From contig MJAN01000007.1 in NCBI GenBank assembly GCA_001875255.1, positions 1 to 64,000 of the forward strand: DNA of 64,000 nt, in the 5' to 3' direction. The notes beneath the pieces are model-generated. The model did not search any database. It was not told the DNA's origin and was given only the letters and a program-made list of their open reading frames with translations. Within the stretch, counting starts at the first letter, position 1. Each line of letters begins with the position of its first letter. Below are positions 1-64,000 of the stretch, piece by piece. This stretch comes from Candidatus Sabulitectum silens. GTDB lineage: Bacteria; Fermentibacterota; Fermentibacteria; Fermentibacterales; JCC-6. Position numbers and translations under genes: made by a program.

Positions 1-11
1 GTGTGCCGGGC

Positions 12-314
12 CTATTCCAGCCTTATGAGAAGCTGGTTCTTTTCCACCTTCTGGGAGGGTTCGACGGCTATCTCAGCCACCCTGCCATCCACCGGCGCGG
101 TGATCTCGTTGTACATCTTCATGGCATCGAGAATGAGCAGTGCGTCCCCCTCTTTCACCCTGGCGCCATGCTTTACCTGTACTTCGATTATGGTTCCCGG
201 TATGAAGGCCCTGATCTGCTTTTCATCCGGTGAGGACCAGGACGGTCCGTAGCTGTCCGGCACGCTGGTCTCGTAGAGGGTGTCGTCTATGTTCAGCTTT
301 TTCCCTTCGGTCAT
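12..314 (-). CDS. Biotin carboxyl carrier protein of an acyl-CoA (de)carboxylase
   Basis: A 100-residue protein whose last ~70 residues form a biotinyl/lipoyl-attachment fold. The biotinylation motif AMKM is visible, with the acceptor lysine at about residue 66, preceded by LLILD and followed by the usual N-E-I-x-A-P-V-D-G turn. It would carry carboxybiotin between a biotin carboxylase (or membrane decarboxylase) and the carboxyltransferase encoded just upstream (13 bases away, same strand), so the two form an operon. The N-terminal ~30 residues are a short leader instead of the long Pro/Ala linker of methylmalonyl-CoA decarboxylase gamma chains. Reading frame is intact. No biotin carboxylase or membrane beta subunit lies in this window, so the exact complex is open. 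Confidence 0.85.
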   Translation of the reverse strand: MTEGKKLNIDDTLYETSVPDSYGPSWSSPDEKQIRAFIPGTIIEVQVKHGARVKEGDALLILDAMKMYNEITAPVDGRVAEIAVEPSQKVEKNQLLIRLE

Positions 315-327
315 CCTGTCCTCCTTC

Positions 328-1866
328 CTAAAGGGGAATGTTGCCGTGGCGTCTGAAGGAGTTGCCGTGGTCCTGCTCCCCTGCGAACTCGAATGCCTTG
401 ATCACCACGTCCCTGGTGTTCTCCGGCTCGGTGATCACGTCTACATAGCCCTTTGAGGCTGCCACGTAGGGATTGGCGAACTTGTCTTCGTATTCCTTTA
501 CCTTTTCCCGCCGGGTTGCCTCGGGATCATCGCTTCCGGCAATTTCCTTCCTGAAGACGATATTGGCCGCGCCTTCGGCGCCCATAACGGCAATTTCTGC
601 CGATGGCCAGGCTATGACGCTGCTGGCACCGAGATGCCGACTGCACATGGCTATATAGGCTCCGCCGTATGCCTTTCTCATTATCACCGTTACCTTGGGC
701 ACCGAGGCCTCGCTGTAGGAATAGAGCAGCTTGGCGCCGTGGCGGATCACACCGGAATGCTCCTGGTCAACCCCCGGGAGATATCCAGGTGTGTCAACGA
801 ATGTAAGCAGGGGGATTCGGAAGGAATCGCAGAACCTGATGAACCTTGCGGCCTTGTCCGAGGCGTTCACGTCGAGGACGCCGGCAAGATACCTGGCTGG
901 TTGGCTATCACGCCGGTGGTCCTGCCGTTGATCCGGACGAAACCCACCACGATGTTCGGAGCGTAGTGTTCGTGGACCTGAAGGAAGTCGCTGCCGTCGG
1001 CAACACCCTTGATCACATCCACAACATCGTAGGCCTTCCGCCTGTTATCAGGAACTACGCTGCTTGAAAGGGCTTTCCCCGGGGGAACAGGTTCCTTTGC
1101 CGGGGGATCCTCCAGGCAGTTCGCCGGGAGGAAGCTGAGGAGCTTCTTGATCTGATCGAAGGCTTCCTGTTCGGTTTCGGCGAAGAAATGGGCATTGCCC
1201 GTTACGGAGGTGTGGGTCCTGGCACCGCCCAGTTCCTCCTGGCTTATGTCCTCACCGAGAACGGTCTTGATCACCTGGGGACCGGTGATGAACATATTGG
1301 AGATCTTGTCAACCACGAAAACGAAATCGGTCAGGGCAGGGGAATAGACCGCGCCTCCGGCACATGGACCCAGTATGAGGGACAGCTGGGGGACCACACC
1401 GCTGAGTTTCGTGTTCCTGTAAAGATATCGCCGTAGCCGCAGAGGAATCCACACCCTCCTGAATCCTTGCGCCGCCGGAGTCGTTGATACCTATCAGGGG
1501 TATCCTTCTGTTCCCGGCCCCGTCCATTACCTTGACTATCTTTGCCGCATGGGCCTTTCCCAGTGACCCGCCGGCCACGGTGAAGTCCTGGGCGAAAATG
1601 GCCACTGGTCTTTTGTTGACCCGGCCGAAGCCGGTTATCACGCCGTCGCCGGCGAGTTTTTTCCTGTCCATTCCAAAATCCGTTGCGGAGTGCTCAACGA
1701 AGAGGTCCGTTTCAAGGATGAGCCTTTGTCAAGTATGTGGCTTACCCTTTCCCGGGCGGTGAGCTTGCCCCGTTCCTTCTGCTTTTCCAGGGCCTGTTCC
1801 TCCGCCCCCCTTGAAAAGGTTCTGCACCCTGTGAAGAAAATCGTTCACTGAACTCTTTATTGACAT
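328..1866 (-). CDS. Acyl-CoA carboxylase carboxyltransferase subunit (PccB/MmdA type), frameshifted
   Basis: Reassembled, this is a ~512-residue carboxyltransferase of the propionyl-CoA carboxylase beta / methylmalonyl-CoA decarboxylase alpha family, the usual length. Recognisable stretches in order are ARERV near the N-terminus, the oxyanion-type [38 protein letters not shown] and YGGAYIAM. It moves a carboxyl group between biotin (on the adjacent carrier) and an acyl-CoA. The start is ATG at 1866. The frame changes about five times: one extra G near 1807 and single missing bases near 1722, 1447, 1424 and 898. Homology continues across all of them, so sequence error is more likely than decay. 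Propionyl-CoA or methylmalonyl-CoA is the likely substrate but cannot be fixed from sequence. Confidence 0.85.
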
Positions 1867-1891
1867 CTGTAAATCCTTCCTGCCTGCGGCG

Positions 1892-4209
1892 TCAGTTGCT
1901 GCCGAAGAGAGCATCCATTAGCTGGAGCCTTTGCTGTGCATACTCCGGCAGTTCGTGGCCGCTGTTTACAATCGAATCATAACAGGTCTCCGCTTCTGCC
2001 ATTCGGCCTGTGTCCCACAGGCAGTCCGCCAGAAGCAGCAGGGCGCCGGTGAAATCCGGAGACAGGGCCAGGGACTCTCTGCAGTACTCCATGGCCTGTT
2101 CAAGCCGACCCTCCAGCCGGTGAACCCTGGCTACCCTTTCAAGGACCACCGGCCCTCTTCTTACGGTGAGGGCATTCGCTGCCAGCTCCAGGGCGCGTTC
2201 CCCGTTACCCGCAAGGGAATATAACAGACCGCACTGGGCAACCCCCCATCCGGGAAGGGAGTCAAGATACAACGATGCCTGTTCCAGTGCCAGCCCGGCC
2301 TGACCGGTTACCCAGAGGGCGGTTATCTCAACCGCTTTGCCGGACCAGGGGGCCCTCATATCCCCGCCCTGAATGCCAAGGATGCTTTCCTTCGGACCAA
2401 GCTCCCCTCCATTGAGGATCCTCACGGCCCTCTGAAGCTCGGTGTCCGAAGAGAGAAGGGCGTTCTCCATTGCGGTGTCCAGGTCGCCTTCGCTGCAGTT
2501 CTTCCAGCAGCTGAGGGTGTAAAAGGCCGCGTCGTTCCCGGAGGACAGGGCAATGTCCGTTGCAGGGTCCTCCCTGAACCGCAGGGCGTAGATGATCCTG
2601 TCAAGGATATCGGTCCCCGTGGAGTCCCTGAGCCTGATGAGCTCGGGAAGTGCCTCAGCAGGAATTAGATAGAGGGGTCTAGAGAGGAACTCCGCGGGAT
2701 CGAGGGGGTCGAAGAAGTGAAAGGCAAGGGAATCGGTTCCAGTAAGGTGAAGGAGTTCCCCTGTGGCGTAGACAGCGGCGAGATCATCCAGGTAAATGGG
2801 AGACCAGCCGGGAAGGGCCGCCGCCAGGTGGGCGGAAGAGCCGCTGTTCCAGCCGCTGTAGATCGCCAGGTTGAACCGATACTTCTGAAAGAGGCTGTAC
2901 TGGGATGCCCGGTGTTCTTCCCCCATCGGATAGCACAGGGCGAGATATTCCCGATAGAAGCCTTCGGGAAAAAGAAGACACCTTCCATCCATGAAAAGGG
3001 GGAGACGTTCTTCGAACCGGTACTGGAGGTAGCCGGATACCTCATTAGTATTGAAGACCACCGCCCGGGACATGAGGTGGGGGTGGGCTTCCAGGAGGTC
3101 CGCCAGCTCCACCGGATATATTGTCCAGTCCACACCGATCCCGGGTCTCCTTGAGGGGCCTACGTCCCTGGGGATACCGTGGATGAAGGGAACTGCGAAG
3201 ATGAGCACCGCAGGCAGCCATATCATCCGGCGGGGAACCTTAAGTGATATCATTCCCGGTATCCAGGCCAGCATGGCCGGGGCCAGGAGTTCCCCGTTCC
3301 TGGAGGCGAACAGGGTTGAGGCCGTGAGTATGAATAGGGCCGCCAGTTTTCCCCTGTGCAGCTTTTCCCTGAAGAACCCGAGGAGGGCCAGGGTGACCGA
3401 TGTGGCAGCAATGAGGATCAGAGCTGGCCTCGCCAGGGTTCGTTCCGGGGCGAACCTGGGATCGAAGGGGCTCCACCATTCCCTTATGGTCTCCTTGTAG
3501 AGAGGCTGGGACAGGAAGGCAGGCAGGTATTCCAGTGTTCTGTAGCCGTTGGGGTGTATTCCGCTTGCCAGAAGGAGCAGAAAAGGGGGCATTGCCCAGG
3601 GAAGGACCTGCCTGTACTCCCCTTCAGAAGCCTGTTCATAGCCGGGACCGAGGCAAGGAACACCCCCATGACGAAACCGGCGTGGGTGTTCACCCAGAGT
3701 ATCTGCAGCGGCAGGAGTACCAGTGAGAGCTTCAGTGGTTTTCTGATGTCCAGGGAGAGTATGTAGAGATAAACGGAGAAGAAGAAGATACTGAAGAAAT
3801 GCGGTCGTGCTATCCACCTGGGCTGGGCCAGGGCCAGCCACAGTATGCCGAAGAAAAAGGCAAAGGCAGGATCACCCCCTCCCCTCACCGCCGCCTTGAA
3901 GGCCAGAAGGACCGACAGCCCTATGAGAAGAGCCTTCAGAAGCACCGGACCCCCTTCGCCCAGGTGGATCCAGGACAGGGCCATGGCGGATTCAGCAAGC
4001 CATTCCTGCTGTATCCAGTAGGCGCCGTGTCTGGTCCACGTGAACGGGTCCTCCGTCCTTATCTCGCCGGTTTCAATTATGTCCAGACCGTTCCTGAGAT
4101 GCCAGAAGAAGTTGCCGTTGTGAACCGGCACCAGGGAATAGAGCACCGCTGCCAGTGCAAGGATCATTCCGGGGTCGATGGTCTTACTGGATATCTTCAA
4201 GGTGTTCAA
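1892..4209 (-). CDS. Large membrane protein with C-terminal TPR region
   Basis: About 770 residues. The N-terminal half has roughly nine to eleven hydrophobic segments (for example around ILALAAVLYSLVPV, LLIGLSVLLAF and FFSIFFFSVYLYIL) with a soluble loop carrying HLRNGLDIIETGEI and DPFTW, which resembles the lumenal loop of C-type/PMT-like polytopic glycosyltransferases. The C-terminal ~200 residues are helical repeats with TPR character (…YSLAGNGERALELAA…, LEQAMEYCRESLALSPD). The frame shifts once near 3623, where one G is missing in AAGGGG. The TTG start at 4209 has AGGAG five bases upstream and overlaps the end of the preceding gene by 26 bases; a TTG at 4245 is possible. It is co-transcribed with two similar genes. 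I infer an envelope glycosylation role; no catalytic motif proves it. Confidence 0.6.
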
Positions 4210-5668
4210 TCCTTCTCCTGGTCTGTTCTGTTGAGGCGAACTCAAGGGCCCTTGCGGCGAATGAGTCCCGCAGTGCGGGGTTCTCTTCCTGAAGCATCCG
4301 TCTTGCCCATGCCTCGGCGGCTATATCAAGGGACATGGGGTCCGGAGAGGTTCCCGAGAACCGGAATATCTCCATCCCCTCCCAGTTCGGTTCCCTGGGC
4401 CGGTTTCCCACGGGGTGGAAAATGAGCCCCCTGAGCTGGAAAGAGTCATTTCTCTCCCACGCCCTTGAAATATGCACGGTCCTTTCCCCGATGACCGGGG
4501 GTATCGGCGGAGGGATCACCAGCTCAAAAAAATTGCCGTAGGGATCGGACAGCATGATATCACCTCTGAAACCCAGTGTGTGCACCGCGTAGGCCGCATA
4601 GAAGGTGTCATGGGCAACCGGTCTGTAGATGGCCCCGGGGGAAGACCGGTGAGTACGTCGGTGGTCCACCGCATGGCAATGTCGTCGGTGGATCTGTCCG
4701 CCAGACGCAGGCCCTGAACCGCGGACAGTATAACCGCTGCAGAAATGAAAAGATGCCCGGTGACCCCCCTGGACAGGATCCTTTCCATGCCCAATGCTGC
4801 CCTGAGGCAGAGGGGAATGAGCAGTATCCACAGTTGACCCGCCGGGTCAGGCAGCTCGTAGGAGGAAAGGAAGAGCAGTGCCAGCAGGATCGGGAGATCC
4901 TGCCGGTACCGGAGCCTGCCCCCGGCGGCGGCCAGCAGGGCGAGAACAGCTCCGGAAAAGGGTCCTATGGCGGAAAGGGCGGTGAGAAGCCTGCCGAAGG
5001 AGGGTGCTCCAAGCCTTCCTGAAAACATGGTCAGATACCCCAGAAGGCCCACCAGTGACTCCGGTCGGCCGTAATGGGCAACTGCGCTGGAGCCGGCGCG
5101 GATGGGAACGTACAGTAGAAGGGTTAGTGGAATGAGGCCGGTAAGGAGAAGGAGCCCCTTCTGCCCTGCTTTCCCCACATGAGGGTCCTGACAGTATTGA
5201 GACCGGATGACCTGCGAAGATGGCCATTCCCGCAGCATAGGGCATAAGGGCGGTTCGCCTGAGGAAAATGGCCGAAAGGGCGAGAAGCATTGCCAGGGGA
5301 TAAACCTCGAGACTGTTAAGCTGGGCCATGACCGGGGCCAGGGTAAGAAGCAGCACTGAAGCGTAAACCGATGATGAAGGGCCTGCCCTGTGCCTGGAGA
5401 AGGCTCCCGCGGCAACGGGAACGAGTATGGCTCCCAGAAGACAGTTCACCAGGCGGAGATGGCCGTAGAGAGGTGACATGACCATGGAGGCCGCCCTGAG
5501 GATCATCAGGAAAAGGGGGTACCCCGGGGAGTGGGCTATCTGGAGGCCCGGGCCGCAGATGGCGAATTCCGCGCCGTCGGTTCCGTCGAAGGAGGGGGGA
5601 CCGGTGAGCAGAGCAGCCAGGAAGACCCCCCCGGAGAGGGCTGCCAGTATCAGTACTCTATGCCGCAT
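4184..5668 (-). CDS. DUF2723 family polytopic membrane protein (glycosyltransferase type), frameshifted
   Basis: About 495 residues when joined. The N-terminus has the family hallmark: a first membrane segment followed by DGAEF and an AHSPGYPLF motif, then repeated membrane helices. DUF2723 proteins (TMEM260-like) are O-mannosyltransferase relatives that use lipid-linked sugars at the membrane outer face; the Asp of DGAEF and the HxPGYP motif are the conserved pair. The C-terminal ~130 residues are soluble. Frame changes lie near 5180 and 4650. Its ATG start at 5668 lies within the last codons of the gene upstream (19-base overlap) and its end overlaps the next gene, so all three are translationally linked. 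Function as a protein or lipid glycosyltransferase is inferred from family only. Confidence 0.7.
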
Positions 5669-7931
5669 ACATATTCTGCGATGGAGTCACGAAGGGCGAT
5701 TGCACGGGGAATGTCCGGAATACCTCCGGTCTGATCCCCATGTCCCCGCGCGGAAAGTATACCCGCCCTTATTGCGGCGAACTCAAGGTTGCCGGGGTAC
5801 ATGGATATGCCGTACTCAGCCGCGGCCAGGGCTTCGGTAACACGATGGCTTTCCAGAGCTGAACTTATCACCATGGCGAAGAGGGACTGCCTGGGGGCCG
5901 ATGCCCCGGCCAGGGCCCTGGAGCCGTAGATAAGGGCGCTGTCCGGCATCTCCGACGCTGAGTACCATAGGGCTGCGGTTTCCAGCACCTCGGCTCCGTC
6001 GGGTTTGACCAGGAGGCATCTCTCAAGGAGATCCCGCCGATCGGGAGGGTCACCGGCTATCACCGGCGCCCGGAGCCTGGCCAGCATTATGGGTATGCAG
6101 ATCCCCAGCCTGTTCTCCCCTTCAAGATAGAGTGAATCGTAATCGGCCTACGGGTTACCGCCGACAGGGTTATGGTCTTTGCCCAGTCCCCAGCCGCCGC
6201 AGCGGGGCTATCCAGGAAGGCAAGGGAGTACTCCAGGGACCTGAGTGTGTCCCCGTTGACGAGATAGGCGGATGCCATGGATCGGAGCAGCATGGGGTTC
6301 ATGCCGGAACGGGAGTGTATGTCGTTCAGGGCGGTGGTGTCGCCGCTGAGGGCGGTGAAGGTTACCTTCATTGTTATCGCGCTGTGAAGATCGGATGCAC
6401 CGGCATTTCTTATATAGATGTCGAAGGCCCTGTCAAAGGCTTCCCTGTCCCCCTCTTCGAAGGCCAGGTTCATCCGTACCTTCATCAGGGACGCCGAGGA
6501 ATCCCCCCTGGCCATGGCGGTTTCGCAGATATACCGGGAACGGTGGTTAAGCCCGAGCATGTGGGTGGTTTCCGCCAGTGTGAGCCAGGGCCCCCGCCTG
6601 CGGCCAGCCTTGAGGCTGATTCCATCGCCAGGGCTATCCTGCCCGAGCGGCTGAAGCTGTCGGTGCGTCTTTCATAACCCCTTATCCATGAGCTCTTGTC
6701 TGAAGCCGGGGGGGCAGCCACCAGAAGGACCATGGGAAGGATGAACAGAAAGGCCGGTCCTTTTCCCGCCCTGGAGAACAGGGTGATCAGCACGACGGTA
6801 CCCACAGCGGCCATGGCGGAGGGAGCCATAAGACTGAAACCAGCAGGGGAAAGGGCGGTTATGAACAGAACCGAGCTGAACAGGGCCTTTCTCATCCTTC
6901 AGGACCTGGAAGGCCGGATACCGCAACCGCCAGACCGGCAAAACGAATGTTACCCATCCGGCGGACCAGGCCAGTGTAAGGGCAACGGCATAGGGAACAC
7001 CCCTGAAGCCGCCCTTCCATGTGGACCCCGCCGTTATCCACAGGCAGGCCATGAAAGTACCGGCAATGGTTACGGTGTCAGCGAAGGTGATCCCCGCCGG
7101 GGGAATCAGGGCGAAGGCCGCTATGGTGCCCGTAAGGGCGGAAAGGGCAGGGAACAACAGCCAGGAAAGGTTGTTTCGGAGCTGTGTCCATCTGTCCGGC
7201 GCCAGCTCCTTCAGGAACCAAAGCGACAGGAACGATACCGGTATCATGTCGATGAGATAGGTGATGTAATGGGACGCCCCGGTGAGGGCCTCCTCGGTTC
7301 CAGCGTGCCATTGGAGAAGGGTGTGGGTGATGCCGTCGCCGGGGAAGAGGGGCTGGAAAACAATGGTAACTAGATAGGGCCAGGTGAAGAAGGACAGGAA
7401 TACCGGAGCGAAGACAAGGGTATTCAGAATACCCCTGAGAAGCCGTCTGTTCGGGGCCACCGCCCAGGTGAAAACCCCTGCCAGCAGGCAGCCGATGGCT
7501 GCCTCTATCCTTATTCCGGTGGTGGTGCCGGTGAGCACCACACCGGGGTTGAAGAAGTTAAGGAGGAACCACAGGGCGTTGGACCTTTCAAGGGGGAAGT
7601 ACCCGATTGCGGATGTGTGTCCGATGATGCCGTCGATAAGCGGGGGCAGAAGGGTCAGTGTCCATGCGAGAACCATTATTTTCAGCAGCTTTGCGGTATC
7701 GTAACCGCTGAACACCCTCATGAAGAATACAAGGGTAAGCAGGGGAAACACATAGGCAACTGGAAAATGGAACAGGAACGCCGGGCCATCGAAAAGGATA
7801 CCCAGGGGAATGGCTTCCATGAGATTCCTGAGGAACACAGTTACCGTGAAAAGGGCCGCGAGCTGCCAGGGGCTGGCGGGGAGGGAGTTACCCCAGTTTA
7901 TCCATTTGTCTATGAAGGTTTTAAAGCTCAT
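5650..7931 (-). CDS. Polytopic membrane protein with C-terminal TPR-like repeats, frameshifted
   Basis: Joined length is about 760 residues: a dozen or so hydrophobic helices in the first ~430 residues, then a helical-repeat region (…CETAMARGDSSASLMKVR…, AALWYSASEMPDSALIYGSRAL) like that of the gene at 1892-4209. I do not recognise a named family. The ATG at 7931 overlaps the stop of the upstream gene in an ATGA, which fixes the start. Frame junctions fall near 6890, 6600 and 6145. The region could instead be two genes, since an ATG at 6895 would begin a protein in the new frame, but the hydrophobic pattern continues smoothly, so one gene is preferred. Neighbours suggest a shared envelope or surface-polymer job. 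Confidence 0.5.
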
Positions 7932-8719
7932 TGATCCTCCGATAGGGTGAAGGCCTGCAGGGCGGGGTAACCGATTTCCTGCCATTCCAGCCCGGCCAGA
8001 AGGTAAATGGTAGCCTGAAAGTCCTCCGGATGCATTCCTCCGATGATATCATCGGCTACTCCATGGCCTGTGAAAACTCCCCAGCCCCGGCGGCGCTCAG
8101 TGAAGTCCGGCATGGAATAGAAACAGGCGGTGACACCGTTCTCCTCCCCGGCTTCGCTCCAGAACCCGATGATCTCCACGAACCCGCCACCGGACCCTGA
8201 CTGCTGAAGGACAAGGTCAGGCTTGAAAAGGGCGATCAGCTGCAGAATGGTATTCTGTCTGGTCCGTGGATCGGCCCAGAGGGAGTCGGAGAACAGCTCC
8301 GAGTCGGTTTCCGGTTCCACTCTTACAGGCAGCCCGGTGCTGTCGGTCCACACTACGAGGTGATCCCTGGTTCCGGTGAATGACTGGTACTGATCAAGAA
8401 CGAGGAGCATGAGAAGGCCGTTCTGGTCCGCTGCCTCCGCCAGCTTGAGAAGCGGATCCCCGGGGTGCTCGGAGGGTAGATGAAACCTTCCCGATGCGGT
8501 ATTTTCCAGGCTGAAAACCGCCTCGGGCATGCTCTCGGTGCCCTCCGCACCCTGAAAATGCATAACCAGCGTGGTCTCCCCGGTCTGAAGGGCCATATCG
8601 CCTCTTCTGGCAGGGAGTTCCGAAACTCCGCAGCCCGGAGCAATGATAAGCAGCAACGGCAGACCGATGGTTTTCCTAAAAAAGTGCCCGGCTGTGAACC
8701 GGGCACTTTTCATATCCAT
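7928..8719 (-). CDS. Putative lipoprotein, weakly alkaline-phosphatase-like
   Basis: About 263 residues. A basic N-terminus and hydrophobic run end in IIAPGC, an acceptable lipobox, so an envelope lipoprotein is likely. The C-terminal part (FTGHGVADDIIGGM followed by DFQATIYLLAGLE) resembles the end of alkaline-phosphatase/phosphodiesterase superfamily enzymes, where a G-x-G-V…G…D-I-A-P-T-L-L-x-L-L-G block is typical, but I cannot find the N-terminal metal-binding Thr/Ser site, so it may be a non-catalytic relative. ATG at 8719 has GGAG at a 6-base distance. Oddly, codons 4-14 are encoded by a perfect terminator hairpin (see 8678-8710). The stop overlaps the next gene in an ATGA. Confidence 0.5.
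   Translation of the reverse strand: MDMKSARFTAGHFFRKTIGLPLLLIIAPGCGVSELPARRGDMALQTGETTLVMHFQGAEGTESMPEAVFSLENTASGRFHLPSEHPGDPLLKLAEAADQNGLLMLLVLDQYQSFTGTRDHLVVWTDSTGLPVRVEPETDSELFSDSLWADPRTRQNTILQLIALFKPDLVLQQSGSGGGFVEIIGFWSEAGEENGVTACFYSMPDFTERRRGWGVFTGHGVADDIIGGMHPEDFQATIYLLAGLEWQEIGYPALQAFTLSEDQ
8678..8710 (-). terminator. Rho-independent terminator after the metalloprotease gene
   Basis: Perfect 12-bp inverted repeat, arms 8680-8691 and 8699-8710 (AAAAGTGCCCGG type), 7-base loop, followed on the minus strand by a run of six T. It begins 17 bases after the stop of the metalloprotease gene, the classical position, yet lies inside the first codons of the next open frame. Confidence 0.85.
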
Positions 8720-8726
8720 CGGACTC

Positions 8727-10425
8727 CTACCGGATGACAGAGACTCTCTGGGCATCGAAGGCGTTCCCGTGGCGGAGCACTACGAAGTAGGTTCCCGAGG
8801 CGAGACCGCCCTGGAACTCCACTGAGTTGAGACCCTGCTCCGCTGGGCCGCTGAAGAGGGTGGAAACCCTTCTTCCGGCCATGTCAACCAGAGAAAGGTC
8901 TGCCTGTCCCGAGCCCGGGAGGCTGAAGCTGACAGCGGTTCCAGCGGTCATGGGGTTCTGCTGCACGCTGAGCCCCGTGCCCTCAAAGACTTCGCCATCT
9001 TCGATCCCGGTGCTGTAGGTGATCTCGTAATCGTGGTTGCCGCTGAGTGAGGTTTCCGTCATGAAGGCGGGGAAGAATATGGCGTAGTCCCAGCCGGTGG
9101 TGGGTACGGAAATGGACACCTCGGCGTTGGGGTAATCGGCTTCGTACCAGTTGAACTGGATCTCGTTGTCGTTGAAGACGAAAGCGCCCACGTTGAAATC
9201 GAAGCCGTCCCGGCCGTCGAAGTCGAACTGGACCCAGCCTTCCTGGTAGTCGGCGAGGTTTACCCTGATCCAGGCGATGCCCCTTGTTTCCGGGGGATAG
9301 CTTCCCTCGTCGCCGGAGGCGGGAGGGAATTGTGGTTGTTATAGGGGAGAACAGCGGGACCCGAGGCGGGAAGACCGAGGTCGGGGTCCCAGAGGTTATA
9401 GGCATCGCTGTAGTTCGGGCCGGTGAAGTAGCGCCACATGCCGTACTCCATGAAGCCCATATCGAAGTCCATTCCATGGGCGATGAACATTTCGTCCAGG
9501 GCTTCCCACATGTTGGGGCCGTTCACCGCGGCGCAGTTCTCCCAGACCTCGCGGACGGCTTCCTCTCCGAACAGAAGAGCTATCATTCTGGGCCAGATGG
9601 AGTTGCCGTACCAGTGGGGGTTGCCGCTGGCGATATCCAGCCAGGGCTTCCTTACGGAGCTTTCACCCCAGAAACCCATCCAGTCATTCACATCGGGCCA
9701 TATCTGGTCTTCCATCCATACGGCGCAGTTCTCCAGGAACCAGGTGGGCTCCGTGTAGTCGTAGCTCATCTGGATGGCATGCTGGAACTCGTGGGAGGAT
9801 GTGGTGGTGAGGTAGTTGTAGCCCAGATTGGTGTTCATGACTATGTGGCTGGCGCTGCAGTTCTGGGTGGAATCGGGTGGCTTGTACTCCCCGCCGGAAG
9901 AGCAGTATCCCAGTGTGCTGCCGCCGAGGGTGACCAGGTACACGTCGTAGCGGTTGCATCCTCCCACTCCGTTGTCGGAGGGCGGGGTGATGTAGCCCAT
10001 GTCACCGCATTCGTCGGCCCGTGCTATAACGAAATACTCAGCCATTTCCTGGGCGTAGGCCTCGGAAACCGCGTCACCTCCGCTGAGGGTGTAGTGGAAC
10101 CTGAAATTGTCGTCGCTTGTTATGAAGGTTTCCTCGGGGCCTGACAGGTTTGGCCTGTTGACCAGGGGAAGAATCATGTCGATGGTTGCCTGGGAGACTT
10201 CGTCAAAAAGAAGAGTGGCCTCGTGGAGAGCGGGTGTTCCGCTTCTCGCCGGCATGGCTCCTTCGGTGTACTCCACTGGCAGTTTCTCCGGTGAAACCAC
10301 GCTGTAAACCAGATAGAGGGCCCTCTGGTCAACGGTGAGGGTTTCATCGGCTGATATCCGCTGGGCGGCGGTATCAGCGAATGCCCCAGGGAGAGCATCA
10401 GTATTGCCGTTAATGCTAACCGCAT
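8727..10425 (-). CDS. Secreted MXAN_6640-like/M6-like metalloprotease with C-terminal sorting tail, frameshifted
   Basis: Joined length is ~565 residues. A signal peptide (MRLALTAILMLSLG) begins at ATG 10425, preceded by a strong AGGAGG. The core carries SSHEFQHAIQM, a HExxH zinc site, with a downstream W-F-L-E-N motif supplying the likely third ligand; this matches the MXAN_6640-type putative metalloproteases. A region rich in Trp/Tyr/Asp follows (beta-sandwich), and the last ~80 residues (QQNPMTAGTAVSFSLP…SGTYFVVLRHG…SVIR) are a Por/type IX-like C-terminal sorting domain. Frame shifts lie near 10385 and 9290. A terminator follows directly. Predicted to be exported and anchored or released at the cell surface to degrade protein; substrate unknown. 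Confidence 0.75.
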
Positions 10426-10714
10426 CTGTCCTCCTATACGAAAATGGCAGGATGTGTTTTCTCTGCCGGTGATAAGAAATGCACTGCTGAGAAGCCATAA
10501 AGGCCGAGCAGGAGAGGTGTTTGAAGCGCAGCCAACCCCTTTGAACTCTCAGTGCTGTTTTGCTTTCCAAAACTCTACGCCCTAATCTAGAATGTTTCTT
10601 CCCCTATGTCCATAACATCCCGGGGTCTCAATTGGTTCCCCGGGTTCGAGCTTGCGGTGTCCGTCGCCTGTGAACATAGTTACCTACCGTAACACAATCA
10701 GAAAAGGAGTCGGT
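10426..10714. other. Divergent intergenic region with a 7-bp inverted repeat
   Basis: Separates the leftward metalloprotease from the rightward MBL-fold gene, so it must hold both promoters. I see no convincing -35/-10 pair. The one structured element is CCCGGGG-N12-CCCCGGG (arms 10619-10625 and 10638-10644), which could be an operator or weak hairpin. No open frame here is supported. Confidence 0.4.
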
Positions 10715-12114
10715 TTGAAAATTACATTCCACGGAGCCGCCAGGGCCGTTACCGGATCACAGCATCTCATAGAGGTTTCCGGAAAAAGGATACTCCTTGA
10801 CTGCGGTCTTGCCCAGGGAAGAAGACAGGAGAGCGAAAGGCTCAACCGCGAGTATTCCTATGAACCTGCTTCTGTGGACGCGGTGGTACTTTCCCATGCA
10901 CATATCGACCATTCCGGGAAGCTTCCCGGTCTTGTAAAGAATGGGTTCAGGGGCTCCATTTTCTCCACGGCGGCCACCAGGGACCTGGCCGCAGTCATGC
11001 TTCCCGATTCCGCCCATATCCAGCAGGCGGACACACAGTACATCAACAAAAACGGGCCAGGGACGGTCTCGAACCGGTTGAACCCCTCTACGACCTTGAA
11101 GATGCCCTCTCCGCCATAGAAAAATTCGTTACCCTGCCCTATGGCCTTTCATTCACCGTATTTCCCGGGGTTGAGCTGAGGTTCCTGGAGGCCGGGCACA
11201 TACTCGGTAGTTCCCAGGTAGAACTTACCGTTTCTGAAAAAGGTATAAAGAAGGTCATTCTGTTCACCGGTGATCTCGGCAGGTTCGACAGACCTATCCT
11301 CCGGGACCCCGACCTGACGCCAAGGCCTGATATCCTGCTGATGGAAAGCACCTATGGAGGCAGGAAGCACGATCCTCAGGAGAAGTCCCTCCTTGATATC
11401 GAGGTGGTGATAAATGAAACTGTCAGGAAGGGAGGGAAGATCATCATTCCCGCCTTCAGTGTGGGTAGGACCCAGGAGATACTCTACTTCCTCAACCTGC
11501 TTTCCTGGCGGAACGCATACCCCGTATTCCGGTTTTCGTGGATTCTCCCCTCTCCTTCAACGCCACCGAGGTCTTCAAGCTGCACCCCGAGGTTTACGAC
11601 AAAGAGCTCAGGGACCTTCTCTACGATGGCCACAGTCCCTTCGTTTTCGAGAACCTTCACTTCGTTCAGAGCGTTTCCGAATCCAAGTCCATCAATACCA
11701 TGAAGGAGCCCATGGTGATCATCTCAGCTTCGGGAATGTGCGAGAACGGCCGGATCCGCCACCACCTGAAGAACAACATCACCAACCCGGCCAATACCAT
11801 AGTGGTGGTGGGTTTCATGGCGGAACACACACTGGGCCGGAGGATCGCGGAGAAGAACTCCACGGTGAACATATTCGGCGAGCCCTATCCCCTTAATGCC
11901 AGGGTGGTCAATGTGGACGGCTTCAGCGCCCACGCCGACCACGACGGCTGATGACCTACTTCAGGGCGGTGGGACAGAAGGCAGAGCATATAGTACTGGT
12001 CCACGGGGAAGCGAAGTCGGCGGAGGCCTGGCCAGGGCAATTGGTTCGGAAACCGAAGCACAAATACTGGTCCCGGAACCGGGGAACACCCTTGAGGTTT
12101 CTGGAACAATCTAG
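10715..12114 (+). CDS. MBL-fold RNA-processing nuclease (beta-CASP/CPSF type), frameshifted
   Basis: Joined length is ~466 residues, normal for bacterial MBL/beta-CASP exonucleases. Visible motifs in order: LSHAHIDHSG (HxHxDH metal site), EAGHILGSSQ, FTGDLG, ESTYGGR, IPAFSVGRTQEIL (beta-CASP motif A region), ISASGMCENGRI and DGFSAHADHDG with a final LVHGE. These are the canonical steps of the family that includes YSH1/CPSF-73-like RNases, acting in the cytoplasm on RNA. Start TTG at 10715 has AAGGAG five bases upstream. Frames change near 11080, 11508, 11950 and 12050 by single missing bases. It is transcribed away from the metalloprotease and stands alone before the next gene (59-base gap). 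Confidence 0.85.
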
Positions 12115-12173
12115 CCGGTTTCTGATTATATTCGCCCGGCCGTACAAACGATAAAACGAACCAGGAGCGCCTT

Positions 12174-13256
12174 ATGGTATCTTGTATCCTTTTTCTGACC
12201 CTTGTTTCCATTTCAGGCTTTGACCCGCCCCTTCAGATGCCCTCCCAGGGGATCGGTTCCGAAACCGTTAGCGAAGGCGTAAGGTCCTTCTCCATGGGGG
12301 GAGTCTCCGCGGGCATACCCGATTCCGGCATGGTCTCCATTGCCAATCCCTCGGCATCCGCATGGGCGGGAACAACTGGATTTTCCTTCGGGGCCAGGGT
12401 CCGGGACACCGAAGACCCTTCATGGTCCGAGGCTTCCGACTTCCCGGATGTTTCCGTAATGATGTCCCTTCCCCTGGGTGTTCAGCTCTCCGGCGTACTC
12501 AGCGGCAGGTCCAGACTGAACTCCACCGACAGTGTTTTCTTCGAGAACGGCTCGGGAACCATCCACTGGTCCGGTTCCACGGCGGAGTCCTACCTTGGCG
12601 CTACACTTAAGGCCTCGAACAATTTTGCCTTTTCCCTGGGCGGCAGATGCTTTTTCGGTTCCGCCCTGGGTGATGCCGTAACGAACAGGGAATCCCCGGG
12701 ACCTATGTGCCTGTTACCCTTCAGTACCGAGACGACATCGCTTTCATATCCTCATGGGGCTTGATTTCGGGGCGTTCTATCGTACAGGAACCGTTTCCGC
12801 GGGTTTTCCATCACCACCGACCGCTCGGGAGACCTCTCGGTTCAGCGGGATTACGCCGGCCCCCAAAGCGCCGATACCACAATGCGCTACTCCATTCCCG
12901 GCGAACTCTCCCTGGGGATATCGGCAAGGGTTCATCCCAGGGTCCTCATAGGGGTCGACTACTTCGGCAGGAAGGCTCTCACCCTGCTGGGTTCCACCAC
13001 GGAAGAGGGCAGTTTCACCGCGGCGGGCTTTGAGGTCAACCCCGGCGGGGGTTTCAGGCTTCGCGGCGGTTATCGGACCATGAACGGTCTCTGGCGCGAC
13101 GGCGCGAACCGCTATTCCGCCGGCCTCGGATACCACATTTCAGGGGGAAACGCCTCCCTCGACGCCGGCGTAAGCTGGGAAAGCTGGAATGAGGACCAGT
13201 CCGAAACCGTTTATTTCATGGGGATAAGGGCCTCGGAGAATTGGCTGGGACGGTAG
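12174..13256 (+). CDS. Outer-membrane beta-barrel protein (PorV/FadL-like), frameshifted
   Basis: Joined length is about 360 residues. A signal peptide precedes a glycine/serine-rich barrel with alternating hydrophobic strands. The start of the mature protein ([24 protein letters not shown]) has the pattern seen in PorV/PorQ and FadL-like barrels, in which an N-terminal A-x-x-x-N-P-A hatch segment follows a conserved G-G. In type IX-secreting bacteria such proteins act as shuttle or translocon partners, but here that is inference from resemblance plus the presence of cargo-like tails elsewhere. Frame junctions occur near 12705 and 12850. SD AGGAG lies ten bases before ATG 12174. Confidence 0.55.
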
Positions 13257-13943
13257 TTCTCATACCGGCCAGAATGGGTTCCACCCGGCTTCCGGGCAAA
13301 CCCCTGGCGGACATCTGCGGACGCCTCTCATACTCAGGGTTCTCCACGGCGCCGCCGGCGCTTCTCCTGAGAGGCTGGCGGTGGCCACCGATTCCAGGGA
13401 GATCTTTGAAACGGTAACAGGCGCCGGCTATGAATCGGTGATGACCGGTCCGGCGGAGAACGGCACCGGAAGGGTATACGAAGCCTGGAAAAAATGGGAT
13501 CCCGGGAGACAGGATAATCAACCTTCAGGGCGACGAGCCCGGTGCCGACCCATCCTGGATAGAGGCCCTCAGTGCCGCTGACACCGGGCCGAAGTCTGTT
13601 TCAACCCTTGTCAGCGCCATTTCGCCGGAGAGGGCGGAGGACCCTTCGGTGGTAAAGGCGGTCTTCACACCTGCCAACAGAGCCCTTTATTTTCCAGGAG
13701 CCCGGTCCCCTGGGGTTCCCGGGTTTTTACCAGCACCTGGGGGTTTACTGTTTCACACCGGAAAGTCTTCAGCTCTGCGTAGATTCTCCCCGGGGCACCC
13801 TTGCGGCAGCGGAGGGACTTGAGCAGCTTTCATGGATGGAGAACGGCATAGGGATCAATGTCGTTCCCGGTGGATGGAAGGGGATGGGAGTGGACACACC
13901 CCAGGACCTTGAGGAGGCCAGGGAATGGTTCGGAAAGAACTGA
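13241..13943 (+). CDS. kdsB: 3-deoxy-manno-octulosonate cytidylyltransferase, frameshifted
   Basis: CMP-Kdo synthetase, activating Kdo for lipid A glycosylation in the cytoplasm. About 234 residues when joined, close to the family's ~245. Evidence: N-terminal [18 protein letters not shown], then QGDEP, YFSRSPVP and a closing ENG…V…G-V-D-T-P-x-D-L block, all standard for KdsB. Frame changes lie near 13312, 13495 and 13690 and one more around 13760. The likely start is TTG 13241, inside the end of the barrel gene (16-base overlap), with GGAG just upstream. The stop overlaps kdsA by 19 bases, showing it heads the Kdo operon. Confidence 0.8.
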
Positions 13944-14730
13944 CATCAGGGCTGCCGCTCTTTATAGCAGGCCCATGCGGCATTGAATCGGAAGCCATGG
14001 TCATGGAAACCGCAGGCTTCGTCAGAGGTCTTGCCAACCATTTCCGGGGCAGGGCTGAGTTCGTTTTCAAAAGCTCCTTCCTGAAGGACAACCGAACCTC
14101 CGCCGGTTCCTGGGCGGGTCCTGGTATGAAGGAGGGGTTGAGGGTACTGGGGAAGGTCCGTGAAGAGTTCGACCTTGCCCTTCTCACCGACATACACACC
14201 GCCGATCAGGCACTTCCCGTTTCCCGAGTCTGTCAGATCTTGCAGATACCCGCCTTCCTTTGCCGCCAGACATCCCTTCTTGCAGCCGCCGGCGCCACCG
14301 GTCTGCCGGTGAATGTGAAGAAGGGCAGTTCATGTCTCCGGAGAACATGAAGGGGGCTGTTGATAAACTCAGGGAATCCGGCTGCCCCCATGTCCTCCTC
14401 ACCGAGAGGGGAAGCTTTTTCGGTTATGGTGACCTGGTGGTGGACATGCGCTCCCTTACGGTGATGGATGGCATTTCCGACGGGGTAGTCATGGACATTA
14501 CCCATTCGCTGCAGAAACCAGGTGCCGACGGCGGGATCTCCGGCGGCGATCGCTCCTTCGCAGTTCAGATGGCTCGGGCCTCCGCCGCCTGGGGGATTTC
14601 CGGCATCTTCCTGGAAGTACACCCGGATCCATCCCGGGCCCTTAGTGACAGGGCTGTTATGCTGAGTTTTTCAAAGGCTGAAGAGCTGATTGAAGCGGCC
14701 CTCAACTGCTGGCGGGGGGTGAGTGAGTGA
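13925..14730 (+). CDS. kdsA: 3-deoxy-8-phosphooctulonate synthase, frameshifted
   Basis: Condenses arabinose 5-phosphate with phosphoenolpyruvate to Kdo 8-phosphate. Joined length ~268 residues matches the family. Recognised by IAGPCGIES, FKSSFLKDNR, LTDIHTADQ, IPAFLCRQT, VNVKKG, LTERGSFFGYGDLVVDMR, VMDITHS and FLEVHPDP. ATG 13925 has GAGGAGG at seven bases. One frame change sits near 14325 (KKG then GQFMSPENM), one base lost. The stop codon overlaps the GTG start of kdsC. The presence of a Cys or Asn in the metal position cannot be judged with certainty across the shift, but the PCGIES segment has the usual layout. Confidence 0.9.
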
Positions 14731-15203
14731 ACCTCAAGGATATCAGGCTGGTTGCCCTTGATGTTGACGGGACCCTTACCGACGGAAGGCTGCTTTACGG
14801 GCCTGAAGGCGTTTCCCAGGCCTTCAGCGCCAAGGACGGACAGGGGATCATGAAGCTGCTTCAGGCAGGGGTTCAGGTTGCCTTCGTATCCTTCAGGGAT
14901 CTTCCCTCCACGCGAATGCGAGCCTCCGATCTGGGTGTTTCGCTGCTCTGCCTGGGCAGTTCCGATAAGGCTCTTTCCCTTAAAAACCTTGCGGATCACC
15001 TCGATATTCCCTCCTCTTCCATCCTTTTCATGGGAGATGACGAAAAGGACATTCCGGCAATGAAGACCGCCGGTGTTTCAGCGTGCCCGGCTGATGCATC
15101 CCCCTCTGTGAAGGAGATATGTCACATGACCGCCAGGGCCGACGGGGGCACCGGAGCGGTGAGGGAGATAGCTGAAGCTGTACTGGAGGCCCTTGATGAA
15201 TGA
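14727..15203 (+). CDS. kdsC: 3-deoxy-8-phosphooctulonate 8-phosphatase
   Basis: Intact 158-residue HAD phosphatase that hydrolyses Kdo 8-phosphate to Kdo. DVDGTLTDG supplies the nucleophile/acid Asp pair (residues ~12 and 14), FSAKDGQGI is the KdsC signature, and FMGDDEKDIPAM holds the motif-4 acidic residues. One deviation: the usual motif-2 region (SGR) reads VSFRDLPSTR here. GTG start overlaps the kdsA stop; its own stop overlaps kdsD, giving tight coupling. Confidence 0.9.
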   Translation: MNLKDIRLVALDVDGTLTDGRLLYGPEGVSQAFSAKDGQGIMKLLQAGVQVAFVSFRDLPSTRMRASDLGVSLLCLGSSDKALSLKNLADHLDIPSSSILFMGDDEKDIPAMKTAGVSACPADASPSVKEICHMTARADGGTGAVREIAEAVLEALDE

Positions 15204-16152
15204 TCTTCTGACCGAGGCAAAACGGGTCTTTCAGATCGAGATAGAGTGGCTTGAGGAAACGCTGTCGATGAATTCCGAGAGCTTTCCCCGGGCGGTGGAA
15301 CTCCTCCGGGGCACCATGGGCAAAATAGTTGTCTGCGGCATCGGCAAGTCGGGGCTGGTGGGCAGAAAGATCGCCGCTACCATGACCAGTACCGGAACAC
15401 CTGCCTATTTCCTTCATCCCTCCGAGGGCATCCACGGCGATGTGGGTATGCTTTCCAGGGGAGATTCCTCCCTTGTGCTCTCCAAAAGCGGAGACACCGG
15501 CGAGATCTCCGCCCTGCTTCCCATCCTCAGGAAACTGCGCATACCGGTGGTGGCCATTGTTTCCAGCAGGAATTCCCTTCTTGGCCGATTCGCCGATGTG
15601 GTACTTGAGCTTCCCAACCGCCGGGAAGCCTGCCCCTTCGACCTGGCCCCCACCGCCAGCACAACGGCAATGATGGCCCTGGGAGATGCCCTTTCCATGG
15701 CTATGCTCAAGCTATCCGGGTTTACCCCGGAGGATTTCGCCGAGGTCCACCCCGGTGGTGTTCTCGGCAGAAAACTCCTGATGCGTGTATCCGATCTCAT
15801 GGAATGTGCCAGTCTGCCCCTTCTTCCACTGGATACCCCTGTCACCGATGCCCTTCAGGAAATGACCGCCCACCGGGGGATATGTCTTGCGGTTGACCAG
15901 CGGAACAGACTCATGGGGGTTTTCGTCTATGGCGATCTCGGCAGGCTCATGAAGACAGCCCCTGACCTCCGGGGTCTCAGCCTTTCAGAGGTGATGACCG
16001 GGAATCCCGCGGTATGCTCTCCGGATGACCTTGTGGCCCTTGCTGTACAGAGGATGGAGGAGATGGGGATAACTTCCATAGTCGCAGTGGATGACAAGGG
16101 GATCCCCATGGGCATACTCTACCTTCATGACGCACTGACCCTGGGTTTCTGA
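15196..16152 (+). CDS. kdsD: Arabinose-5-phosphate isomerase (SIS + two CBS domains)
   Basis: Intact 318-residue protein of normal length. It interconverts ribulose 5-phosphate and arabinose 5-phosphate, the Kdo precursor. An SIS domain occupies about residues 30-165 (VCGIGKSGLVGRK, TGTPAYFLHPSEG, LSKSGDTGE, PTASTTAMMALGDALS), followed by EVHPGGVLGR and a pair of CBS domains to the C-terminus (…DLMECASLPLL…, VMTGNPAVCSPDDLVALAVQRM). ATG 15196 follows GGAGG by seven bases and overlaps the kdsC stop. A hairpin region follows before lptC. Confidence 0.93.
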   Translation: MNDLLTEAKRVFQIEIEWLEETLSMNSESFPRAVELLRGTMGKIVVCGIGKSGLVGRKIAATMTSTGTPAYFLHPSEGIHGDVGMLSRGDSSLVLSKSGDTGEISALLPILRKLRIPVVAIVSSRNSLLGRFADVVLELPNRREACPFDLAPTASTTAMMALGDALSMAMLKLSGFTPEDFAEVHPGGVLGRKLLMRVSDLMECASLPLLPLDTPVTDALQEMTAHRGICLAVDQRNRLMGVFVYGDLGRLMKTAPDLRGLSLSEVMTGNPAVCSPDDLVALAVQRMEEMGITSIVAVDDKGIPMGILYLHDALTLGF

Positions 16153-16174
16153 GGGTTCCATTTTCCGGCGGTCT

Positions 16175-16216
16175 ATAGCCGGATCGGTGAAAAATCGGTA
16201 TCTTTTCACCGGCTAT
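16175..16216 (+). repeat. Compound inverted repeat between kdsD and lptC
   Basis: Inner arms GGTGAAAA (16186-16193) and TTTTCACC (16203-16210) with outer arms ATAGCC (16175-16180) and GGCTAT (16211-16216); a 5-base bulge (GGATC) sits on the left side only. No T-run follows, so it is not a typical terminator; an attenuator, RNA-stability hairpin or operator is possible. Confidence 0.6.
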
Positions 16217-16254
16217 GATCCATATGTGAACAGCCTGAAATGGAGAAATCACCG

Positions 16255-16823
16255 TTGAAATCAGGATATCCCGGTAACCCTTCCATGCTATGCCTCTCTT
16301 TGATCCTCATGGTTGTTTTTGCCTGCGGGAATCCCCCGGAGGAATGGTCCGAGGAGAGCGGAAGGGTACAGACAGTGTCGGAGGTAAGGCTGGTGCAGTC
16401 CGAAGAGGGCATCAGGGACTGGATGCTCACCGGGGATTCTGCGGTATACCGCGAAGAAGACAGCCTTCTCACAATTATCGATGTGAACATAGTCTTCTAT
16501 GAGAATGATATTCCCGAAAGCTTTCTGAGAAGCGATACCGGTTCCTCCGATCTCGTGGACGGCCGGACGGTCCTCTGGGGAAATGTCTTCGCGGAGAATA
16601 CAGAGGGAAGGACCCTTACCACCGATCTCCTCAACTGGTCCGATTCTATGGGAACCTTCCAGACCGACTGTCTTGTCACCTTCATGATACCTGAATCCAC
16701 AGGGACCACCACCTGCAGGGCAGGGGAGTGGTTTTTGATACAGGTCTGTCCGCCGTGGGGGATATTACCGTGCAGGAATCCTTCACCGCGGTGACCACCG
16801 GTGAGGTTCCCCTTGACCGGTAA
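16255..16823 (+). CDS. lptC: LPS export periplasmic/lipoprotein LptC, frameshifted
   Basis: About 189 residues, normal for LptC. A short N-terminus, one hydrophobic segment and MVVFAC give a possible lipobox; a single beta-jellyroll repeat pattern follows (VRLVQSEEG…WMLTGDSAVYREED…VNIVFYEND). LptC passes LPS from the LptBFG extractor to LptA. The frame changes near 16735 and the protein then ends at 16823, overlapping lptA. The favoured start is TTG 16255 with GGAGAA seven bases upstream; ATG 16240 lies over that SD. Assignment rests on the fold pattern and position between kdsD and lptA/lptB. Confidence 0.7.
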
Positions 16824-17869
16824 AGCCCTCCCCCTCCTTCTGATGCTCTTTGCCGCGGCTGGGTCCGGCGGCGGGGTGTTCACCGTAACATCTGACCACG
16901 CATCCACCTCGGAGACCGAGGGAGGAGAAACACTACTCACCCTCAGGGGCAATGTGGTGGTAACCGACGATCAGGTTACGGTAACATCCGATTCCGCAAG
17001 GGTATTCCAGACATCAGAACGGGCCGAGTTCTTCTCCGGGGTCCATGTGGAAGCGGACACCCTGAACGCCGATGGTGCCTATCTGACCTATTCCCGTATT
17101 ACCGGTGTCATGGTCCTGGCTGGAGGCGCCCGGCTTTCCGACGGCTCCTCCACCCTCACCGCGGACAGGGTTGACTGGTTCAGGTTCAGGGACATGGCCA
17201 CCGCAAGGGAGGAGTGCTCCTCACCGGCGACTGGCTGGGTGAGGTCAGTGGTGAATACGCATTGTATGACAGGAAGCGGGGAAGCCTTTTCGTTACCGTC
17301 GAACCGGTTCTGACAAGGGTGGAGGATTCCGACACCACGGTTATAACCGCGGATCGTCTCGAGTTCTTTGAGGAGGGCGAGAGGGCAGAGGCCCAGGGGA
17401 ATGCCTTCGTAACCATGCCCGGCAGGGACATGGAAACCGAGAGCGAGTATCTCAGGTACTTCGGAGAGGAACAGAGGATGGAGCTCATCGGTTCACCGGA
17501 GATCAGGTCCGGGGAGGGTCTCCTTCGGGGCGACTGGATGGAGGGGCTGCTGAATGATAATGGTGCCATTGAGTTCCTTCGAATCGAGGGGGCCGCCTCG
17601 GGGAATTTCAGCGAAGAGGTCACCACGGTTGACTTTCATTCACAGAGGCTGAATTTACCTTCCTGGCCGGGGGGGAGGAACTCGACAGCCTCCTTCTGCA
17701 GGGAAGCGCCGTTCTCAATGTTTTCGGTGAGGATTCACTGCGGGTGGAGGCAAACACCATATCCGCCGAGGAAATCGTTATAGATTTCTTTGACGGAGAA
17801 GCAGAAACGGTGATGGCCCGGGGGACCGTAAGGGGCACATACAGCTGGAGCGGGGAGTTTCGTGACTGA
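16801..17869 (+). CDS. lptA: LptA/OstA-like periplasmic LPS transport protein, frameshifted
   Basis: About 355 residues, roughly twice a classical LptA, so it contains several OstA-like jellyroll repeats. Signal peptide PLLLMLFAAAG is followed by repeated T-L-x-G-N-V-V-V / TSDSARVFQTSERAEF / DTLNADGAYLTYSR patterns, the usual LptA strand sequence, and again by ITADRLEFFEEGERAEAQGNA. Frame changes lie near 17200 and 17655. It would bridge the periplasm to the outer-membrane LptD. GTG 16801 overlaps the lptC end; stop overlaps lptB. Confidence 0.75.
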
Positions 17870-18602
17870 CACAGACCGAGCGGACATTCTCAGGGCCGAG
17901 GGCCTTGTAAAGAAATACAGGAAGAGGAAGGTGGTGGACGGCGTGAGCCTCGAGGTAAAGAGGGGCGAGATCGTCGGACTTCTGGGGCCGAACGGTGCGG
18001 GGAAGACCACAACCTTCTATCAGATCGTCGGCTTCATCAAACCAGACGGCGGAAGTGTGTTCCTGGATCAGAGGGAGATAACCGGGCTTCCCATGTACAA
18101 AAGGGCAAGGCTCGGTCTTGGATACCTTCCCCAGGAATCCAGCGTCTTCAGGAAAATGACCGTGGCGGACAACCTCATGTGCATTCTGGAAACCACCTCA
18201 TTGCCAAAGAAAGAACGCCGTGCCAGGCAGAAAAGGCTCATGGATGAACTGGGGATCACCCGCCTTGCGGATCAGAAGGCATACACGCTCTCCGGAGGCG
18301 AGAGAAGAAGGGTAGAGATAGCCAGGGCCCTGGTTACAGATCCTGGATTCCTTCTTCTAGATGAACCCTTCGCCGGAATCGATCCCATAGCCGTGGCTGA
18401 CATTCAGGAGATCATAAGGAAACTGGCGGAAAAGGGACTGGGTGTACTTATAACCGACCACAGCGTCAGGGAAACCCTAGCGATTACCGACAGGGCCTAC
18501 ATCATGTACGACGGCAGGGTACTGATATCCGGCTCCGCCCAGGAACTCGCCAACGATCCGGAAGCAAGAAAGATCTATCTCGGAGAAAGGTTCACACTCT
18601 GA
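17862..18602 (+). CDS. lptB: LPS export ABC transporter ATP-binding protein
   Basis: Intact 246-residue ABC ATPase powering LPS extraction with LptF/LptG (not in this window). Walker A GPNGAGKTT, Q-loop region PQESSVFRKMTV (a typical LptB stretch), signature LSGGERRR, Walker B FLLLDEPFAGIDP and the switch histidine in ITDHSVRETL are all present. GTG 17862 has GGGGAG four bases upstream and overlaps the lptA stop. Only two bases separate it from rpoN. Confidence 0.95.
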   Translation: MTDTDRADILRAEGLVKKYRKRKVVDGVSLEVKRGEIVGLLGPNGAGKTTTFYQIVGFIKPDGGSVFLDQREITGLPMYKRARLGLGYLPQESSVFRKMTVADNLMCILETTSLPKKERRARQKRLMDELGITRLADQKAYTLSGGERRRVEIARALVTDPGFLLLDEPFAGIDPIAVADIQEIIRKLAEKGLGVLITDHSVRETLAITDRAYIMYDGRVLISGSAQELANDPEARKIYLGERFTL

Positions 18603-18604
18603 CA

Positions 18605-20007
18605 ATGCCGGAACTGAGAACCCAGCTCAAGCTGACCCAGACGCAGAAGCTCGCCATGACCCAGACCCTCAGGCAGCAGCTGGAGATCCTTCAGATGCCC
18701 TCCACGGAACTAGAAGGCCTCATCGAAACGGAGCTGGCGGAAACCCCTTCTGGAAGAGGAGGGCAGTTCAGCCGACGGCACCGAAGGTGAAGAGGACAGC
18801 GAAAAGGACGAAGAACCGGAAAGGGAGGACCCGGGCGAAGATGATCCCTGGACATATTGAAGGAGATAGACGAGCAGATAGGAACTATGCCCGCAAGCAG
18901 GTATCGTGAGGAGGAACCCTGGCACCCCGAAGCGGTGAGAACCCCCACCCTGAGCGAACATCTTCTGGCACAGCTGGACACCATGGAGCTGTCCTCCAAC
19001 GAGGAAAGCGCAGCGGTATATGTGATCTATTCCCTTGACCGTCATGGCCTTCTGGGTCTGGATCCGGAAGAACTTCAGATCGGATGGGGAGGCCCTGTGA
19101 GCATACTGCGAAGGGGAGTAAATATCGTTCAGAGGATGGACCCGCCGGGGGTCGCCCAGTTCTCCGCCAGGGATGCCCTCCTTTTTCAGCTGAAGCGGAG
19201 GGATGGCGAAAACGCCGCTGAATCCCTTGAGTACAGGATCATTCTCAGGTGCTTCCATGAACTGGCTGAAAGGAAGATAACCGGTATCTCCGGGGAACTC
19301 GGGGTTACCCCGCACCAGGTGGAGGAGGCCATCGAGAGGATCAAGCTTCTCAATCCCTGGCCCGGGGCGGAGTTCGCCGGAAGTTCCAATACCACGGTAA
19401 TACCGGACATCATCATAGAGAAACACGACGGCAAGTTCCTTGTGTTCCTGAACGATGACCGCTTTCCCCATCTTGCCATAAGCAGCCGCAACCGGCGGAT
19501 ACTGGAGTCTCCCTCCACAGGAGCAGTGGAAAAGAACTATGTGAAGAAGAAGTTCAAAAAGGCCAGCTGGTTCATAAGGGCGATTAGGCAGAGACAGGAA
19601 ACGGTGACAAGGATAGCGGAGTTCATCACAAGGAAGCAGGAGGGTTTTCTAAGGAACGGGGTGGATTCCCTGGTTCCCCTTACCCTCCAGGAGGCCGCCG
19701 AGGCACTGGGCTACAACCAGTCAACCATCAGCAGGGCCATCAACGGCAAGTATGTGCAGTCCCCCAGGGGATACATGAAATGAGGTACTATTTCAGCAGG
19801 GGAAGCGCCGACACTTCGGTGGCGGCGGCCACGGTACGGGAAGAGATAAAGAGGATAATTGCCGCGGAGGACAGCAGCAAACCGCTCAGTGACGAGAAGA
19901 TCGCGGAAATGCTCAACGCCGCCGGCACACAGATAAAAAGACGGACGGTCGCTAACTACAGAAAACAGATGGATATACCGGGCGCCAGGAAGAGAAGGCG
20001 CTTCTAA
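18605..20007 (+). CDS. rpoN: RNA polymerase sigma-54 factor, frameshifted
   Basis: About 467 residues joined, the normal size. The Gln/Leu-rich activator-binding region (LTQTQKLAMTQTLRQQLEIL) opens the protein, an acidic linker (EEDSEKDEEPE) follows, then the core-binding domain (RMDPPGVAQFSARD), the HTH (LTLQEAAEALGYNQSTISRAINGKYV) and the RpoN box KRRTVANYR near the end. Three frame changes lie near 18750, 18855 and 19775; the last splits the RpoN box domain from the rest, and restoring one base gives the expected G-Y-M-K-x-R-Y-Y-F-S. The position after lptB is the widely conserved one. No clear -24/-12 promoter was found in the window. Confidence 0.92.
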
Positions 20008-20018
20008 GGGGATTCAGG

Positions 20019-21404
20019 ATGAGCAACGATATCTTCAAGGGCTACAGGGGCGTAACGAGGGAAATGATGGAGAAGCTGGGAGTAAAGGTGTGGGACGATG
20101 TGATCCTCACAGCCGGACCCAATGTATTCCAGGGGGTGGTCCTTCCCAGAAGCGAAACCGCCGACGCCGATCACATCGTTCTCAAACTGGCCACAGGCTA
20201 TAACATCGGTGTATCGGCCACAAAGGTCACTTCTGTGGAGATACTGGGCTCCAGGGAAGCCCACTACCAGATCCCCGAGCAGGCCTTTCCCTATGACGAG
20301 AAGAATCCCAGGGTCAAGCTGCTGGGAACCGGAGGCACCATCGCCAGCCGTCTCGACTACAAGACCGGTGCGGTGATCCCCGCCTTCTCCCCGGGCGAGC
20401 TCTACGGGGCAGTACCAGAACTTGCGGATATCTGCAACCTTGAGACCGAGAAGCTTTTCGGAATATTCAGCGAGGACATGGGCCCAGAGCAGTACATCAC
20501 ACTTGCGAAGGCCATCGGCGAAGAGATAGAGAAGGGCGTAGACGGCATAATGATAGGACACGGGACCGACACCCTGAGCCACACCGCCGCCGCCCTCACA
20601 TACATGTGCCAGGACCTCCCGGTTCCGGTGGTTCTGGTGGGCAGCCAGCGCTCCAGCGACCGGCCCTCCAGCGACGCCGCCCTGAATCTCATACACGCCG
20701 CCCGTACCGCGGCCTATTTCGACGCCGCGGAGGTAGTCGTGTGCATGTTCGGTCCCACCAGCGACCAGTACGGCCTCCTTCACCGGGGTCCCCAGGTCAG
20801 GAAGATGCACTCCAGCTACAGAAGCACCTTCAGGACCATCGGCGACAGACCCCTTGCCATGGTGGACAGAGAGAAGTTCACCTTCCTGAAACAGAACTAC
20901 CTGAAGCGCGACCTGAACCGAAAGCCAAACATCAGACCGGTCTTTGACCACAGGGTGGGCATGGTCTACTACTATCCCAACATGAAACCGGACATGATCG
21001 ACTCCATGGTGGACAACGGATACAAGGGCATAGTAATCGCCGGAACCGGCCTCGGCCATGTGAACAAACCCCTGTATGAACCCATAAGAAGGGCAACCGA
21101 AGCGGGTGTTCATGTCTTCATGACCGTACAGACCCTCTGGGGATACGCCCAGATGTACGTTTACGACACCGGCAGGCTCCTCATGCAGCGGGGCGTGGTC
21201 CCCCTGGCCAACATGCTCCCCGAGGCCGCCTACATAAAACTGGGCTGGGCTATGGGTGTAACCGACGACCACGAGGAGGTCAAGCGCCTCATGCTTACCC
21301 CGGTGGGCGGCGACATCACCGACAGCGAACCCCCCGACGGATACATCATCCTTCAGGGAGGTGTGCCCGAGGTGGAGCATATTTTCGAAGGCATAAACCG
21401 CTAA
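20019..21404 (+). CDS. gatD: GatD-type asparaginase-fold amidotransferase subunit
   Basis: Intact 461-residue protein. After a ~75-residue N-terminal barrel-like domain come the L-asparaginase motifs: LLGTGGTIASRLDY (first catalytic Thr), DGIMIGHGTDTLSHTAAAL (second Thr-Asp pair), LVGSQRSSDRPSSD, and VPLANMLPEAAYIKLGW near the end. Length and the N-terminal extension fit archaeal GatD, which with GatE converts Glu-tRNA(Gln) to Gln-tRNA(Gln); ordinary bacterial asparaginases are ~330 residues. No gatE neighbour is present, so it may pair with a distant gatE or act as a free asparaginase/glutaminase. ATG 20019 has AAGGGG upstream. Its stop codon runs into a 29-bp inverted repeat. Confidence 0.85.
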   Translation: MSNDIFKGYRGVTREMMEKLGVKVWDDVILTAGPNVFQGVVLPRSETADADHIVLKLATGYNIGVSATKVTSVEILGSREAHYQIPEQAFPYDEKNPRVKLLGTGGTIASRLDYKTGAVIPAFSPGELYGAVPELADICNLETEKLFGIFSEDMGPEQYITLAKAIGEEIEKGVDGIMIGHGTDTLSHTAAALTYMCQDLPVPVVLVGSQRSSDRPSSDAALNLIHAARTAAYFDAAEVVVCMFGPTSDQYGLLHRGPQVRKMHSSYRSTFRTIGDRPLAMVDREKFTFLKQNYLKRDLNRKPNIRPVFDHRVGMVYYYPNMKPDMIDSMVDNGYKGIVIAGTGLGHVNKPLYEPIRRATEAGVHVFMTVQTLWGYAQMYVYDTGRLLMQRGVVPLANMLPEAAYIKLGWAMGVTDDHEEVKRLMLTPVGGDITDSEPPDGYIILQGGVPEVEHIFEGINR

Positions 21405-21431
21405 AGCCATCCGTAAATTTGACAAATAGAT
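21403..21431 (+). repeat. Left arm of a perfect 29-bp inverted repeat
   Basis: Bases 21403-21431 are the exact reverse complement of 22502-22530. The left arm starts in the gatD stop codon. In the right arm the same bases encode the last codons (KAIRKFDK, stop) of the reductase gene. The arms flank the kinase and MaoC genes (1.07 kb between them). Confidence 0.95.
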
Positions 21432-21479
21432 TGCCTAAATACAAGCGGGACAACAGATAAAGCATGAGGGGAGAAACGG

Positions 21480-21968
21480 ATGAAAATTGATATCGAAGCG
21501 GTACAGCTGAGCTTTCCCGAGGGATGCAACATCATTCTCGGTCAGTCACACTTCATTAAGACCGTTGAGGACCTGTATGAGTCGGTGGCCGGAGTCATCC
21601 CCGGGAGTCCCTTCGGGATCGCTTTCAGCGAGGCTTCCGGCCCGAAGCTGGTGCGAAGCGATGGAAACGATCTGGAACTGAAGAGGATCGCCGAGGAGAA
21701 CATCCTTGCCATCTCAGCAGGGCACTGCTTCATGATAGTTCTTGGTGAGGCCTTTCCCATTCAGGTCCTCAATGCCATAAAAACGGTTCCCGAGGTGTGT
21801 TCCATCTTCTGCGCCACGGCCAATCCGGTTCAGGTGATAGTCGGGAGAACGGAACAGGGCGGAGGGATCCTGGGGGTTATCGACGGAGAGTCACCCACTG
21901 CGGTGGAGTGCGAAGAGGATGTTTCAGCCAGGCTGGAGCTTCTCAAGAGATTCGGGTACAAGCGCTGA
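21480..21968 (+). CDS. Adenosine-specific kinase family protein
   Basis: Intact 162-residue protein matching the adenosine-specific kinase family (formerly DUF355), common in archaea and deep-branching bacteria and ~160 residues long. Marks of the family: QLSFPEGCNIILGQSHFIKTVEDL at the start (only its beginning varies), PGSPFGIAFSEASGPKLVR, GHCFMIVLG, and NPVQVIVGRTEQGGGILGV at the active-site end. Few members have been tested biochemically, so adenosine phosphorylation is a family-level statement. GGGGAGAAACGG precedes ATG 21480. It shares strand with gatD and MaoC and lies within the inverted-repeat segment. Confidence 0.8.
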   Translation: MKIDIEAVQLSFPEGCNIILGQSHFIKTVEDLYESVAGVIPGSPFGIAFSEASGPKLVRSDGNDLELKRIAEENILAISAGHCFMIVLGEAFPIQVLNAIKTVPEVCSIFCATANPVQVIVGRTEQGGGILGVIDGESPTAVECEEDVSARLELLKRFGYKR

Positions 21969-21996
21969 CCGTTTGATCAGCTGGAAGGGGGTATTC

Positions 21997-22463
21997 ATGG
22001 AAGAAAGAAAGATAGTCGCCTCCCACATGGACCTGGAGGCGTTCCTGGGGCAGGAGGTCGGTCGTTCCGGCTGGCGGTTGATACCCCAGGAAATGATCAC
22101 CGCCTTTGCCGATGCTACCAGCGACCACCAGTGGATACACACCGATCCCGCCAGGGCCGCCAGGGAAACCGACTTCGGAACCACCATAGCCCATGGCTTC
22201 CTCACCGTTTCCCTCCTTCCAGCGCTTCTCGATGAGATCATCGAGGTGAGGAACTCGAAGATGACCGTTAACTACGCCGTTGAGAACCTGAGATTCGGCG
22301 CTCCGGTAAAGGTAAACAGCGAGGTGAGACTGATCCTCACTCTGGAGGAGATAAGGGACCTGAGGGGAATTACCAGGGTCGCTTCGGAGTTACAATGGAG
22401 ATAAAGGGAGAACCGAAGCCTGCCTACAAAGGCAAGGTAATACTGCTTTATCACTTCGAGTAG
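21997..22463 (+). CDS. MaoC-type (R)-hydratase, frameshifted near the end
   Basis: A ~155-residue hot-dog-fold hydratase. The MaoC motif is clear: FADATSDHQWIHTDP (Asp/His catalytic pair) then FGTTIAHGFLTVSLLP. It would hydrate enoyl-CoA to (R)-3-hydroxyacyl-CoA. ATG 21997 has GGAAGGGGG upstream. The frame changes near 22390, after which the ending reads GKVILLYHFE, stop 22461-22463. Being inside the inverted-repeat segment next to the ceramide genes, it could feed acyl-CoA metabolism, but that link is conjecture. Confidence 0.85.
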
Positions 22464-22481
22464 TGTCAGGTTTAATTATAT

Positions 22482-22512
22482 GTAAGACAATAGATTACGA
22501 GATCTATTTGTC
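22482..22512. repeat. Imperfect palindrome at the right boundary of the inverted segment
   Basis: GACAATAGAT (22486-22495), 6-base loop, ATCTATTTGTC (22502-22512); the left arm lacks one A. The stretch 22482-22496 also resembles a shortened direct copy of 21414-21433. It could act as the terminator shared by the convergent MaoC and reductase genes. Confidence 0.5.
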
Positions 22513-22530
22513 AAATTTACGGATGGCTTT
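22502..22530 (-). repeat. Right arm of the perfect 29-bp inverted repeat
   Basis: Reverse complement of 21403-21431 with no mismatch. It forms the 3-prime end of the reductase coding sequence, so this arm is under coding constraint while the left arm is not. Confidence 0.95.
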
Positions 22531-23434
22531 GCCTATCTCCCGGAGGATGTCCTCGGGGCTCATCCTGGGTTTCCACCCGGTGAGTTCCTCCACCTCGTGC
22601 TGAAGCAGTACCCAGGATGGAGCGGTGAGCTCCCTGGCCTTGTCCCTTGTTACCATGGGGCAAGAGCCGGTGAAGGTGGAGAGCACCTCCGAGAAGAAGC
22701 CCGCTGTATGAACCATGAAGGAAGGCACCCGTAGTCGGAGTATCTTTCTCTGAAAGGCTTCTTCCAGGGCGCTATGGAACCTCTTCCATGTGATCAGCTC
22801 AGGCCAGGAGGGCTGGAGGGTCTTCCCGGCAGCCCCGGGGGAGGTCATCACCAGGGTCATGAAAACCGCCAGGTCGGAGACCCCTATCATCGGAAAACCA
22901 CCAGGCTCTCCGCCGGTGGAAACTGTGATGCCCCTGGAAGCCCACTTGAACAGATCCTCAGTGGCTGAATCACCGGGGCCGAACACAGCCGGCGGGCGGA
23001 CCACGATGAACCTGTCCATTCCTGTTACCGCTTGTTCCGCAAGCACTTTGCTCCTACCGTAGGCGGTGACGGGCCCGGTGCCGCAGGGGCCGCATGCAGC
23101 CTGGCTGGAGGTGAGTACAAAAGGGCCTCAGGGCATACTTGCCTGGCTGCCTTCACCATCGCAGCCGTGGAACCGGCGTTGATCCTGTCGAATTCTTCCC
23201 GGCTCCCGGCCTTTACCGCCCCGGCAACGTGCTGGATCACATCGATGCCTTCCAGATGATCGGCCACGCTCTGCCAGTTCTCTATGTCCACCACCCTGAC
23301 ATCGCAGCCCTCAGGTATCAGGGACCTGTCCGAGGTGGGCGGACGGCGGCGATGACGCTGTGCCCCGAATCAAGCAGAGCCCCGGCGAGATTCCTGCCGA
23401 CGAAGCCCGATACTCCTGTTAGAAAAACTTTCAT
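22504..23434 (-). CDS. NAD(P)-dependent epimerase/dehydratase, candidate ceramide/ketosphinganine reductase (CerR-like), frameshifted
   Basis: An extended SDR of ~310 residues. The N-terminus reads MKVFLTGVSGFVGRNLAGALL (nucleotide-binding TGxxGxxG), a middle segment has D-V-I-Q-H-V-A-G, and YGRSK provides the catalytic Tyr-xxx-Lys, followed by VVRPPAVFGPGD. Frame junctions lie near 23335 and 23115. Start is ATG 23434; the 112-base gap to the divergent SPT-like gene must hold both promoters. In Caulobacter, an SDR of this class (CerR) reduces the keto group in ceramide synthesis; the position here beside SPT and YghO/bCerS homologs supports the same role. A sugar epimerase is the alternative, but no sugar genes adjoin it. 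Confidence 0.7.
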
Positions 23435-23546
23435 GAACCTTCCCTTCGAAGGAGGGAATATGCTGCATCAGCTTTGTTTTCGGAAGCGGTGATATTAGAT
23501 TCATAGGTCAATTTTCATTTTTTTAAACATAAGCGGCGGGGTTCCA

Positions 23547-24730
23547 ATGGACATATTTCAGAAGTGTTTCGATTACGACAGGGCCGACAAGGTCAAGGCA
23601 ATGGGTCTCTATCCCTATTTCGTTCCTCTCCAGGGTCATGTGGGCGCCGAGATGGAGATCGGTGGTCACGGCCTGATCATGCTGGGTTCCAACAATTACC
23701 TGGGCCTTACCGACAATCCCTACGTTATGGAGAAGGCAAGGGAAGCGGTACTGAAGTACGGAACAGGATGCACCGGCAGCCGTTCCTGAACGGAACGCTG
23801 GACCTGCACATAGAGCTCGAAGAAAGGCTTGCTGATTTTCTGAACAAGGAAGCCTGCCTCACATACAGTACCGGTTTCCAGGCAAACCTGGGCACAATAG
23901 GCACCCTTGCCGGCAGGGAAGACATCATATACCTCGACAGGAAGAACCACGCCTCGATCATCGACGGAGCGCGGATGGGGTACGCCAGGGTGGTGAAGTA
24001 CCGCCACAACGATCTGGTTCAGCTCAGGCACATACTTGAGAAGAACGCCGGGCAGCCGGGGATGATCATAACCGACGGTGTATTCAGCATGGAGGGCGAC
24101 CTCGCGGATATCTGCGGCCTGGCAGACCTGGCGGAGGAGTTCAAGGTCCGTCTGCTGGTAGACGATGCACATGGAGTGGGCGCCATGGGAAAAACTGGAA
24201 TGGGCACCGCGGAACACCAGGGTTGTCATGACAGGGTGGACCTCATGGTGGGCACATTCAGCAAGTCATTCGCCTGTATCGGCGGTTTCGCCGCAGGCCC
24301 CGGAGATGTGATCAGTTATCTCCAGCATAACGCCAGAACCAATATCTTCAGCGCAAGTCTTCCCCCGGCCGCCGTTGCCACTGTAATTGCAGCTCTGGAC
24401 ATCCTTCAGGAGCAGCCGGAACTATTGGAAAAGGTTCACCATGCAGCCGAAAGGTGCAGGAACGGCCTTGCGGCAATGGGGTTCAATGTGGGAAGGAGCG
24501 CTGCTCCCATCGTACCCATCATCATAGGCGACGACCTGGACTGCTTCAGGTTCTGGAAGGACATGTTCGACAACGGCGTGTTTACGAATCCCGTTGTTTC
24601 CCCTGCGGTTGAACCGGGGGGAGCAATGCTCAGAACAAGCTACATGGCAAGCCACACCGACAACATGATCGACAGGGCCCTGGCTGTCTTCGAAAAAGTC
24701 GGACGCAGACACAACCTCATTGGTTCCTAG
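23547..24730 (+). CDS. spt: Serine palmitoyltransferase-like alpha-oxoamine synthase, frameshifted
   Basis: PLP enzyme of ~394 residues condensing an amino acid with acyl-CoA. Motifs: LGSNNYLGLTDNP, TGFQANLGTIGTL, DRKNHASIIDG, VDDAHGVGAMG, and the lysine motif GTFSKSFACIGGF. The TFSKSFA form is typical of bacterial serine palmitoyltransferase; glycine C-acetyltransferase and BioF usually show TLGKA. One frame change occurs near 23783 (GSRS to FLNGT). ATG 23547 has GGCGGGG upstream. The next gene begins one base after the stop. With the SDR and GNAT neighbours this is best read as the entry step of ceramide synthesis; BioF is less likely since no biotin genes adjoin. Confidence 0.8.
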
Positions 24731-24731
24731 C

Positions 24732-25853
24732 ATGGGTATCGCCATCGAAAGGGTTGAAACACGGAAGCAGAGAAAAGAGTTCATCATGCTTCCCTTCCGG
24801 ATCAACGCCGGTGATCCCCACTGGGTACCACCGCTTCTCATGAATGTCAGGGCCCTGATGAAGAAAACCCATCCATTCCATGAACACGCCGACGTCGAGT
24901 TCTTCATGGCAAGGGGAGAGGACGGCAGGGTTACCGGAAGGATAAGCGCAGCGGTGAACCATGCCCATAACGAGTATCACAACGAGAAGACAGGTTTCTT
25001 CGGTTTTCTCGAGTGCGAGAACGACGAGAGGCTGGCTGCCCTCCTTCTTGAAACCGCTGAGAAATGGGTAAAGGAACGGGGAATGGACAGGATCCGGGGC
25101 CCCTTCAACCTCTCCACCAACGAGGAATGCGGACTTCTTGTTGACGGTTTCAACACCGACCCCAGGCTCATGATGCCCCACAATCCCCCATGGCTGGGCG
25201 GTCTTGTTGAGAACGCGGGCTACGGGAAGGCCGTTGACCTCCTTGCCTACTGGGCGGATGGAGATGAGAACGACTTCGAGAAGCTCTTCAGGGTGGCGGA
25301 TATGGTGAAACGCCGCGGGAACTGGACCGTCCGGGGAATAAACATGAAGGACCTGAAGAACGAAATGCGGAAGGTCATGGATGTTTACAATGAATGCTGG
25401 GGGGAGAACTGGGGCTTCGTCCCCATGACCTCCAGGGAGTTCTCCGCCATGGTTGACGAGCTGAAAATGCTCATTACACCGGAACTCACCCCCCTTGTTG
25501 AACTGGACGGTGAGCTCGTAGCCTTCGGAGTAGCCCTTCCAGACGCTAATATTGCCTTCAAGAAGGGCAGGGGAAGGGCACTGCCCTCGGTTCTGGCACT
25601 GAAGGTCCCACCCTTCAGGGTAAAGATCGACAGGGTCAGGGTCCTCCTCATGGGCGTTAAGAAAAAGTACAGGAACAGAGGGCTGGAAGCCCTTGTGATA
25701 GAGAACATCGTGAACAACAGCAGAAAGCTGGGAATGGGCCGCGGGGAGCTCTCCTGGATACTGGAGGGCAACCGGGAGATGAGGGCCATACTCGAAAAAC
25801 AGATGAAGGCTGAACCGTACAAGCGGTACAGGATCTATGAGAAGGAATTCTAA
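24732..25853 (+). CDS. YghO/bCerS-like GNAT-fold acyltransferase, candidate bacterial ceramide synthase
   Basis: Intact 373-residue protein. The pattern LPFRINAGDPHWVPPLLMNVRAL, HPFHEHADVEFFMA, GRISAAVNHAHNEYHNEKTGFFGF, IRGPFNLSTNEECGLLVDGF and MMPHNPPW is that of YghO-family proteins, whose Caulobacter member (bCerS) N-acylates the long-chain base to make ceramide. A GNAT domain with K-K-Y-R-N-R-G-L-E lies at residues ~310-325. It is cytoplasmic, directly downstream of the SPT-like gene and probably co-transcribed. Homologs also occur outside sphingolipid makers, so the pathway call depends on the neighbourhood. Confidence 0.75.
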   Translation: MGIAIERVETRKQRKEFIMLPFRINAGDPHWVPPLLMNVRALMKKTHPFHEHADVEFFMARGEDGRVTGRISAAVNHAHNEYHNEKTGFFGFLECENDERLAALLLETAEKWVKERGMDRIRGPFNLSTNEECGLLVDGFNTDPRLMMPHNPPWLGGLVENAGYGKAVDLLAYWADGDENDFEKLFRVADMVKRRGNWTVRGINMKDLKNEMRKVMDVYNECWGENWGFVPMTSREFSAMVDELKMLITPELTPLVELDGELVAFGVALPDANIAFKKGRGRALPSVLALKVPPFRVKIDRVRVLLMGVKKKYRNRGLEALVIENIVNNSRKLGMGRGELSWILEGNREMRAILEKQMKAEPYKRYRIYEKEF

Positions 25854-27627
25854 ATGACCGAAAGAGAACTAGTCGAACTCTACACGAAATTTTTCCAGGG
25901 GAAGGATCACCGGCTTATTCCCGGGGCCTCGATCATCCCCGAGAACGATTCCACAATTCTCTTCACCCCGGCGGGAATGCAGCCCCTGGTGCCATACCTG
26001 CTGGGTGAGAAACACCCATCGGGAAAAAGGCTGGTGAACGTTCAGAAGTGCATAAGGACCGGTGACATCGACGAAGTGGGCGACGACACCCACCTGACAT
26101 TCTTCAGGATGTTGGGGAACTGGTCCCTGGGCGACTACTTCAAGCGGGAGGCTATCCTCTGGAGCTGGGAATTCCTCACCGGGAAGGACTGGCTCGGTTT
26201 CGACCCGGGTAGGATCAGCGTGACGGTCTTCGCCGGCCAGGGTGACATTCCACCTGATGAGGAAGCCGCCGCCATCTGGCGGGAAGCCGGGGTTCCCCAG
26301 GAAAGGATCCACCGCTTCGGCATGAAGGACAACTGGTGGGGGCCCACCGGCGCCACTGGTCCCTGCGGCCCGGACACCGAGATGTTCTATGACACAGGAA
26401 AGGAACCCTGCGGAGTGGACTGCCGGCCGGGCTGTTCATGCGGCAGGTTTTTCGAGGTATGGAACGATGTTTTCATGGAGTACAGGAAAACTCCCGGCGG
26501 GGAGTACCAGCCCCTGACCCAGAAGAACGTGGACACGGGAATGGGGGTTGAGCGCACCGTGGCCATGATCGCTGGATGCGACACCGTTTACGACATCGGC
26601 GTTCTGAAGACCCTCACAAAAAGATACGGGAAATGGCGGGAACCGATGGTTCCTCACCCCGATCCGAAAGGGTGATTGCCGACCACATCCGTGCGGCGAC
26701 ACACATGATAGGCGACGACCTCGGTGTTGTTCCATCCAATGTGGATCAGGGCTACGTGGTGCGCAGGCTCATACGCATTGCCGTCCGGCACTGCCTGAAA
26801 CTGGGGCTGGAGAAAGATGTTCTGCCGGAGTTCGCCGCCATAGTGGTCGAGGAGGAGGGCCGTGAGTACGGCGAACTGATCCGTAACAGCGGCAGGATAT
26901 ACGAAGAGCTCACCAGGGAGATCGATCTCTTCGGCCAGACCCTCGAGGCGGGTATGAAGCAGTTCGGCAAGATGCTGCCCAACCTTCTGAAGAACCCCAG
27001 GAAAACCGTTGCGGGAAGACTTGCATTCAAGCTGTACGACACCTACGGGTTCCCTGTGGAACTCACCGCCGACCTTGCAGCTGAACACGGCATGACCGTT
27101 GATATGGAGGGCTATGAAGCCGCCTTCGAAAAACACAGGGAGCTTTCCAGACAGGGTGCCGACCAGAAATTCAAGGGCGGCCTGGCGGACAACAGCGAGC
27201 AGGTAACGAAGTACCACACCGCCACCCACCTTCTCCACGCCGCCCTGAGAAAGGTCCTGGGAGATCATGTGCAGCAGATGGGTAGCAACATAACCGCCGA
27301 AAGGCTGCGGTTCGACTTCCGCCACCCGGAAAAGATGACCGACGAAGAGATAGCCGAGGTGGAGAGGCTGGTTAATGAAGCCATCGAGAAGGGCATTCCC
27401 GTGAATGTATGCGAAATGAGCCCCGGTGAGGCGGAAAGGACCGGTGCCCTGGGCTTCTTCAAGGACAGATACGGTGATGTAGTTAAGGTTTACACCATAG
27501 AGGGCTATTCAAGGGAGATATGCGGAGGTCCCCATGTGGAGAAGACCTCCGACCTGGGCAGGTTCAGGATAGCATCGGAAAAGAGTTCTTCCCGGGGCGT
27601 CAGACGGATCAGGGGGTGCTTGAATGA
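25854..27627 (+). CDS. alaS: Alanyl-tRNA synthetase, short form without C-Ala domain, frameshifted
   Basis: Joined length is ~591 residues, against ~870 for most bacteria. The catalytic core is complete (FTPAGMQPLVPYLLGE, HLTFFRMLGNWSLGDYFK, GPCGPDTEMFYDTG, NVDTGMGVERTV) and the editing domain is present (HTATHLLH zinc site, REICGGPHV). The protein stops after FRIASEKSSSRGVRRIRG, so the DHHA1/C-Ala region is absent, as in spirochaete AlaS. Frame changes sit near 26618 and 27614; restoring the second gives R-G-V-L-E then TGA at 27625-27627. ATG 25854 follows the previous stop directly. The stop overlaps the next gene in an ATGA. Confidence 0.9.
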
Positions 27628-28509
27628 TCCCCCTTCTTTTCCTCCTTGCCGCCTGGGACTATTCAGGGTCTGGCAGACCACATACGGCAGCATGATACTG
27701 GAACAGCAGGGAAGGGCGGTTTCCGGCTGGTACAGCTACGGAGGAATGTCCACCATCGAGGGCACGGTTAACGACTCCGGCAGAATGGTCTTCCGGTACG
27801 ACGAGGGCAACGCAGCGGGAGAGGGCTGGTTCCAGATGTCCGAGGCCGGCAACTCCTTTTCAGGCCAGTGGAGGGCCGACGGCGCAGGGAGCTGGAGCTC
27901 CTGGGAGGGATATCGCTCAGCGGAGGACGGCTCCAGATGGCTGGTTATCCTCGAGGCCGAATGGCAGGAGTCCCTCACCGAGAACGAATACTCCTTCGGA
28001 GAGATGCTTCAGGCCTGGCTGGGCAGGCTGGAGGGGTGAACATACGCCACCGGTTCGTCCACGACGCCGAAGATGTGAGGAATGTCTGCTCCGAGGCCGC
28101 CATGCTTCCCGGAGATGTCTATCTTGTCTTCGCCAGCCACGGTACCGAGGCGGGGATATCCCTGGACAGGGGAACCATTTCCCCGGCGGAACTGGCCGGG
28201 GCCGCCGCCCTGATCCCCAACCTCAGACTTGTTCATTTCAGCTGCTGCCTCATAATGGCCGGGGGCGCCGACGAGGCAATAATCAGAGCAAGGAACGACT
28301 GGGATGAAGACTTCGCCGTCTCGGGCTACACCACCTCGGTTGACTGGGGCGGAAGCGCCATCATCGAGTTTTATTACCTGAATCAGATCCTCGAGAACGG
28401 CATGACGCCCCTGGAGGCCTCCAGGGCACTGCTGTCGGACATAAGGTTCGCCGGGGCCAGGGGAACGGTGCACATGGACGGCGCGGGATTTGAGATAAGA
28501 ACACCCTGA
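27624..28509 (+). CDS. Secreted protein: lipocalin-like domain plus caspase-like His/Cys domain, frameshifted
   Basis: About 295 residues. A short signal-like start (MIPLLFLLAAW) precedes a Gly/Trp-rich beta domain (GVWQTTYGSMILEQQGRAVSG, SFSGQWRADG) of the kind found in many small secreted bacterial modules. The second half has VYLVFASHGTEAG and, ~35 residues on, LRLVHFSCC: a hydrophobic strand ending in His-Gly and another ending in Ser-Cys-Cys, the clan CD (caspase/gingipain-like) dyad layout. Frame changes lie near 27668 and 28036, both repaired by one G. ATG overlaps the alaS stop. Peptidase activity is inferred from the dyad only; I do not know a named family with this architecture. Confidence 0.55.
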
Positions 28510-28527
28510 ACACCAGGAAAGGGCAGT

Positions 28528-29635
28528 ATGGAACTACTAAGGAAACTTTGTGAAACCCATGGCATCTCCGGCAGGGAAGACGCAGTTGTGGAACTTCTGA
28601 AAGAAGAGCTGAAGGATCACGCCGACGAGATAAGAACCGATGCCATGAAGAACATCATAGCCATCAGGAGGGGGACCCGGGGGGAGAACAGACCCGGGTG
28701 ATGCTGGCCGGGCACATCGACGAGATCGGTTTCCTCATCTACAATATCGACGACAAGGGATTCGCCTCGATCTCACCGGTGGGGGGCTGGAGTCCCGGTT
28801 CAATAGCGGGCCACACCGTGAAGGTCCACACAAGGAAGGGCGAAGTACTCACCGGAGTGGTCTCGGCGCATCCTGCCCTAACCCCTGAAGCGGCGAAAAA
28901 GGCTCCGGACATGGAAAAGCTTTTCATAGACTTCGGCATGCCCGGTGACACGGTGAAGGAAAAGGTGGAGAGGGGAGACTGGGTCTCCATGGACAGCACC
29001 TTCCAGGAGCTGGGTGAATGCTTCGTTGCAAAGGCATTCGACGACAGGGTGGGAGCCTACATCATTGCCGAAGCCTTCAAGAAGTACGATAACCCGGAGA
29101 TAGATGTTTTCTGCGTGGCACCGCCCAGGAGGAAGTAGGTCTCAGGGGCGCAACGGTTGCCGCCCTCTCGGTCAGGCCGGATATCGGGATCGCCGCGGAC
29201 ATCACCGGCGCAGGGGACACCCCGGGGTTCCCGGCGACCCACAGGATAGCCGAACTGGGCAAGGGAGTGGCCATCAAGCAGCAGGACGCAAGCGTGATAT
29301 GCTCCACCGCTCTTGTGGAGTTCATCAGGAACCTGGCGGAGGAAAAGGACATCCACCACCAGATGGAGATACTTGTAAGGGGAGGGACCGATACCAGCGC
29401 AATGCAGAAATTCGGCGGCGATACCCACGCCACCTGCCTCTCCATTCCCACCAGGAACGGCCACAGCCCGGTTGCCATCATCCACCGCCACGACGTGGAG
29501 ACCGCGGTGGAACTCCTGGTGGAATTCCTGAACACCGCCCACACCTTCCAGGCTGAACCATCGAATGGCGGGGCCCCCGGCGGCCCCGCCCCCGGTTACG
29601 CACACTATAAGGGTCATGGAGCTGAGCATTCCTGA
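28528..29635 (+). CDS. M42 family metallo-aminopeptidase, frameshifted
   Basis: A glutamyl/leucyl aminopeptidase-type enzyme of the FrvX/PepA-like M42 family, ~345-365 residues. Motifs: LCETHGISGREDAV at the N-terminus, LAGHIDEIGF (metal His/Asp), GGWSPG, KAFDDRVGAYI (bridging Asp), AQEEVGLRGATV (Glu pair), DITGAGDTPGF and RGGTDTSAMQ. Frame changes lie near 28688 and 29125. These form large cytoplasmic rings that trim peptides. ATG 28528 follows AGGAAAGGG. The open frame runs on through a GC-rich hairpin to 29635; the true stop may be the TGA near 29554 if another base is missing. Confidence 0.88.
29567..29590 (+). terminator. GC-rich hairpin at the end of the M42 gene (possible terminator)
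   Basis: Nine-bp arms GGCGGGGCC (29567-29575) and GGCCCCGCC (29582-29590) with a 6-base loop. No T-run follows. It overlaps the last apparent codons of the peptidase and precedes an AT-rich promoter region. Confidence 0.45.
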
Positions 29636-29723
29636 TTAAGCCTGAATATAGAATTATTGAATTATAAAATTACATAGTTTCAAGAAAACAATATTATTTC
29701 TATTATGAGTTAAAAATCTACCA

Positions 29724-29751
29724 TTGTTATTGTATCTCCATGTGTTATTAT
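29724..29751 (+). promoter_or_regulatory. Sigma-70-type promoter for the TRAFs-binding/SLOG gene
   Basis: TTGTTA (29724-29729), 16-base spacer, TATTAT (29746-29751), 24 bases before the ATG and within the most AT-rich stretch of the window (29636-29775). A strong AAGGGGGG ribosome site follows. Confidence 0.5.
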
Positions 29752-29775
29752 TCTTAAATAACATAAGGGGGGAAC

Positions 29776-31524
29776 ATGGCTAACAATGAAGCTTTCCTGA
29801 AGGGTCTTCACGACTGTATCGCGAAGGGAAACTATCTCCAGGCTATCAATGTTGCCTGGAAGGAACTGACCCTCACAGGGGATGAATCCATAAGAAAGCC
29901 TCTGGCCCTTGCCCTTTCAAGAACAGGAAACGTAAACAGGGCAATGGAGGTGATACAGCCGCTTCTGGGAAATGAAGATACCGACCACGAAACCCTGGCT
30001 CTTGCCGGTGGAATACTGAAGAGGCAGTGGGAGGCAACCGGAGACGGGAGCTATCTGAAGGATTCCTACTCCTACTATCTGAGATCATTCAGGGAGGGGG
30101 AAAGCTACTGGGCAGGGATCAACGCCGCCACGCTGGCCTCGGTAATGGATCTCGACGTTGCGAAGGTGCTTGCCGACGAGGTCCTGGAGATATGCTGGGA
30201 GGAGTATGGCAGATTGGGAACCCGCAGCCCCTTCTGGCTTCTGGTCTCCATTGCCGAGGGTCATCTTGTGAAGGGCGATGTGGATACCGCCATCAAGTGG
30301 TATAAGCTCGTCACTCCCATGTCCTACAAGTCCGTGGGGCAAATCAAGACGGTTAGAAGGAATGCCGCCATCCTGGGAAGGAAACTGGGCGGGGAGATCC
30401 CCAGGTTGCTCAGCGAGGCGATACACACACCGAAGATCGCCTTTTTCGCCGGTCACAGGATCGACAGGGAAGGGATGCCACCCCGGTTTCCCCAGAGGGA
30501 TACGGAGAAGGTCAAAAGAAACCTGAGGGCGGCACTGGGTAAACTGAGGATAAGCGTCGGGGTAGCGTCCCTGGCCGACGGCGCCGATATACTGTTTCAT
30601 GAATGCCTGATCGAAGCGGGAAGGCAGAGCCGTGTGGTACTCCCTTCTCCCGTGGCGGACTACAGGGCCAAGCTGGCGGCGGACGATCCCGGGGGATGGC
30701 TCGAGCGGTTCGACAGGGTACTTGAAAATGCCTCGGTGGTGGAAGTGGTATCCAGGGCCACCTTCGATCACTACGATGAGGACGCCTATTCGCTTGCCAC
30801 GGACTTCATGATCGGCTACTCCCTCAACCTGGCGGAGGAACTGGATGGGGATATGGTCCCTATCGTAGTCTGGGACAAGAAGATAAAGGAGAGGAAGGGT
30901 GGAACGTACTGCGCCGTTAAAAAGCTTCGATCCTTCGGCCTTGAACCGGAAACAATTCCCCTCTTTCCGGTAACCGAGAAGAATGAGGGTCTCAACGGAA
31001 TCAGGGATCACGGGTACGAGGGAAATGTTCCCTTCAGCTGCTCCATGATAGTCATTGGACCGGGGAGGGATTTCTCATCTGATCAGGCCAGGGCCATCCA
31101 CCTCGGGGCCATACTGGAACAGGTCAGAAAGGTGCTCCGGGCGGGGAATTATCCCGTTCTTAAAAAGAGCCTTGGCTATGAGGAGGTTTACCTGGTATTC
31201 CATGAAATCTCAGATGCCCACGCATTCCTTGCAGACCTGGTAAAGGACCGGTGCCAATGCACAGTTACGGCCCATACCGACTTTTCACTGCTGTTTGATG
31301 AGAGATCCTTTGCAACCAGGCAGCTCTACAGCCCCGCCCTCTCGGAAATGGTTTCCCTCGGCAGGAATCTCTATCCCGGTGATGTGTTCTGCACAACGAC
31401 CTACCGTTCACTGGTCAGGTTCTCCAAGCTGAATTCCTTCGGTTTCCAGTACGCGGGAAGCTACTCCGCCGAGGAAGAGGAAGACATCAATCTCTTCAGA
31501 ATGCGATTGGAGGACACGGGCTGA
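29776..31524 (+). CDS. TPR/TRAFs-binding and SLOG-like signalling protein with degenerate cyclase-like end
   Basis: Intact 582-residue cytoplasmic protein. Residues ~1-200 are helical repeats (AINVAWKELTLTGDESIRKPLALALSR is typical of TRAFs-binding/DUF4071-type TPRs). Residues ~220-400 hold IAFFAGHRIDREG…PRFP and VGVASLADGADILFHECLIEAG, the Gly-rich/acidic pattern of a SLOG-like nucleotide-binding domain. The last ~130 residues (HTDFSLLFDERSFATRQLYSP, YPGDVFCTTTYRSLVRF, LFRMRL) have the outline of an adenylate/guanylate-cyclase catalytic end but lack visible metal aspartates. Such proteins are thought to sense or make nucleotide signals. It has its own promoter and stands alone. Domain assignment by pattern only. 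Confidence 0.55.
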   Translation: MANNEAFLKGLHDCIAKGNYLQAINVAWKELTLTGDESIRKPLALALSRTGNVNRAMEVIQPLLGNEDTDHETLALAGGILKRQWEATGDGSYLKDSYSYYLRSFREGESYWAGINAATLASVMDLDVAKVLADEVLEICWEEYGRLGTRSPFWLLVSIAEGHLVKGDVDTAIKWYKLVTPMSYKSVGQIKTVRRNAAILGRKLGGEIPRLLSEAIHTPKIAFFAGHRIDREGMPPRFPQRDTEKVKRNLRAALGKLRISVGVASLADGADILFHECLIEAGRQSRVVLPSPVADYRAKLAADDPGGWLERFDRVLENASVVEVVSRATFDHYDEDAYSLATDFMIGYSLNLAEELDGDMVPIVVWDKKIKERKGGTYCAVKKLRSFGLEPETIPLFPVTEKNEGLNGIRDHGYEGNVPFSCSMIVIGPGRDFSSDQARAIHLGAILEQVRKVLRAGNYPVLKKSLGYEEVYLVFHEISDAHAFLADLVKDRCQCTVTAHTDFSLLFDERSFATRQLYSPALSEMVSLGRNLYPGDVFCTTTYRSLVRFSKLNSFGFQYAGSYSAEEEEDINLFRMRLEDTG

Positions 31525-31672
31525 TGCGCCGGGGAATCATCCGCCGAACCATCGAATTGCACTCTTTCAGAGGCTGAGATACCCTGTTACCCATGATCTT
31601 CGCCCTTTACCCCGGGTTTCCTGAAATGTATCTTTCGCCTGGGGTACGTACATTTTCCCATGCACGGGGGTT

Positions 31673-33864
31673 ATGATGAAGTCTGCATTTATCGTTCTGC
31701 TCATGGCTGTGACGGTTCTGTTCGCGGAGCTGCCAGGAATGACCGGGGATATCGAAGTGGTTCAGAGGGGGGCAGTTCGGTCCATCTTGTTGGAACTGCA
31801 CCGGGCCCCTTTCGGATTCCCGCGGCTTTCGAAACACCTGAAGCGGTTTTCGAGCCCCCATCGGAATACCAGGCTCTGGAAACGGTTCTCTGCAGGTTCG
31901 TCGTTCCCGACAAGGCCGGTATCTTTCCGGTGTCCGTGGACCTTTTCGATGAATCCCTGGGGATGAACCCCGTCATAGAGCTTACTGATCAGGCACAGCA
32001 GGCGGTGGACCTGGCGCCTCTATGGCTCCAGGAGCACCTTATCTGGAAGTTTCTATCCCTTACTCCTGAGAATCAGGACAGGTACGGCTCCCTGCTTATG
32101 GCCCACCAGGGGCAGGAGTATTTCGACGAGCTCGCCTTTACCGTGGCCTACCTTTCCTGGACCATACTGGCAATTCCCTCCTGGGACGAGGGAGTTCTGG
32201 TGGAGAACGCCCAGGGCATTTATGATCTTGACCCCTATCTGAGTTATGTGAACGTGGTTGATTACTCCGGGGACGATTACTACAGCACAACCGAGTACTA
32301 CACCATTCAGGGCAGCGATACCGTATGGGTGGAGATACCCAGGGAGATCTACTACCACTTCGTCGTTATGCCAAAGGTTTCCGATGAGCGCCCCCTGAAC
32401 GATTCCACGGTGTACGACGAGTTCTGGAGGCAGTACCTCTGGGACATGGACGACCCGGGCTATCCGGTTTTCAACGAGGTGATGAACCCCAATGTGCTGG
32501 TTTTCTGGGACGAGCAGACAAAGAACTACGGCTGGTCAACCACCCCGGAGTTCTCCGACAGCCTCCACGCTGTTGACATCATAAGCAAGTGGACCAGGGC
32601 TACCATCCCCGAGTCCGCGTCGGGGAACAGACCCATTCAGCCAAATGTGATAGCCCACGAACACAACGGGAACTGCGGCGAGACCCAGGACCTCCTCTCC
32701 GCAGCTGCAAGGATGGCTCTCATACCGGCATGCTGCGTGATGGACATAAACGAGGACCATGTCTGGTGCGAGCTCTGGTGGGACGGCAGCTGGCGGGGCT
32801 GGTACGTGGACACTGTGAATAATCCCAACTGCGCCTACGACTACACCTACGGAGGCTCCAAGGACTGCAGCTGCATCTGGAGCTGGAGGAATGACGGCTT
32901 CACCTGGGACCGGGCGGGCTACTACACCGACAGCTGCACCTTCACGGTAACCGTTACCGACTCTTCAGGAGTTCCCGTGGACAACGCCACCGTTCAGATC
33001 GCCAGCGAGGGATGGCAGACCGGCAACCTCTACAGGGGAACCTGGGGTCAGACCGACAGGAACGGTGAGATAACATTCGTTCTGGGTGACAACCAGAACT
33101 ACTACATGAACATTTCCTCGGCCCTGGGTAACTTCGGCAGTGGCGGTTATGAGGAAATGATAGTCAACAGTATCGCCGGACAGGATTACTCTTTCCAGTG
33201 GAGCCCCCCGGAACCCATGCCGGTTGTTCCCTGCAGCGAACTCCCCGAGGGCAGCTGGACTAAGTACCTCATACAGGTTGACTTCGAACTTCCTGCTGAT
33301 CTCATGAACGGAAGGGACTACTACGCCGCGCCCAGGTCAGAGTTCGCCGAGCCCCTCGATGGAGGCACCGCCGACTTCTTTATAGCTGATGAGGAGAATC
33401 TCGCCCTCTACCAGGCTGATGAGGAGTTCGAATGCTACGAACTTATTGAAGGCCAGAGTTCCGGCCAGGTCTGGTTCTACGCACCCCATACCGACAACTG
33501 GTTCGTGGTGTTCAGCGGGGACAGGCACCAGGGTCTTCAGACATTCGCCAACGCTTCTGTGACCCTCTGGCGACACGACGGAACTGGTATCCAGGACGGC
33601 GTGCTTAACACCACCGCCGCGGTCTCTCCCAACCCCTGTGCCTCCACCGCCTCGGTGCGGTTCACCACCGCGTCGGCTGGGCCGGCTTCCATCCAGGTGT
33701 ATGACATTCAGGGAAGGCTGATGCAGACTGGTTTCCAGGGTATTCTCGAGGCCGGCTCCCACAGCCTTGACCTTGACGGGTCAGAGCTTTCCAGCGGCCT
33801 CTACTTCGTCAGAATTGCCGGAGAGGGTGTTAACACGATGAAGAGCCTTACCGTAATAAGGTAA
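31673..33864 (+). CDS. Secreted transglutaminase-like protein with C-terminal sorting tail, frameshifted
   Basis: About 730 residues. ATG 31673 (GGGGG upstream) starts a signal peptide (MMKSAFIVLLMAVTVLFA). A transglutaminase-core triad is suggested by GNCGETQDLLSAAARMALIP (Cys), EDHVWCELWWDGSW (His) and GWYVDTVNN (Asp). Around residues 430-520 lies an Ig-like/carboxypeptidase-regulatory type domain (VTVTDSSGVPVDNATVQI). The tail VSPNPCASTASVRFTT…GLYFVRIAGEG…LTVIR is a Por/type IX-like sorting domain resembling that of the metalloprotease at 8727-10425. One frame change near 31761. Such folds often act as proteases or peptide cross-linkers; the activity is unknown. Confidence 0.75.
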
Positions 33865-33885
33865 ATCCTCTTGACCGATCCTTAG

Positions 33886-33911
33886 CCGGGCGGGGTTCAT
33901 GCTCCGCCCGG
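33886..33911. terminator. Hairpin shared by convergent genes
   Basis: Arms CCGGGCGG (33886-33893) and CCGCCCGG (33904-33911), extendable by two pairs, loop TTCATG. It lies 22 bases after the transglutaminase-like stop and overlaps the YigZ stop codon (33897-33899), so it can serve both strands. T-runs are absent. Confidence 0.5.
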
Positions 33912-34358
33912 TTCGGCATATTCCTCTATGAGTTCCTTCGTGGTGTTCCTGTAGATCCTGAATCTCATTCCGCCCAGGTGCTTGCCCCCGTACCATCTTG
34001 CGACGAGAACCAGGCAGTCCTCAGCGTTCATGTTCCTCATGGTCTCAAGTATGCAGTTACCGGAACCGGCCTCGCCGCCGTCGTTCTTCAGTTCAGTGCC
34101 GTCGGAGAACCTCACCGCCCAGCTCAGGTGGCTGGCCTTTTTCATTTTGTACTTCTTTGAGAGCATCCTGATGGACTTGTCGGTATGGGCTTCCCGGGAA
34201 ATTGGGGTGCCGCAGGCCAGGAACCGGCTCTGTTTTTCCAGAACGGGCGTTCCGGAAACGGTTTCCTTCAGGGTTCGTGCTTTACCTATTAGAAACCTCC
34301 GGTTCTGTCCCGCGGCACCGTCGAGGAGGGAATATATTCCCGGAGAGAAGCCCGTCAA
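33897..34358 (-). CDS. YigZ/IMPACT family protein
   Basis: Intact ~154-residue protein with the IMPACT N-terminal domain: KSRFLACGTPIS-like start (here EKQSRFLACG), KKASHLSWAVRF, DGGEAGSGNCILETM, and VARWYGGKHLGGMRF, matching the family's H…DDGEP…T-R-Y-F-G-G-x-x-L-G layout. Usually ~200 residues; here the C-terminal DUF1949 part is missing, so it is a short form. TTG 34358 is the likely start, with AAAGGG upstream and eight bases after the preceding stop. Cellular role in bacteria is not settled (translation-linked in eukaryotic IMPACT). Confidence 0.8.
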   Translation of the reverse strand: MTGFSPGIYSLLDGAAGQNRRFLIGKARTLKETVSGTPVLEKQSRFLACGTPISREAHTDKSIRMLSKKYKMKKASHLSWAVRFSDGTELKNDGGEAGSGNCILETMRNMNAEDCLVLVARWYGGKHLGGMRFRIYRNTTKELIEEYAEPGGA

Positions 34359-34365
34359 AGCCCTT

Positions 34366-35794
34366 TCAGAGCCTGGAAATGTGCTCCGCCAGTAAGTTCA
34401 TCCCTTTTAACTCCTTTCCACTGTACATCAGTTCGAGGAGGGGCTTCTTGAGCTTCCCGGTACCGTGTTCGGCACCCACGGTCCCACCAAGGGAAACCGC
34501 CCGGCGTGCCATGAGTTCCACTGCCCTTTCTGCGGTGGCCATATCACTGGAATTCATGGGTATAAGGTTCGAATGGAGGTGCCCCTGGCCGCAGTGTCCG
34601 AAGATCAGGTATTCCATGCCGGTGTCCTCAAGCACGCTTCGCATGTAATCGTGATAGGCCTGAAGCTTTGCCGGTGGAACAGCTGTGTCGGTGGCCACCT
34701 TGTGGATGTCCGGATCCTTCGCCGCCAGGCCGGCGATGAGCCTGTTCACCGTTTCCGGCAGCAGATGCCTGAACTCCCTCAGCCTGTGTCTTTCGCCGTC
34801 ATCGAAACCTCCCCAGGTACACCCGGGGGAGATCCCCCTTTCCTCAAGGAGAACATCCAGGGCCTCCAGCACCGTGTCCAGCTTCTCCCCCCGGGGAACC
34901 TCGATACAGGTTTCCAGTACCCATGGCCCTCCGGGAAACTCCGGAGGTTCCGTGTGTTTCCTGAGGAAATCCAGGCAGGGGGGAGCCATGGCCTCGAGTT
35001 CCCTGACGGGCATTTTCGATGCCATGATGTCCGCCCGGAGCCCCCAGAACTGTTCTTCGTCGCAGAATACCGCCAATGTGGCGGTGGTTTCAGGTTTTCA
35101 AGGAGCATCAGGTCCGCGTCAAAGATGAGCCCCAGACCGCCCTCGCTTCCTATGAACAGGTCGATCAGGTCCATTTCCGGGGATATGTACAGGCCTGCGG
35201 CATTCTTCTTGAACTGCGGTCTTTCAAGGGCTGGAAGAACCAGCTTTCCCAGTACAGGGTGATTTAGCCTTCCCCCTGTGAACCTGTATTCGCCCCGGGT
35301 TATCTCAAGTTTCCTGCCGGAATGAAGAATCAGGGTGATCCTGTTGACCCAGTTCCTGGTGGATCCATAGCGGTAGCTTGAAGCCCCGGAGGCATTGGTG
35401 GCTATGGTGCCCCCGATGGATGCGGTGGTTTCCGTGGGGTCCGGGGGGTAGAAAAGCCCGGGAAATGTCTTCCGGCAGTATTCCTCCACTGTTCCAATGG
35501 TTTCCCCTGCCCTAACCCTGATGATGCCCTCCCCGGGGTTTTCGATCCCGGTGAGCCTTTCGGTGGAAAGCACAGCGCCACCCATTGGCACCGCACCTCC
35601 GGCCACTCCGGTCCTGGCGCCGGATATGGTCACCGGCACCCGGTCCTCCCTGCACTCGTCCAGGAAGCTTGAGGAGTCACTGAGCCCTCGGGCCAGGCGG
35701 CGGTCTGGCAGTTCCCCCCGGACAGGGATGACTCGTCGGTTAACAGTTCGGGATGATTATCACTTATGTAATGGGTTCCGCGGAGTGTTCTCAC
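34366..35794 (-). CDS. FAD-linked oxidase, glycolate oxidase GlcD / D-lactate dehydrogenase type, frameshifted
   Basis: About 476 residues joined. The FAD-binding PCMH/VAO domain is evident from VTISGARTGVAGGAVP, PDPTETTASIGGTIATNASGA, FIGSEGGLGLIFDADL; the C-terminal cap ends in GHCGQGHLHSN (substrate/FAD His) and EHGTGKLKKPLLELMY, both hallmarks of the family. It oxidises a 2-hydroxy acid such as glycolate or D-lactate. GTG 35794 has GGAG at seven bases. Frame changes lie near 35720 and 35080. It is transcribed with yigZ downstream and divergently from leuC. Confidence 0.85.
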
Positions 35795-35937
35795 CGGTTC
35801 TCCCTCCGTATCGGGTAAAGTACTCTAAGCACATCACAGGGTTCTCCGCAATACCCGGTGCACTTGAAGGAACATATTGCATTCTTCATAGTAGAATGTT
35901 GGTATGAAGCGGCTGGAATCATAAAGAAAGGAATTCC

Positions 35938-37184
35938 ATGGGACAGACCTTTGCCCAGAAAGTCCTCGGCAGAGCCGCGGGAAGGACCGTGGTGCCCGGA
36001 GAGATCGTTTTCGTTGAGCCGGACCTTGTGCTTACCCACGACAACACCTCGGGGATAATAGGCAAGTTCGAGTCCACGGTACCCGGCGGGCGGGTCAAAT
36101 ACCCCCACCGTCTGGCCATAGTGCTGGACCATGTGATCCCCGCCGCCAGCAGCAAAGACGCTGCCGGCCATGCCAGGGTAAGGAAATTCGTGCAGGAACA
36201 GGGTATAGATCACTTTTACGACATCGGCTGCGGCATCTGCCACCAGGTCCTTCCGGAGCAACACCTGGCCCTTCCCGGGGGAATAGTGGTGGGCAGCGAT
36301 GTCCATACCTGCACCTACGGAGCGTTCAACACCTTCTCAACGGATATCGATCCAACGGAAGCCGCCGGCCTCTGGATCACCGGCAGAACATGGTTCAAGG
36401 TCCCCGAGACCATAGAGATCAACCTCGATGGCCATTTCGATAACAGGGTTTCAGCGAAGGACCTCATACTGACAGTGATAGGAAAACTGGGCGCCGACGG
36501 GGCCAACTACAAGGCGGTGGAGTTCCACGGCTCTTCCCTTGGAAGCCTGCTCATCCACGAAAGGATGACCATCGCCAACATGGGCAGCGAAATGGGGCGA
36601 AGATCGCGGTTTCCCGGCGGACAGGATAACGCAGAACTTCCTCTTCTCCCCTGACATCTGCAGCGGGGCCCTCTGGAGCGACTCCGACGCGGAGTTCTGC
36701 GAAACACACGATTTCGACCTTGGCGAAATAGTGCCCGTTGTGGCAAAGCCCCACTCCGTTGATAATGTGTGCCCTGTGAAGGACCTTCCGGAAACCAGGG
36801 TGGATCAGATCTATCTGGGTACATGCACCAACGGAAGGGTGGAAGACCTGAAGTCAGCCCTTGCTGTAATGAAGGGAAGGGCGGTGGTGCCCTCGGTGAG
36901 GCTCCTTGTGGGGGCGGCCAGCCGCGACGAGTTCGTGAAGGCCCTTCAGCAGGGGATAATAGAGGACTTCGTTAAGGCCGGAGCCGTGATCATTCCCCCG
37001 GGATGCGGCCCATGCCTTGGTGCCCATCAGGCGCCCTGGCCCCGGGGGAGGTCTGTCTCTCCACTGCGAACCGCAACTTCAGGGGAAGGATGGGGGAGAG
37101 TGAGGCCCTTATCTATCTTTCAAGCCCTGAACCGCCGCGGCCACCGCGGTCACCGGGGTCATAACGGATCCCAGGGAGGTTTAG
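35938..37184 (+). CDS. leuC: 3-isopropylmalate dehydratase / homoaconitase large subunit (LeuC type 2), frameshifted
   Basis: About 415 residues joined, the length of the short type-2 LeuC/homoaconitase large chains. 4Fe-4S cysteines are seen in [12 protein letters not shown] and [11 protein letters not shown], and substrate/cluster motifs in [24 protein letters not shown] and GTCTNGR. Frame changes lie near 36595 and 37035. ATG 35938 has AAAGGAAT upstream. It forms the heterodimer with the small chain encoded three bases on. Substrate (isopropylmalate, homocitrate or dimethylmalate) cannot be decided; no other leucine gene is nearby. Confidence 0.88.
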
Positions 37185-37186
37185 GA

Positions 37187-37666
37187 ATGGCCGTTCACTA
37201 CTACGATAAGGATGATATCAACACAGACCTTCTCTTTCCCGGTAAGTACACACACACCTGCGCCACCGGCCCGGAAATAGTCCCCCATCTCCTGGAGGAC
37301 CTCGACCCCGGTTTCCACCAAAGGGTCAGGCCAGGGGACATAATAATTGCCGGTTCAAACTTCGGATGCGGCTCAAGCCGGGAACAGCCGGCACTGGGGC
37401 TCAGGCACGCCGGGGTGACCGCCGTCATAGCGAGGTCATTCGCCAGGATATTCTACAGAAGCTCCATCAACCAGGGCCTTCTTCCCATCCAGAGCCCGGA
37501 GGCGGTGGATCACTACTCCCCGGGGGACGAGGTAACGGTGAACACCGGGGAAGGAACCGTTACCGTTGGCGAAAAGGAGTTCTCCTTTCCTCCCCTTCCC
37601 GAAGAAATGCTGCAAATGATCGAGGCCGGGGGACTGCTCAACTGGATAAGGAAAAACAATGCTTAG
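37187..37666 (+). CDS. leuD: 3-isopropylmalate dehydratase / homoaconitase small subunit
   Basis: Intact 159-residue small chain with the swivel domain. DDINTDLLFPGKYTH and AGSNFGCGSSREQPALGLRHAGVTAVIARSFARIFYRSSINQGL are the family's signature segments (the latter noted by its parts: GSNFGCGSSREQ, SFARIFYRS, NQGLLP). ATG 37187 has GGGAGG seven bases upstream. The end overlaps the next gene by eight bases. Confidence 0.92.
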   Translation: MAVHYYDKDDINTDLLFPGKYTHTCATGPEIVPHLLEDLDPGFHQRVRPGDIIIAGSNFGCGSSREQPALGLRHAGVTAVIARSFARIFYRSSINQGLLPIQSPEAVDHYSPGDEVTVNTGEGTVTVGEKEFSFPPLPEEMLQMIEAGGLLNWIRKNNA

Positions 37667-38270
37667 CGGAATACTTATTGCCCTGGTCACCGCCTCCCTT
37701 CCCGGGGGGCTCGGAATAAGCGCCGGAACATCCATCTCGTCGTTTTCACCGGTGGAGGAACAATATGAGTCCAGGTTCCGTACCCCGGGGGTGTCCTACG
37801 GTCTGGTCCTGTCCCTTGATTCTCCGGGACCCCTTGTGTTCCATCTCGGCGGGGAATACTTCAGAAAGACCGCCTCCACCGGCTGGGACGGCGAGATAAG
37901 CTCCCTTGTTTTCTGGGCCTTTCCCTGCGGACAGCTTGGTCTCATGGACGGATTCAGTATGTTTGCCGGGCCGGGGATAGTGGGTGTTTCAGGTGACTAC
38001 TCCGGAACCGACGACTTCGGCAGTTTTGTTGAAGAAACCGGTTCCAGCGTTGGATTTGCCGCCTCCGCCGGGGCTGATATACGCCTGTGGGGGCCGGTTT
38101 CCGCCAGGCTTGAATACAGACGTGGTTTCATGGACATGAAAAGCGACAGGGTCATGAAAGATGGCCAGGAAACCGTTATCTTCCCGGCGGTGGATACCGA
38201 TCTGGGTTACTCCCAGTACCTGTTCTCACTGAACTTTGAAATACTGCCCGTTGACGCAGGCGGTGTCTGA
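37659..38270 (+). CDS. Small outer-membrane beta-barrel-like protein
   Basis: Intact 203-residue protein with a short signal sequence (LSGILIALVTASLPGG) followed by alternating strands rich in Gly, Ser and Phe/Tyr (SYGLVLSLDSPGPLVFHLGGEYF, FAASAGADIRLWGPVSARLEYR, QYLFSLNFEI) ending in an aromatic strand, as in 8-stranded OmpA/OmpW-like barrels. I cannot name the family. It overlaps leuD by eight bases, so it is co-transcribed, though no functional tie is obvious. Confidence 0.6.
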   Translation: MLSGILIALVTASLPGGLGISAGTSISSFSPVEEQYESRFRTPGVSYGLVLSLDSPGPLVFHLGGEYFRKTASTGWDGEISSLVFWAFPCGQLGLMDGFSMFAGPGIVGVSGDYSGTDDFGSFVEETGSSVGFAASAGADIRLWGPVSARLEYRRGFMDMKSDRVMKDGQETVIFPAVDTDLGYSQYLFSLNFEILPVDAGGV

Positions 38271-38294
38271 AAATAGAATTGTGAACTTCGCGGA

Positions 38295-38369
38295 GCCGAC
38301 GTGGCTCAGTTGGCAGAGCAGCTCACTCGTAATGAGCAGGTCATCGGTTCGAATCCGATCGTCGCTCCA
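38295..38369 (+). tRNA. tRNA-Thr (anticodon CGT)
   Basis: Cloverleaf: acceptor GCCGACG, D arm GCTC…GAGC, anticodon stem GCTCA/TGAGC with CGT at 38328-38330, T arm ATCGG-TTCGAAT-CCGAT, encoded CCA. The 3-prime acceptor strand reads CGTCG-C where CGTCGGC is needed, so one G is missing, matching the error pattern of the window. The phosphohexomutase ribosome site follows 13 bases later. Confidence 0.9.
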
Positions 38370-38394
38370 GCTTCGCTCCCGAAGGGGATCTCTC

Positions 38395-39722
38395 TTGGAC
38401 GAACCCATAATCAGCGGCTCCGGTATCAGGGGCATTTTCGGCAGGAATTTCACCGTTCAGGATGCCTGCGGCTTCGCCGCGGCCTTCGGGGAACTCGTGG
38501 GCCCCGGCGGTGTGATCGTGGGCAGGATACCAGGAAGAGCGGCCCGCCGTGGAGGCGGCGGTATGCGCCGGTCTCATGGGTGTGGGCTGCACCCCTGTCC
38601 TCATAGGCATAGCACCCACGCCAACGATTCAGCTCGAGGCAATGGGAAAGGGTATCCGCGGCGGGATCGCCGTTACCAGCAGCCACAATCCCGGGGAATG
38701 GAACGCCCTGAAGCTCATCGGCCCCGACGGCGTTTTCCTCAGGGCCGGAGCCAGGGAAGAACTTGCCCGGCTCCTCGCCTCCCCCAGGAAATGGGTGGAT
38801 TACAGGGGTTCAGGCTGTTCTGAAACCCTTGAGGGGGCCATTGAACGCCATGTAGCGAGGGTCCTTTCCCTTCCCCTGGTGAGAAGGGAGGGCAGACCCC
38901 TCGGTGTGGTACTGGATGTAACCGGAGCCACCGGAGCCCTTTTGGGGCCGGCAATGATGGATGCTCTGGGGGTTCAGTGGGAAATGATAAATGCCGGTAT
39001 GACCCCGGAGGGAGACTTCCCCAGGGTGGCGGAGCAACCACCGAAAGCCTTTCCATGCTTGCAGAGGAAGTGGTCCGCAGGAAGGCGGACATCGGCTTTG
39101 GCTTTGACCCCGACGGCGACAGGCTGGCCCTGGTGGACAACAGGGGCAGGATCATTGGAGAGGAATACACCGCCGCACTGGCATTCGACCACGTACTCTC
39201 CCGCAGCCCGGGCCCGGCGGTGGTGAACCTTTCCACCTCGTGCCTTTCCGAGGATGCGGTCTCCAGGCACGGCTGCACACTGTACAGAAGTCCTGTGGGC
39301 GAAGTGAACGTTATAGAGGAAATGGAAAAAAGGGGCGCCGCAATAGGCGGCGAGGGCAACGGTGGTGTGATACACGAAGAGTGCCATCTGGGCCGGGACA
39401 GCGCGGTGGCCATGGCCTACGCAGTGTCCTATCTCAGGGATAACCCTGAAACCACCCTTGCGGACTGGGCGGACAGCTACCCCTCCTACATCAATATGAA
39501 GAAGAAGGTGGACTTCAACGGAAGCTTTGAGTGCCTTTCCGCTCTGCTCACCGATTCCATGGGCAAGCCCCACGACACACGGGACGGCCTCTGGTGGAAA
39601 CGGGAGGGCGGCTGGCTTCACATAAGGCCATCGGGCACCGAGCCCGTGGTGAGGTTCATAGCCGAGAACACCAGCCGTATCATCCTCGAAGGCGACTATG
39701 AAGTATTCAGAAAGGTTCTCAC

Positions 39723-39735
<13 letters not shown>
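38395..39735 (+). CDS. Phosphohexomutase (phosphoglucosamine/phosphomanno-mutase family), frameshifted
   Basis: About 447 residues joined, normal for GlmM/ManB. All four family motifs are present: TSSHNPGEWNALK (phospho-Ser loop), GFDPDGDRLAL (metal loop), GGEGNGGVIHEE (sugar loop) and IRPSGTEPVVRF (phosphate loop). GEGNGG with I-R-P-S-G-T-E-P fits phosphoglucosamine or phosphomannomutase activity, and the overlap with glmS (13 bases) favours GlcN-6-P to GlcN-1-P conversion. TTG 38395 has AAGGGG at seven bases. Frame changes lie near 38533 and 39040. Confidence 0.85.
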
Positions 39736-41557
<1,822 letters not shown>

Positions 41558-41590
41558 AATGACAATGTACGCTGTTCCCGGGCACAGTGA

Positions 41591-42505
41591 ATGGGGAATG
41601 AACTGAAGAAACTGCCGGAACTGATCCACTGGAGCGGCATAAAGGGTATTTTTCACACCCTGGGCAAGACCCTGGGCACCTTCTTCCATTCCATGTACGT
41701 GGAATGGAGCAGGGATGACATCTACTTCGGCGCAGCGGCCATTGCCTTCAACATAATGGTTACGCTGATTCCCCTGGCGGTTCTTATCTTCCAGCTGAGC
41801 GCCCTGGCGGTCACAGGAGACATTTCCATCAGGGAGGAGTTCATTAACTGGCTCACCGAGCTGAACCCCTTCGTTCCCGAATCTGTCATAGCCGACCTCG
41901 AGGGTGCGGTCCTCAGAAGCAGCTCCACGATAAGCATAATAGGTTTCGTAACTCTGCTGTGGCTTGTGAGTCGGCTGTTCGGAACCATCAGAACAGCCCT
42001 TGACAAAATATTCCAGGCCCCGGGTCGGCATGTTGTCTGGGGAAAGCTCTATGATTTCCTTCTGGCAATTCTTGTGGCGGTGTGTTTCGTTCTGGCGGCG
42101 GTTTTCAGCATAGCAGCGGGACTGGCGGCGGATTCACCGGTGGGGGAATTCCTTACCTCCGTTCCTGTTATAGGCCACGCCCTCAGCGGGTTTTTCGCCA
42201 GCGTACTCAGCGGCACCTTCACCTTCCTTGTGTTCTTCCTGCTCTACTGGGCAGCCCCCAACAAGACCATGTCCGTGAGGCTGTGTGCCATAACCGCGGT
42301 TCTGGCAATGGTACTTTCCACCGCGGGAACGAAGCTTTACATGTGGACGGTGAGCGCACCGGACTGGGGCGTGGTTTATGGTTCCTTCATAGGCATCATG
42401 GCCACTGTTTTCTGGCTGTATTGGCTTTGTGTGATCTTCATAGGGTCGGCGGAGGCCACGTCGGTGGCCCACAGAATGCGCCTCATGTCTAAACGGAGAA
42501 CTTGA
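41591..42505 (+). CDS. YihY/BrkB family inner-membrane protein
   Basis: Intact 304-residue polytopic protein of the YihY (formerly called ribonuclease BN) family, usual length ~290-320. Segments typical of the family: DDIYFGAAAIAFNIMVTLIPL near residue 45, WLVSRLFGTIRTALDKIF, and a C-terminal YGSFIGIMATVFWLYWLCVIFIGSAEA by parts (six transmembrane helices overall). Function is unknown; the old RNase BN claim was withdrawn. It ends in a 17-base overlap with the convergent YchF-like gene. Confidence 0.85.
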   Translation: MGNELKKLPELIHWSGIKGIFHTLGKTLGTFFHSMYVEWSRDDIYFGAAAIAFNIMVTLIPLAVLIFQLSALAVTGDISIREEFINWLTELNPFVPESVIADLEGAVLRSSSTISIIGFVTLLWLVSRLFGTIRTALDKIFQAPGRHVVWGKLYDFLLAILVAVCFVLAAVFSIAAGLAADSPVGEFLTSVPVIGHALSGFFASVLSGTFTFLVFFLLYWAAPNKTMSVRLCAITAVLAMVLSTAGTKLYMWTVSAPDWGVVYGSFIGIMATVFWLYWLCVIFIGSAEATSVAHRMRLMSKRRT

Positions 42506-43483
42506 TCTCCAGTATGTCTCCGTCCTGAACGGTGTAGTCCTTCCCCTGGAGGCCTATCTCACCGGTTTTCCTCAGTTCGGTCTCGTCCGGGGTTCTATGA
42601 AAGACCTCAAAGGGGATCACCTGTGCCCTTATGAACCCCCGGGCCAGGTCGGAGTGGATGGTTCCCGCGGCATCCAGAGCGGTGCTTCCCCTTTTTATGG
42701 GCCATGCCCGCACCTCGTCCCTTCCCATGGTCAGGAAGCTGATCAGGTCGAGCAGGGAATAGGCCTTTTCCAGAAGTCTGTCTATTCCCGGAGCGGAAAA
42801 GCCCATTGATTCCAGGTACTCGCCCCTTTCATCCGATGGGATATCGCAGAGTTCCAGCTCGAACCCGCTGTCGATCCCCAGGAAAACACCCCCGTGTTCC
42901 GCCACCACACCCTTTACCTCTTCCTCCGGGGAAACGCCTTCACCGGCTCTGTTGGAAACCACAAGAAGGGGCTTCAGGGATGCCAGTGCGTATGGGGAGA
43001 GCATATCGGCCTCCTGTTCCGTGAGGTCCATGAGCCGCAGGGGGGTCTCGTTCTCAAGGAGCTCGAGGGTCCTTTCCAGAAGCCGTGCTTCCGATGACTT
43101 CCCCCTGCTCTCCTTGCGAAGCCTCTCTATCCTCTTCTCGGCGATTGCGAAGTCGGATATCATCAGCTCCGATTCATTCTGAAGGAAGGCTTCCGTGAGG
43201 TTGCCCAGGGCATAGTTGTCCAGAACGAAGGCAAGGGCGGTGGCCTCCTTGAGCCTTCCCAGGTTCTTCGGGCTGAACGCCGGTGACGGGATGTCGGTGA
43301 AGGAAACGCTGGCCCTTACCACGCTGGCCGGCTGCCAGTGTTCCGTGAGGAAATCGACCCGGGGGTCGGGAACATGAACGGTGAGGGGTTTGCCGGTGTC
43401 CGCTTCCGGACTTCCCGCCAGGGCTCTGTACAAGTTGACCTTCCGCAGCCGGGCTGCCCGGCGAGTGCAATTTTCATGTTCAT
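42489..43483 (-). CDS. Divergent YchF/Obg-like P-loop protein with TGS-type C-terminus, frameshifted
   Basis: About 330 residues. The N-terminus reads MKIALAGQPGCGKVNLYRAL, a P-loop, after repairing one base near 43452. FTDIP occupies the switch region, but the DxxG of G3 and the NKxD of G4 are not recognisable (VVSNRAG sits at the G4 place). A helical coiled-coil insert (ERLRKESRGKSSEARLLERTLELL) is as in YchF, and the C-terminus RKTGEIGLQGKDYTVQDGDILEIKF is a clear TGS end. YchF proper is ~363 residues and ATP-selective. This looks like a separate, faster-evolving paralog. ATG 43483 or 43477; GGGGG upstream. Confidence 0.65.
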
Positions 43484-43533
43484 AACCCCCGGATGGAATA
43501 TTGTTTTACCGAGGCCTAATCTAAGTGATTCGG

Positions 43534-43938
43534 CTATTCGGTGAACACTCTTACCGTATCGCCGTCGGCGCTGTCCACATTCACCTCAAGTTCCCTGAGG
43601 GCCTCTATGAGTTCCTCGGTGGGAAGGTCTCTAAGGGTGGAGAGGTCTATTCCATGGTCTTTCACAGCGTCGGCGGCGTCTGCGGGCATCAGGGCGGACA
43701 GTTTGATCCCTGTCCTTATGAGGCTCATGGGAACCTTGACGTTCACCTTGTCGCCATCGGAGCTGTCAACCACCACCCGGAGGTATCGGGGCATCCCCTC
43801 GGTGGTTTCCACGGCTTCCCGTGAAGGAGTTTCCGACCTTTCGGAAACGTTAACCTTCTCCAGCAGGGCGGAGGCTTCGTCGGCGGTGATCTTGCCCTCG
43901 GCGAGCATTTCGAGGATCTTCATTCTTGAGTTGTTCAT
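43534..43938 (-). CDS. SHOCT-like domain protein
   Basis: Intact 134-residue protein. Residues 6-30 (MKILEMLAEGKITADEASALLEKV) form the short SHOCT-like helical hairpin found at the start of YvlB-type bacterial proteins, where it is linked to oligomerisation or DNA-related roles. The rest (VVVDSSDGDKVNVKVPMSLI, LREVNVDSADGDTVRV-like end) resembles the repeating strand motif S-x-D-G-D-x-V-x-V of the same group. It is the last gene of a three-gene operon with a membrane protein and a DUF2089 regulator; ATG 43938 has GGGAGC upstream. Confidence 0.7.
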   Translation of the reverse strand: MNNSRMKILEMLAEGKITADEASALLEKVNVSERSETPSREAVETTEGMPRYLRVVVDSSDGDKVNVKVPMSLIRTGIKLSALMPADAADAVKDHGIDLSTLRDLPTEELIEALRELEVNVDSADGDTVRVFTE

Positions 43939-43950
43939 TTTTCAGCTCCC

Positions 43951-44199
43951 TTACACGAATGAGAGATAGACGCCATGGTCATCTCTGCTGTTTACATCGA
44001 CCTTCAAACCATGAAGCGAAACGATGATCCACCAGGCCAGATGGGCGTTCCGCAGCAGTTTCCTTTGATCGGACCTGGGAAGGAACGGTGAGATCAGTAT
44101 GGCCAGGGGGACCAGGGGAATGAGAAGAAGCCACAGAAGGAACCAGGGGAGGGGGATGGGAACCTTACCGACCTTTACTATGAGAAAAAATGCAGGCAT
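43951..44199 (-). CDS. Small membrane protein
   Basis: An 82-residue protein with a strongly hydrophobic stretch (PLPWFLLWLLLIPLVPLAILI, residues ~16-37) and a second weaker one (LAWWIIVSLHGL), ending in a polar tail. I know no family name. ATG 44199 has GGAGG at seven bases and shares its first base with the stop of the upstream DUF2089 gene, so the two are translationally coupled. Probably partners the SHOCT-like protein at the membrane. Confidence 0.65.
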   Translation of the reverse strand: MPAFFLIVKVGKVPIPLPWFLLWLLLIPLVPLAILISPFLPRSDQRKLLRNAHLAWWIIVSLHGLKVDVNSRDDHGVYLSFV

Positions 44200-44546
44200 C
44201 ACAGGACCTCCAGAGCCTCTTTGACTGAGATCTCCCCCCGCTTGAGTTTCTCGAGGGTGGTTTCAGGCAGTGGGTTCATGCTCATTCCCCTGTTAAGCTT
44301 GTCCACCAGCTTTTCCAACCTGGCCCTGGCGGTGGGGTAGCTTACGCCAAGGGCTTCCTGGAGTTTCTTTATGGAACCGTAGCTTCTGATGAAAGCTATC
44401 CCCAGTGCAAGGTCCTCGGAGGACAGCCCCGCCAGGGGATCCATCTCGAAATGCCCTTCAAGGGAGAGGTCGCATACCCGGCAGTGGAGTTTTACCGGAA
44501 CCATGTTCCTTCCGCAAGAGGGGCACCTGATATCACCAATATTCAT
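44199..44546 (-). CDS. DUF2089 family zinc-ribbon/HTH regulator
   Basis: Intact 115-residue protein. An N-terminal zinc ribbon is given by CPSCGRN and C-R-V-C-D; the middle is helix-turn-helix-like (LALGIAFIRSYGSIKKLQEALGVSYPTARARLEKLV by parts), and the end ISVKEALEVL repeats the short helical motif seen in SHOCT-like proteins. This is the DUF2089 layout, usually a transcriptional regulator of its own operon. ATG 44546 has GGAGG at six bases; upstream ATGs are less well placed. Confidence 0.8.
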   Translation of the reverse strand: MNIGDIRCPSCGRNMVPVKLHCRVCDLSLEGHFEMDPLAGLSSEDLALGIAFIRSYGSIKKLQEALGVSYPTARARLEKLVDKLNRGMSMNPLPETTLEKLKRGEISVKEALEVL

Positions 44547-44568
44547 TCCAACCTCCATTTCGTTAATT

Positions 44569-44597
44569 GTAATATAAGAAAAAATTAAGAATGTCAA
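44569..44597 (-). promoter_or_regulatory. Strong sigma-70 promoter of the DUF2089 operon
   Basis: On the minus strand TTGACA (44597-44592), exactly 17 bases, then TATTAC (44574-44569); 22 bases further lies the ATG. It is the best -35/-10 pair in the window. Confidence 0.8.
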
Positions 44598-44710
44598 GGT
44601 TTGAATTGAGAAAATTCAGTCTGAGTTCCTTCGTCCCCTGTCATTGACCCGGCGGGGAAATTGTTGCCTATTTAACGTATAATGTTGGGGAAGGAACAAG
44701 GAGGGAATTA

Positions 44711-45973
44711 ATGGCTGTTGTTTCGGTGATTCTCGGTGGCGGCAGGGGTACAAGGCTCTTTCCTCTAACCCTCCACAGGAGCAAGCCGGCTGTGCCCATC
44801 GGCGGGAAGTACAGGCTCATAGACATACCCGTATCCAACTGTGTGAACAACGGAATAAGGAAGATACTGGTACTTACACAGTACAACAGCGAAAGCCTCA
44901 ACCGACATGTGGGCCAGACCTACAGGTTCGACAGGTTCTGCGACGGATTCGTATCCATACTGGCCGCGGAGCAGACCCCGGAGAACACCAGCTGGTTCCA
45001 GGGAACCGCCGACGCGGTGCGACAGGGTCTTGTTCACATCCTTGCCCAGTGTCCGGAGATGGTCCTTATCCTCTCCGGCGATCAGCTCTACCGCATGGAT
45101 TTTTCCAGGTTCATCAGGGACTTCATCGATTCTGGTGCTGATATCAGCATAGCCACGAAGCCGGTTACCCCAGGGGAAGCCCCGGGGCTGGGAATAATGC
45201 AGGTGAACACCGCGGGAAGGATCACCGGGTTCGTGGAAAAACCCTCACCGGAGCTTCTCCCCGGACTAACAAGCGACCAGAAGGGCATAAGCGAGGACAA
45301 ACCCTACCTGGGAAGCATGGGCATATACCTTTTCAAGCCGAAGGTGCTCAGGCGGATCCTCCTCGACGAGTACCGTGACAAGACCGATTTCGGCAAGGAG
45401 ATCATTCCCGGGGCCATCGGACGCTACCTGGTAACTTCATATCCCTTTGACGGATACTGGTCGGACATAGGCACCATCAGAAGCTTTTTCAGGGCCAACA
45501 TCGACATGGCCATGCCCGATCCCCCCTTCGATCTTTACACAAGGTTCGTGCCCCTCTACACCCGGGCCAGGTCCCTGCCCGGAGCCCGGCTTCGGAATTG
45601 CACCCTGGACAACGCCCTCATATGCGGCGCGTCGGACATAAGCGGCTCTTCAATACGGAATTCCGTGGTGGGCATAAGAAGCTACATAGGGGAGGGAAGC
45701 ACGGTCACCAACTCGATCCTGATGGGGGCCGACTTCTGGCGGGGGCATCAGAAGGATCTGGAAGAGGGCGGCTCCGGTGTTCCCACACTGGGGATAGGCA
45801 GGGGCTGTGTTATAAACAACGCCATACTCGACAAGAACGTCAGGATAGGAAACGACGTTAAACTGGTGAACGAAAGTGGTATAGAAACCATGGACGGAGA
45901 TGGCATCTACATCCGCGACGGGATAATAGTGATCCCAAAGGGGGTATCGGTTCCCGACGGAACAGTGGTTTAG
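44711..45973 (+). CDS. glgC: Glucose-1-phosphate adenylyltransferase
   Basis: Intact 420-residue protein. N-terminal [32 protein letters not shown] by parts ([29 protein letters not shown]) is unmistakable for ADP-glucose pyrophosphorylase; GDQLYRMD carries the metal Asp, FVEKP the sugar site, and the C-terminal part is a left-handed beta-helix ([14 protein letters not shown]…[13 protein letters not shown]). It makes ADP-glucose for glycogen. AAGGAGGG precedes ATG 44711; a TATAAT at 44678-44683 may be its -10 box. The stop overlaps a convergent gene. Confidence 0.95.
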
Positions 45974-46275
45974 CCCTGTTCGTTCAGGGCCTCCAGAAGC
46001 CGTCTTACCAGTTCCTTTTCGTCGGGGATCTCATCGTAATCCAGTGTTACCGATGACATGGCGTCGATATAGGATCTGATGATGGAGGCCTTTGTGATTC
46101 GCTGCTGTCTGTTGCTCTTTGACCGGTTGGTTGAAATGGTCCTCACTATTCTGGTCAGCAATTCCTCCTGGTCGGGGGTTACCGGCACGGTGAGCCGCAC
46201 GGAAGGAGTGGATTGTTCCTCGATGTCCGTGATGCTGTTAACGAGACCCCTGGGCTTGTCGCTGTTAGCCATCAT
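45970..46275 (-). CDS. Small ribbon-helix-helix-like protein
   Basis: Intact ~101-residue protein. A basic/Gln-rich segment ([22 protein letters not shown]) after a strand-like [11 protein letters not shown] resembles the strand plus two helices of ribbon-helix-helix DNA-binding proteins; the C-terminus is acidic. No close family recognised. AGGAGG lies four bases from ATG 46275. It converges on glgC, overlapping by four bases, and diverges from the pilus operon, so it could regulate either. Confidence 0.5.
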
Positions 46276-46360
46276 GATACCTCCTGTGAACCAAAGATAC
46301 ATTTTTTCAAAGGTGGCGTCAAGAGAAAATATGAAATTCATTACTTATGAAATTGGGGTA

Positions 46361-46389
46361 TTGACGCAGGGTTTGCATATCGCTAGGGT
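46361..46389 (+). promoter_or_regulatory. Candidate promoter of the type IV pilus operon
   Basis: TTGACG (46361-46366), 17-base spacer, TAGGGT (46384-46389), about 98 bases before pilM. The -35 is good, the -10 weak. The 212-base region also holds the promoter of the divergent small gene. Confidence 0.35.
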
Positions 46390-46487
46390 ATTAGCACAGT
46401 TAGAATAAATGGGTCCTTTATTTGGGACTGACCGGATTCCGGAGGTGATCTGATGATGTTTCGGAGTCGATTGCAGGGAGGGGAGAC

Positions 46488-48163
46488 ATGCTGATCTTTG
46501 GTGGGTCAGGAAAGTCATCCGTCGGCCTTGATATTGGTAGTCACTCGATTAAGGTTGTAGAGCTGGCCCGTTCAGGTAAGGGCCTGAAGCTAAGCAAATA
46601 CGCCGTTGTCGAACTGACACCTGGAACAGTGGTTGACGGAGAGGTTGTCAACAGGGATCATCTTGTGGAATCCATCAGGGATGCCCTGGCAAAGGCTGGT
46701 ATAAAGACCAGAACGGTCAGTTCGGCCGTTTCCGGAAGAAGCGTTATAGTCAGAAGAATTCCCATGGAGAAAATGACCGAGGCACAGGCCAGGCAGGCCA
46801 TCCACTGGGAAGCCGAGCAGCACATACCCTTCAGGGTGGACGAAGTCAGCATCGACTTCAAGATACTGAATGAGGAATCCGCTCCGGGGCAGATGGAAGT
46901 GCTGCTGGTGGCGGCGAAGAAGGAGGTCATTCATCTTCACCGGGGCCTCATTCAGGGGGCCGGTATCAGGACCTCCGCCGTTGACCTTGAACAGTTCGCC
47001 CTGCTCAGGGCGTACCAGAACTCCTACAATCCCCCGGAGGACCAGTGCGTTACGATCCTCAACGTGGGTTCCGACAACACGAACCTGGTGATAGTCAAAG
47101 GCGGTGTACCGAGCTTCAACCGCGACCTCGCCCTGGGAGGCGGCAGGTTCGTTGAGGCCATACAGAGATCCCTGGGTCTCGACTACACCACCGCCGAGGC
47201 GGTCCTCAGGGGCAACCTCCCGGAGGGTGTCTCCGAGATCGATGTAAGGAACGCTGTGAGCAGCGTTCTGGAAGAGCTCTCAACCAGCGTGCGCAGGTCC
47301 TTCATCAGCTTCCAGGCCTCAGGCGAGAGCAGCCGGATAGACAAAATGCTCATAAGCGGTGGCTGCTCCCTCATGGCGGGTCTCTCGGAGACCCTCAGCG
47401 AACATCACGGGCTGCCGGTTGAGAATTTCGATGTTCTGGGAGACATGCAGATAGACGGCACCCTGGCGGTGGACGACAGCGAGAGAAAGAGCATAGAAGC
47501 GGTTATCGCCGTGGCGGTGGGCCTTGCCCTGAAAGCCTGGAGCCCGGCGATCTCGACATCGACATACTGCCACCCGAGGAGAAAATAAAGAAGTCACGAA
47601 GGGCGGCAAGCGCCTCACCGGTAATGACGGTACTCAGCTGGGCACCATTAGCCCTCATCGTGGTGGGTGTGATAGTTCTTTTCATCCACTACGGCGGGCT
47701 TACCAGCCACCGGGACCAGCTCGACAGGGAGATATCCGAGAAAACAGCGGAGATCCAGAGCATGCAGCAGCAGGTCTCAAGACAGCAGGAGCTGAACGCG
47801 CTGGAGGCCCAGCTCAATGCCAAGCGGGCGGCGGTGAACAGCCTTTCGGTGCGTCAGAAAAGCACTGTCTACATCCTTGAGTACCTGGTGAGGGCCCTCT
47901 ATCCGGAGCAGACAGAGTTCGCCGAGGAAGCCGGAAAGACCATCTATCTCACCGAGCTTTCCCTGGGCGAGGGAACCATGCACATATCGGGCATAGCAAG
48001 GACATGGGGCGACATCGTCGCCTTCCAGACAAGGCTTGAGGAAACGATGCCCGACGGGAACAACCCGCTCTTCCTTCTTCAGGACTATGGACAGAACTAT
48101 AACGTGGCACCGGTTATCGACGCCGCAGGGGCGAGACGCGGTATCAATTCAGCACAGAAATAG
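46488..48163 (+). CDS. pilM: Type IV pilus assembly PilM, apparently fused to PilN, frameshifted at the join
   Basis: Residues ~1-355 are an actin-like PilM: SSVGLDIGSHSIKVVEL, VSGRSVIVRRIP, HWEAEQHIPF, LNVGSDNTNLVIV, and ISGGCSLMAGL. The next frame continues without a start codon or ribosome site through LDIDILPPEEK (the PilN N-terminal motif that binds PilM), a basic stretch, one membrane helix (LALIVVGVIVLFIHY) and a PilN ferredoxin-like periplasmic domain to 48163. One C missing in AGCCCGG near 47548 would make a single ~558-residue protein, the architecture of GspL. If not fused, pilN would need ATG 47624, which lacks an SD and the ILPPE motif. GGAGGGG precedes ATG 46488. Confidence 0.8.
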
Positions 48164-48227
48164 GCGTGAACACCGCTTCACTTGAACCGCTTGTCGGCGA
48201 TTACGCCGGAATCTGATAGGGGGTATC

Positions 48228-48668
48228 ATGAAAAAGACGATACTTGCACTGGTCGCATTGAGCACGCTGGCGGCACTGAGCGGTTGCGACCCGTTCGGTT
48301 CGGAGAAGACCATGTCGTACATAACCGGCACCATCTACACCGATCCGGCAATGACCATCCCCGCCGAGGGGGTGGGTGTGGAGCTGGTGGTTGATCCGGA
48401 CAGCTCCGTATTCTATTCCCAGACCGTTTTTACCAACTCAGCGGGTAACTTCTTCATGGAGATCCAGTTCTACCCGGAGCTTCCCGACGAGGAAACCGGC
48501 TCGGGTTACACCCTTCCCACCCAGGGAAAAGCCGGTCTCACCGCCCACTACGATGGAGCCATCTATGTTTACAGGACCCTCGACGAAGGCTTCATGCTCT
48601 CCGCCGGTGATACCCTCTCGGTATGGCCGGTGTCTCTGTCTTCCTTCGGCAAGGGCGGTTCCCGATGA
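48228..48668 (+). CDS. Lipoprotein within the pilus operon
   Basis: Intact 146-residue protein. A signal sequence ends in ALSGC, a good lipobox (Cys ~20). The mature part has beta-sandwich character (YITGTIYTDPAMTIPAEGVGVELV, FTNSAGNFFMEIQF), like carboxypeptidase-regulatory or transthyretin-like folds. It lies between pilN and pilO where no gene is usual. No SD problem: GGGGG precedes ATG 48228. Possibly a pilotin-like or alignment accessory; that is conjecture. Confidence 0.6.
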   Translation: MKKTILALVALSTLAALSGCDPFGSEKTMSYITGTIYTDPAMTIPAEGVGVELVVDPDSSVFYSQTVFTNSAGNFFMEIQFYPELPDEETGSGYTLPTQGKAGLTAHYDGAIYVYRTLDEGFMLSAGDTLSVWPVSLSSFGKGGSR

Positions 48669-48710
48669 AAATGGGAAATAACGAAACGGAACCCGGAAAG
48701 GAGGCTGAAA

Positions 48711-49268
48711 TTGGCTGTTGATTTTCGGGATCCCCGTCTTCTCAGGTTCATAGTGGGAATCATCCTGCTGGCGGCCCTGGTTTTCAGTTACTTCAACTTT
48801 TTCGCATCCGGCGTGAACGCCGAGATCGAAGAGAGGGAGCAAACCCTCGACGCGAAGGAAATGGAACTAAGGAACCTCCAGGGGCAGAGCACCGACGACC
48901 TGGCAATGATGGGGCAGAGGATAGAGATGTACAACCAGGAGCTGGAGGAACTCGACAGGTTCCTTCCATCCCAGTACAGCCAGGAAGATGTTTTCACCAT
49001 GCTCACCGACTACGCCGCCGCAAGCGGCCTGCAGATCATCACACTGGTACCCATGGCCCCGGCCACCGAAGGCGAGTACAACATCTATAACTGGCAGCTA
49101 ACCATGACCGGAAGGTTCCACAGGCTGGGGGTTTTCTTTGACCAGCTCACCCAGCAGCCCATGATGAGCTCAGTGAGCAACCTTCAGGTCCATCAGCTGA
49201 AGGCAGCCGAGGGCAAATTCGACAACATTGAGACAACATTCACATTCTCGGCCTATGTTGAGCCGTAA
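48711..49268 (+). CDS. pilO: Type IV pilus assembly protein PilO
   Basis: Intact 185-residue protein: one membrane helix (FIVGIILLAALVFSYFNFF), a coiled coil (AEIEEREQTLDAKEMELRNL) and a ferredoxin-like periplasmic domain (FLPSQYSQEDVFTMLTDYAAASGLQI, LTMTGRFHRLGVFFDQLTQQP). This is PilO, which pairs with PilN in the inner-membrane alignment platform. TTG 48711 follows AAGGAGG; an ATG alternative is not available nearby. A 21-base gap precedes pilP. Confidence 0.85.
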   Translation: MAVDFRDPRLLRFIVGIILLAALVFSYFNFFASGVNAEIEEREQTLDAKEMELRNLQGQSTDDLAMMGQRIEMYNQELEELDRFLPSQYSQEDVFTMLTDYAAASGLQIITLVPMAPATEGEYNIYNWQLTMTGRFHRLGVFFDQLTQQPMMSSVSNLQVHQLKAAEGKFDNIETTFTFSAYVEP

Positions 49269-49289
49269 AGAGGAAGGAGGGTTGAACAG

Positions 49290-50668
49290 ATGCACATCAG
49301 TAAACTGATCACAGTATCAGCTGCTCTGGCCGTAGTCCTCTTCCTGGTGTCGGCCGGGTGCGGGAAGGATGCTGCTGATCGTCTCGAGGCCTCCAGCGGA
49401 ACTGTACTCATAGAGGACAGTCCCCCGGTTTCCGGATGGCTGGAGGTGGTTCTTCCCGGTACGCCGGTTGCAATGGACGGCTCCGGAGAGGACCTCTGGA
49501 TACTTGCAGAACCCGGTGTTCTCATGAACTGGAACACCGAAACATGCCGCTGGAGCTCGGTGGAGGCGGAAGACGCCTTCGCCATAGCATCCCTTGAACA
49601 TGGGGCCGCCATGCTTACCCCCGGCGGTGTCGGTGTTCTCGAGGCCGGCGAGATAACGGAATATCAGTTCGAGGAAACCGACGTGCCCCTGGCTGTCTGC
49701 GGCACCCCGGAAGGGGCAGCGGTGCTGTTCACCGACGGCACGGTGGCAGTTCCCACGGAGGGTGAACTCTCCAGGGTGGCTGAATCCACCGGCAGAACCC
49801 CGGTGGGCGGCATTCATCACTCATCCGGCATTCTAGCTGGATGAACGGCGACGGCACCGTTTCCCTCTTCACAATGGCCGACGGTCTTATGAGGGATGTC
49901 ACCCTGCCCCAGGGTGCCAGGATGGTCTCCATTGAAGGGCAGCAGCTTTTCGCCGACTGCGGAGAAGGTGTTCTGAGATATACGGAAGAGAACACCTGGG
50001 AGGATTTCTTCCCGGGCTCCCTGGCCGGCGGTGGAGTTGTAACCATGCAGAGCGGTATCTGGGAGATCGGCGGGGAAAGTCCCCTGGCTTCCGGTCTCTC
50101 CCAGGAGCCTGAAAGGGTTTGTGTTCTCGCCGACGGCACCGTTTGGGCCATGGCTGAACAGGGCCTTGCGGTGTGGGGTGAGATCGGTTCGGTGGAAACA
50201 AGGCTTTCCGAGGCGGATGTCCACCGGATGACACTCAGAATGGCCGGACAGAGCTCCTCGGGTTCAGGGTCAGGCCAGGATGTTTCATCCCCTCAGGTTT
50301 CCATGGGGGGCGTTTTCCGCATCTATGAGTCCGTGTCCAGCAGACCGGATCCCTTCACTGAGTTCCCCACCGCCAGAAGGGATCTCAGACGCACACTCGA
50401 GGATCTCACCATAGAGGAGCTTCACCTGGTTGGAATAACCCTGGACGCCTCCGGCGGAAACCAGGCCATGGTGGAGGACGCTAATGGAGTCGCGTATGTG
50501 CTCAGGGAAGGCACCACACTCCGTAACAACACAAGAATAGCAGAAATATCAGGTAATGAAGTTATCGTAGTTCAAGAGGTTACTGTCGGATCGGAGGATG
50601 ATATCGGAGGCACTACCTCCATACCAACGATATTCTCCATGCGACTCCATGAAGAAGGTGGTCTGTAA
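49290..50668 (+). CDS. pilP: PilP-like lipoprotein with long N-terminal propeller-like region, frameshifted
   Basis: About 460 residues, against ~170-190 for PilP. A lipobox SAGC follows a signal sequence. Residues ~35-310 contain repeated W-x-x-x-x-x-G / E-x-G-V-L / A-D-G-T-V-W-A-M patterns suggestive of a beta-propeller. The last ~90 residues (DPFTEFPTARRDLRRTLEDL, LHLVGITLDASGGNQAMVED, YVLREGTTLRNNTRIAEI) are the PilP domain that links PilN/O to the secretin. One frame change near 49840. The stop overlaps pilQ (ATG at 50668). Domain role of the N-terminal part is inferred. Confidence 0.7.
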
Positions 50669-52420
50669 TGCGTATGATCGCTATTATCCTGCTGGTGCTG
50701 GCTGTGCCGGTGATGGCCTACCGGGTAACGGATATCTCGGTTGTGCCAAGCGGCGACCGCAGCCAGGTAACCATCATAACCGATGGTCCCATCAGTTATG
50801 AGAAGTTCCTCCTCACCGACCCCATGAGGGTGGTGATCGATCTGGGAGACGCCCTCCATGCCCTTCCCGCAACCGACTTCGCGGTGAGCAGGGGCGGAGT
50901 GAACTCCATCAGAACCAGTCAGTACAAGGCTCCCCCCGACGGCATCGTAAGGATCATCGTGGACGTGAACGGTGAGCTGATGAACTACAGCACCTCCCTC
51001 CAGGAGGACAACCGTCTTGTTCTGATGCTGAACACCGACCCCGCGGGAACACCCTTCACATCCTGGAGCGCGTCCTCACAGGAAGTTCAGCCCGTTGTGG
51101 GGGCGGGTAATGTTCCCCCCCTCTCAAATCCCACCGGTGGAAGCCTTTCCGGCTCCGTCGGTGGAACGGTTTCCGTTACCCAGGGCATACAGGTATCCGA
51201 GCCTAACCGGGTGGTGGAGGACGGCTTTCCCACCGAATGGCGTGGAACCGGGGGCAGACGGATAACCATCGATGTGGTGGATGCCGAGATAAGAACGGTG
51301 ATGCGGTCCATAGCCGATGTAAGCGGCATGAACATCGTGATCCCCGAAACCTACCAGGGTACCGTGACCGCAAGGCTGAGGAACATAGGGTGGAGGGACG
51401 CCCTAAGGGCAATACTCGACTCACAGGAACTCATGGCCACCATGTCCGGCAGCAACACCATAAGGATAATGCGCAGGGAGGATTTCTACACCGAGATCAA
51501 CCAGATGGCGGTGAGCGAATCCGAAAGGGAAAACCTTCAGGATCTCCTCACCGAGGTTTTCATCATCAGGTACGCCCAGGCGTCGGATGTTCAGAGCGCC
51601 ACCCAGTCGGTCCTCACCGACAGGGGCCAGATCTCCGTGGACACCCGGACCAACTCCCTGATAGTGTCCGACATTCCCAGAAAGCTCAACGAGATAGGAA
51701 GGCTTCTTCCCATTCTCGACAGCCCCACCGCCCAGGTGATGATAGAGGCCAAGCTGGTGGAGATAGATGCCAGCGCCTCCAGGGAGTTCGGCATAGACTG
51801 GAGCGTGGGCAACCTGGCACGGACCGACAACCTGACCCACGCAGGTATGGAGACCAACCTTGCGGTTGGCTCACCCACCGGCTCGGTCCAGTTCGGTCAC
51901 ATAACGGACATACTGGACCTGAACGCCACCATCAGCTACCTCGAGCAGACCAACCAGGCCCACATACTGTCCGAACCCCGTATAGCCATCTGCGACAACA
52001 TGACGGGAAGGGTGCTCAGTGGAAAACAGGTTCCCCTTACCCTCCGGACGCCGACGGCAACACATACGTCCAGCTATACGATGTGGCGTGAGCCTCGAGG
52101 TTACACCACACATCAACGCCGACAACAATGTTACCCTCGAGCTGAACCCCATTGTAAGCGATCTCTCAGGTGAGGCAACCGCATCCGAGCAGCCCATTAT
52201 CCTCACCCAGGAGGCCCACACCACACTGATGATAGACGACGGCGCCACCGCGGTGATAGGCGGTATCATGAGGAGCAAGACCACCAATGTGCAGAGGAGG
52301 GTCCCCATACTTGGGCACATTCCCCTGCTCGGGGACTGGCTCTTCACATACAACTCCACGAATGAAGAGACCAGCGAGCTGGTGATCTTCGTAACTCCGC
52401 ACATAATCCGCCCCTACTAG
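50668..52420 (+). CDS. pilQ: Type IV pilus secretin PilQ, frameshifted
   Basis: About 583 residues joined. Signal peptide (IAIILLVLAVPVMA), an AMIN domain (residues ~20-115), a linker, STN and N1 domains (IDVVDAEIRTVMRSIADVSGMNIVIP), then the secretin core: VMIEAKLVEIDASASREFGIDW, the VP…G loop region GKQVPL, and the C-terminal signature GGIMRSKTTNVQRRVPILGHIPLLGDWLF by parts, ending VIFVTPHIIRP. Frame changes near 52045 and 52090 interrupt the secretin barrel. It forms the outer-membrane pore for the pilus. Confidence 0.93.
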
Positions 52421-52432
52421 CGGAGAGGCATT

Positions 52433-53448
<1,016 letters not shown>

Positions 53449-53452
<4 letters not shown>

Positions 53453-54616
53453 AATACTCTGTGAAAGCTTCCAGCCTCGAGGGTTCTGCAACGCTTCAGT
53501 TCACCGCAAAGGCCGCTGCCATGAAGGCCGGGGAGCCGATGTGGTGTCCCTGACCGCCGGGCAGCCCGATTTCCCCTCACCTCCGGCGGCCCTCAGGGCG
53601 GCTGAGAGGGCCATGGCCCAGGGCAAGACCCTCTACACCCCCAGCGCCGGTATCCCGGAACTTCGCCGGGCCGTGGCGGAAAGGTGGTCTCAGAGACACG
53701 GCATCGATTACGCCATGGAGAACGTAGTGGTTTCCTGCGGGGCGAAACACAGCATCGCCAACCTCCTGGAGGCCGCGGTGAACCCCGGCGACCGGATACT
53801 GCTTCCCAGGCCCTACTGGGTCAGCTATCCTCAAATGGTTCTCAGACTGGGAGGAGTTCCCGTCTATCCGGAACACCAGGGCATGCTGATAACCGGGGAA
53901 GATGTGAGAAAAGCCTCAAGGGAAGGCGCAACTGGAATGATCTTCAACTCACCCTGCAACCCCTCCGGACTGGTGAACTCCGTGGATATGGTGGATGACA
54001 TAGCAGCTGCCCTGGGTGAGACCGGCATGTGGGTAATTAGTGACGACATATATGAAGACCTCTATTACGGTCCCGGCCCCCTTCCCCACATTCTGGGGGC
54101 GGATCCCGGCCTGAAGGATCAGGTGGCGGTGGTGAGCGGGGTCTCAAAGACCTACGCTATGACCGGGTGGAGAATAGGCTTCGCCCTGGCGAACACCGAA
54201 TGGATCGGAATAGCCGGAAGGATCCAGGCCCACACCACATCAAATCCCTGCTCAGTTTCCCAGTACGCCTCCCTGTCGGTTGTCCAGGGAGATGCGGAGG
54301 CCGACAGGATACGGATGTTCAACGCCTTCAAAAGAAGACGGGACCTTATCTGCGACCTCCTGGAAGGGGTGAAGGGCATCGAGTTCCAGCGACCGCAGGG
54401 GGCCTTCTATGTGTTTCCAAGGGTATTGACCGACGCTCCCATGGACTCACGCCGGTTCTGCCTTGAACTCCTTGAGAGTGGGGGCTGGGAACCATACCTG
54501 GAAGCGCCTTCGGCACAGAAGGTTTCATAAGGCTTTCTTTTGCCGCCTCCGATGATGATATTGTTGAAGCGGTGAAAAGACTGAACAGTTTTCTAGAACG
54601 GGGAGATTTCAGATGA
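53449..54616 (+). CDS. Aspartate/aromatic aminotransferase (class I), frameshifted
   Basis: About 389 residues. PLP class I motifs: SLTAGQPDFPSP, YTPSAGIPELRRAVAERW, NSPCNPSGLV, ISDDIYEDLYYG, and the Schiff-base lysine in VVSGVSKTYAMTGWRIGF. This is the aspartate aminotransferase Igamma type. Frame changes lie near 53530 and 54487; repair of the second gives G-F-I-R-L-S-F-A-A-S, the expected Arg-containing end, stop 54614-54616. GGAGGAAC precedes ATG 53449, and both ends overlap neighbours by ATGA. Confidence 0.88.
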
Positions 54617-55055
54617 TCGTAACCTGCCCAAACTGCAGCAAGAAATACCAGATTCCCGAAGACAAGCTGGCGGGCAAACCAAGAAGGCTCCGGTGCAAGA
54701 ACTGTCGAGAGGTGTTCATAATCCATCCGCCAAAGCAGGGAGAAGAGAAATCCTCCCCGGAAGCGGCGGTGGATGAGAGGGCGGCCAGGTTCGCAAGGGT
54801 TCTGCCTCCGACATGCTTATCTACAACAAGAGCGCAGTGGAGCAGGCCCGTGAGACGGGGAACCTGCTGGAAACCATGGCCGGCGAGGTGGAGCGTTCCT
54901 GGCAACTGTGGAAAAGCCGTTTCCCCGAGGCCGCAGGCAGCGAAGAGGGGGTAAGGCTGTTCCGGGAGTCCCTCACCGAGATACTGGCCGATGGCGGAAG
55001 CCAGTTCGACGACTGGAGCCCGAGTAGGCTCAGGCCTCTTCGATGGCCTTCTTAA
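54613..55055 (+). CDS. MJ0042-type zinc-ribbon protein, frameshifted
   Basis: About 147 residues. The first 37 residues (IVTCPNCSKKYQIPEDKL…LRCKNCREVF) are an MJ0042 zinc ribbon, CxxC…CxxC. After a frame change near 54803 the remaining ~80 residues form a helical domain (DMLIYNKSAVEQARETGNLLE, VRLFRESLTEILADGG) I do not recognise. It ends either at 55055, running into the convergent gmhA, or at the TAG near 55027 if another base is missing. ATGA overlap with the aminotransferase stop. Confidence 0.65.
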
Positions 55056-55596
55056 GGCACCTGAAGATTATGTGTGTCAGGATCATGTGGACATCCTCTA
55101 TCTGCTGCATGTCCTTTGAGGGGACCACTATGGCGTCCTCGGCGTTCTCCAGGGCATTGCCGCCGTCGAAACCCGAGAACAGCACGGGGGTCGCGCCGGC
55201 TTCACGGGCAATCTTGAAGGCGTTTATCACATTGGGGCTCATTCCGCTTCCGGAAAGCCCTATCACCACATCCCCCTTTTCCACCAGATTCCTCAGCTGT
55301 TCCCCGAAGGTGTTGGTGTAGTCGGTATCGTTTGCCCAGGCTGTGAGCAGGGGAATGTTCTCCGCCAGAGAAATGGCCTTGAGCCTTGGTTTGCCCTCCA
55401 CTGCGGTACCCTTTGAAAGATCGCACACGAAGTGTGCGCTGGTGGAGCTTCCCCCGCCGTTTCCGAAAACGAAAACCCTCTTCTCATGGGAGTAGGCTTC
55501 GAAGATCAGAGTGGTTATCCGCTGGATCGATTCCGGAGGGATCTTCAGCACGAGTTCACTTACCTGTCCGAGATATTCCTGAATGCCGTCTACCAT
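55030..55596 (-). CDS. gmhA: Phosphoheptose isomerase-type SIS protein
   Basis: Intact ~188-residue SIS-domain protein, the size of GmhA (sedoheptulose 7-phosphate isomerase), first step of LPS heptose synthesis. FVFGNGGGSSTSAHFVCDLSKG, GLSGSGMSPNVINAF and IEDVHMILTHII match GmhA. ATG 55596 has GGAG at eight bases; ATG 55602 is too close to it. The usual active-site residues appear as S-S-T-S and D-T. Third gene of a minus-strand operon with the nucleotidyltransferase and methyltransferase. Confidence 0.88.
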   Translation of the reverse strand: MVDGIQEYLGQVSELVLKIPPESIQRITTLIFEAYSHEKRVFVFGNGGGSSTSAHFVCDLSKGTAVEGKPRLKAISLAENIPLLTAWANDTDYTNTFGEQLRNLVEKGDVVIGLSGSGMSPNVINAFKIAREAGATPVLFSGFDGGNALENAEDAIVVPSKDMQQIEDVHMILTHIIFRCLKKAIEEA

Positions 55597-55615
55597 TTTC
55601 ATTCTCCAAGCAGTG

Positions 55616-56415
55616 TTAGATACTTGTCTTCCCGGAGGTACCACCGGGAACGGAGACCCCCGGGAGCACCAGGCAGTTCTTCAGCCTGCACTGTGAACCT
55701 ACCGATGCTCCGTCCATTATAACGCAGTCTCGAATTCGCAACCCTCTCCGGTTGTACAGTCCTTTCCCAGCCAGAAAGTTCCCCTGAGCACCGTATTTTC
55801 TGGCATGGCACTTCTCCGCAGGATGCCGTCGGGGGGTACCGGAAGGTGGGGCCAGGGTGTTACCGCCTTCCTCAGGATATCGTGAAAGGTCCTGAGAATG
55901 CTTTCCCTGTCCAGTACTTTTCTCCAGTATCCCGGAAGAAGAAAAGCGAAGGTCCTTTCCGGTATGACAGGGCTTCGGGGGTGGAAACCGCCATCCCCCA
56001 CCCAGACCAGACCGGAGAAACAGAGGTTCGTCAGGGCGTTATCCGGTGCCGGGTTGTCTTCAGCGGTCTGTACCGCACCCCTGGAATCGGTGAGGACCGC
56101 TGTGTGCAGCCAGGGTCTGCCGGAGCAGGCAAGGGAAACCGCTGAGATCGCCTTTGCGGCAATGGCCTTCTTTCTCAGAAGAACCGGCGACTGCCTCGTG
56201 ATAACTGATTCAAATGCGGCTATCCAGTCCTTTCCCAGCAAGGGTCTGGCACGGGAATACTCAGCCCTGGTGACCAGGGGGCATTCCCCCGGGGAATCGG
56301 TGTATATCTCATGGATCCCGAAACCCCTCAGATGAAGGGCAAGGTCGTTCAGGGGAGAAGTTCCGCATACTTCCTGCAATCCGGATGATCCATCCCTGAA
56401 GATGAAACCCTTCAC
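55616..56415 (-). CDS. Degenerate sugar-nucleotidyltransferase-like protein, frameshifted
   Basis: About 266 residues. A nucleotidyltransferase-like start (MKGFIFRDGSSGLQEVCG) lacks the usual G-G-x-G-T-R; a mid segment LTNLCFSGLVWVGDGGFHPRSP and a hexapeptide-like end (GTFWLGKDCTTGEGCEFET, then after one base IMDGASVGSQCRLKNCLVLPG) match the beta-helix of heptose- or mannose-1-phosphate guanylyltransferases. The frame changes near 55730. Sitting before gmhA it would be the natural HddC-like enzyme, but the lost catalytic loop makes an inactive or altered role possible. Stop codon 55616-55618. Confidence 0.55.
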
Positions 56416-57342
56416 CCTTCGTACACTCCGTATCTGATCAGTCCACTGCCCCTTTTCAAGAACCTGGCCAGTTCGTAGAGAAAACGCTGAAGACCTGCCC
56501 TGAAGTAGATGAACCTTCCTATGGTTTCCAGGGGGCCACCCTTCCTGATAACCGGGGGTCTGACGTGTCTTCTCACCGCGCCGTAGTTGCCGCTCTGCCT
56601 CCTTACCACGGTGAACCCTCCCTTCTTCAGGAAGGCGTCAAGTGTTCGGGGCTCAAAGAAATAGAGGTGGGCCGGTACCGCATCGGGGGTTATGGTGCAG
56701 GGCTTCATGCCCTTCAGAAAAGCCTCCGCCCGTTCCTCCCAGTGGGTGAGCTCCCATGGGCACTGAACCACCAGGACCCCCCCGCGCAAGGACACGTCCG
56801 ATCTCCCTGAGGGTGTCGAAGGGCCTGTGAAGGTGTTCCAGAACATCCAGAAGAAGCACCACGTCAAAGGAGCCTTCAGGAAAACCCGCATCCTCGAGGG
56901 AGCAGTTCTTCACCGGAAGCCCCAGTTCCTTCGAGGCGTAGCCGGCGGCAAGTGGACTAACCTCCACGCCGGTGACTGACCAGTTCTTTTTCCTGAGATG
57001 GTCGAGGAGAAAGCCATGGGCGCAGCCCACCTCAAGCAGTCCGCCGGATCCCCTGAATGGCTCCAGGTCACGGGCCCTCCTGTCAAAGAGCCTGGTGAAA
57101 ATGTCGTTGTACTTCCGGAAGTTCTCCACATATCCTCCGTAGCCAACCTCGGCGCTGTCGTAGTACTCCTTGCTGTACATCTCCTCAAGGGCTTCCTCCA
57201 CGGGCCTTTGGGAAAGGTAAATGAAACCGCATTTTCCGCAGCGGGATACGGGCCAGCTCCTCTGTGTGCTGAGATGAATCGGTTCATCAGCTCCGCAGAG
57301 CATGCATTCTACGCTTTCCCTTGGAAAATCAGCCCAGTCCAA
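56412..57342 (-). CDS. SAM-dependent methyltransferase with N-terminal zinc ribbon, frameshifted
   Basis: About 310 residues. Residues ~10-45 are a zinc ribbon (CMLCGADE…CGKCGFIYL), then a class I methyltransferase domain (LLEVGCAHGFLLDHLRKKNW, VTGVEVS, FDVVLLLDVLEHLHRPFDTL), then HLYFFEPRTLDAFLKKGGF and a basic C-terminal part. This is the layout of sugar or surface-polysaccharide C/O-methyltransferases. Frame change near 56790. TTG 57342 has AAGGGG at six bases (TTG 57348 is too close). Overlaps the next gene by ATGA. Two palindromes lie at its 5-prime end. Confidence 0.7.
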
Positions 57343-57376
57343 CGTCAACCCCTTGACGAATTGTCAACACTTGACA
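57343..57376. promoter_or_regulatory. Tandem palindromic operator-like sites
   Basis: CGTCAA-CCCC-TTGACG (57343-57358) and TGTCAA-CAC-TTGACA (57362-57376), dyad centres ~18.5 bases apart, between the divergent methyltransferase and sigma-factor genes. The second overlaps the -35 box below. Half-site core GTCAA/TTGAC in both suggests one dimeric regulator bound twice. Confidence 0.6.
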
Positions 57377-57389
57377 CGCCCCTTATCTT
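57361..57389 (+). promoter_or_regulatory. Sigma-70-type promoter of the sigma-factor gene
   Basis: TTGTCA (57361-57366), 17 bases, TATCTT (57384-57389), 84 bases before the TTG start. The -35 is embedded in the second palindrome, so the site could be repressed by the regulator binding there. Confidence 0.5.
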
Positions 57390-57473
57390 TCCGGGAACCT
57401 TTAGGTCCACCGGCAATATATAGAGCGAACATCCGCCGGAAGAAACACCTTGCAGCGAAGGGTGCGGTGAAAA

Positions 57474-58313
57474 TTGGCTACCAGAAGAACCGAAGGAAGA
57501 TCCCTGGAACTCTATCTCAGGGAAATAGGAACCCGGGACACACTCACCTCCGAGGAGGAGGCCGACCTGGCAATGCGCATACGCGGCGGCGAGCAGGAAG
57601 CCTTAACGAGCTTACCGAGGCGAACCTCAGGTTCGTGGTCTCCATCGCCAAGCAGTACGCCAACCAGGGTGTTGCCCTGGAAGACCTCATCAACGAAGGC
57701 AACGTGGGTCTCATAAGGGCGGCAAAGGGTTTCGATGAAACCAAGGGCTGCCGTTTCATAACCTACGCCGTATGGTGGATTCGTCAGGCAATTCTTCAGG
57801 CCCTTGCGGAGCAGTCCAGGATCGTAAGGCTGCCTCTGAACCGGGTGGGGGAGCTCTACAAAATGGGCCGGGCCACCAGGGAGCTGGGGCATTCCCTGGG
57901 GAGGGATCCCTCCACATCCGAGGTAGCCGGGGAGCTGGATGTTTCCAGGGAAGAGGTCGAGGGCATGATGTCCATACACAGCACCCATCTTTCCCTTGAC
58001 AGCCCGGTCTACGAGGGAAGCGACAAGACCTTCCAGGAAATGATAGCCTCCGAAGGGGGGTAACACCCAATGAAGCCGTTCTCGTGGACGCGCTGAAACC
58101 AGCGTGGATGACATGCTGGCCATACTCGATCACCGCGAGCGCACCATCATCCAGCTTTTCTTCGGCATTCAGACCGACAGAAGGCACACACTTGCGGAGA
58201 TCGGCAGAACCATGGGCATCAGCCGGGAAAGGGTGAGGCAGCTCAAGAACCGTGCCATTACAAAACTCCACGAATCCAGTGACAGCGGCGCGCTGCTTCA
58301 CTTTCTCAAGTAG
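57474..58313 (+). CDS. RNA polymerase sigma factor, primary-like (RpoD/SigA type), frameshifted
   Basis: About 280 residues. Region 1.2 (LELYLREIGT…LTSEEEADLAMRI), 2 (NLRFVVSIAKQYANQGVALEDLINEGNVGLIRAAKGFD by parts, YAVWWIRQAI), 3 (SEVAGELDVSREEVEGMMS) and 4 (LDHRERTIIQLFFG, TLAEIGRTMGISRERVRQLKNRA) are all clear. Region 1.1 is missing, as in the short primary sigma factors of Bacteroidetes-type bacteria. Frame changes lie near 57602 and 58060-58095. TTG 57474. Whether it is the housekeeping or a group 2 factor cannot be settled without the rest of the genome. Confidence 0.88.
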
Positions 58314-58325
58314 CAACGCCCTGTC

Positions 58326-59224
58326 ATGCTGAAGGGTTCAATAAGCTGGGTACCTGACAATCCCTCTTCCAGAAGAAAGAGCATGGTGCTCAACCCGGCG
58401 AAGGCCGGCTGGATCTCCCTCGTGTTCGTCGGGGTTCTCTGTCTTTTCATCGCCCTGGGCTACAACCTGGGAAAAACCTTCAGCGGCGATAAAAGGAATG
58501 AAGCCGACGGGGAGTACATAAGGCTCCAGGGAGAGCTCATTCAGCTCAACTCACGGGTAATGAACCTCCAGCAGAGCCTAGAGGAGATCGCCCAGCGGGA
58601 GGAGATAGCTTCATGGCAGCCGCTGACATGAATATCGACTTTTCCTTCTTCAGGAGCCGTTTCCCCGGGGACAATGAAGCAACGGACATCTTCCGCTACA
58701 TCGACGACATCGATCTGCGCATAATCCTCTGCGAGAGGCTGGCTGAGGCCGAGAAGGCCGCATACGATTCACTGGCGGTCCTCCTGGTGGAAAAGGCCGA
58801 CGAACTGAAGCACACCCCTTCCATCTGGCCGGTCAAGGGTATCTTCGTAAGTGATTTCGGAGCCCGGATCGACCCCTTCACCGGGGCGGTGAGGTATCAC
58901 AGGGGGATAGACATCAGCGCCTGGACCGGAACATCCATAGTTGCCCCGGCCGACGGCGTTGTAACCTTCTGCGGCTGGAGCGGAGGCTGGGGGCTGAACC
59001 TGGTCATCAAGCACTCCGACCGCATATCCACCCGATATGCCCACTGTTCGGCCATCGATGTGGCGGTGGGGCAGAGGGTGCAGAGGGGTGATCTCATCGC
59101 AAGGGTGGGCTCCACAGGGCGTTCGGTGGGTCCGCACCTCCACTACGAGGTCCTTGAGAACGGCGTACAGATCGACCCCGAGGATTTCATCATACGGGCC
59201 GGCCCCGACGCCGCGGCCTTCTAA
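58326..59224 (+). CDS. M23 family peptidase (membrane-anchored), frameshifted
   Basis: About 300 residues as one gene. An N-terminal helix (GWISLVFVGVLCLFIALGYNLG) anchors it; a coiled coil (GELIQLNSRVMNLQQSLEEIAQREE) follows, then a frame change near 58605 and the LytM/M23 domain: DFGARIDPFTG, HRGIDISAW (His-xxx-Asp zinc site), and GPHLHYEVLENG (HxH). Such proteins cut or regulate peptidoglycan hydrolysis. Two genes are possible, but the anchor-coiled-coil-M23 order is standard for one. ATG 58326 follows the sigma-factor stop by ten bases. Confidence 0.85.
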
Positions 59225-59225
59225 C

Positions 59226-59983
59226 ATGACCGGCCGGGGCTCTGGAACCGTTACGCGGCATACTTCAACGCCGAGGAAGGAACCATTTTCCCCCATGATG
59301 CCAGGGAAATGGAATACTACAGGAAGCTCAGGAGCATCTACTCCGGTCCATGTCTTGAGATCGGCGCCGGTTCGGGAAGGCTTGCCCGAAGCCTTCTTCA
59401 GGATGGAACAACATACGCCATCGAGCCCAGTGACTCCATGATCAACTCCTGGAGCCCGCCGGATTCCCGGCTCGCCCTGAGGGTTCAGGGTACCGGTGAG
59501 GAGCTTCCCTTTTCACCGGGTTCCTTTCAGTTCGTCTGTTTTCCCTACAACGGTCTTCAGTGCGTTCTTGAGGTGTCCAAAAGGGCCGCGGTGGTCGCCG
59601 AGGCCTTCAGGGTCCTTTCCCCCGGCGGCGTGTTCGTGCTTGAGGTCAGTCCGGTGTTCGGAAGGCGGGGGGAGGAACCCCTCACCCAGCGCTACAGGGC
59701 GGAACTTCCCCACGGAAAGGGACTGATCCTTCGTGAACGGGTCAAGAGGTGCCCCGACACCGGCAATATTCAGTATCATATGTTCTATACGGCAACGGAT
59801 ACAGGCGGGGAAACCACCGAGGAGGTGGTTCTTGAGCTGGCGTCCCTGGGGATCGAGGAGCTGGGGAGGATTCTCAGGGAAGCGGGGTTCAACAGAATCC
59901 TATTCTATGGCGATTATGATCTTTCCCCGTATAACGATGAACTTTCACCCAGGCTTCTTGCCCATGCCGAGAAAGGGAAGTAG
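59226..59983 (+). CDS. SAM-dependent methyltransferase, frameshifted near the start
   Basis: About 252 residues. One base is missing near 59240, after which LWNRYAAYFNAEEG begins a class I methyltransferase: CLEIGAGSGRLARSLLQDG (motif I), IEPSDSMI (acidic motif), LPFSPGSFQFVCFPYN (motif IV) and VLSPGGVFVLEVSP. A C-terminal domain follows. Substrate unknown; DUF-type unspecific. ATG 59226 lies two bases after the M23 stop, and the next gene starts three bases after its own stop. Confidence 0.75.
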
Positions 59984-59985
59984 CA

Positions 59986-62900
59986 ATGTTCCAGACCATT
60001 ATGTTCCTTATGGCATCCCTCTTCCTCTCCCTTTCCGGCGAAGAGATCACCGATCCCAGGTATCCCTCGGTGTCTCCCTCCGGAGAGACAATGGTTTTCT
60101 GCTGGCGGGGTTCCCTCTGGGAACCCATGTTTCCGGCGGGTCTCCGAGATGTCTCACACCGGGCAGTGGAAGGGTGAGCAACCCGTCCTACAGCCCCTGC
60201 GGCAGCATGATAGCCTACACGAACACTGTAACCGGAGCCGGTGATGTCTATGTTATGCCCGCCGGGGGAGGGGCCTCAGAAAGGCTCACATACCACGGCG
60301 GGGAAGACCTTGTGCTGGGCTGGAACGGTGAAGATGTGCTTTTCTCCTCATCCAGGGAGGGGGGCGAGAACTGGCTCTGGAGCGTTTCCTCCTTCGGCGG
60401 AACTCCTTCCCTGTTCCTTGAGGCCTCGGTGCGGAATCTGTGCTTCACCCCGGACGGAATGGTATTCGAAAGGGGTTTTACCCCTGGTGGAGAAGGCACT
60501 ACGAAGGAAGCGCATCCAGTTCCCTCTGGCTCCTTGAGGATCACGGCTGCCTGCCGGTGAACCACCTTGAGAAGGACCAGCGCTGGCCCATGGCGGACAG
60601 AGAGGGAAACCTGTTCTATGTGATGGAGGACCAGGAGGGCAGCGACAGATTCTACGACTCCAGAGGCACGGCAGTTTCAGGACCTTTCCCCGGCGGAATA
60701 ACCTTCCCTTCCACCGGCGGGGGTGGCTCCATCGTGGTTTTCGAGTCCGGGGGAGGCCTTCTGCGATGCTCCACCGAGGACTTCATTCCTGAAGAGATCT
60801 ATCTGCCCGCCACGGTGGATCTGCCCTTTCCCGACGAAGAGCTTTTCTTCGCCGGGGTCTACACATCCGATTTCGCTGTGGAGCCCGACGGCGGATACAT
60901 GATCATGGAAGCAGAGGGGAGATCTATGCCGTTTCAATGGAGGAGGACGGCCCCGGTGACGCGGTGAGGGTAACGGACACCCCGCCCTGGAGAGCAGGCC
61001 CAGGATCAGCCCCGACGGCACCATGGTTCTGTTCCAGAGGGAGGAGAACGGCGGTGTGACCATTGTTATGGGCACAGTGGAAAACGAGGAGGGTGAACCT
61101 CCCGTTTTGGACATATGGGAGGTGCCCACAGGTCAGGATGTATCCCTTGAACCAGAGTGGTCTCCCGACGGGGACTTCTCTTTCCTAGACGGCGAGGGCA
61201 GGCTCTACGCCATGGATGTTCTGGGCGGCCGTTCAAGAAGGTTGTGCGACATCCAGGGAGTACTCCACCACAGCTGGTCCCCGGACTCCAGGTGGATCGC
61301 CTTCAGTACAACGGTGGAGGCACACAGGGAAGATGTTTTCGTGGTTTCCGCCAGGGGTGGAGAACCGCTGAACATCAGCCGTCACCCCAACGACGACTTC
61401 CAGCCAATGTGGCCCTCCGACGGCAGGAGGCTGGTATGGGCCAGCCGGACCGATGAGGGCGACTACCACATCGTGCAGGCCTGGTTCAACAGAGAGGACT
61501 GGGAGGCGGACGAAGAAGAGCGAGAGGAGCTTCTCGACTCCATCACAGGCATAGAAGAGGATGGTTTCGAAGACCTGTATTCCCGGGTGGAGGAACTCTG
61601 CACGGTGGAGGGCTACTACGATTTCTACGGAATGGCCCCCGACGGCAGGAAATTCTACTTCCCCGCCACGGATCAGTCCGGTCAGAAGGATCTCTGGAGC
61701 GTGGAATGGACTGGGGAGAACCTCCAGCGAGAGAGCTTCGGCGACTATTCCCCCACAAGGATACAGCCCACCGATCAGGATTCCGGCGGGGCGGTCTTCT
61801 ATCTCAGCTACGGTTCTTCCCTCCGTAACACCGATGGCGACCTGCTTGCATGGACCGCGCCCTGCTCCCGTTCCGTGAGCGAGCTTCAGAGGCAGAAGTT
61901 CTACAGTGCCTGGAGGATGCTCAGGGACAGCTTCTATGACTCCGGGATGCACGGGATCGACTGGAACGGAATGCTGGGGAAGTATGTTCCAAGGGCTTCC
62001 GCCGCAATGATAAACCAGGACTTCAACGATGTGGTGAGAAGGATGCTGGGTGAGCTTTCCGCCAGCCATCTGGGGATTTACGGGCCATGGGAGTACACCA
62101 GGGCCGCCTACACCGGCGAGACAGGTATTTTCACCGACAGCCACTGGAGGGGAGAAGGGATAAAGGTGGACAGTGTTCTGCCCATGTCCCCGGCTTATCT
62201 GGCTGGATTCCTGCCCGGTGACATTATTACCGCCGTGGACCGATCTCCCGTTGACAGGAACCACAACTGGTACGCCCCGTTCCGGAACACCGCCGACAGA
62301 GAGGTCGTCCTGAGCTTCATCAGGAATGGAGACCGCTCCAGTGTAAGGATAACTCCGGTTTCACAGTGGGATATATGGAGACTCACCTACAGGGAATGGG
62401 TGGAATGGAACAGAAGAAAGGTAAAGCACCTCTCCGATGACAGGGTGGGCTACCTCCATATCCCATCAATGAACCTTGAGTCGGTGGGAAACTTCAGGCG
62501 GGACCTTTACGCCCAGGGTCTGGGAAGGGATGCCATGATCATAGATGTCCGGGGGAACGGCGGCGGTTCCACCCACGACCAGATCCTCCAGAGCCTCTCC
62601 AGGGAAACCTACGCCCTGAGCCGGGACAGGAGTGGCCGCTCCAGCCTGGAGCCCCTCGGGGTCTACAGGAAACCCCTGGTTCTTCTGATCAACGAAACCT
62701 GCTACTCCGACGCCGAGATCTTTCCCGCAGCATGGAAGGAACTGGAGCTGGGCCCCATAGTCGGCAACACCACCTACGGTGCCGTTATAGGAACAGTTGA
62801 TGTCCAGCTTGCCGACGGCACGGGATTCAGGCTTCCGGGAACCGGCTGGTACACCCTGTCCGGGGAGAACCTGGAGAACACCGGCGTATCTCCGGACATA

Positions 62901-62990
62901 TTCGTTGTCGAGCTTCCCCGGGACGCCGGGGAGGGGATTGACAGACAGCTTCAGGAGGCGGTTTCCAGGGCTCTTCAGCTTCTCCAGTGA
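59986..62990 (+). CDS. Tricorn-type S41 protease, frameshifted
   Basis: About 1,000 residues joined. A signal-like start (MFQTIMFLMASLFLSLSG) precedes WD/beta-propeller repeats (YPSVSPSGETMVF, PSYSPCGSMIAYTN, RISPDGTMVLFQRE, HHSWSPDSRWIAFST). The C-terminal third is the tricorn core: GELSASHLGIYG (His), a PDZ (VLPMSPAYLAGFLPGDIITAVD) and the S41 peptidase with IDVRGNGGGSTHDQI and NETCYSDAEIFPAA (nucleophile Ser). Frame changes lie near 60120, 60480 and 60930. Unlike archaeal tricorn it appears exported. GGGAAG precedes ATG 59986. Confidence 0.85.
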
Positions 62991-63168
62991 GAATGCGGGA
63001 CTTCCCGGGGAGATGATCAGCATCATAGGGTGTCATTCAATACAGTGGTCATGTACAACGGAGGCCTTCTGATAGAGCGGGGATCCGCGTTTCAGGAACC
63101 ATTGACTCGGGCCGTTTACTCTTAGTGTTAAGCAAACCCCGTGGCTTATATATATACAGGAGGTAAAT

Positions 63169-64000
63169 ATGATCAGGGTTCTTTCATTGCTGGCGATAAT
63201 GGCTGTTACAGCTTATGCCGGAATGGTTTACAGGGCTCCTCAGCCCGTCGAGGCAGCACAGTTCATCGGCATGGACAACGGCCCGGTGGTGGAGTTCAAT
63301 CTCACCGCCCTGGAAACCGTTTCCGATGCGGTGGACGGTTACGGCAGCGGTATCGTGTTCCGTATTCCCGGTGGCGGTTACGGCGCGAGGTGGGAACACC
63401 GGATGTACCGTGCGTAAGGAAAATGGTCCAGATCCCCAACACCGGAGACATCTCCATAGAGATCATCAGTTCTGAAACTTCCGTTCTGGGCAATTACAAT
63501 GTCCTTCCCGCCCAGCCCTTCGAAGAGAGGACCGCCGGTGCCCTTCCCCTAAAGGTAAATAATGAGGTAATGGGTTCTTCCTCATTCTATCCGGCATCAC
63601 CTGTCACAATCGAAAGGATCTCCATCCTCAGGGATGTCCGCGTGGCATGGGTGCGCTACAACCCGGTGTCTGTGAATCCCGCCACCGGGGAAACCCGCCT
63701 GACCACAAATGTCAGGTTCAGGCTCGTTCCCGGTTCAGGCCAGGGCGAGAATGAACTCCTCAGAACCTCAGCCGGCATGACCAGAAGCTTCATTCCTCTC
63801 TATGAAGAGGTTCTCGGCTTCAACCACACCGACGCCATCATCGACGGCTCCTACCTCGTGATAGGACCCGAAGAAGCGGTGGACATCGCCGCCGACCTCA
63901 TCCAGTGGAAGAGGGAAAAGGGCTACGATGTACAGGTTGCCACCATCGAGGACATCGGCTCATCCTCCTCAGCGGTGGACTCCTACATAGAGAACGCCTT
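63169..64000 (+). CDS. Gingipain-type C25 peptidase, 5-prime part, cut by window edge
   Basis: Signal peptide (MIRVLSLLAIMAVTAYA) after a strong AGGAGG. The first ~230 residues are a C25 propeptide-like beta domain (ISIEIISSETSVLGNYNVLPAQPFEERT by parts, ERISILRDVRVAWVRYNPV). The peptidase domain begins at YLVIGPEEAVDIAADLIQWKREKGYDVQVATIEDIG by parts, the K-x-x-K-G-y-x-V…T pattern of gingipain N-subdomains; the catalytic His/Cys lie beyond the window. One frame change near 63400 (PDVPCVRKMVQIP). A secreted cysteine protease probably sorted by the same type IX-like route; its tail is not visible. Confidence 0.8.

What the first reader, a model, noticed from the sequence alone, without database searches (positions are those of the whole stretch)
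22504..25853. Three-gene bacterial ceramide (sphingolipid) synthesis set
An extended SDR, an SPT-like enzyme with the TFSKSFA lysine motif and a YghO/bCerS-like GNAT protein lie side by side. In Caulobacter the SPT, CerR and bCerS proteins are the known minimum for bacterial ceramide. Finding all three together here, with an LPS operon next door, suggests a sphingolipid-containing outer membrane in a lineage where this has hardly been studied.
Basis: partly seen in the sequence, partly recalled or inferred. Interest (0 to 1): 0.6.

Follow-up and report, generated by a model that had tools for sequence, protein, structure and literature searches.

The report
Ceramide synthesis genes in Fermentibacterota
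These are the three known core genes for making bacterial ceramide, conserved side by side across an uncultured bacterial phylum (Fermentibacterota) that also makes lipopolysaccharide; they are new members of an already described pathway, not a new system.

Summary
A divergent extended SDR (CerR-like), a serine palmitoyltransferase (SPT) and a bCerS/YghO-type GNAT protein lie together at 22504-25853. In this assembly CerR is split by two frameshifts and SPT by one, as are neighbouring genes (rpoN, alaS, a peptidase); congeners carry intact copies, so sequencing error is the likely cause. The genome is a Fermentibacterota MAG close to Candidatus Sabulitectum. The trio lies on one contig in 33 of 41 genomes of the same order, and homologous trios occur in Gemmatimonadetes, Planctomycetes and Bacteriovorax. 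The stated refutation fails: SPT groups with solved and annotated SPTs (support 100/99), apart from KBL and BioF, keeps the catalytic residues, and has alanine where the cysteate enzyme SulA has lysine. bCerS is 36% identical to E. coli YghO over its length. CerR is supported mainly by gene linkage and SDR motifs. The Rhodobacterial acyl-ACP synthetase AasR was not found, which fits the Bacteroidetes/delta-type SPT subgroup. LpxC and lptB/kdsC/kdsD indicate lipopolysaccharide as well. A 2024 Black Sea survey already extended this gene set to about 40 phyla, so this is a new member of a known kind. No lipid data exist.

The parts
22507..23434 (-). CerR-like extended SDR (3-oxo-ceramide / 3-oxo-sphinganine reductase candidate), broken by two frameshifts near 23337 and 23120; pieces 23318-23434, about 23118-23336 and 22507-23120
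   Evidence: Frames and breaks; intact orthologues of 303-312 aa in congeners; Rossmann TGxSGFVG and S..YGRSK motifs; monophyletic with the CerRs of the phylum, 100/99
23547..24727 (+). Serine palmitoyltransferase, one frameshift near 23783; PLP lysine 240 (codon 24263), His135, Asp206, His209, Arg363, Ala270 (codon 24353)
   Evidence: 47% identity over 382 aa to Sphingobacterium multivorum SPT 3a2b; SPT clade 100/99; best NCBIfam model of the intact orthologue is SPT-CFB, 488 bits
24732..25850 (+). bCerS/YghO-type GNAT N-acyltransferase (bacterial ceramide synthase candidate), intact
   Evidence: 36% identity to E. coli K-12 YghO over 366 aa, E 2e-80; Acetyltransf_1 match; 42% to the Bacteriovorax protein next to its SPT
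25854..27625 (+). alaS (alanyl-tRNA synthetase, frameshifted), directly downstream of bCerS in nearly all relatives; conserved neighbour, not part of the pathway
14727..18602 (+). kdsC, kdsD, lptC, lptA-like and lptB: LPS assembly genes 4 kb upstream; context only
   Evidence: NCBIfam: LptB 371 bits over cut-off, LptC 43.5 over cut-off, KpsF/KdsD 277 over cut-off, KdsC subfamily 110 over cut-off

Best explanation
This is a bacterial ceramide-backbone cluster. SPT condenses L-serine with a long-chain acyl thioester, probably acyl-ACP from fatty-acid synthesis, to 3-oxo-sphinganine. bCerS then adds the second, amide-linked acyl chain. CerR reduces the 3-oxo group to give dihydroceramide, which probably goes to the outer membrane alongside LPS. 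Shown here: gene identities, conserved active-site residues of SPT, synteny over the order and across phyla, and LPS genes in the same genome. Inferred: substrates, the order of the last two steps (taken from Caulobacter work), the acyl donor, and the location of the lipid.
For: SPT tree: SPTs with solved structures or RefSeq naming plus all cluster members form one clade (100/99), with E. coli KBL, the organism's own KBL, BioF and the Thermus enzyme outside. PDB: 3a2b at 9e-122 and 410 bits, against 287 for the next non-SPT. The SulA-diagnostic lysine (PMC9304779) is alanine here. The same genome has a separate true KBL scoring over its own cut-off. bCerS matches YghO over its full length, and in E. 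coli STEC1590 yghO lies next to spt, acp, an epimerase and a fatty acyl-AMP ligase. Trio linkage: 33 of 41 genomes of the order, plus trios in other phyla in different gene orders.
Against: No lipid has been measured. NCBIfam equivalog cut-offs for SPT are not reached by the orthologues (488 against 640), so it is a divergent member. CerR has no diagnostic family model, and its grouping with CerRs of other phyla is unresolved: p-AU 0.40, one clade in 51% of bootstraps. No Caulobacter protein could be put in the trees. In the assembly as given, two of the three genes are frameshifted.
Confidence: 0.87

Rival explanations
1. The SPT-like enzyme is a cysteate acyltransferase (SulA/CFAT) and the cluster makes sulfonolipids (capnine type).
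For: SulA has the SPT fold and most of the same active site (PMC9304779); 28eh and 7u7h are matched at 253 and 230 bits.
Against: The residue that PMC9304779 gives as distinguishing, Lys281 of SulA (30 residues after the PLP lysine), is alanine here and in SPT 3a2b at the same spacing; the SPT 3a2b match is far stronger (410 bits).
Confidence: 0.03
2. The SPT-like enzyme prefers alanine or glycine (or another amino acid) and makes 1-deoxyceramides or related lipids with the same bCerS and CerR.
For: 1-deoxysphingolipids were found in the euxinic Black Sea, and the authors note that Spt can use alanine and hypothesise further amino acids (PMC11334938); sequence does not fix serine preference.
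Against: No positive evidence in this locus; catalytic residues are those of serine-using SPTs.
Confidence: 0.07
3. The SPT-like enzyme is a KBL- or BioF-type enzyme next to unrelated genes.
For: Same alpha-oxoamine synthase superfamily; KBL and BioF models also match.
Against: Excluded from the KBL/BioF side of the tree at 100/99; a separate KBL exists in the genome; linkage to bCerS and CerR over the order and in other phyla.
Confidence: 0.01
4. The cluster is decaying in this strain: the frameshifts are real and the pathway is dead here.
For: One frameshift in SPT and two in CerR.
Against: rpoN (1), alaS (1), the ORF after alaS (1) and a peptidase (2) in the same 12 kb are also split, which is not credible biology for alaS; the split SPT frames keep about 79-90% protein identity to congeners.
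Confidence: 0.03

Closest known systems
Bacteroidetes/deltaproteobacterial-type bacterial ceramide genes (Sphingobacterium SPT 3a2b; Bacteriovorax cluster L053)
   Same: SPT of the same clade (47% identity to 3a2b); Bacteriovorax has spt-bCerS-CerR in tandem
   Different: Here CerR is divergent from spt-bCerS and alaS follows; Fermentibacterota members form their own clade (100/99)
Caulobacter/Rhodobacterial five-gene ceramide set (spt, acpR, aasR, cerR, bcerS), represented here by the E. coli yghO-spt region
   Same: SPT, SDR and YghO/bCerS components
   Different: No AasR homologue found in the order and no acp in the cluster; SPT lies outside the E. coli/Sphingomonas branch
SulA cysteate acyltransferase of Bacteroidetes
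   Same: Fold and PLP site
   Different: Alanine in place of diagnostic Lys281
KBL (glycine C-acetyltransferase)
   Same: Superfamily
   Different: Separate branch; the genome has its own KBL

Membership tests
Bacterial serine palmitoyltransferase | Groups with known SPTs apart from KBL, BioF and other alpha-oxoamine synthases | tested here: met
   Clade of 16 with 3a2b, 2x8u and E. coli Spt, 100/99
Bacterial serine palmitoyltransferase | Catalytic residues (PLP Lys, stacking His, Asp/His of the PLP site, Asn and Arg for the substrate carboxylate) | tested here: met
   K240, H135, D206, H209, N50, R363 (roles from PMC9304779)
Bacterial serine palmitoyltransferase | Alanine, not lysine, at SulA position 281 | tested here: met
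   Ala270, 30 residues after the PLP lysine as in 3a2b
Bacterial serine palmitoyltransferase | NCBIfam SPT equivalog cut-off (a curation threshold, not a biochemical feature) | tested here: inconclusive
   Best model is SPT-CFB but 488-505 bits against cut-off 640; the Bacteriovorax enzyme, from a genus with a known SPT, also falls short at 507. The models are tight, so this marks divergence rather than exclusion
Bacterial serine palmitoyltransferase | Serine plus long-chain acyl thioester activity | not testable with these tools
   Needs enzyme assay
bCerS/YghO N-acyltransferase | Full-length homology to YghO/bCerS and linkage to spt | tested here: met
   36% over 366 aa to YghO; adjacent to spt in at least 33 genomes
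bCerS/YghO N-acyltransferase | Acyl transfer to the long-chain base | not testable with these tools
   Needs enzyme assay or lipidomics
CerR ceramide reductase | Extended SDR with Rossmann and YxxxK motifs, NDUFA9-like | tested here: met
   TGxSGFVG, YGRSK; profile matches NDUFA9/39-kDa complex I subunits among other SDRs (NDUFA9 likeness of CerR from PMC11087976)
CerR ceramide reductase | One clade with CerRs of other phyla | tested here: inconclusive
   Not rejected (p-AU 0.40) but in only 51% of bootstraps
CerR ceramide reductase | Conserved linkage to spt and bcerS | tested here: met
   and, in other phyla
Rhodobacterial five-gene set | AasR acyl-ACP synthetase | tested here: not met
   Nothing at E 1e-30 in 60 relatives; 0 of 45 over the NF006624 cut-off, with 2 of 14 controls over it
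Rhodobacterial five-gene set | Specialised acyl carrier protein AcpR | not tested
   No acp gene within the cluster; the rest of the genome was not searched for one
SulA (sulfonolipid) | Lys at position 281 | tested here: not met
   Alanine

The most novel reading that the evidence does not exclude
Fermentibacterota carry a phylum-wide, vertically kept ceramide pathway whose SPT uses an amino acid other than serine, so that they are a source of the 1-deoxysphingolipids of anoxic waters and have a mixed LPS/ceramide outer membrane.
Probability: 0.07. Interest if true: 0.5.

Novelty: new member of a known kind. Interest (0 to 1): 0.27.

Why it matters
It makes an uncultured phylum a testable source of sphingolipids in anoxic environments, and adds a lineage where LPS genes and ceramide genes coexist. 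The pathway itself is known, and its spread over many phyla was already reported.

Tried and rejected
KBL/BioF reading of the SPT: rejected by the tree. Sulfonolipid reading: rejected on the diagnostic residue. Real gene decay: judged unlikely because rpoN, alaS and a peptidase nearby are split too. AasR partner: not found; the E. coli genome could not be used as positive control because it is not held. First CerR tree used one Planctomycete sequence in the wrong frame; rebuilt. Papers joining Fermentibacter and sphingolipid: none; Sabulitectum: none. Supplementary tables of PMC11334938, which may list Fermentibacterota among the 38 phyla, could not be read. Promoter/terminator scan of the cluster gave nothing above chance.

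Full report
Where it comes from. The window lies in a 2.9-Mb, 94-contig assembly, 71% complete. Its bCerS protein is 76-80% identical to proteins of MAGs named Candidatus Sabulitectum and Candidatus Fermentibacteraceae and about 50-60% identical to other Candidatus Fermentibacteria. The genome is therefore a Fermentibacterota member of, or close to, Sabulitectum.

Observation. bCerS is intact at 24732-25850. SPT begins at 23547 and is split once near 23783; the SDR runs on the minus strand from about 23434 to 22507 and is split twice. Comparison with congener contigs shows the same kind of break in rpoN, alaS, the ORF after alaS and a peptidase, all within 12 kb. Base-calling or assembly indels are the simplest cause. 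Congener genes read through in single frames.

Conservation. In the 41 relatives of the same order, I counted from the coordinates the trio on one contig in 33 genomes, the genes on separate contigs in 3 (G018, G024, G037), and the trio missing or partial in 5 (G005, G014, G030, G035, G041), all of them incomplete MAGs (61-88% complete). The order is CerR (divergent), SPT, bCerS, alaS. Trios with other arrangements occur in Gemmatimonadetes, Planctomycetes, Bacteriovorax and an unclassified bacterium: linkage has survived rearrangement, which argues for shared function.

SPT. Against solved structures the intact congener enzyme scores 410 bits with Sphingobacterium SPT, then 287 for a KBL/BioF-like enzyme and 253 for cysteate acyltransferase. 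Bit scores alone do not settle activity, because alphaproteobacterial SPTs score only about 260. The tree does more: SPTs with solved structures, E. coli Spt and all cluster members form a clade at 100/99, with KBL and BioF outside. E. coli Spt and Sphingomonas SPT form a separate branch at 100/100, matching the Rhodobacterial subgroup of PMC9386255. PMC9304779 names Lys281 of SulA, alanine in SPT, as the distinguishing residue; the window enzyme has alanine at the same distance from the PLP lysine. The NCBIfam SPT models are the best matches but stay under their cut-offs, as does the Bacteriovorax enzyme.

bCerS. The protein is 36% identical to E. coli K-12 YghO over 366 residues. In K-12 an IS5 element lies next to yghO; in E. 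coli STEC1590 the region holds lptF, lptG, spt, acp, an epimerase, a fatty acyl-AMP ligase and yghO, a useful independent example of the same set.

CerR. The window protein joins the Fermentibacterota CerRs at 100/99, separate from the other epimerases of its genome. Grouping with CerRs of other phyla is neither shown nor rejected (p-AU 0.40). SDR motifs are in place, and the family profile matches complex I NDUFA9-type SDRs among others, the likeness reported for Caulobacter CerR (PMC11087976). Its identity among congeners (49-58% to the window protein) is much lower than that of SPT (79-85%), so it evolves faster.

Mechanism. SPT makes 3-oxo-sphinganine, bCerS acylates it and CerR reduces it, in the order argued for Caulobacter in PMC11087976; the opposite order of the last two steps remains possible. 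No AasR-type acyl-ACP synthetase passes its cut-off in 45 genomes, and none matches at E 1e-30 in 60. Acyl-ACP from fatty-acid synthesis is the likely donor (inference).

Context. kdsC, kdsD, lptC, an lptA-like gene and lptB lie 4 kb upstream, and LpxC is in the same contig at 102620 and in nearly all relatives. Ceramide would therefore sit beside LPS, not replace it as in sphingomonads (inference; the sphingomonad case is stated in PMC11087976).

Novelty. PMC11334938 extended Spt-like proteins, with CerR and bCerS linked in many cases, from 9 to about 40 phyla. Its main text does not name Fermentibacterota; whether its tables do is unknown. The finding is a well-supported new member of a known kind.

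Noticed in passing
Relatives, e.g. G016:C3:230813-231874 (L087), G013:C6 (L088), G021:C95 (L089): Many other Fermentibacterota carry a second bCerS/YghO-like GNAT (29-34% identity). In G016 it sits between an Na+/H+ antiporter gene and kdsA/kdsB-like genes, with a lipid A acyltransferase and a kdsD-like gene nearby; in G013 and G021 the neighbours differ. It was not found in the window's genus.
   Followed up: partly
window 18857-29551: rpoN, SPT, CerR, alaS, the ORF after alaS and a peptidase are all frameshifted relative to congeners: the assembly is rich in indels and gene calls from it need care.
   Followed up: yes
window 20019-21401: GatD-type Glu-tRNA(Gln) amidotransferase subunit (484 bits, over cut-off), a subunit usually thought of as archaeal, in a bacterium; 89% identical in a congener.
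   Followed up: no
window 21480-21965: Adenosine-specific kinase (PF04008) gene between gatD and the ceramide genes.
   Followed up: no
window 27668-28506: Frameshifted ORF after alaS, conserved in congeners, with HG and SCC stretches that look caspase-like by eye; not searched.
   Followed up: no
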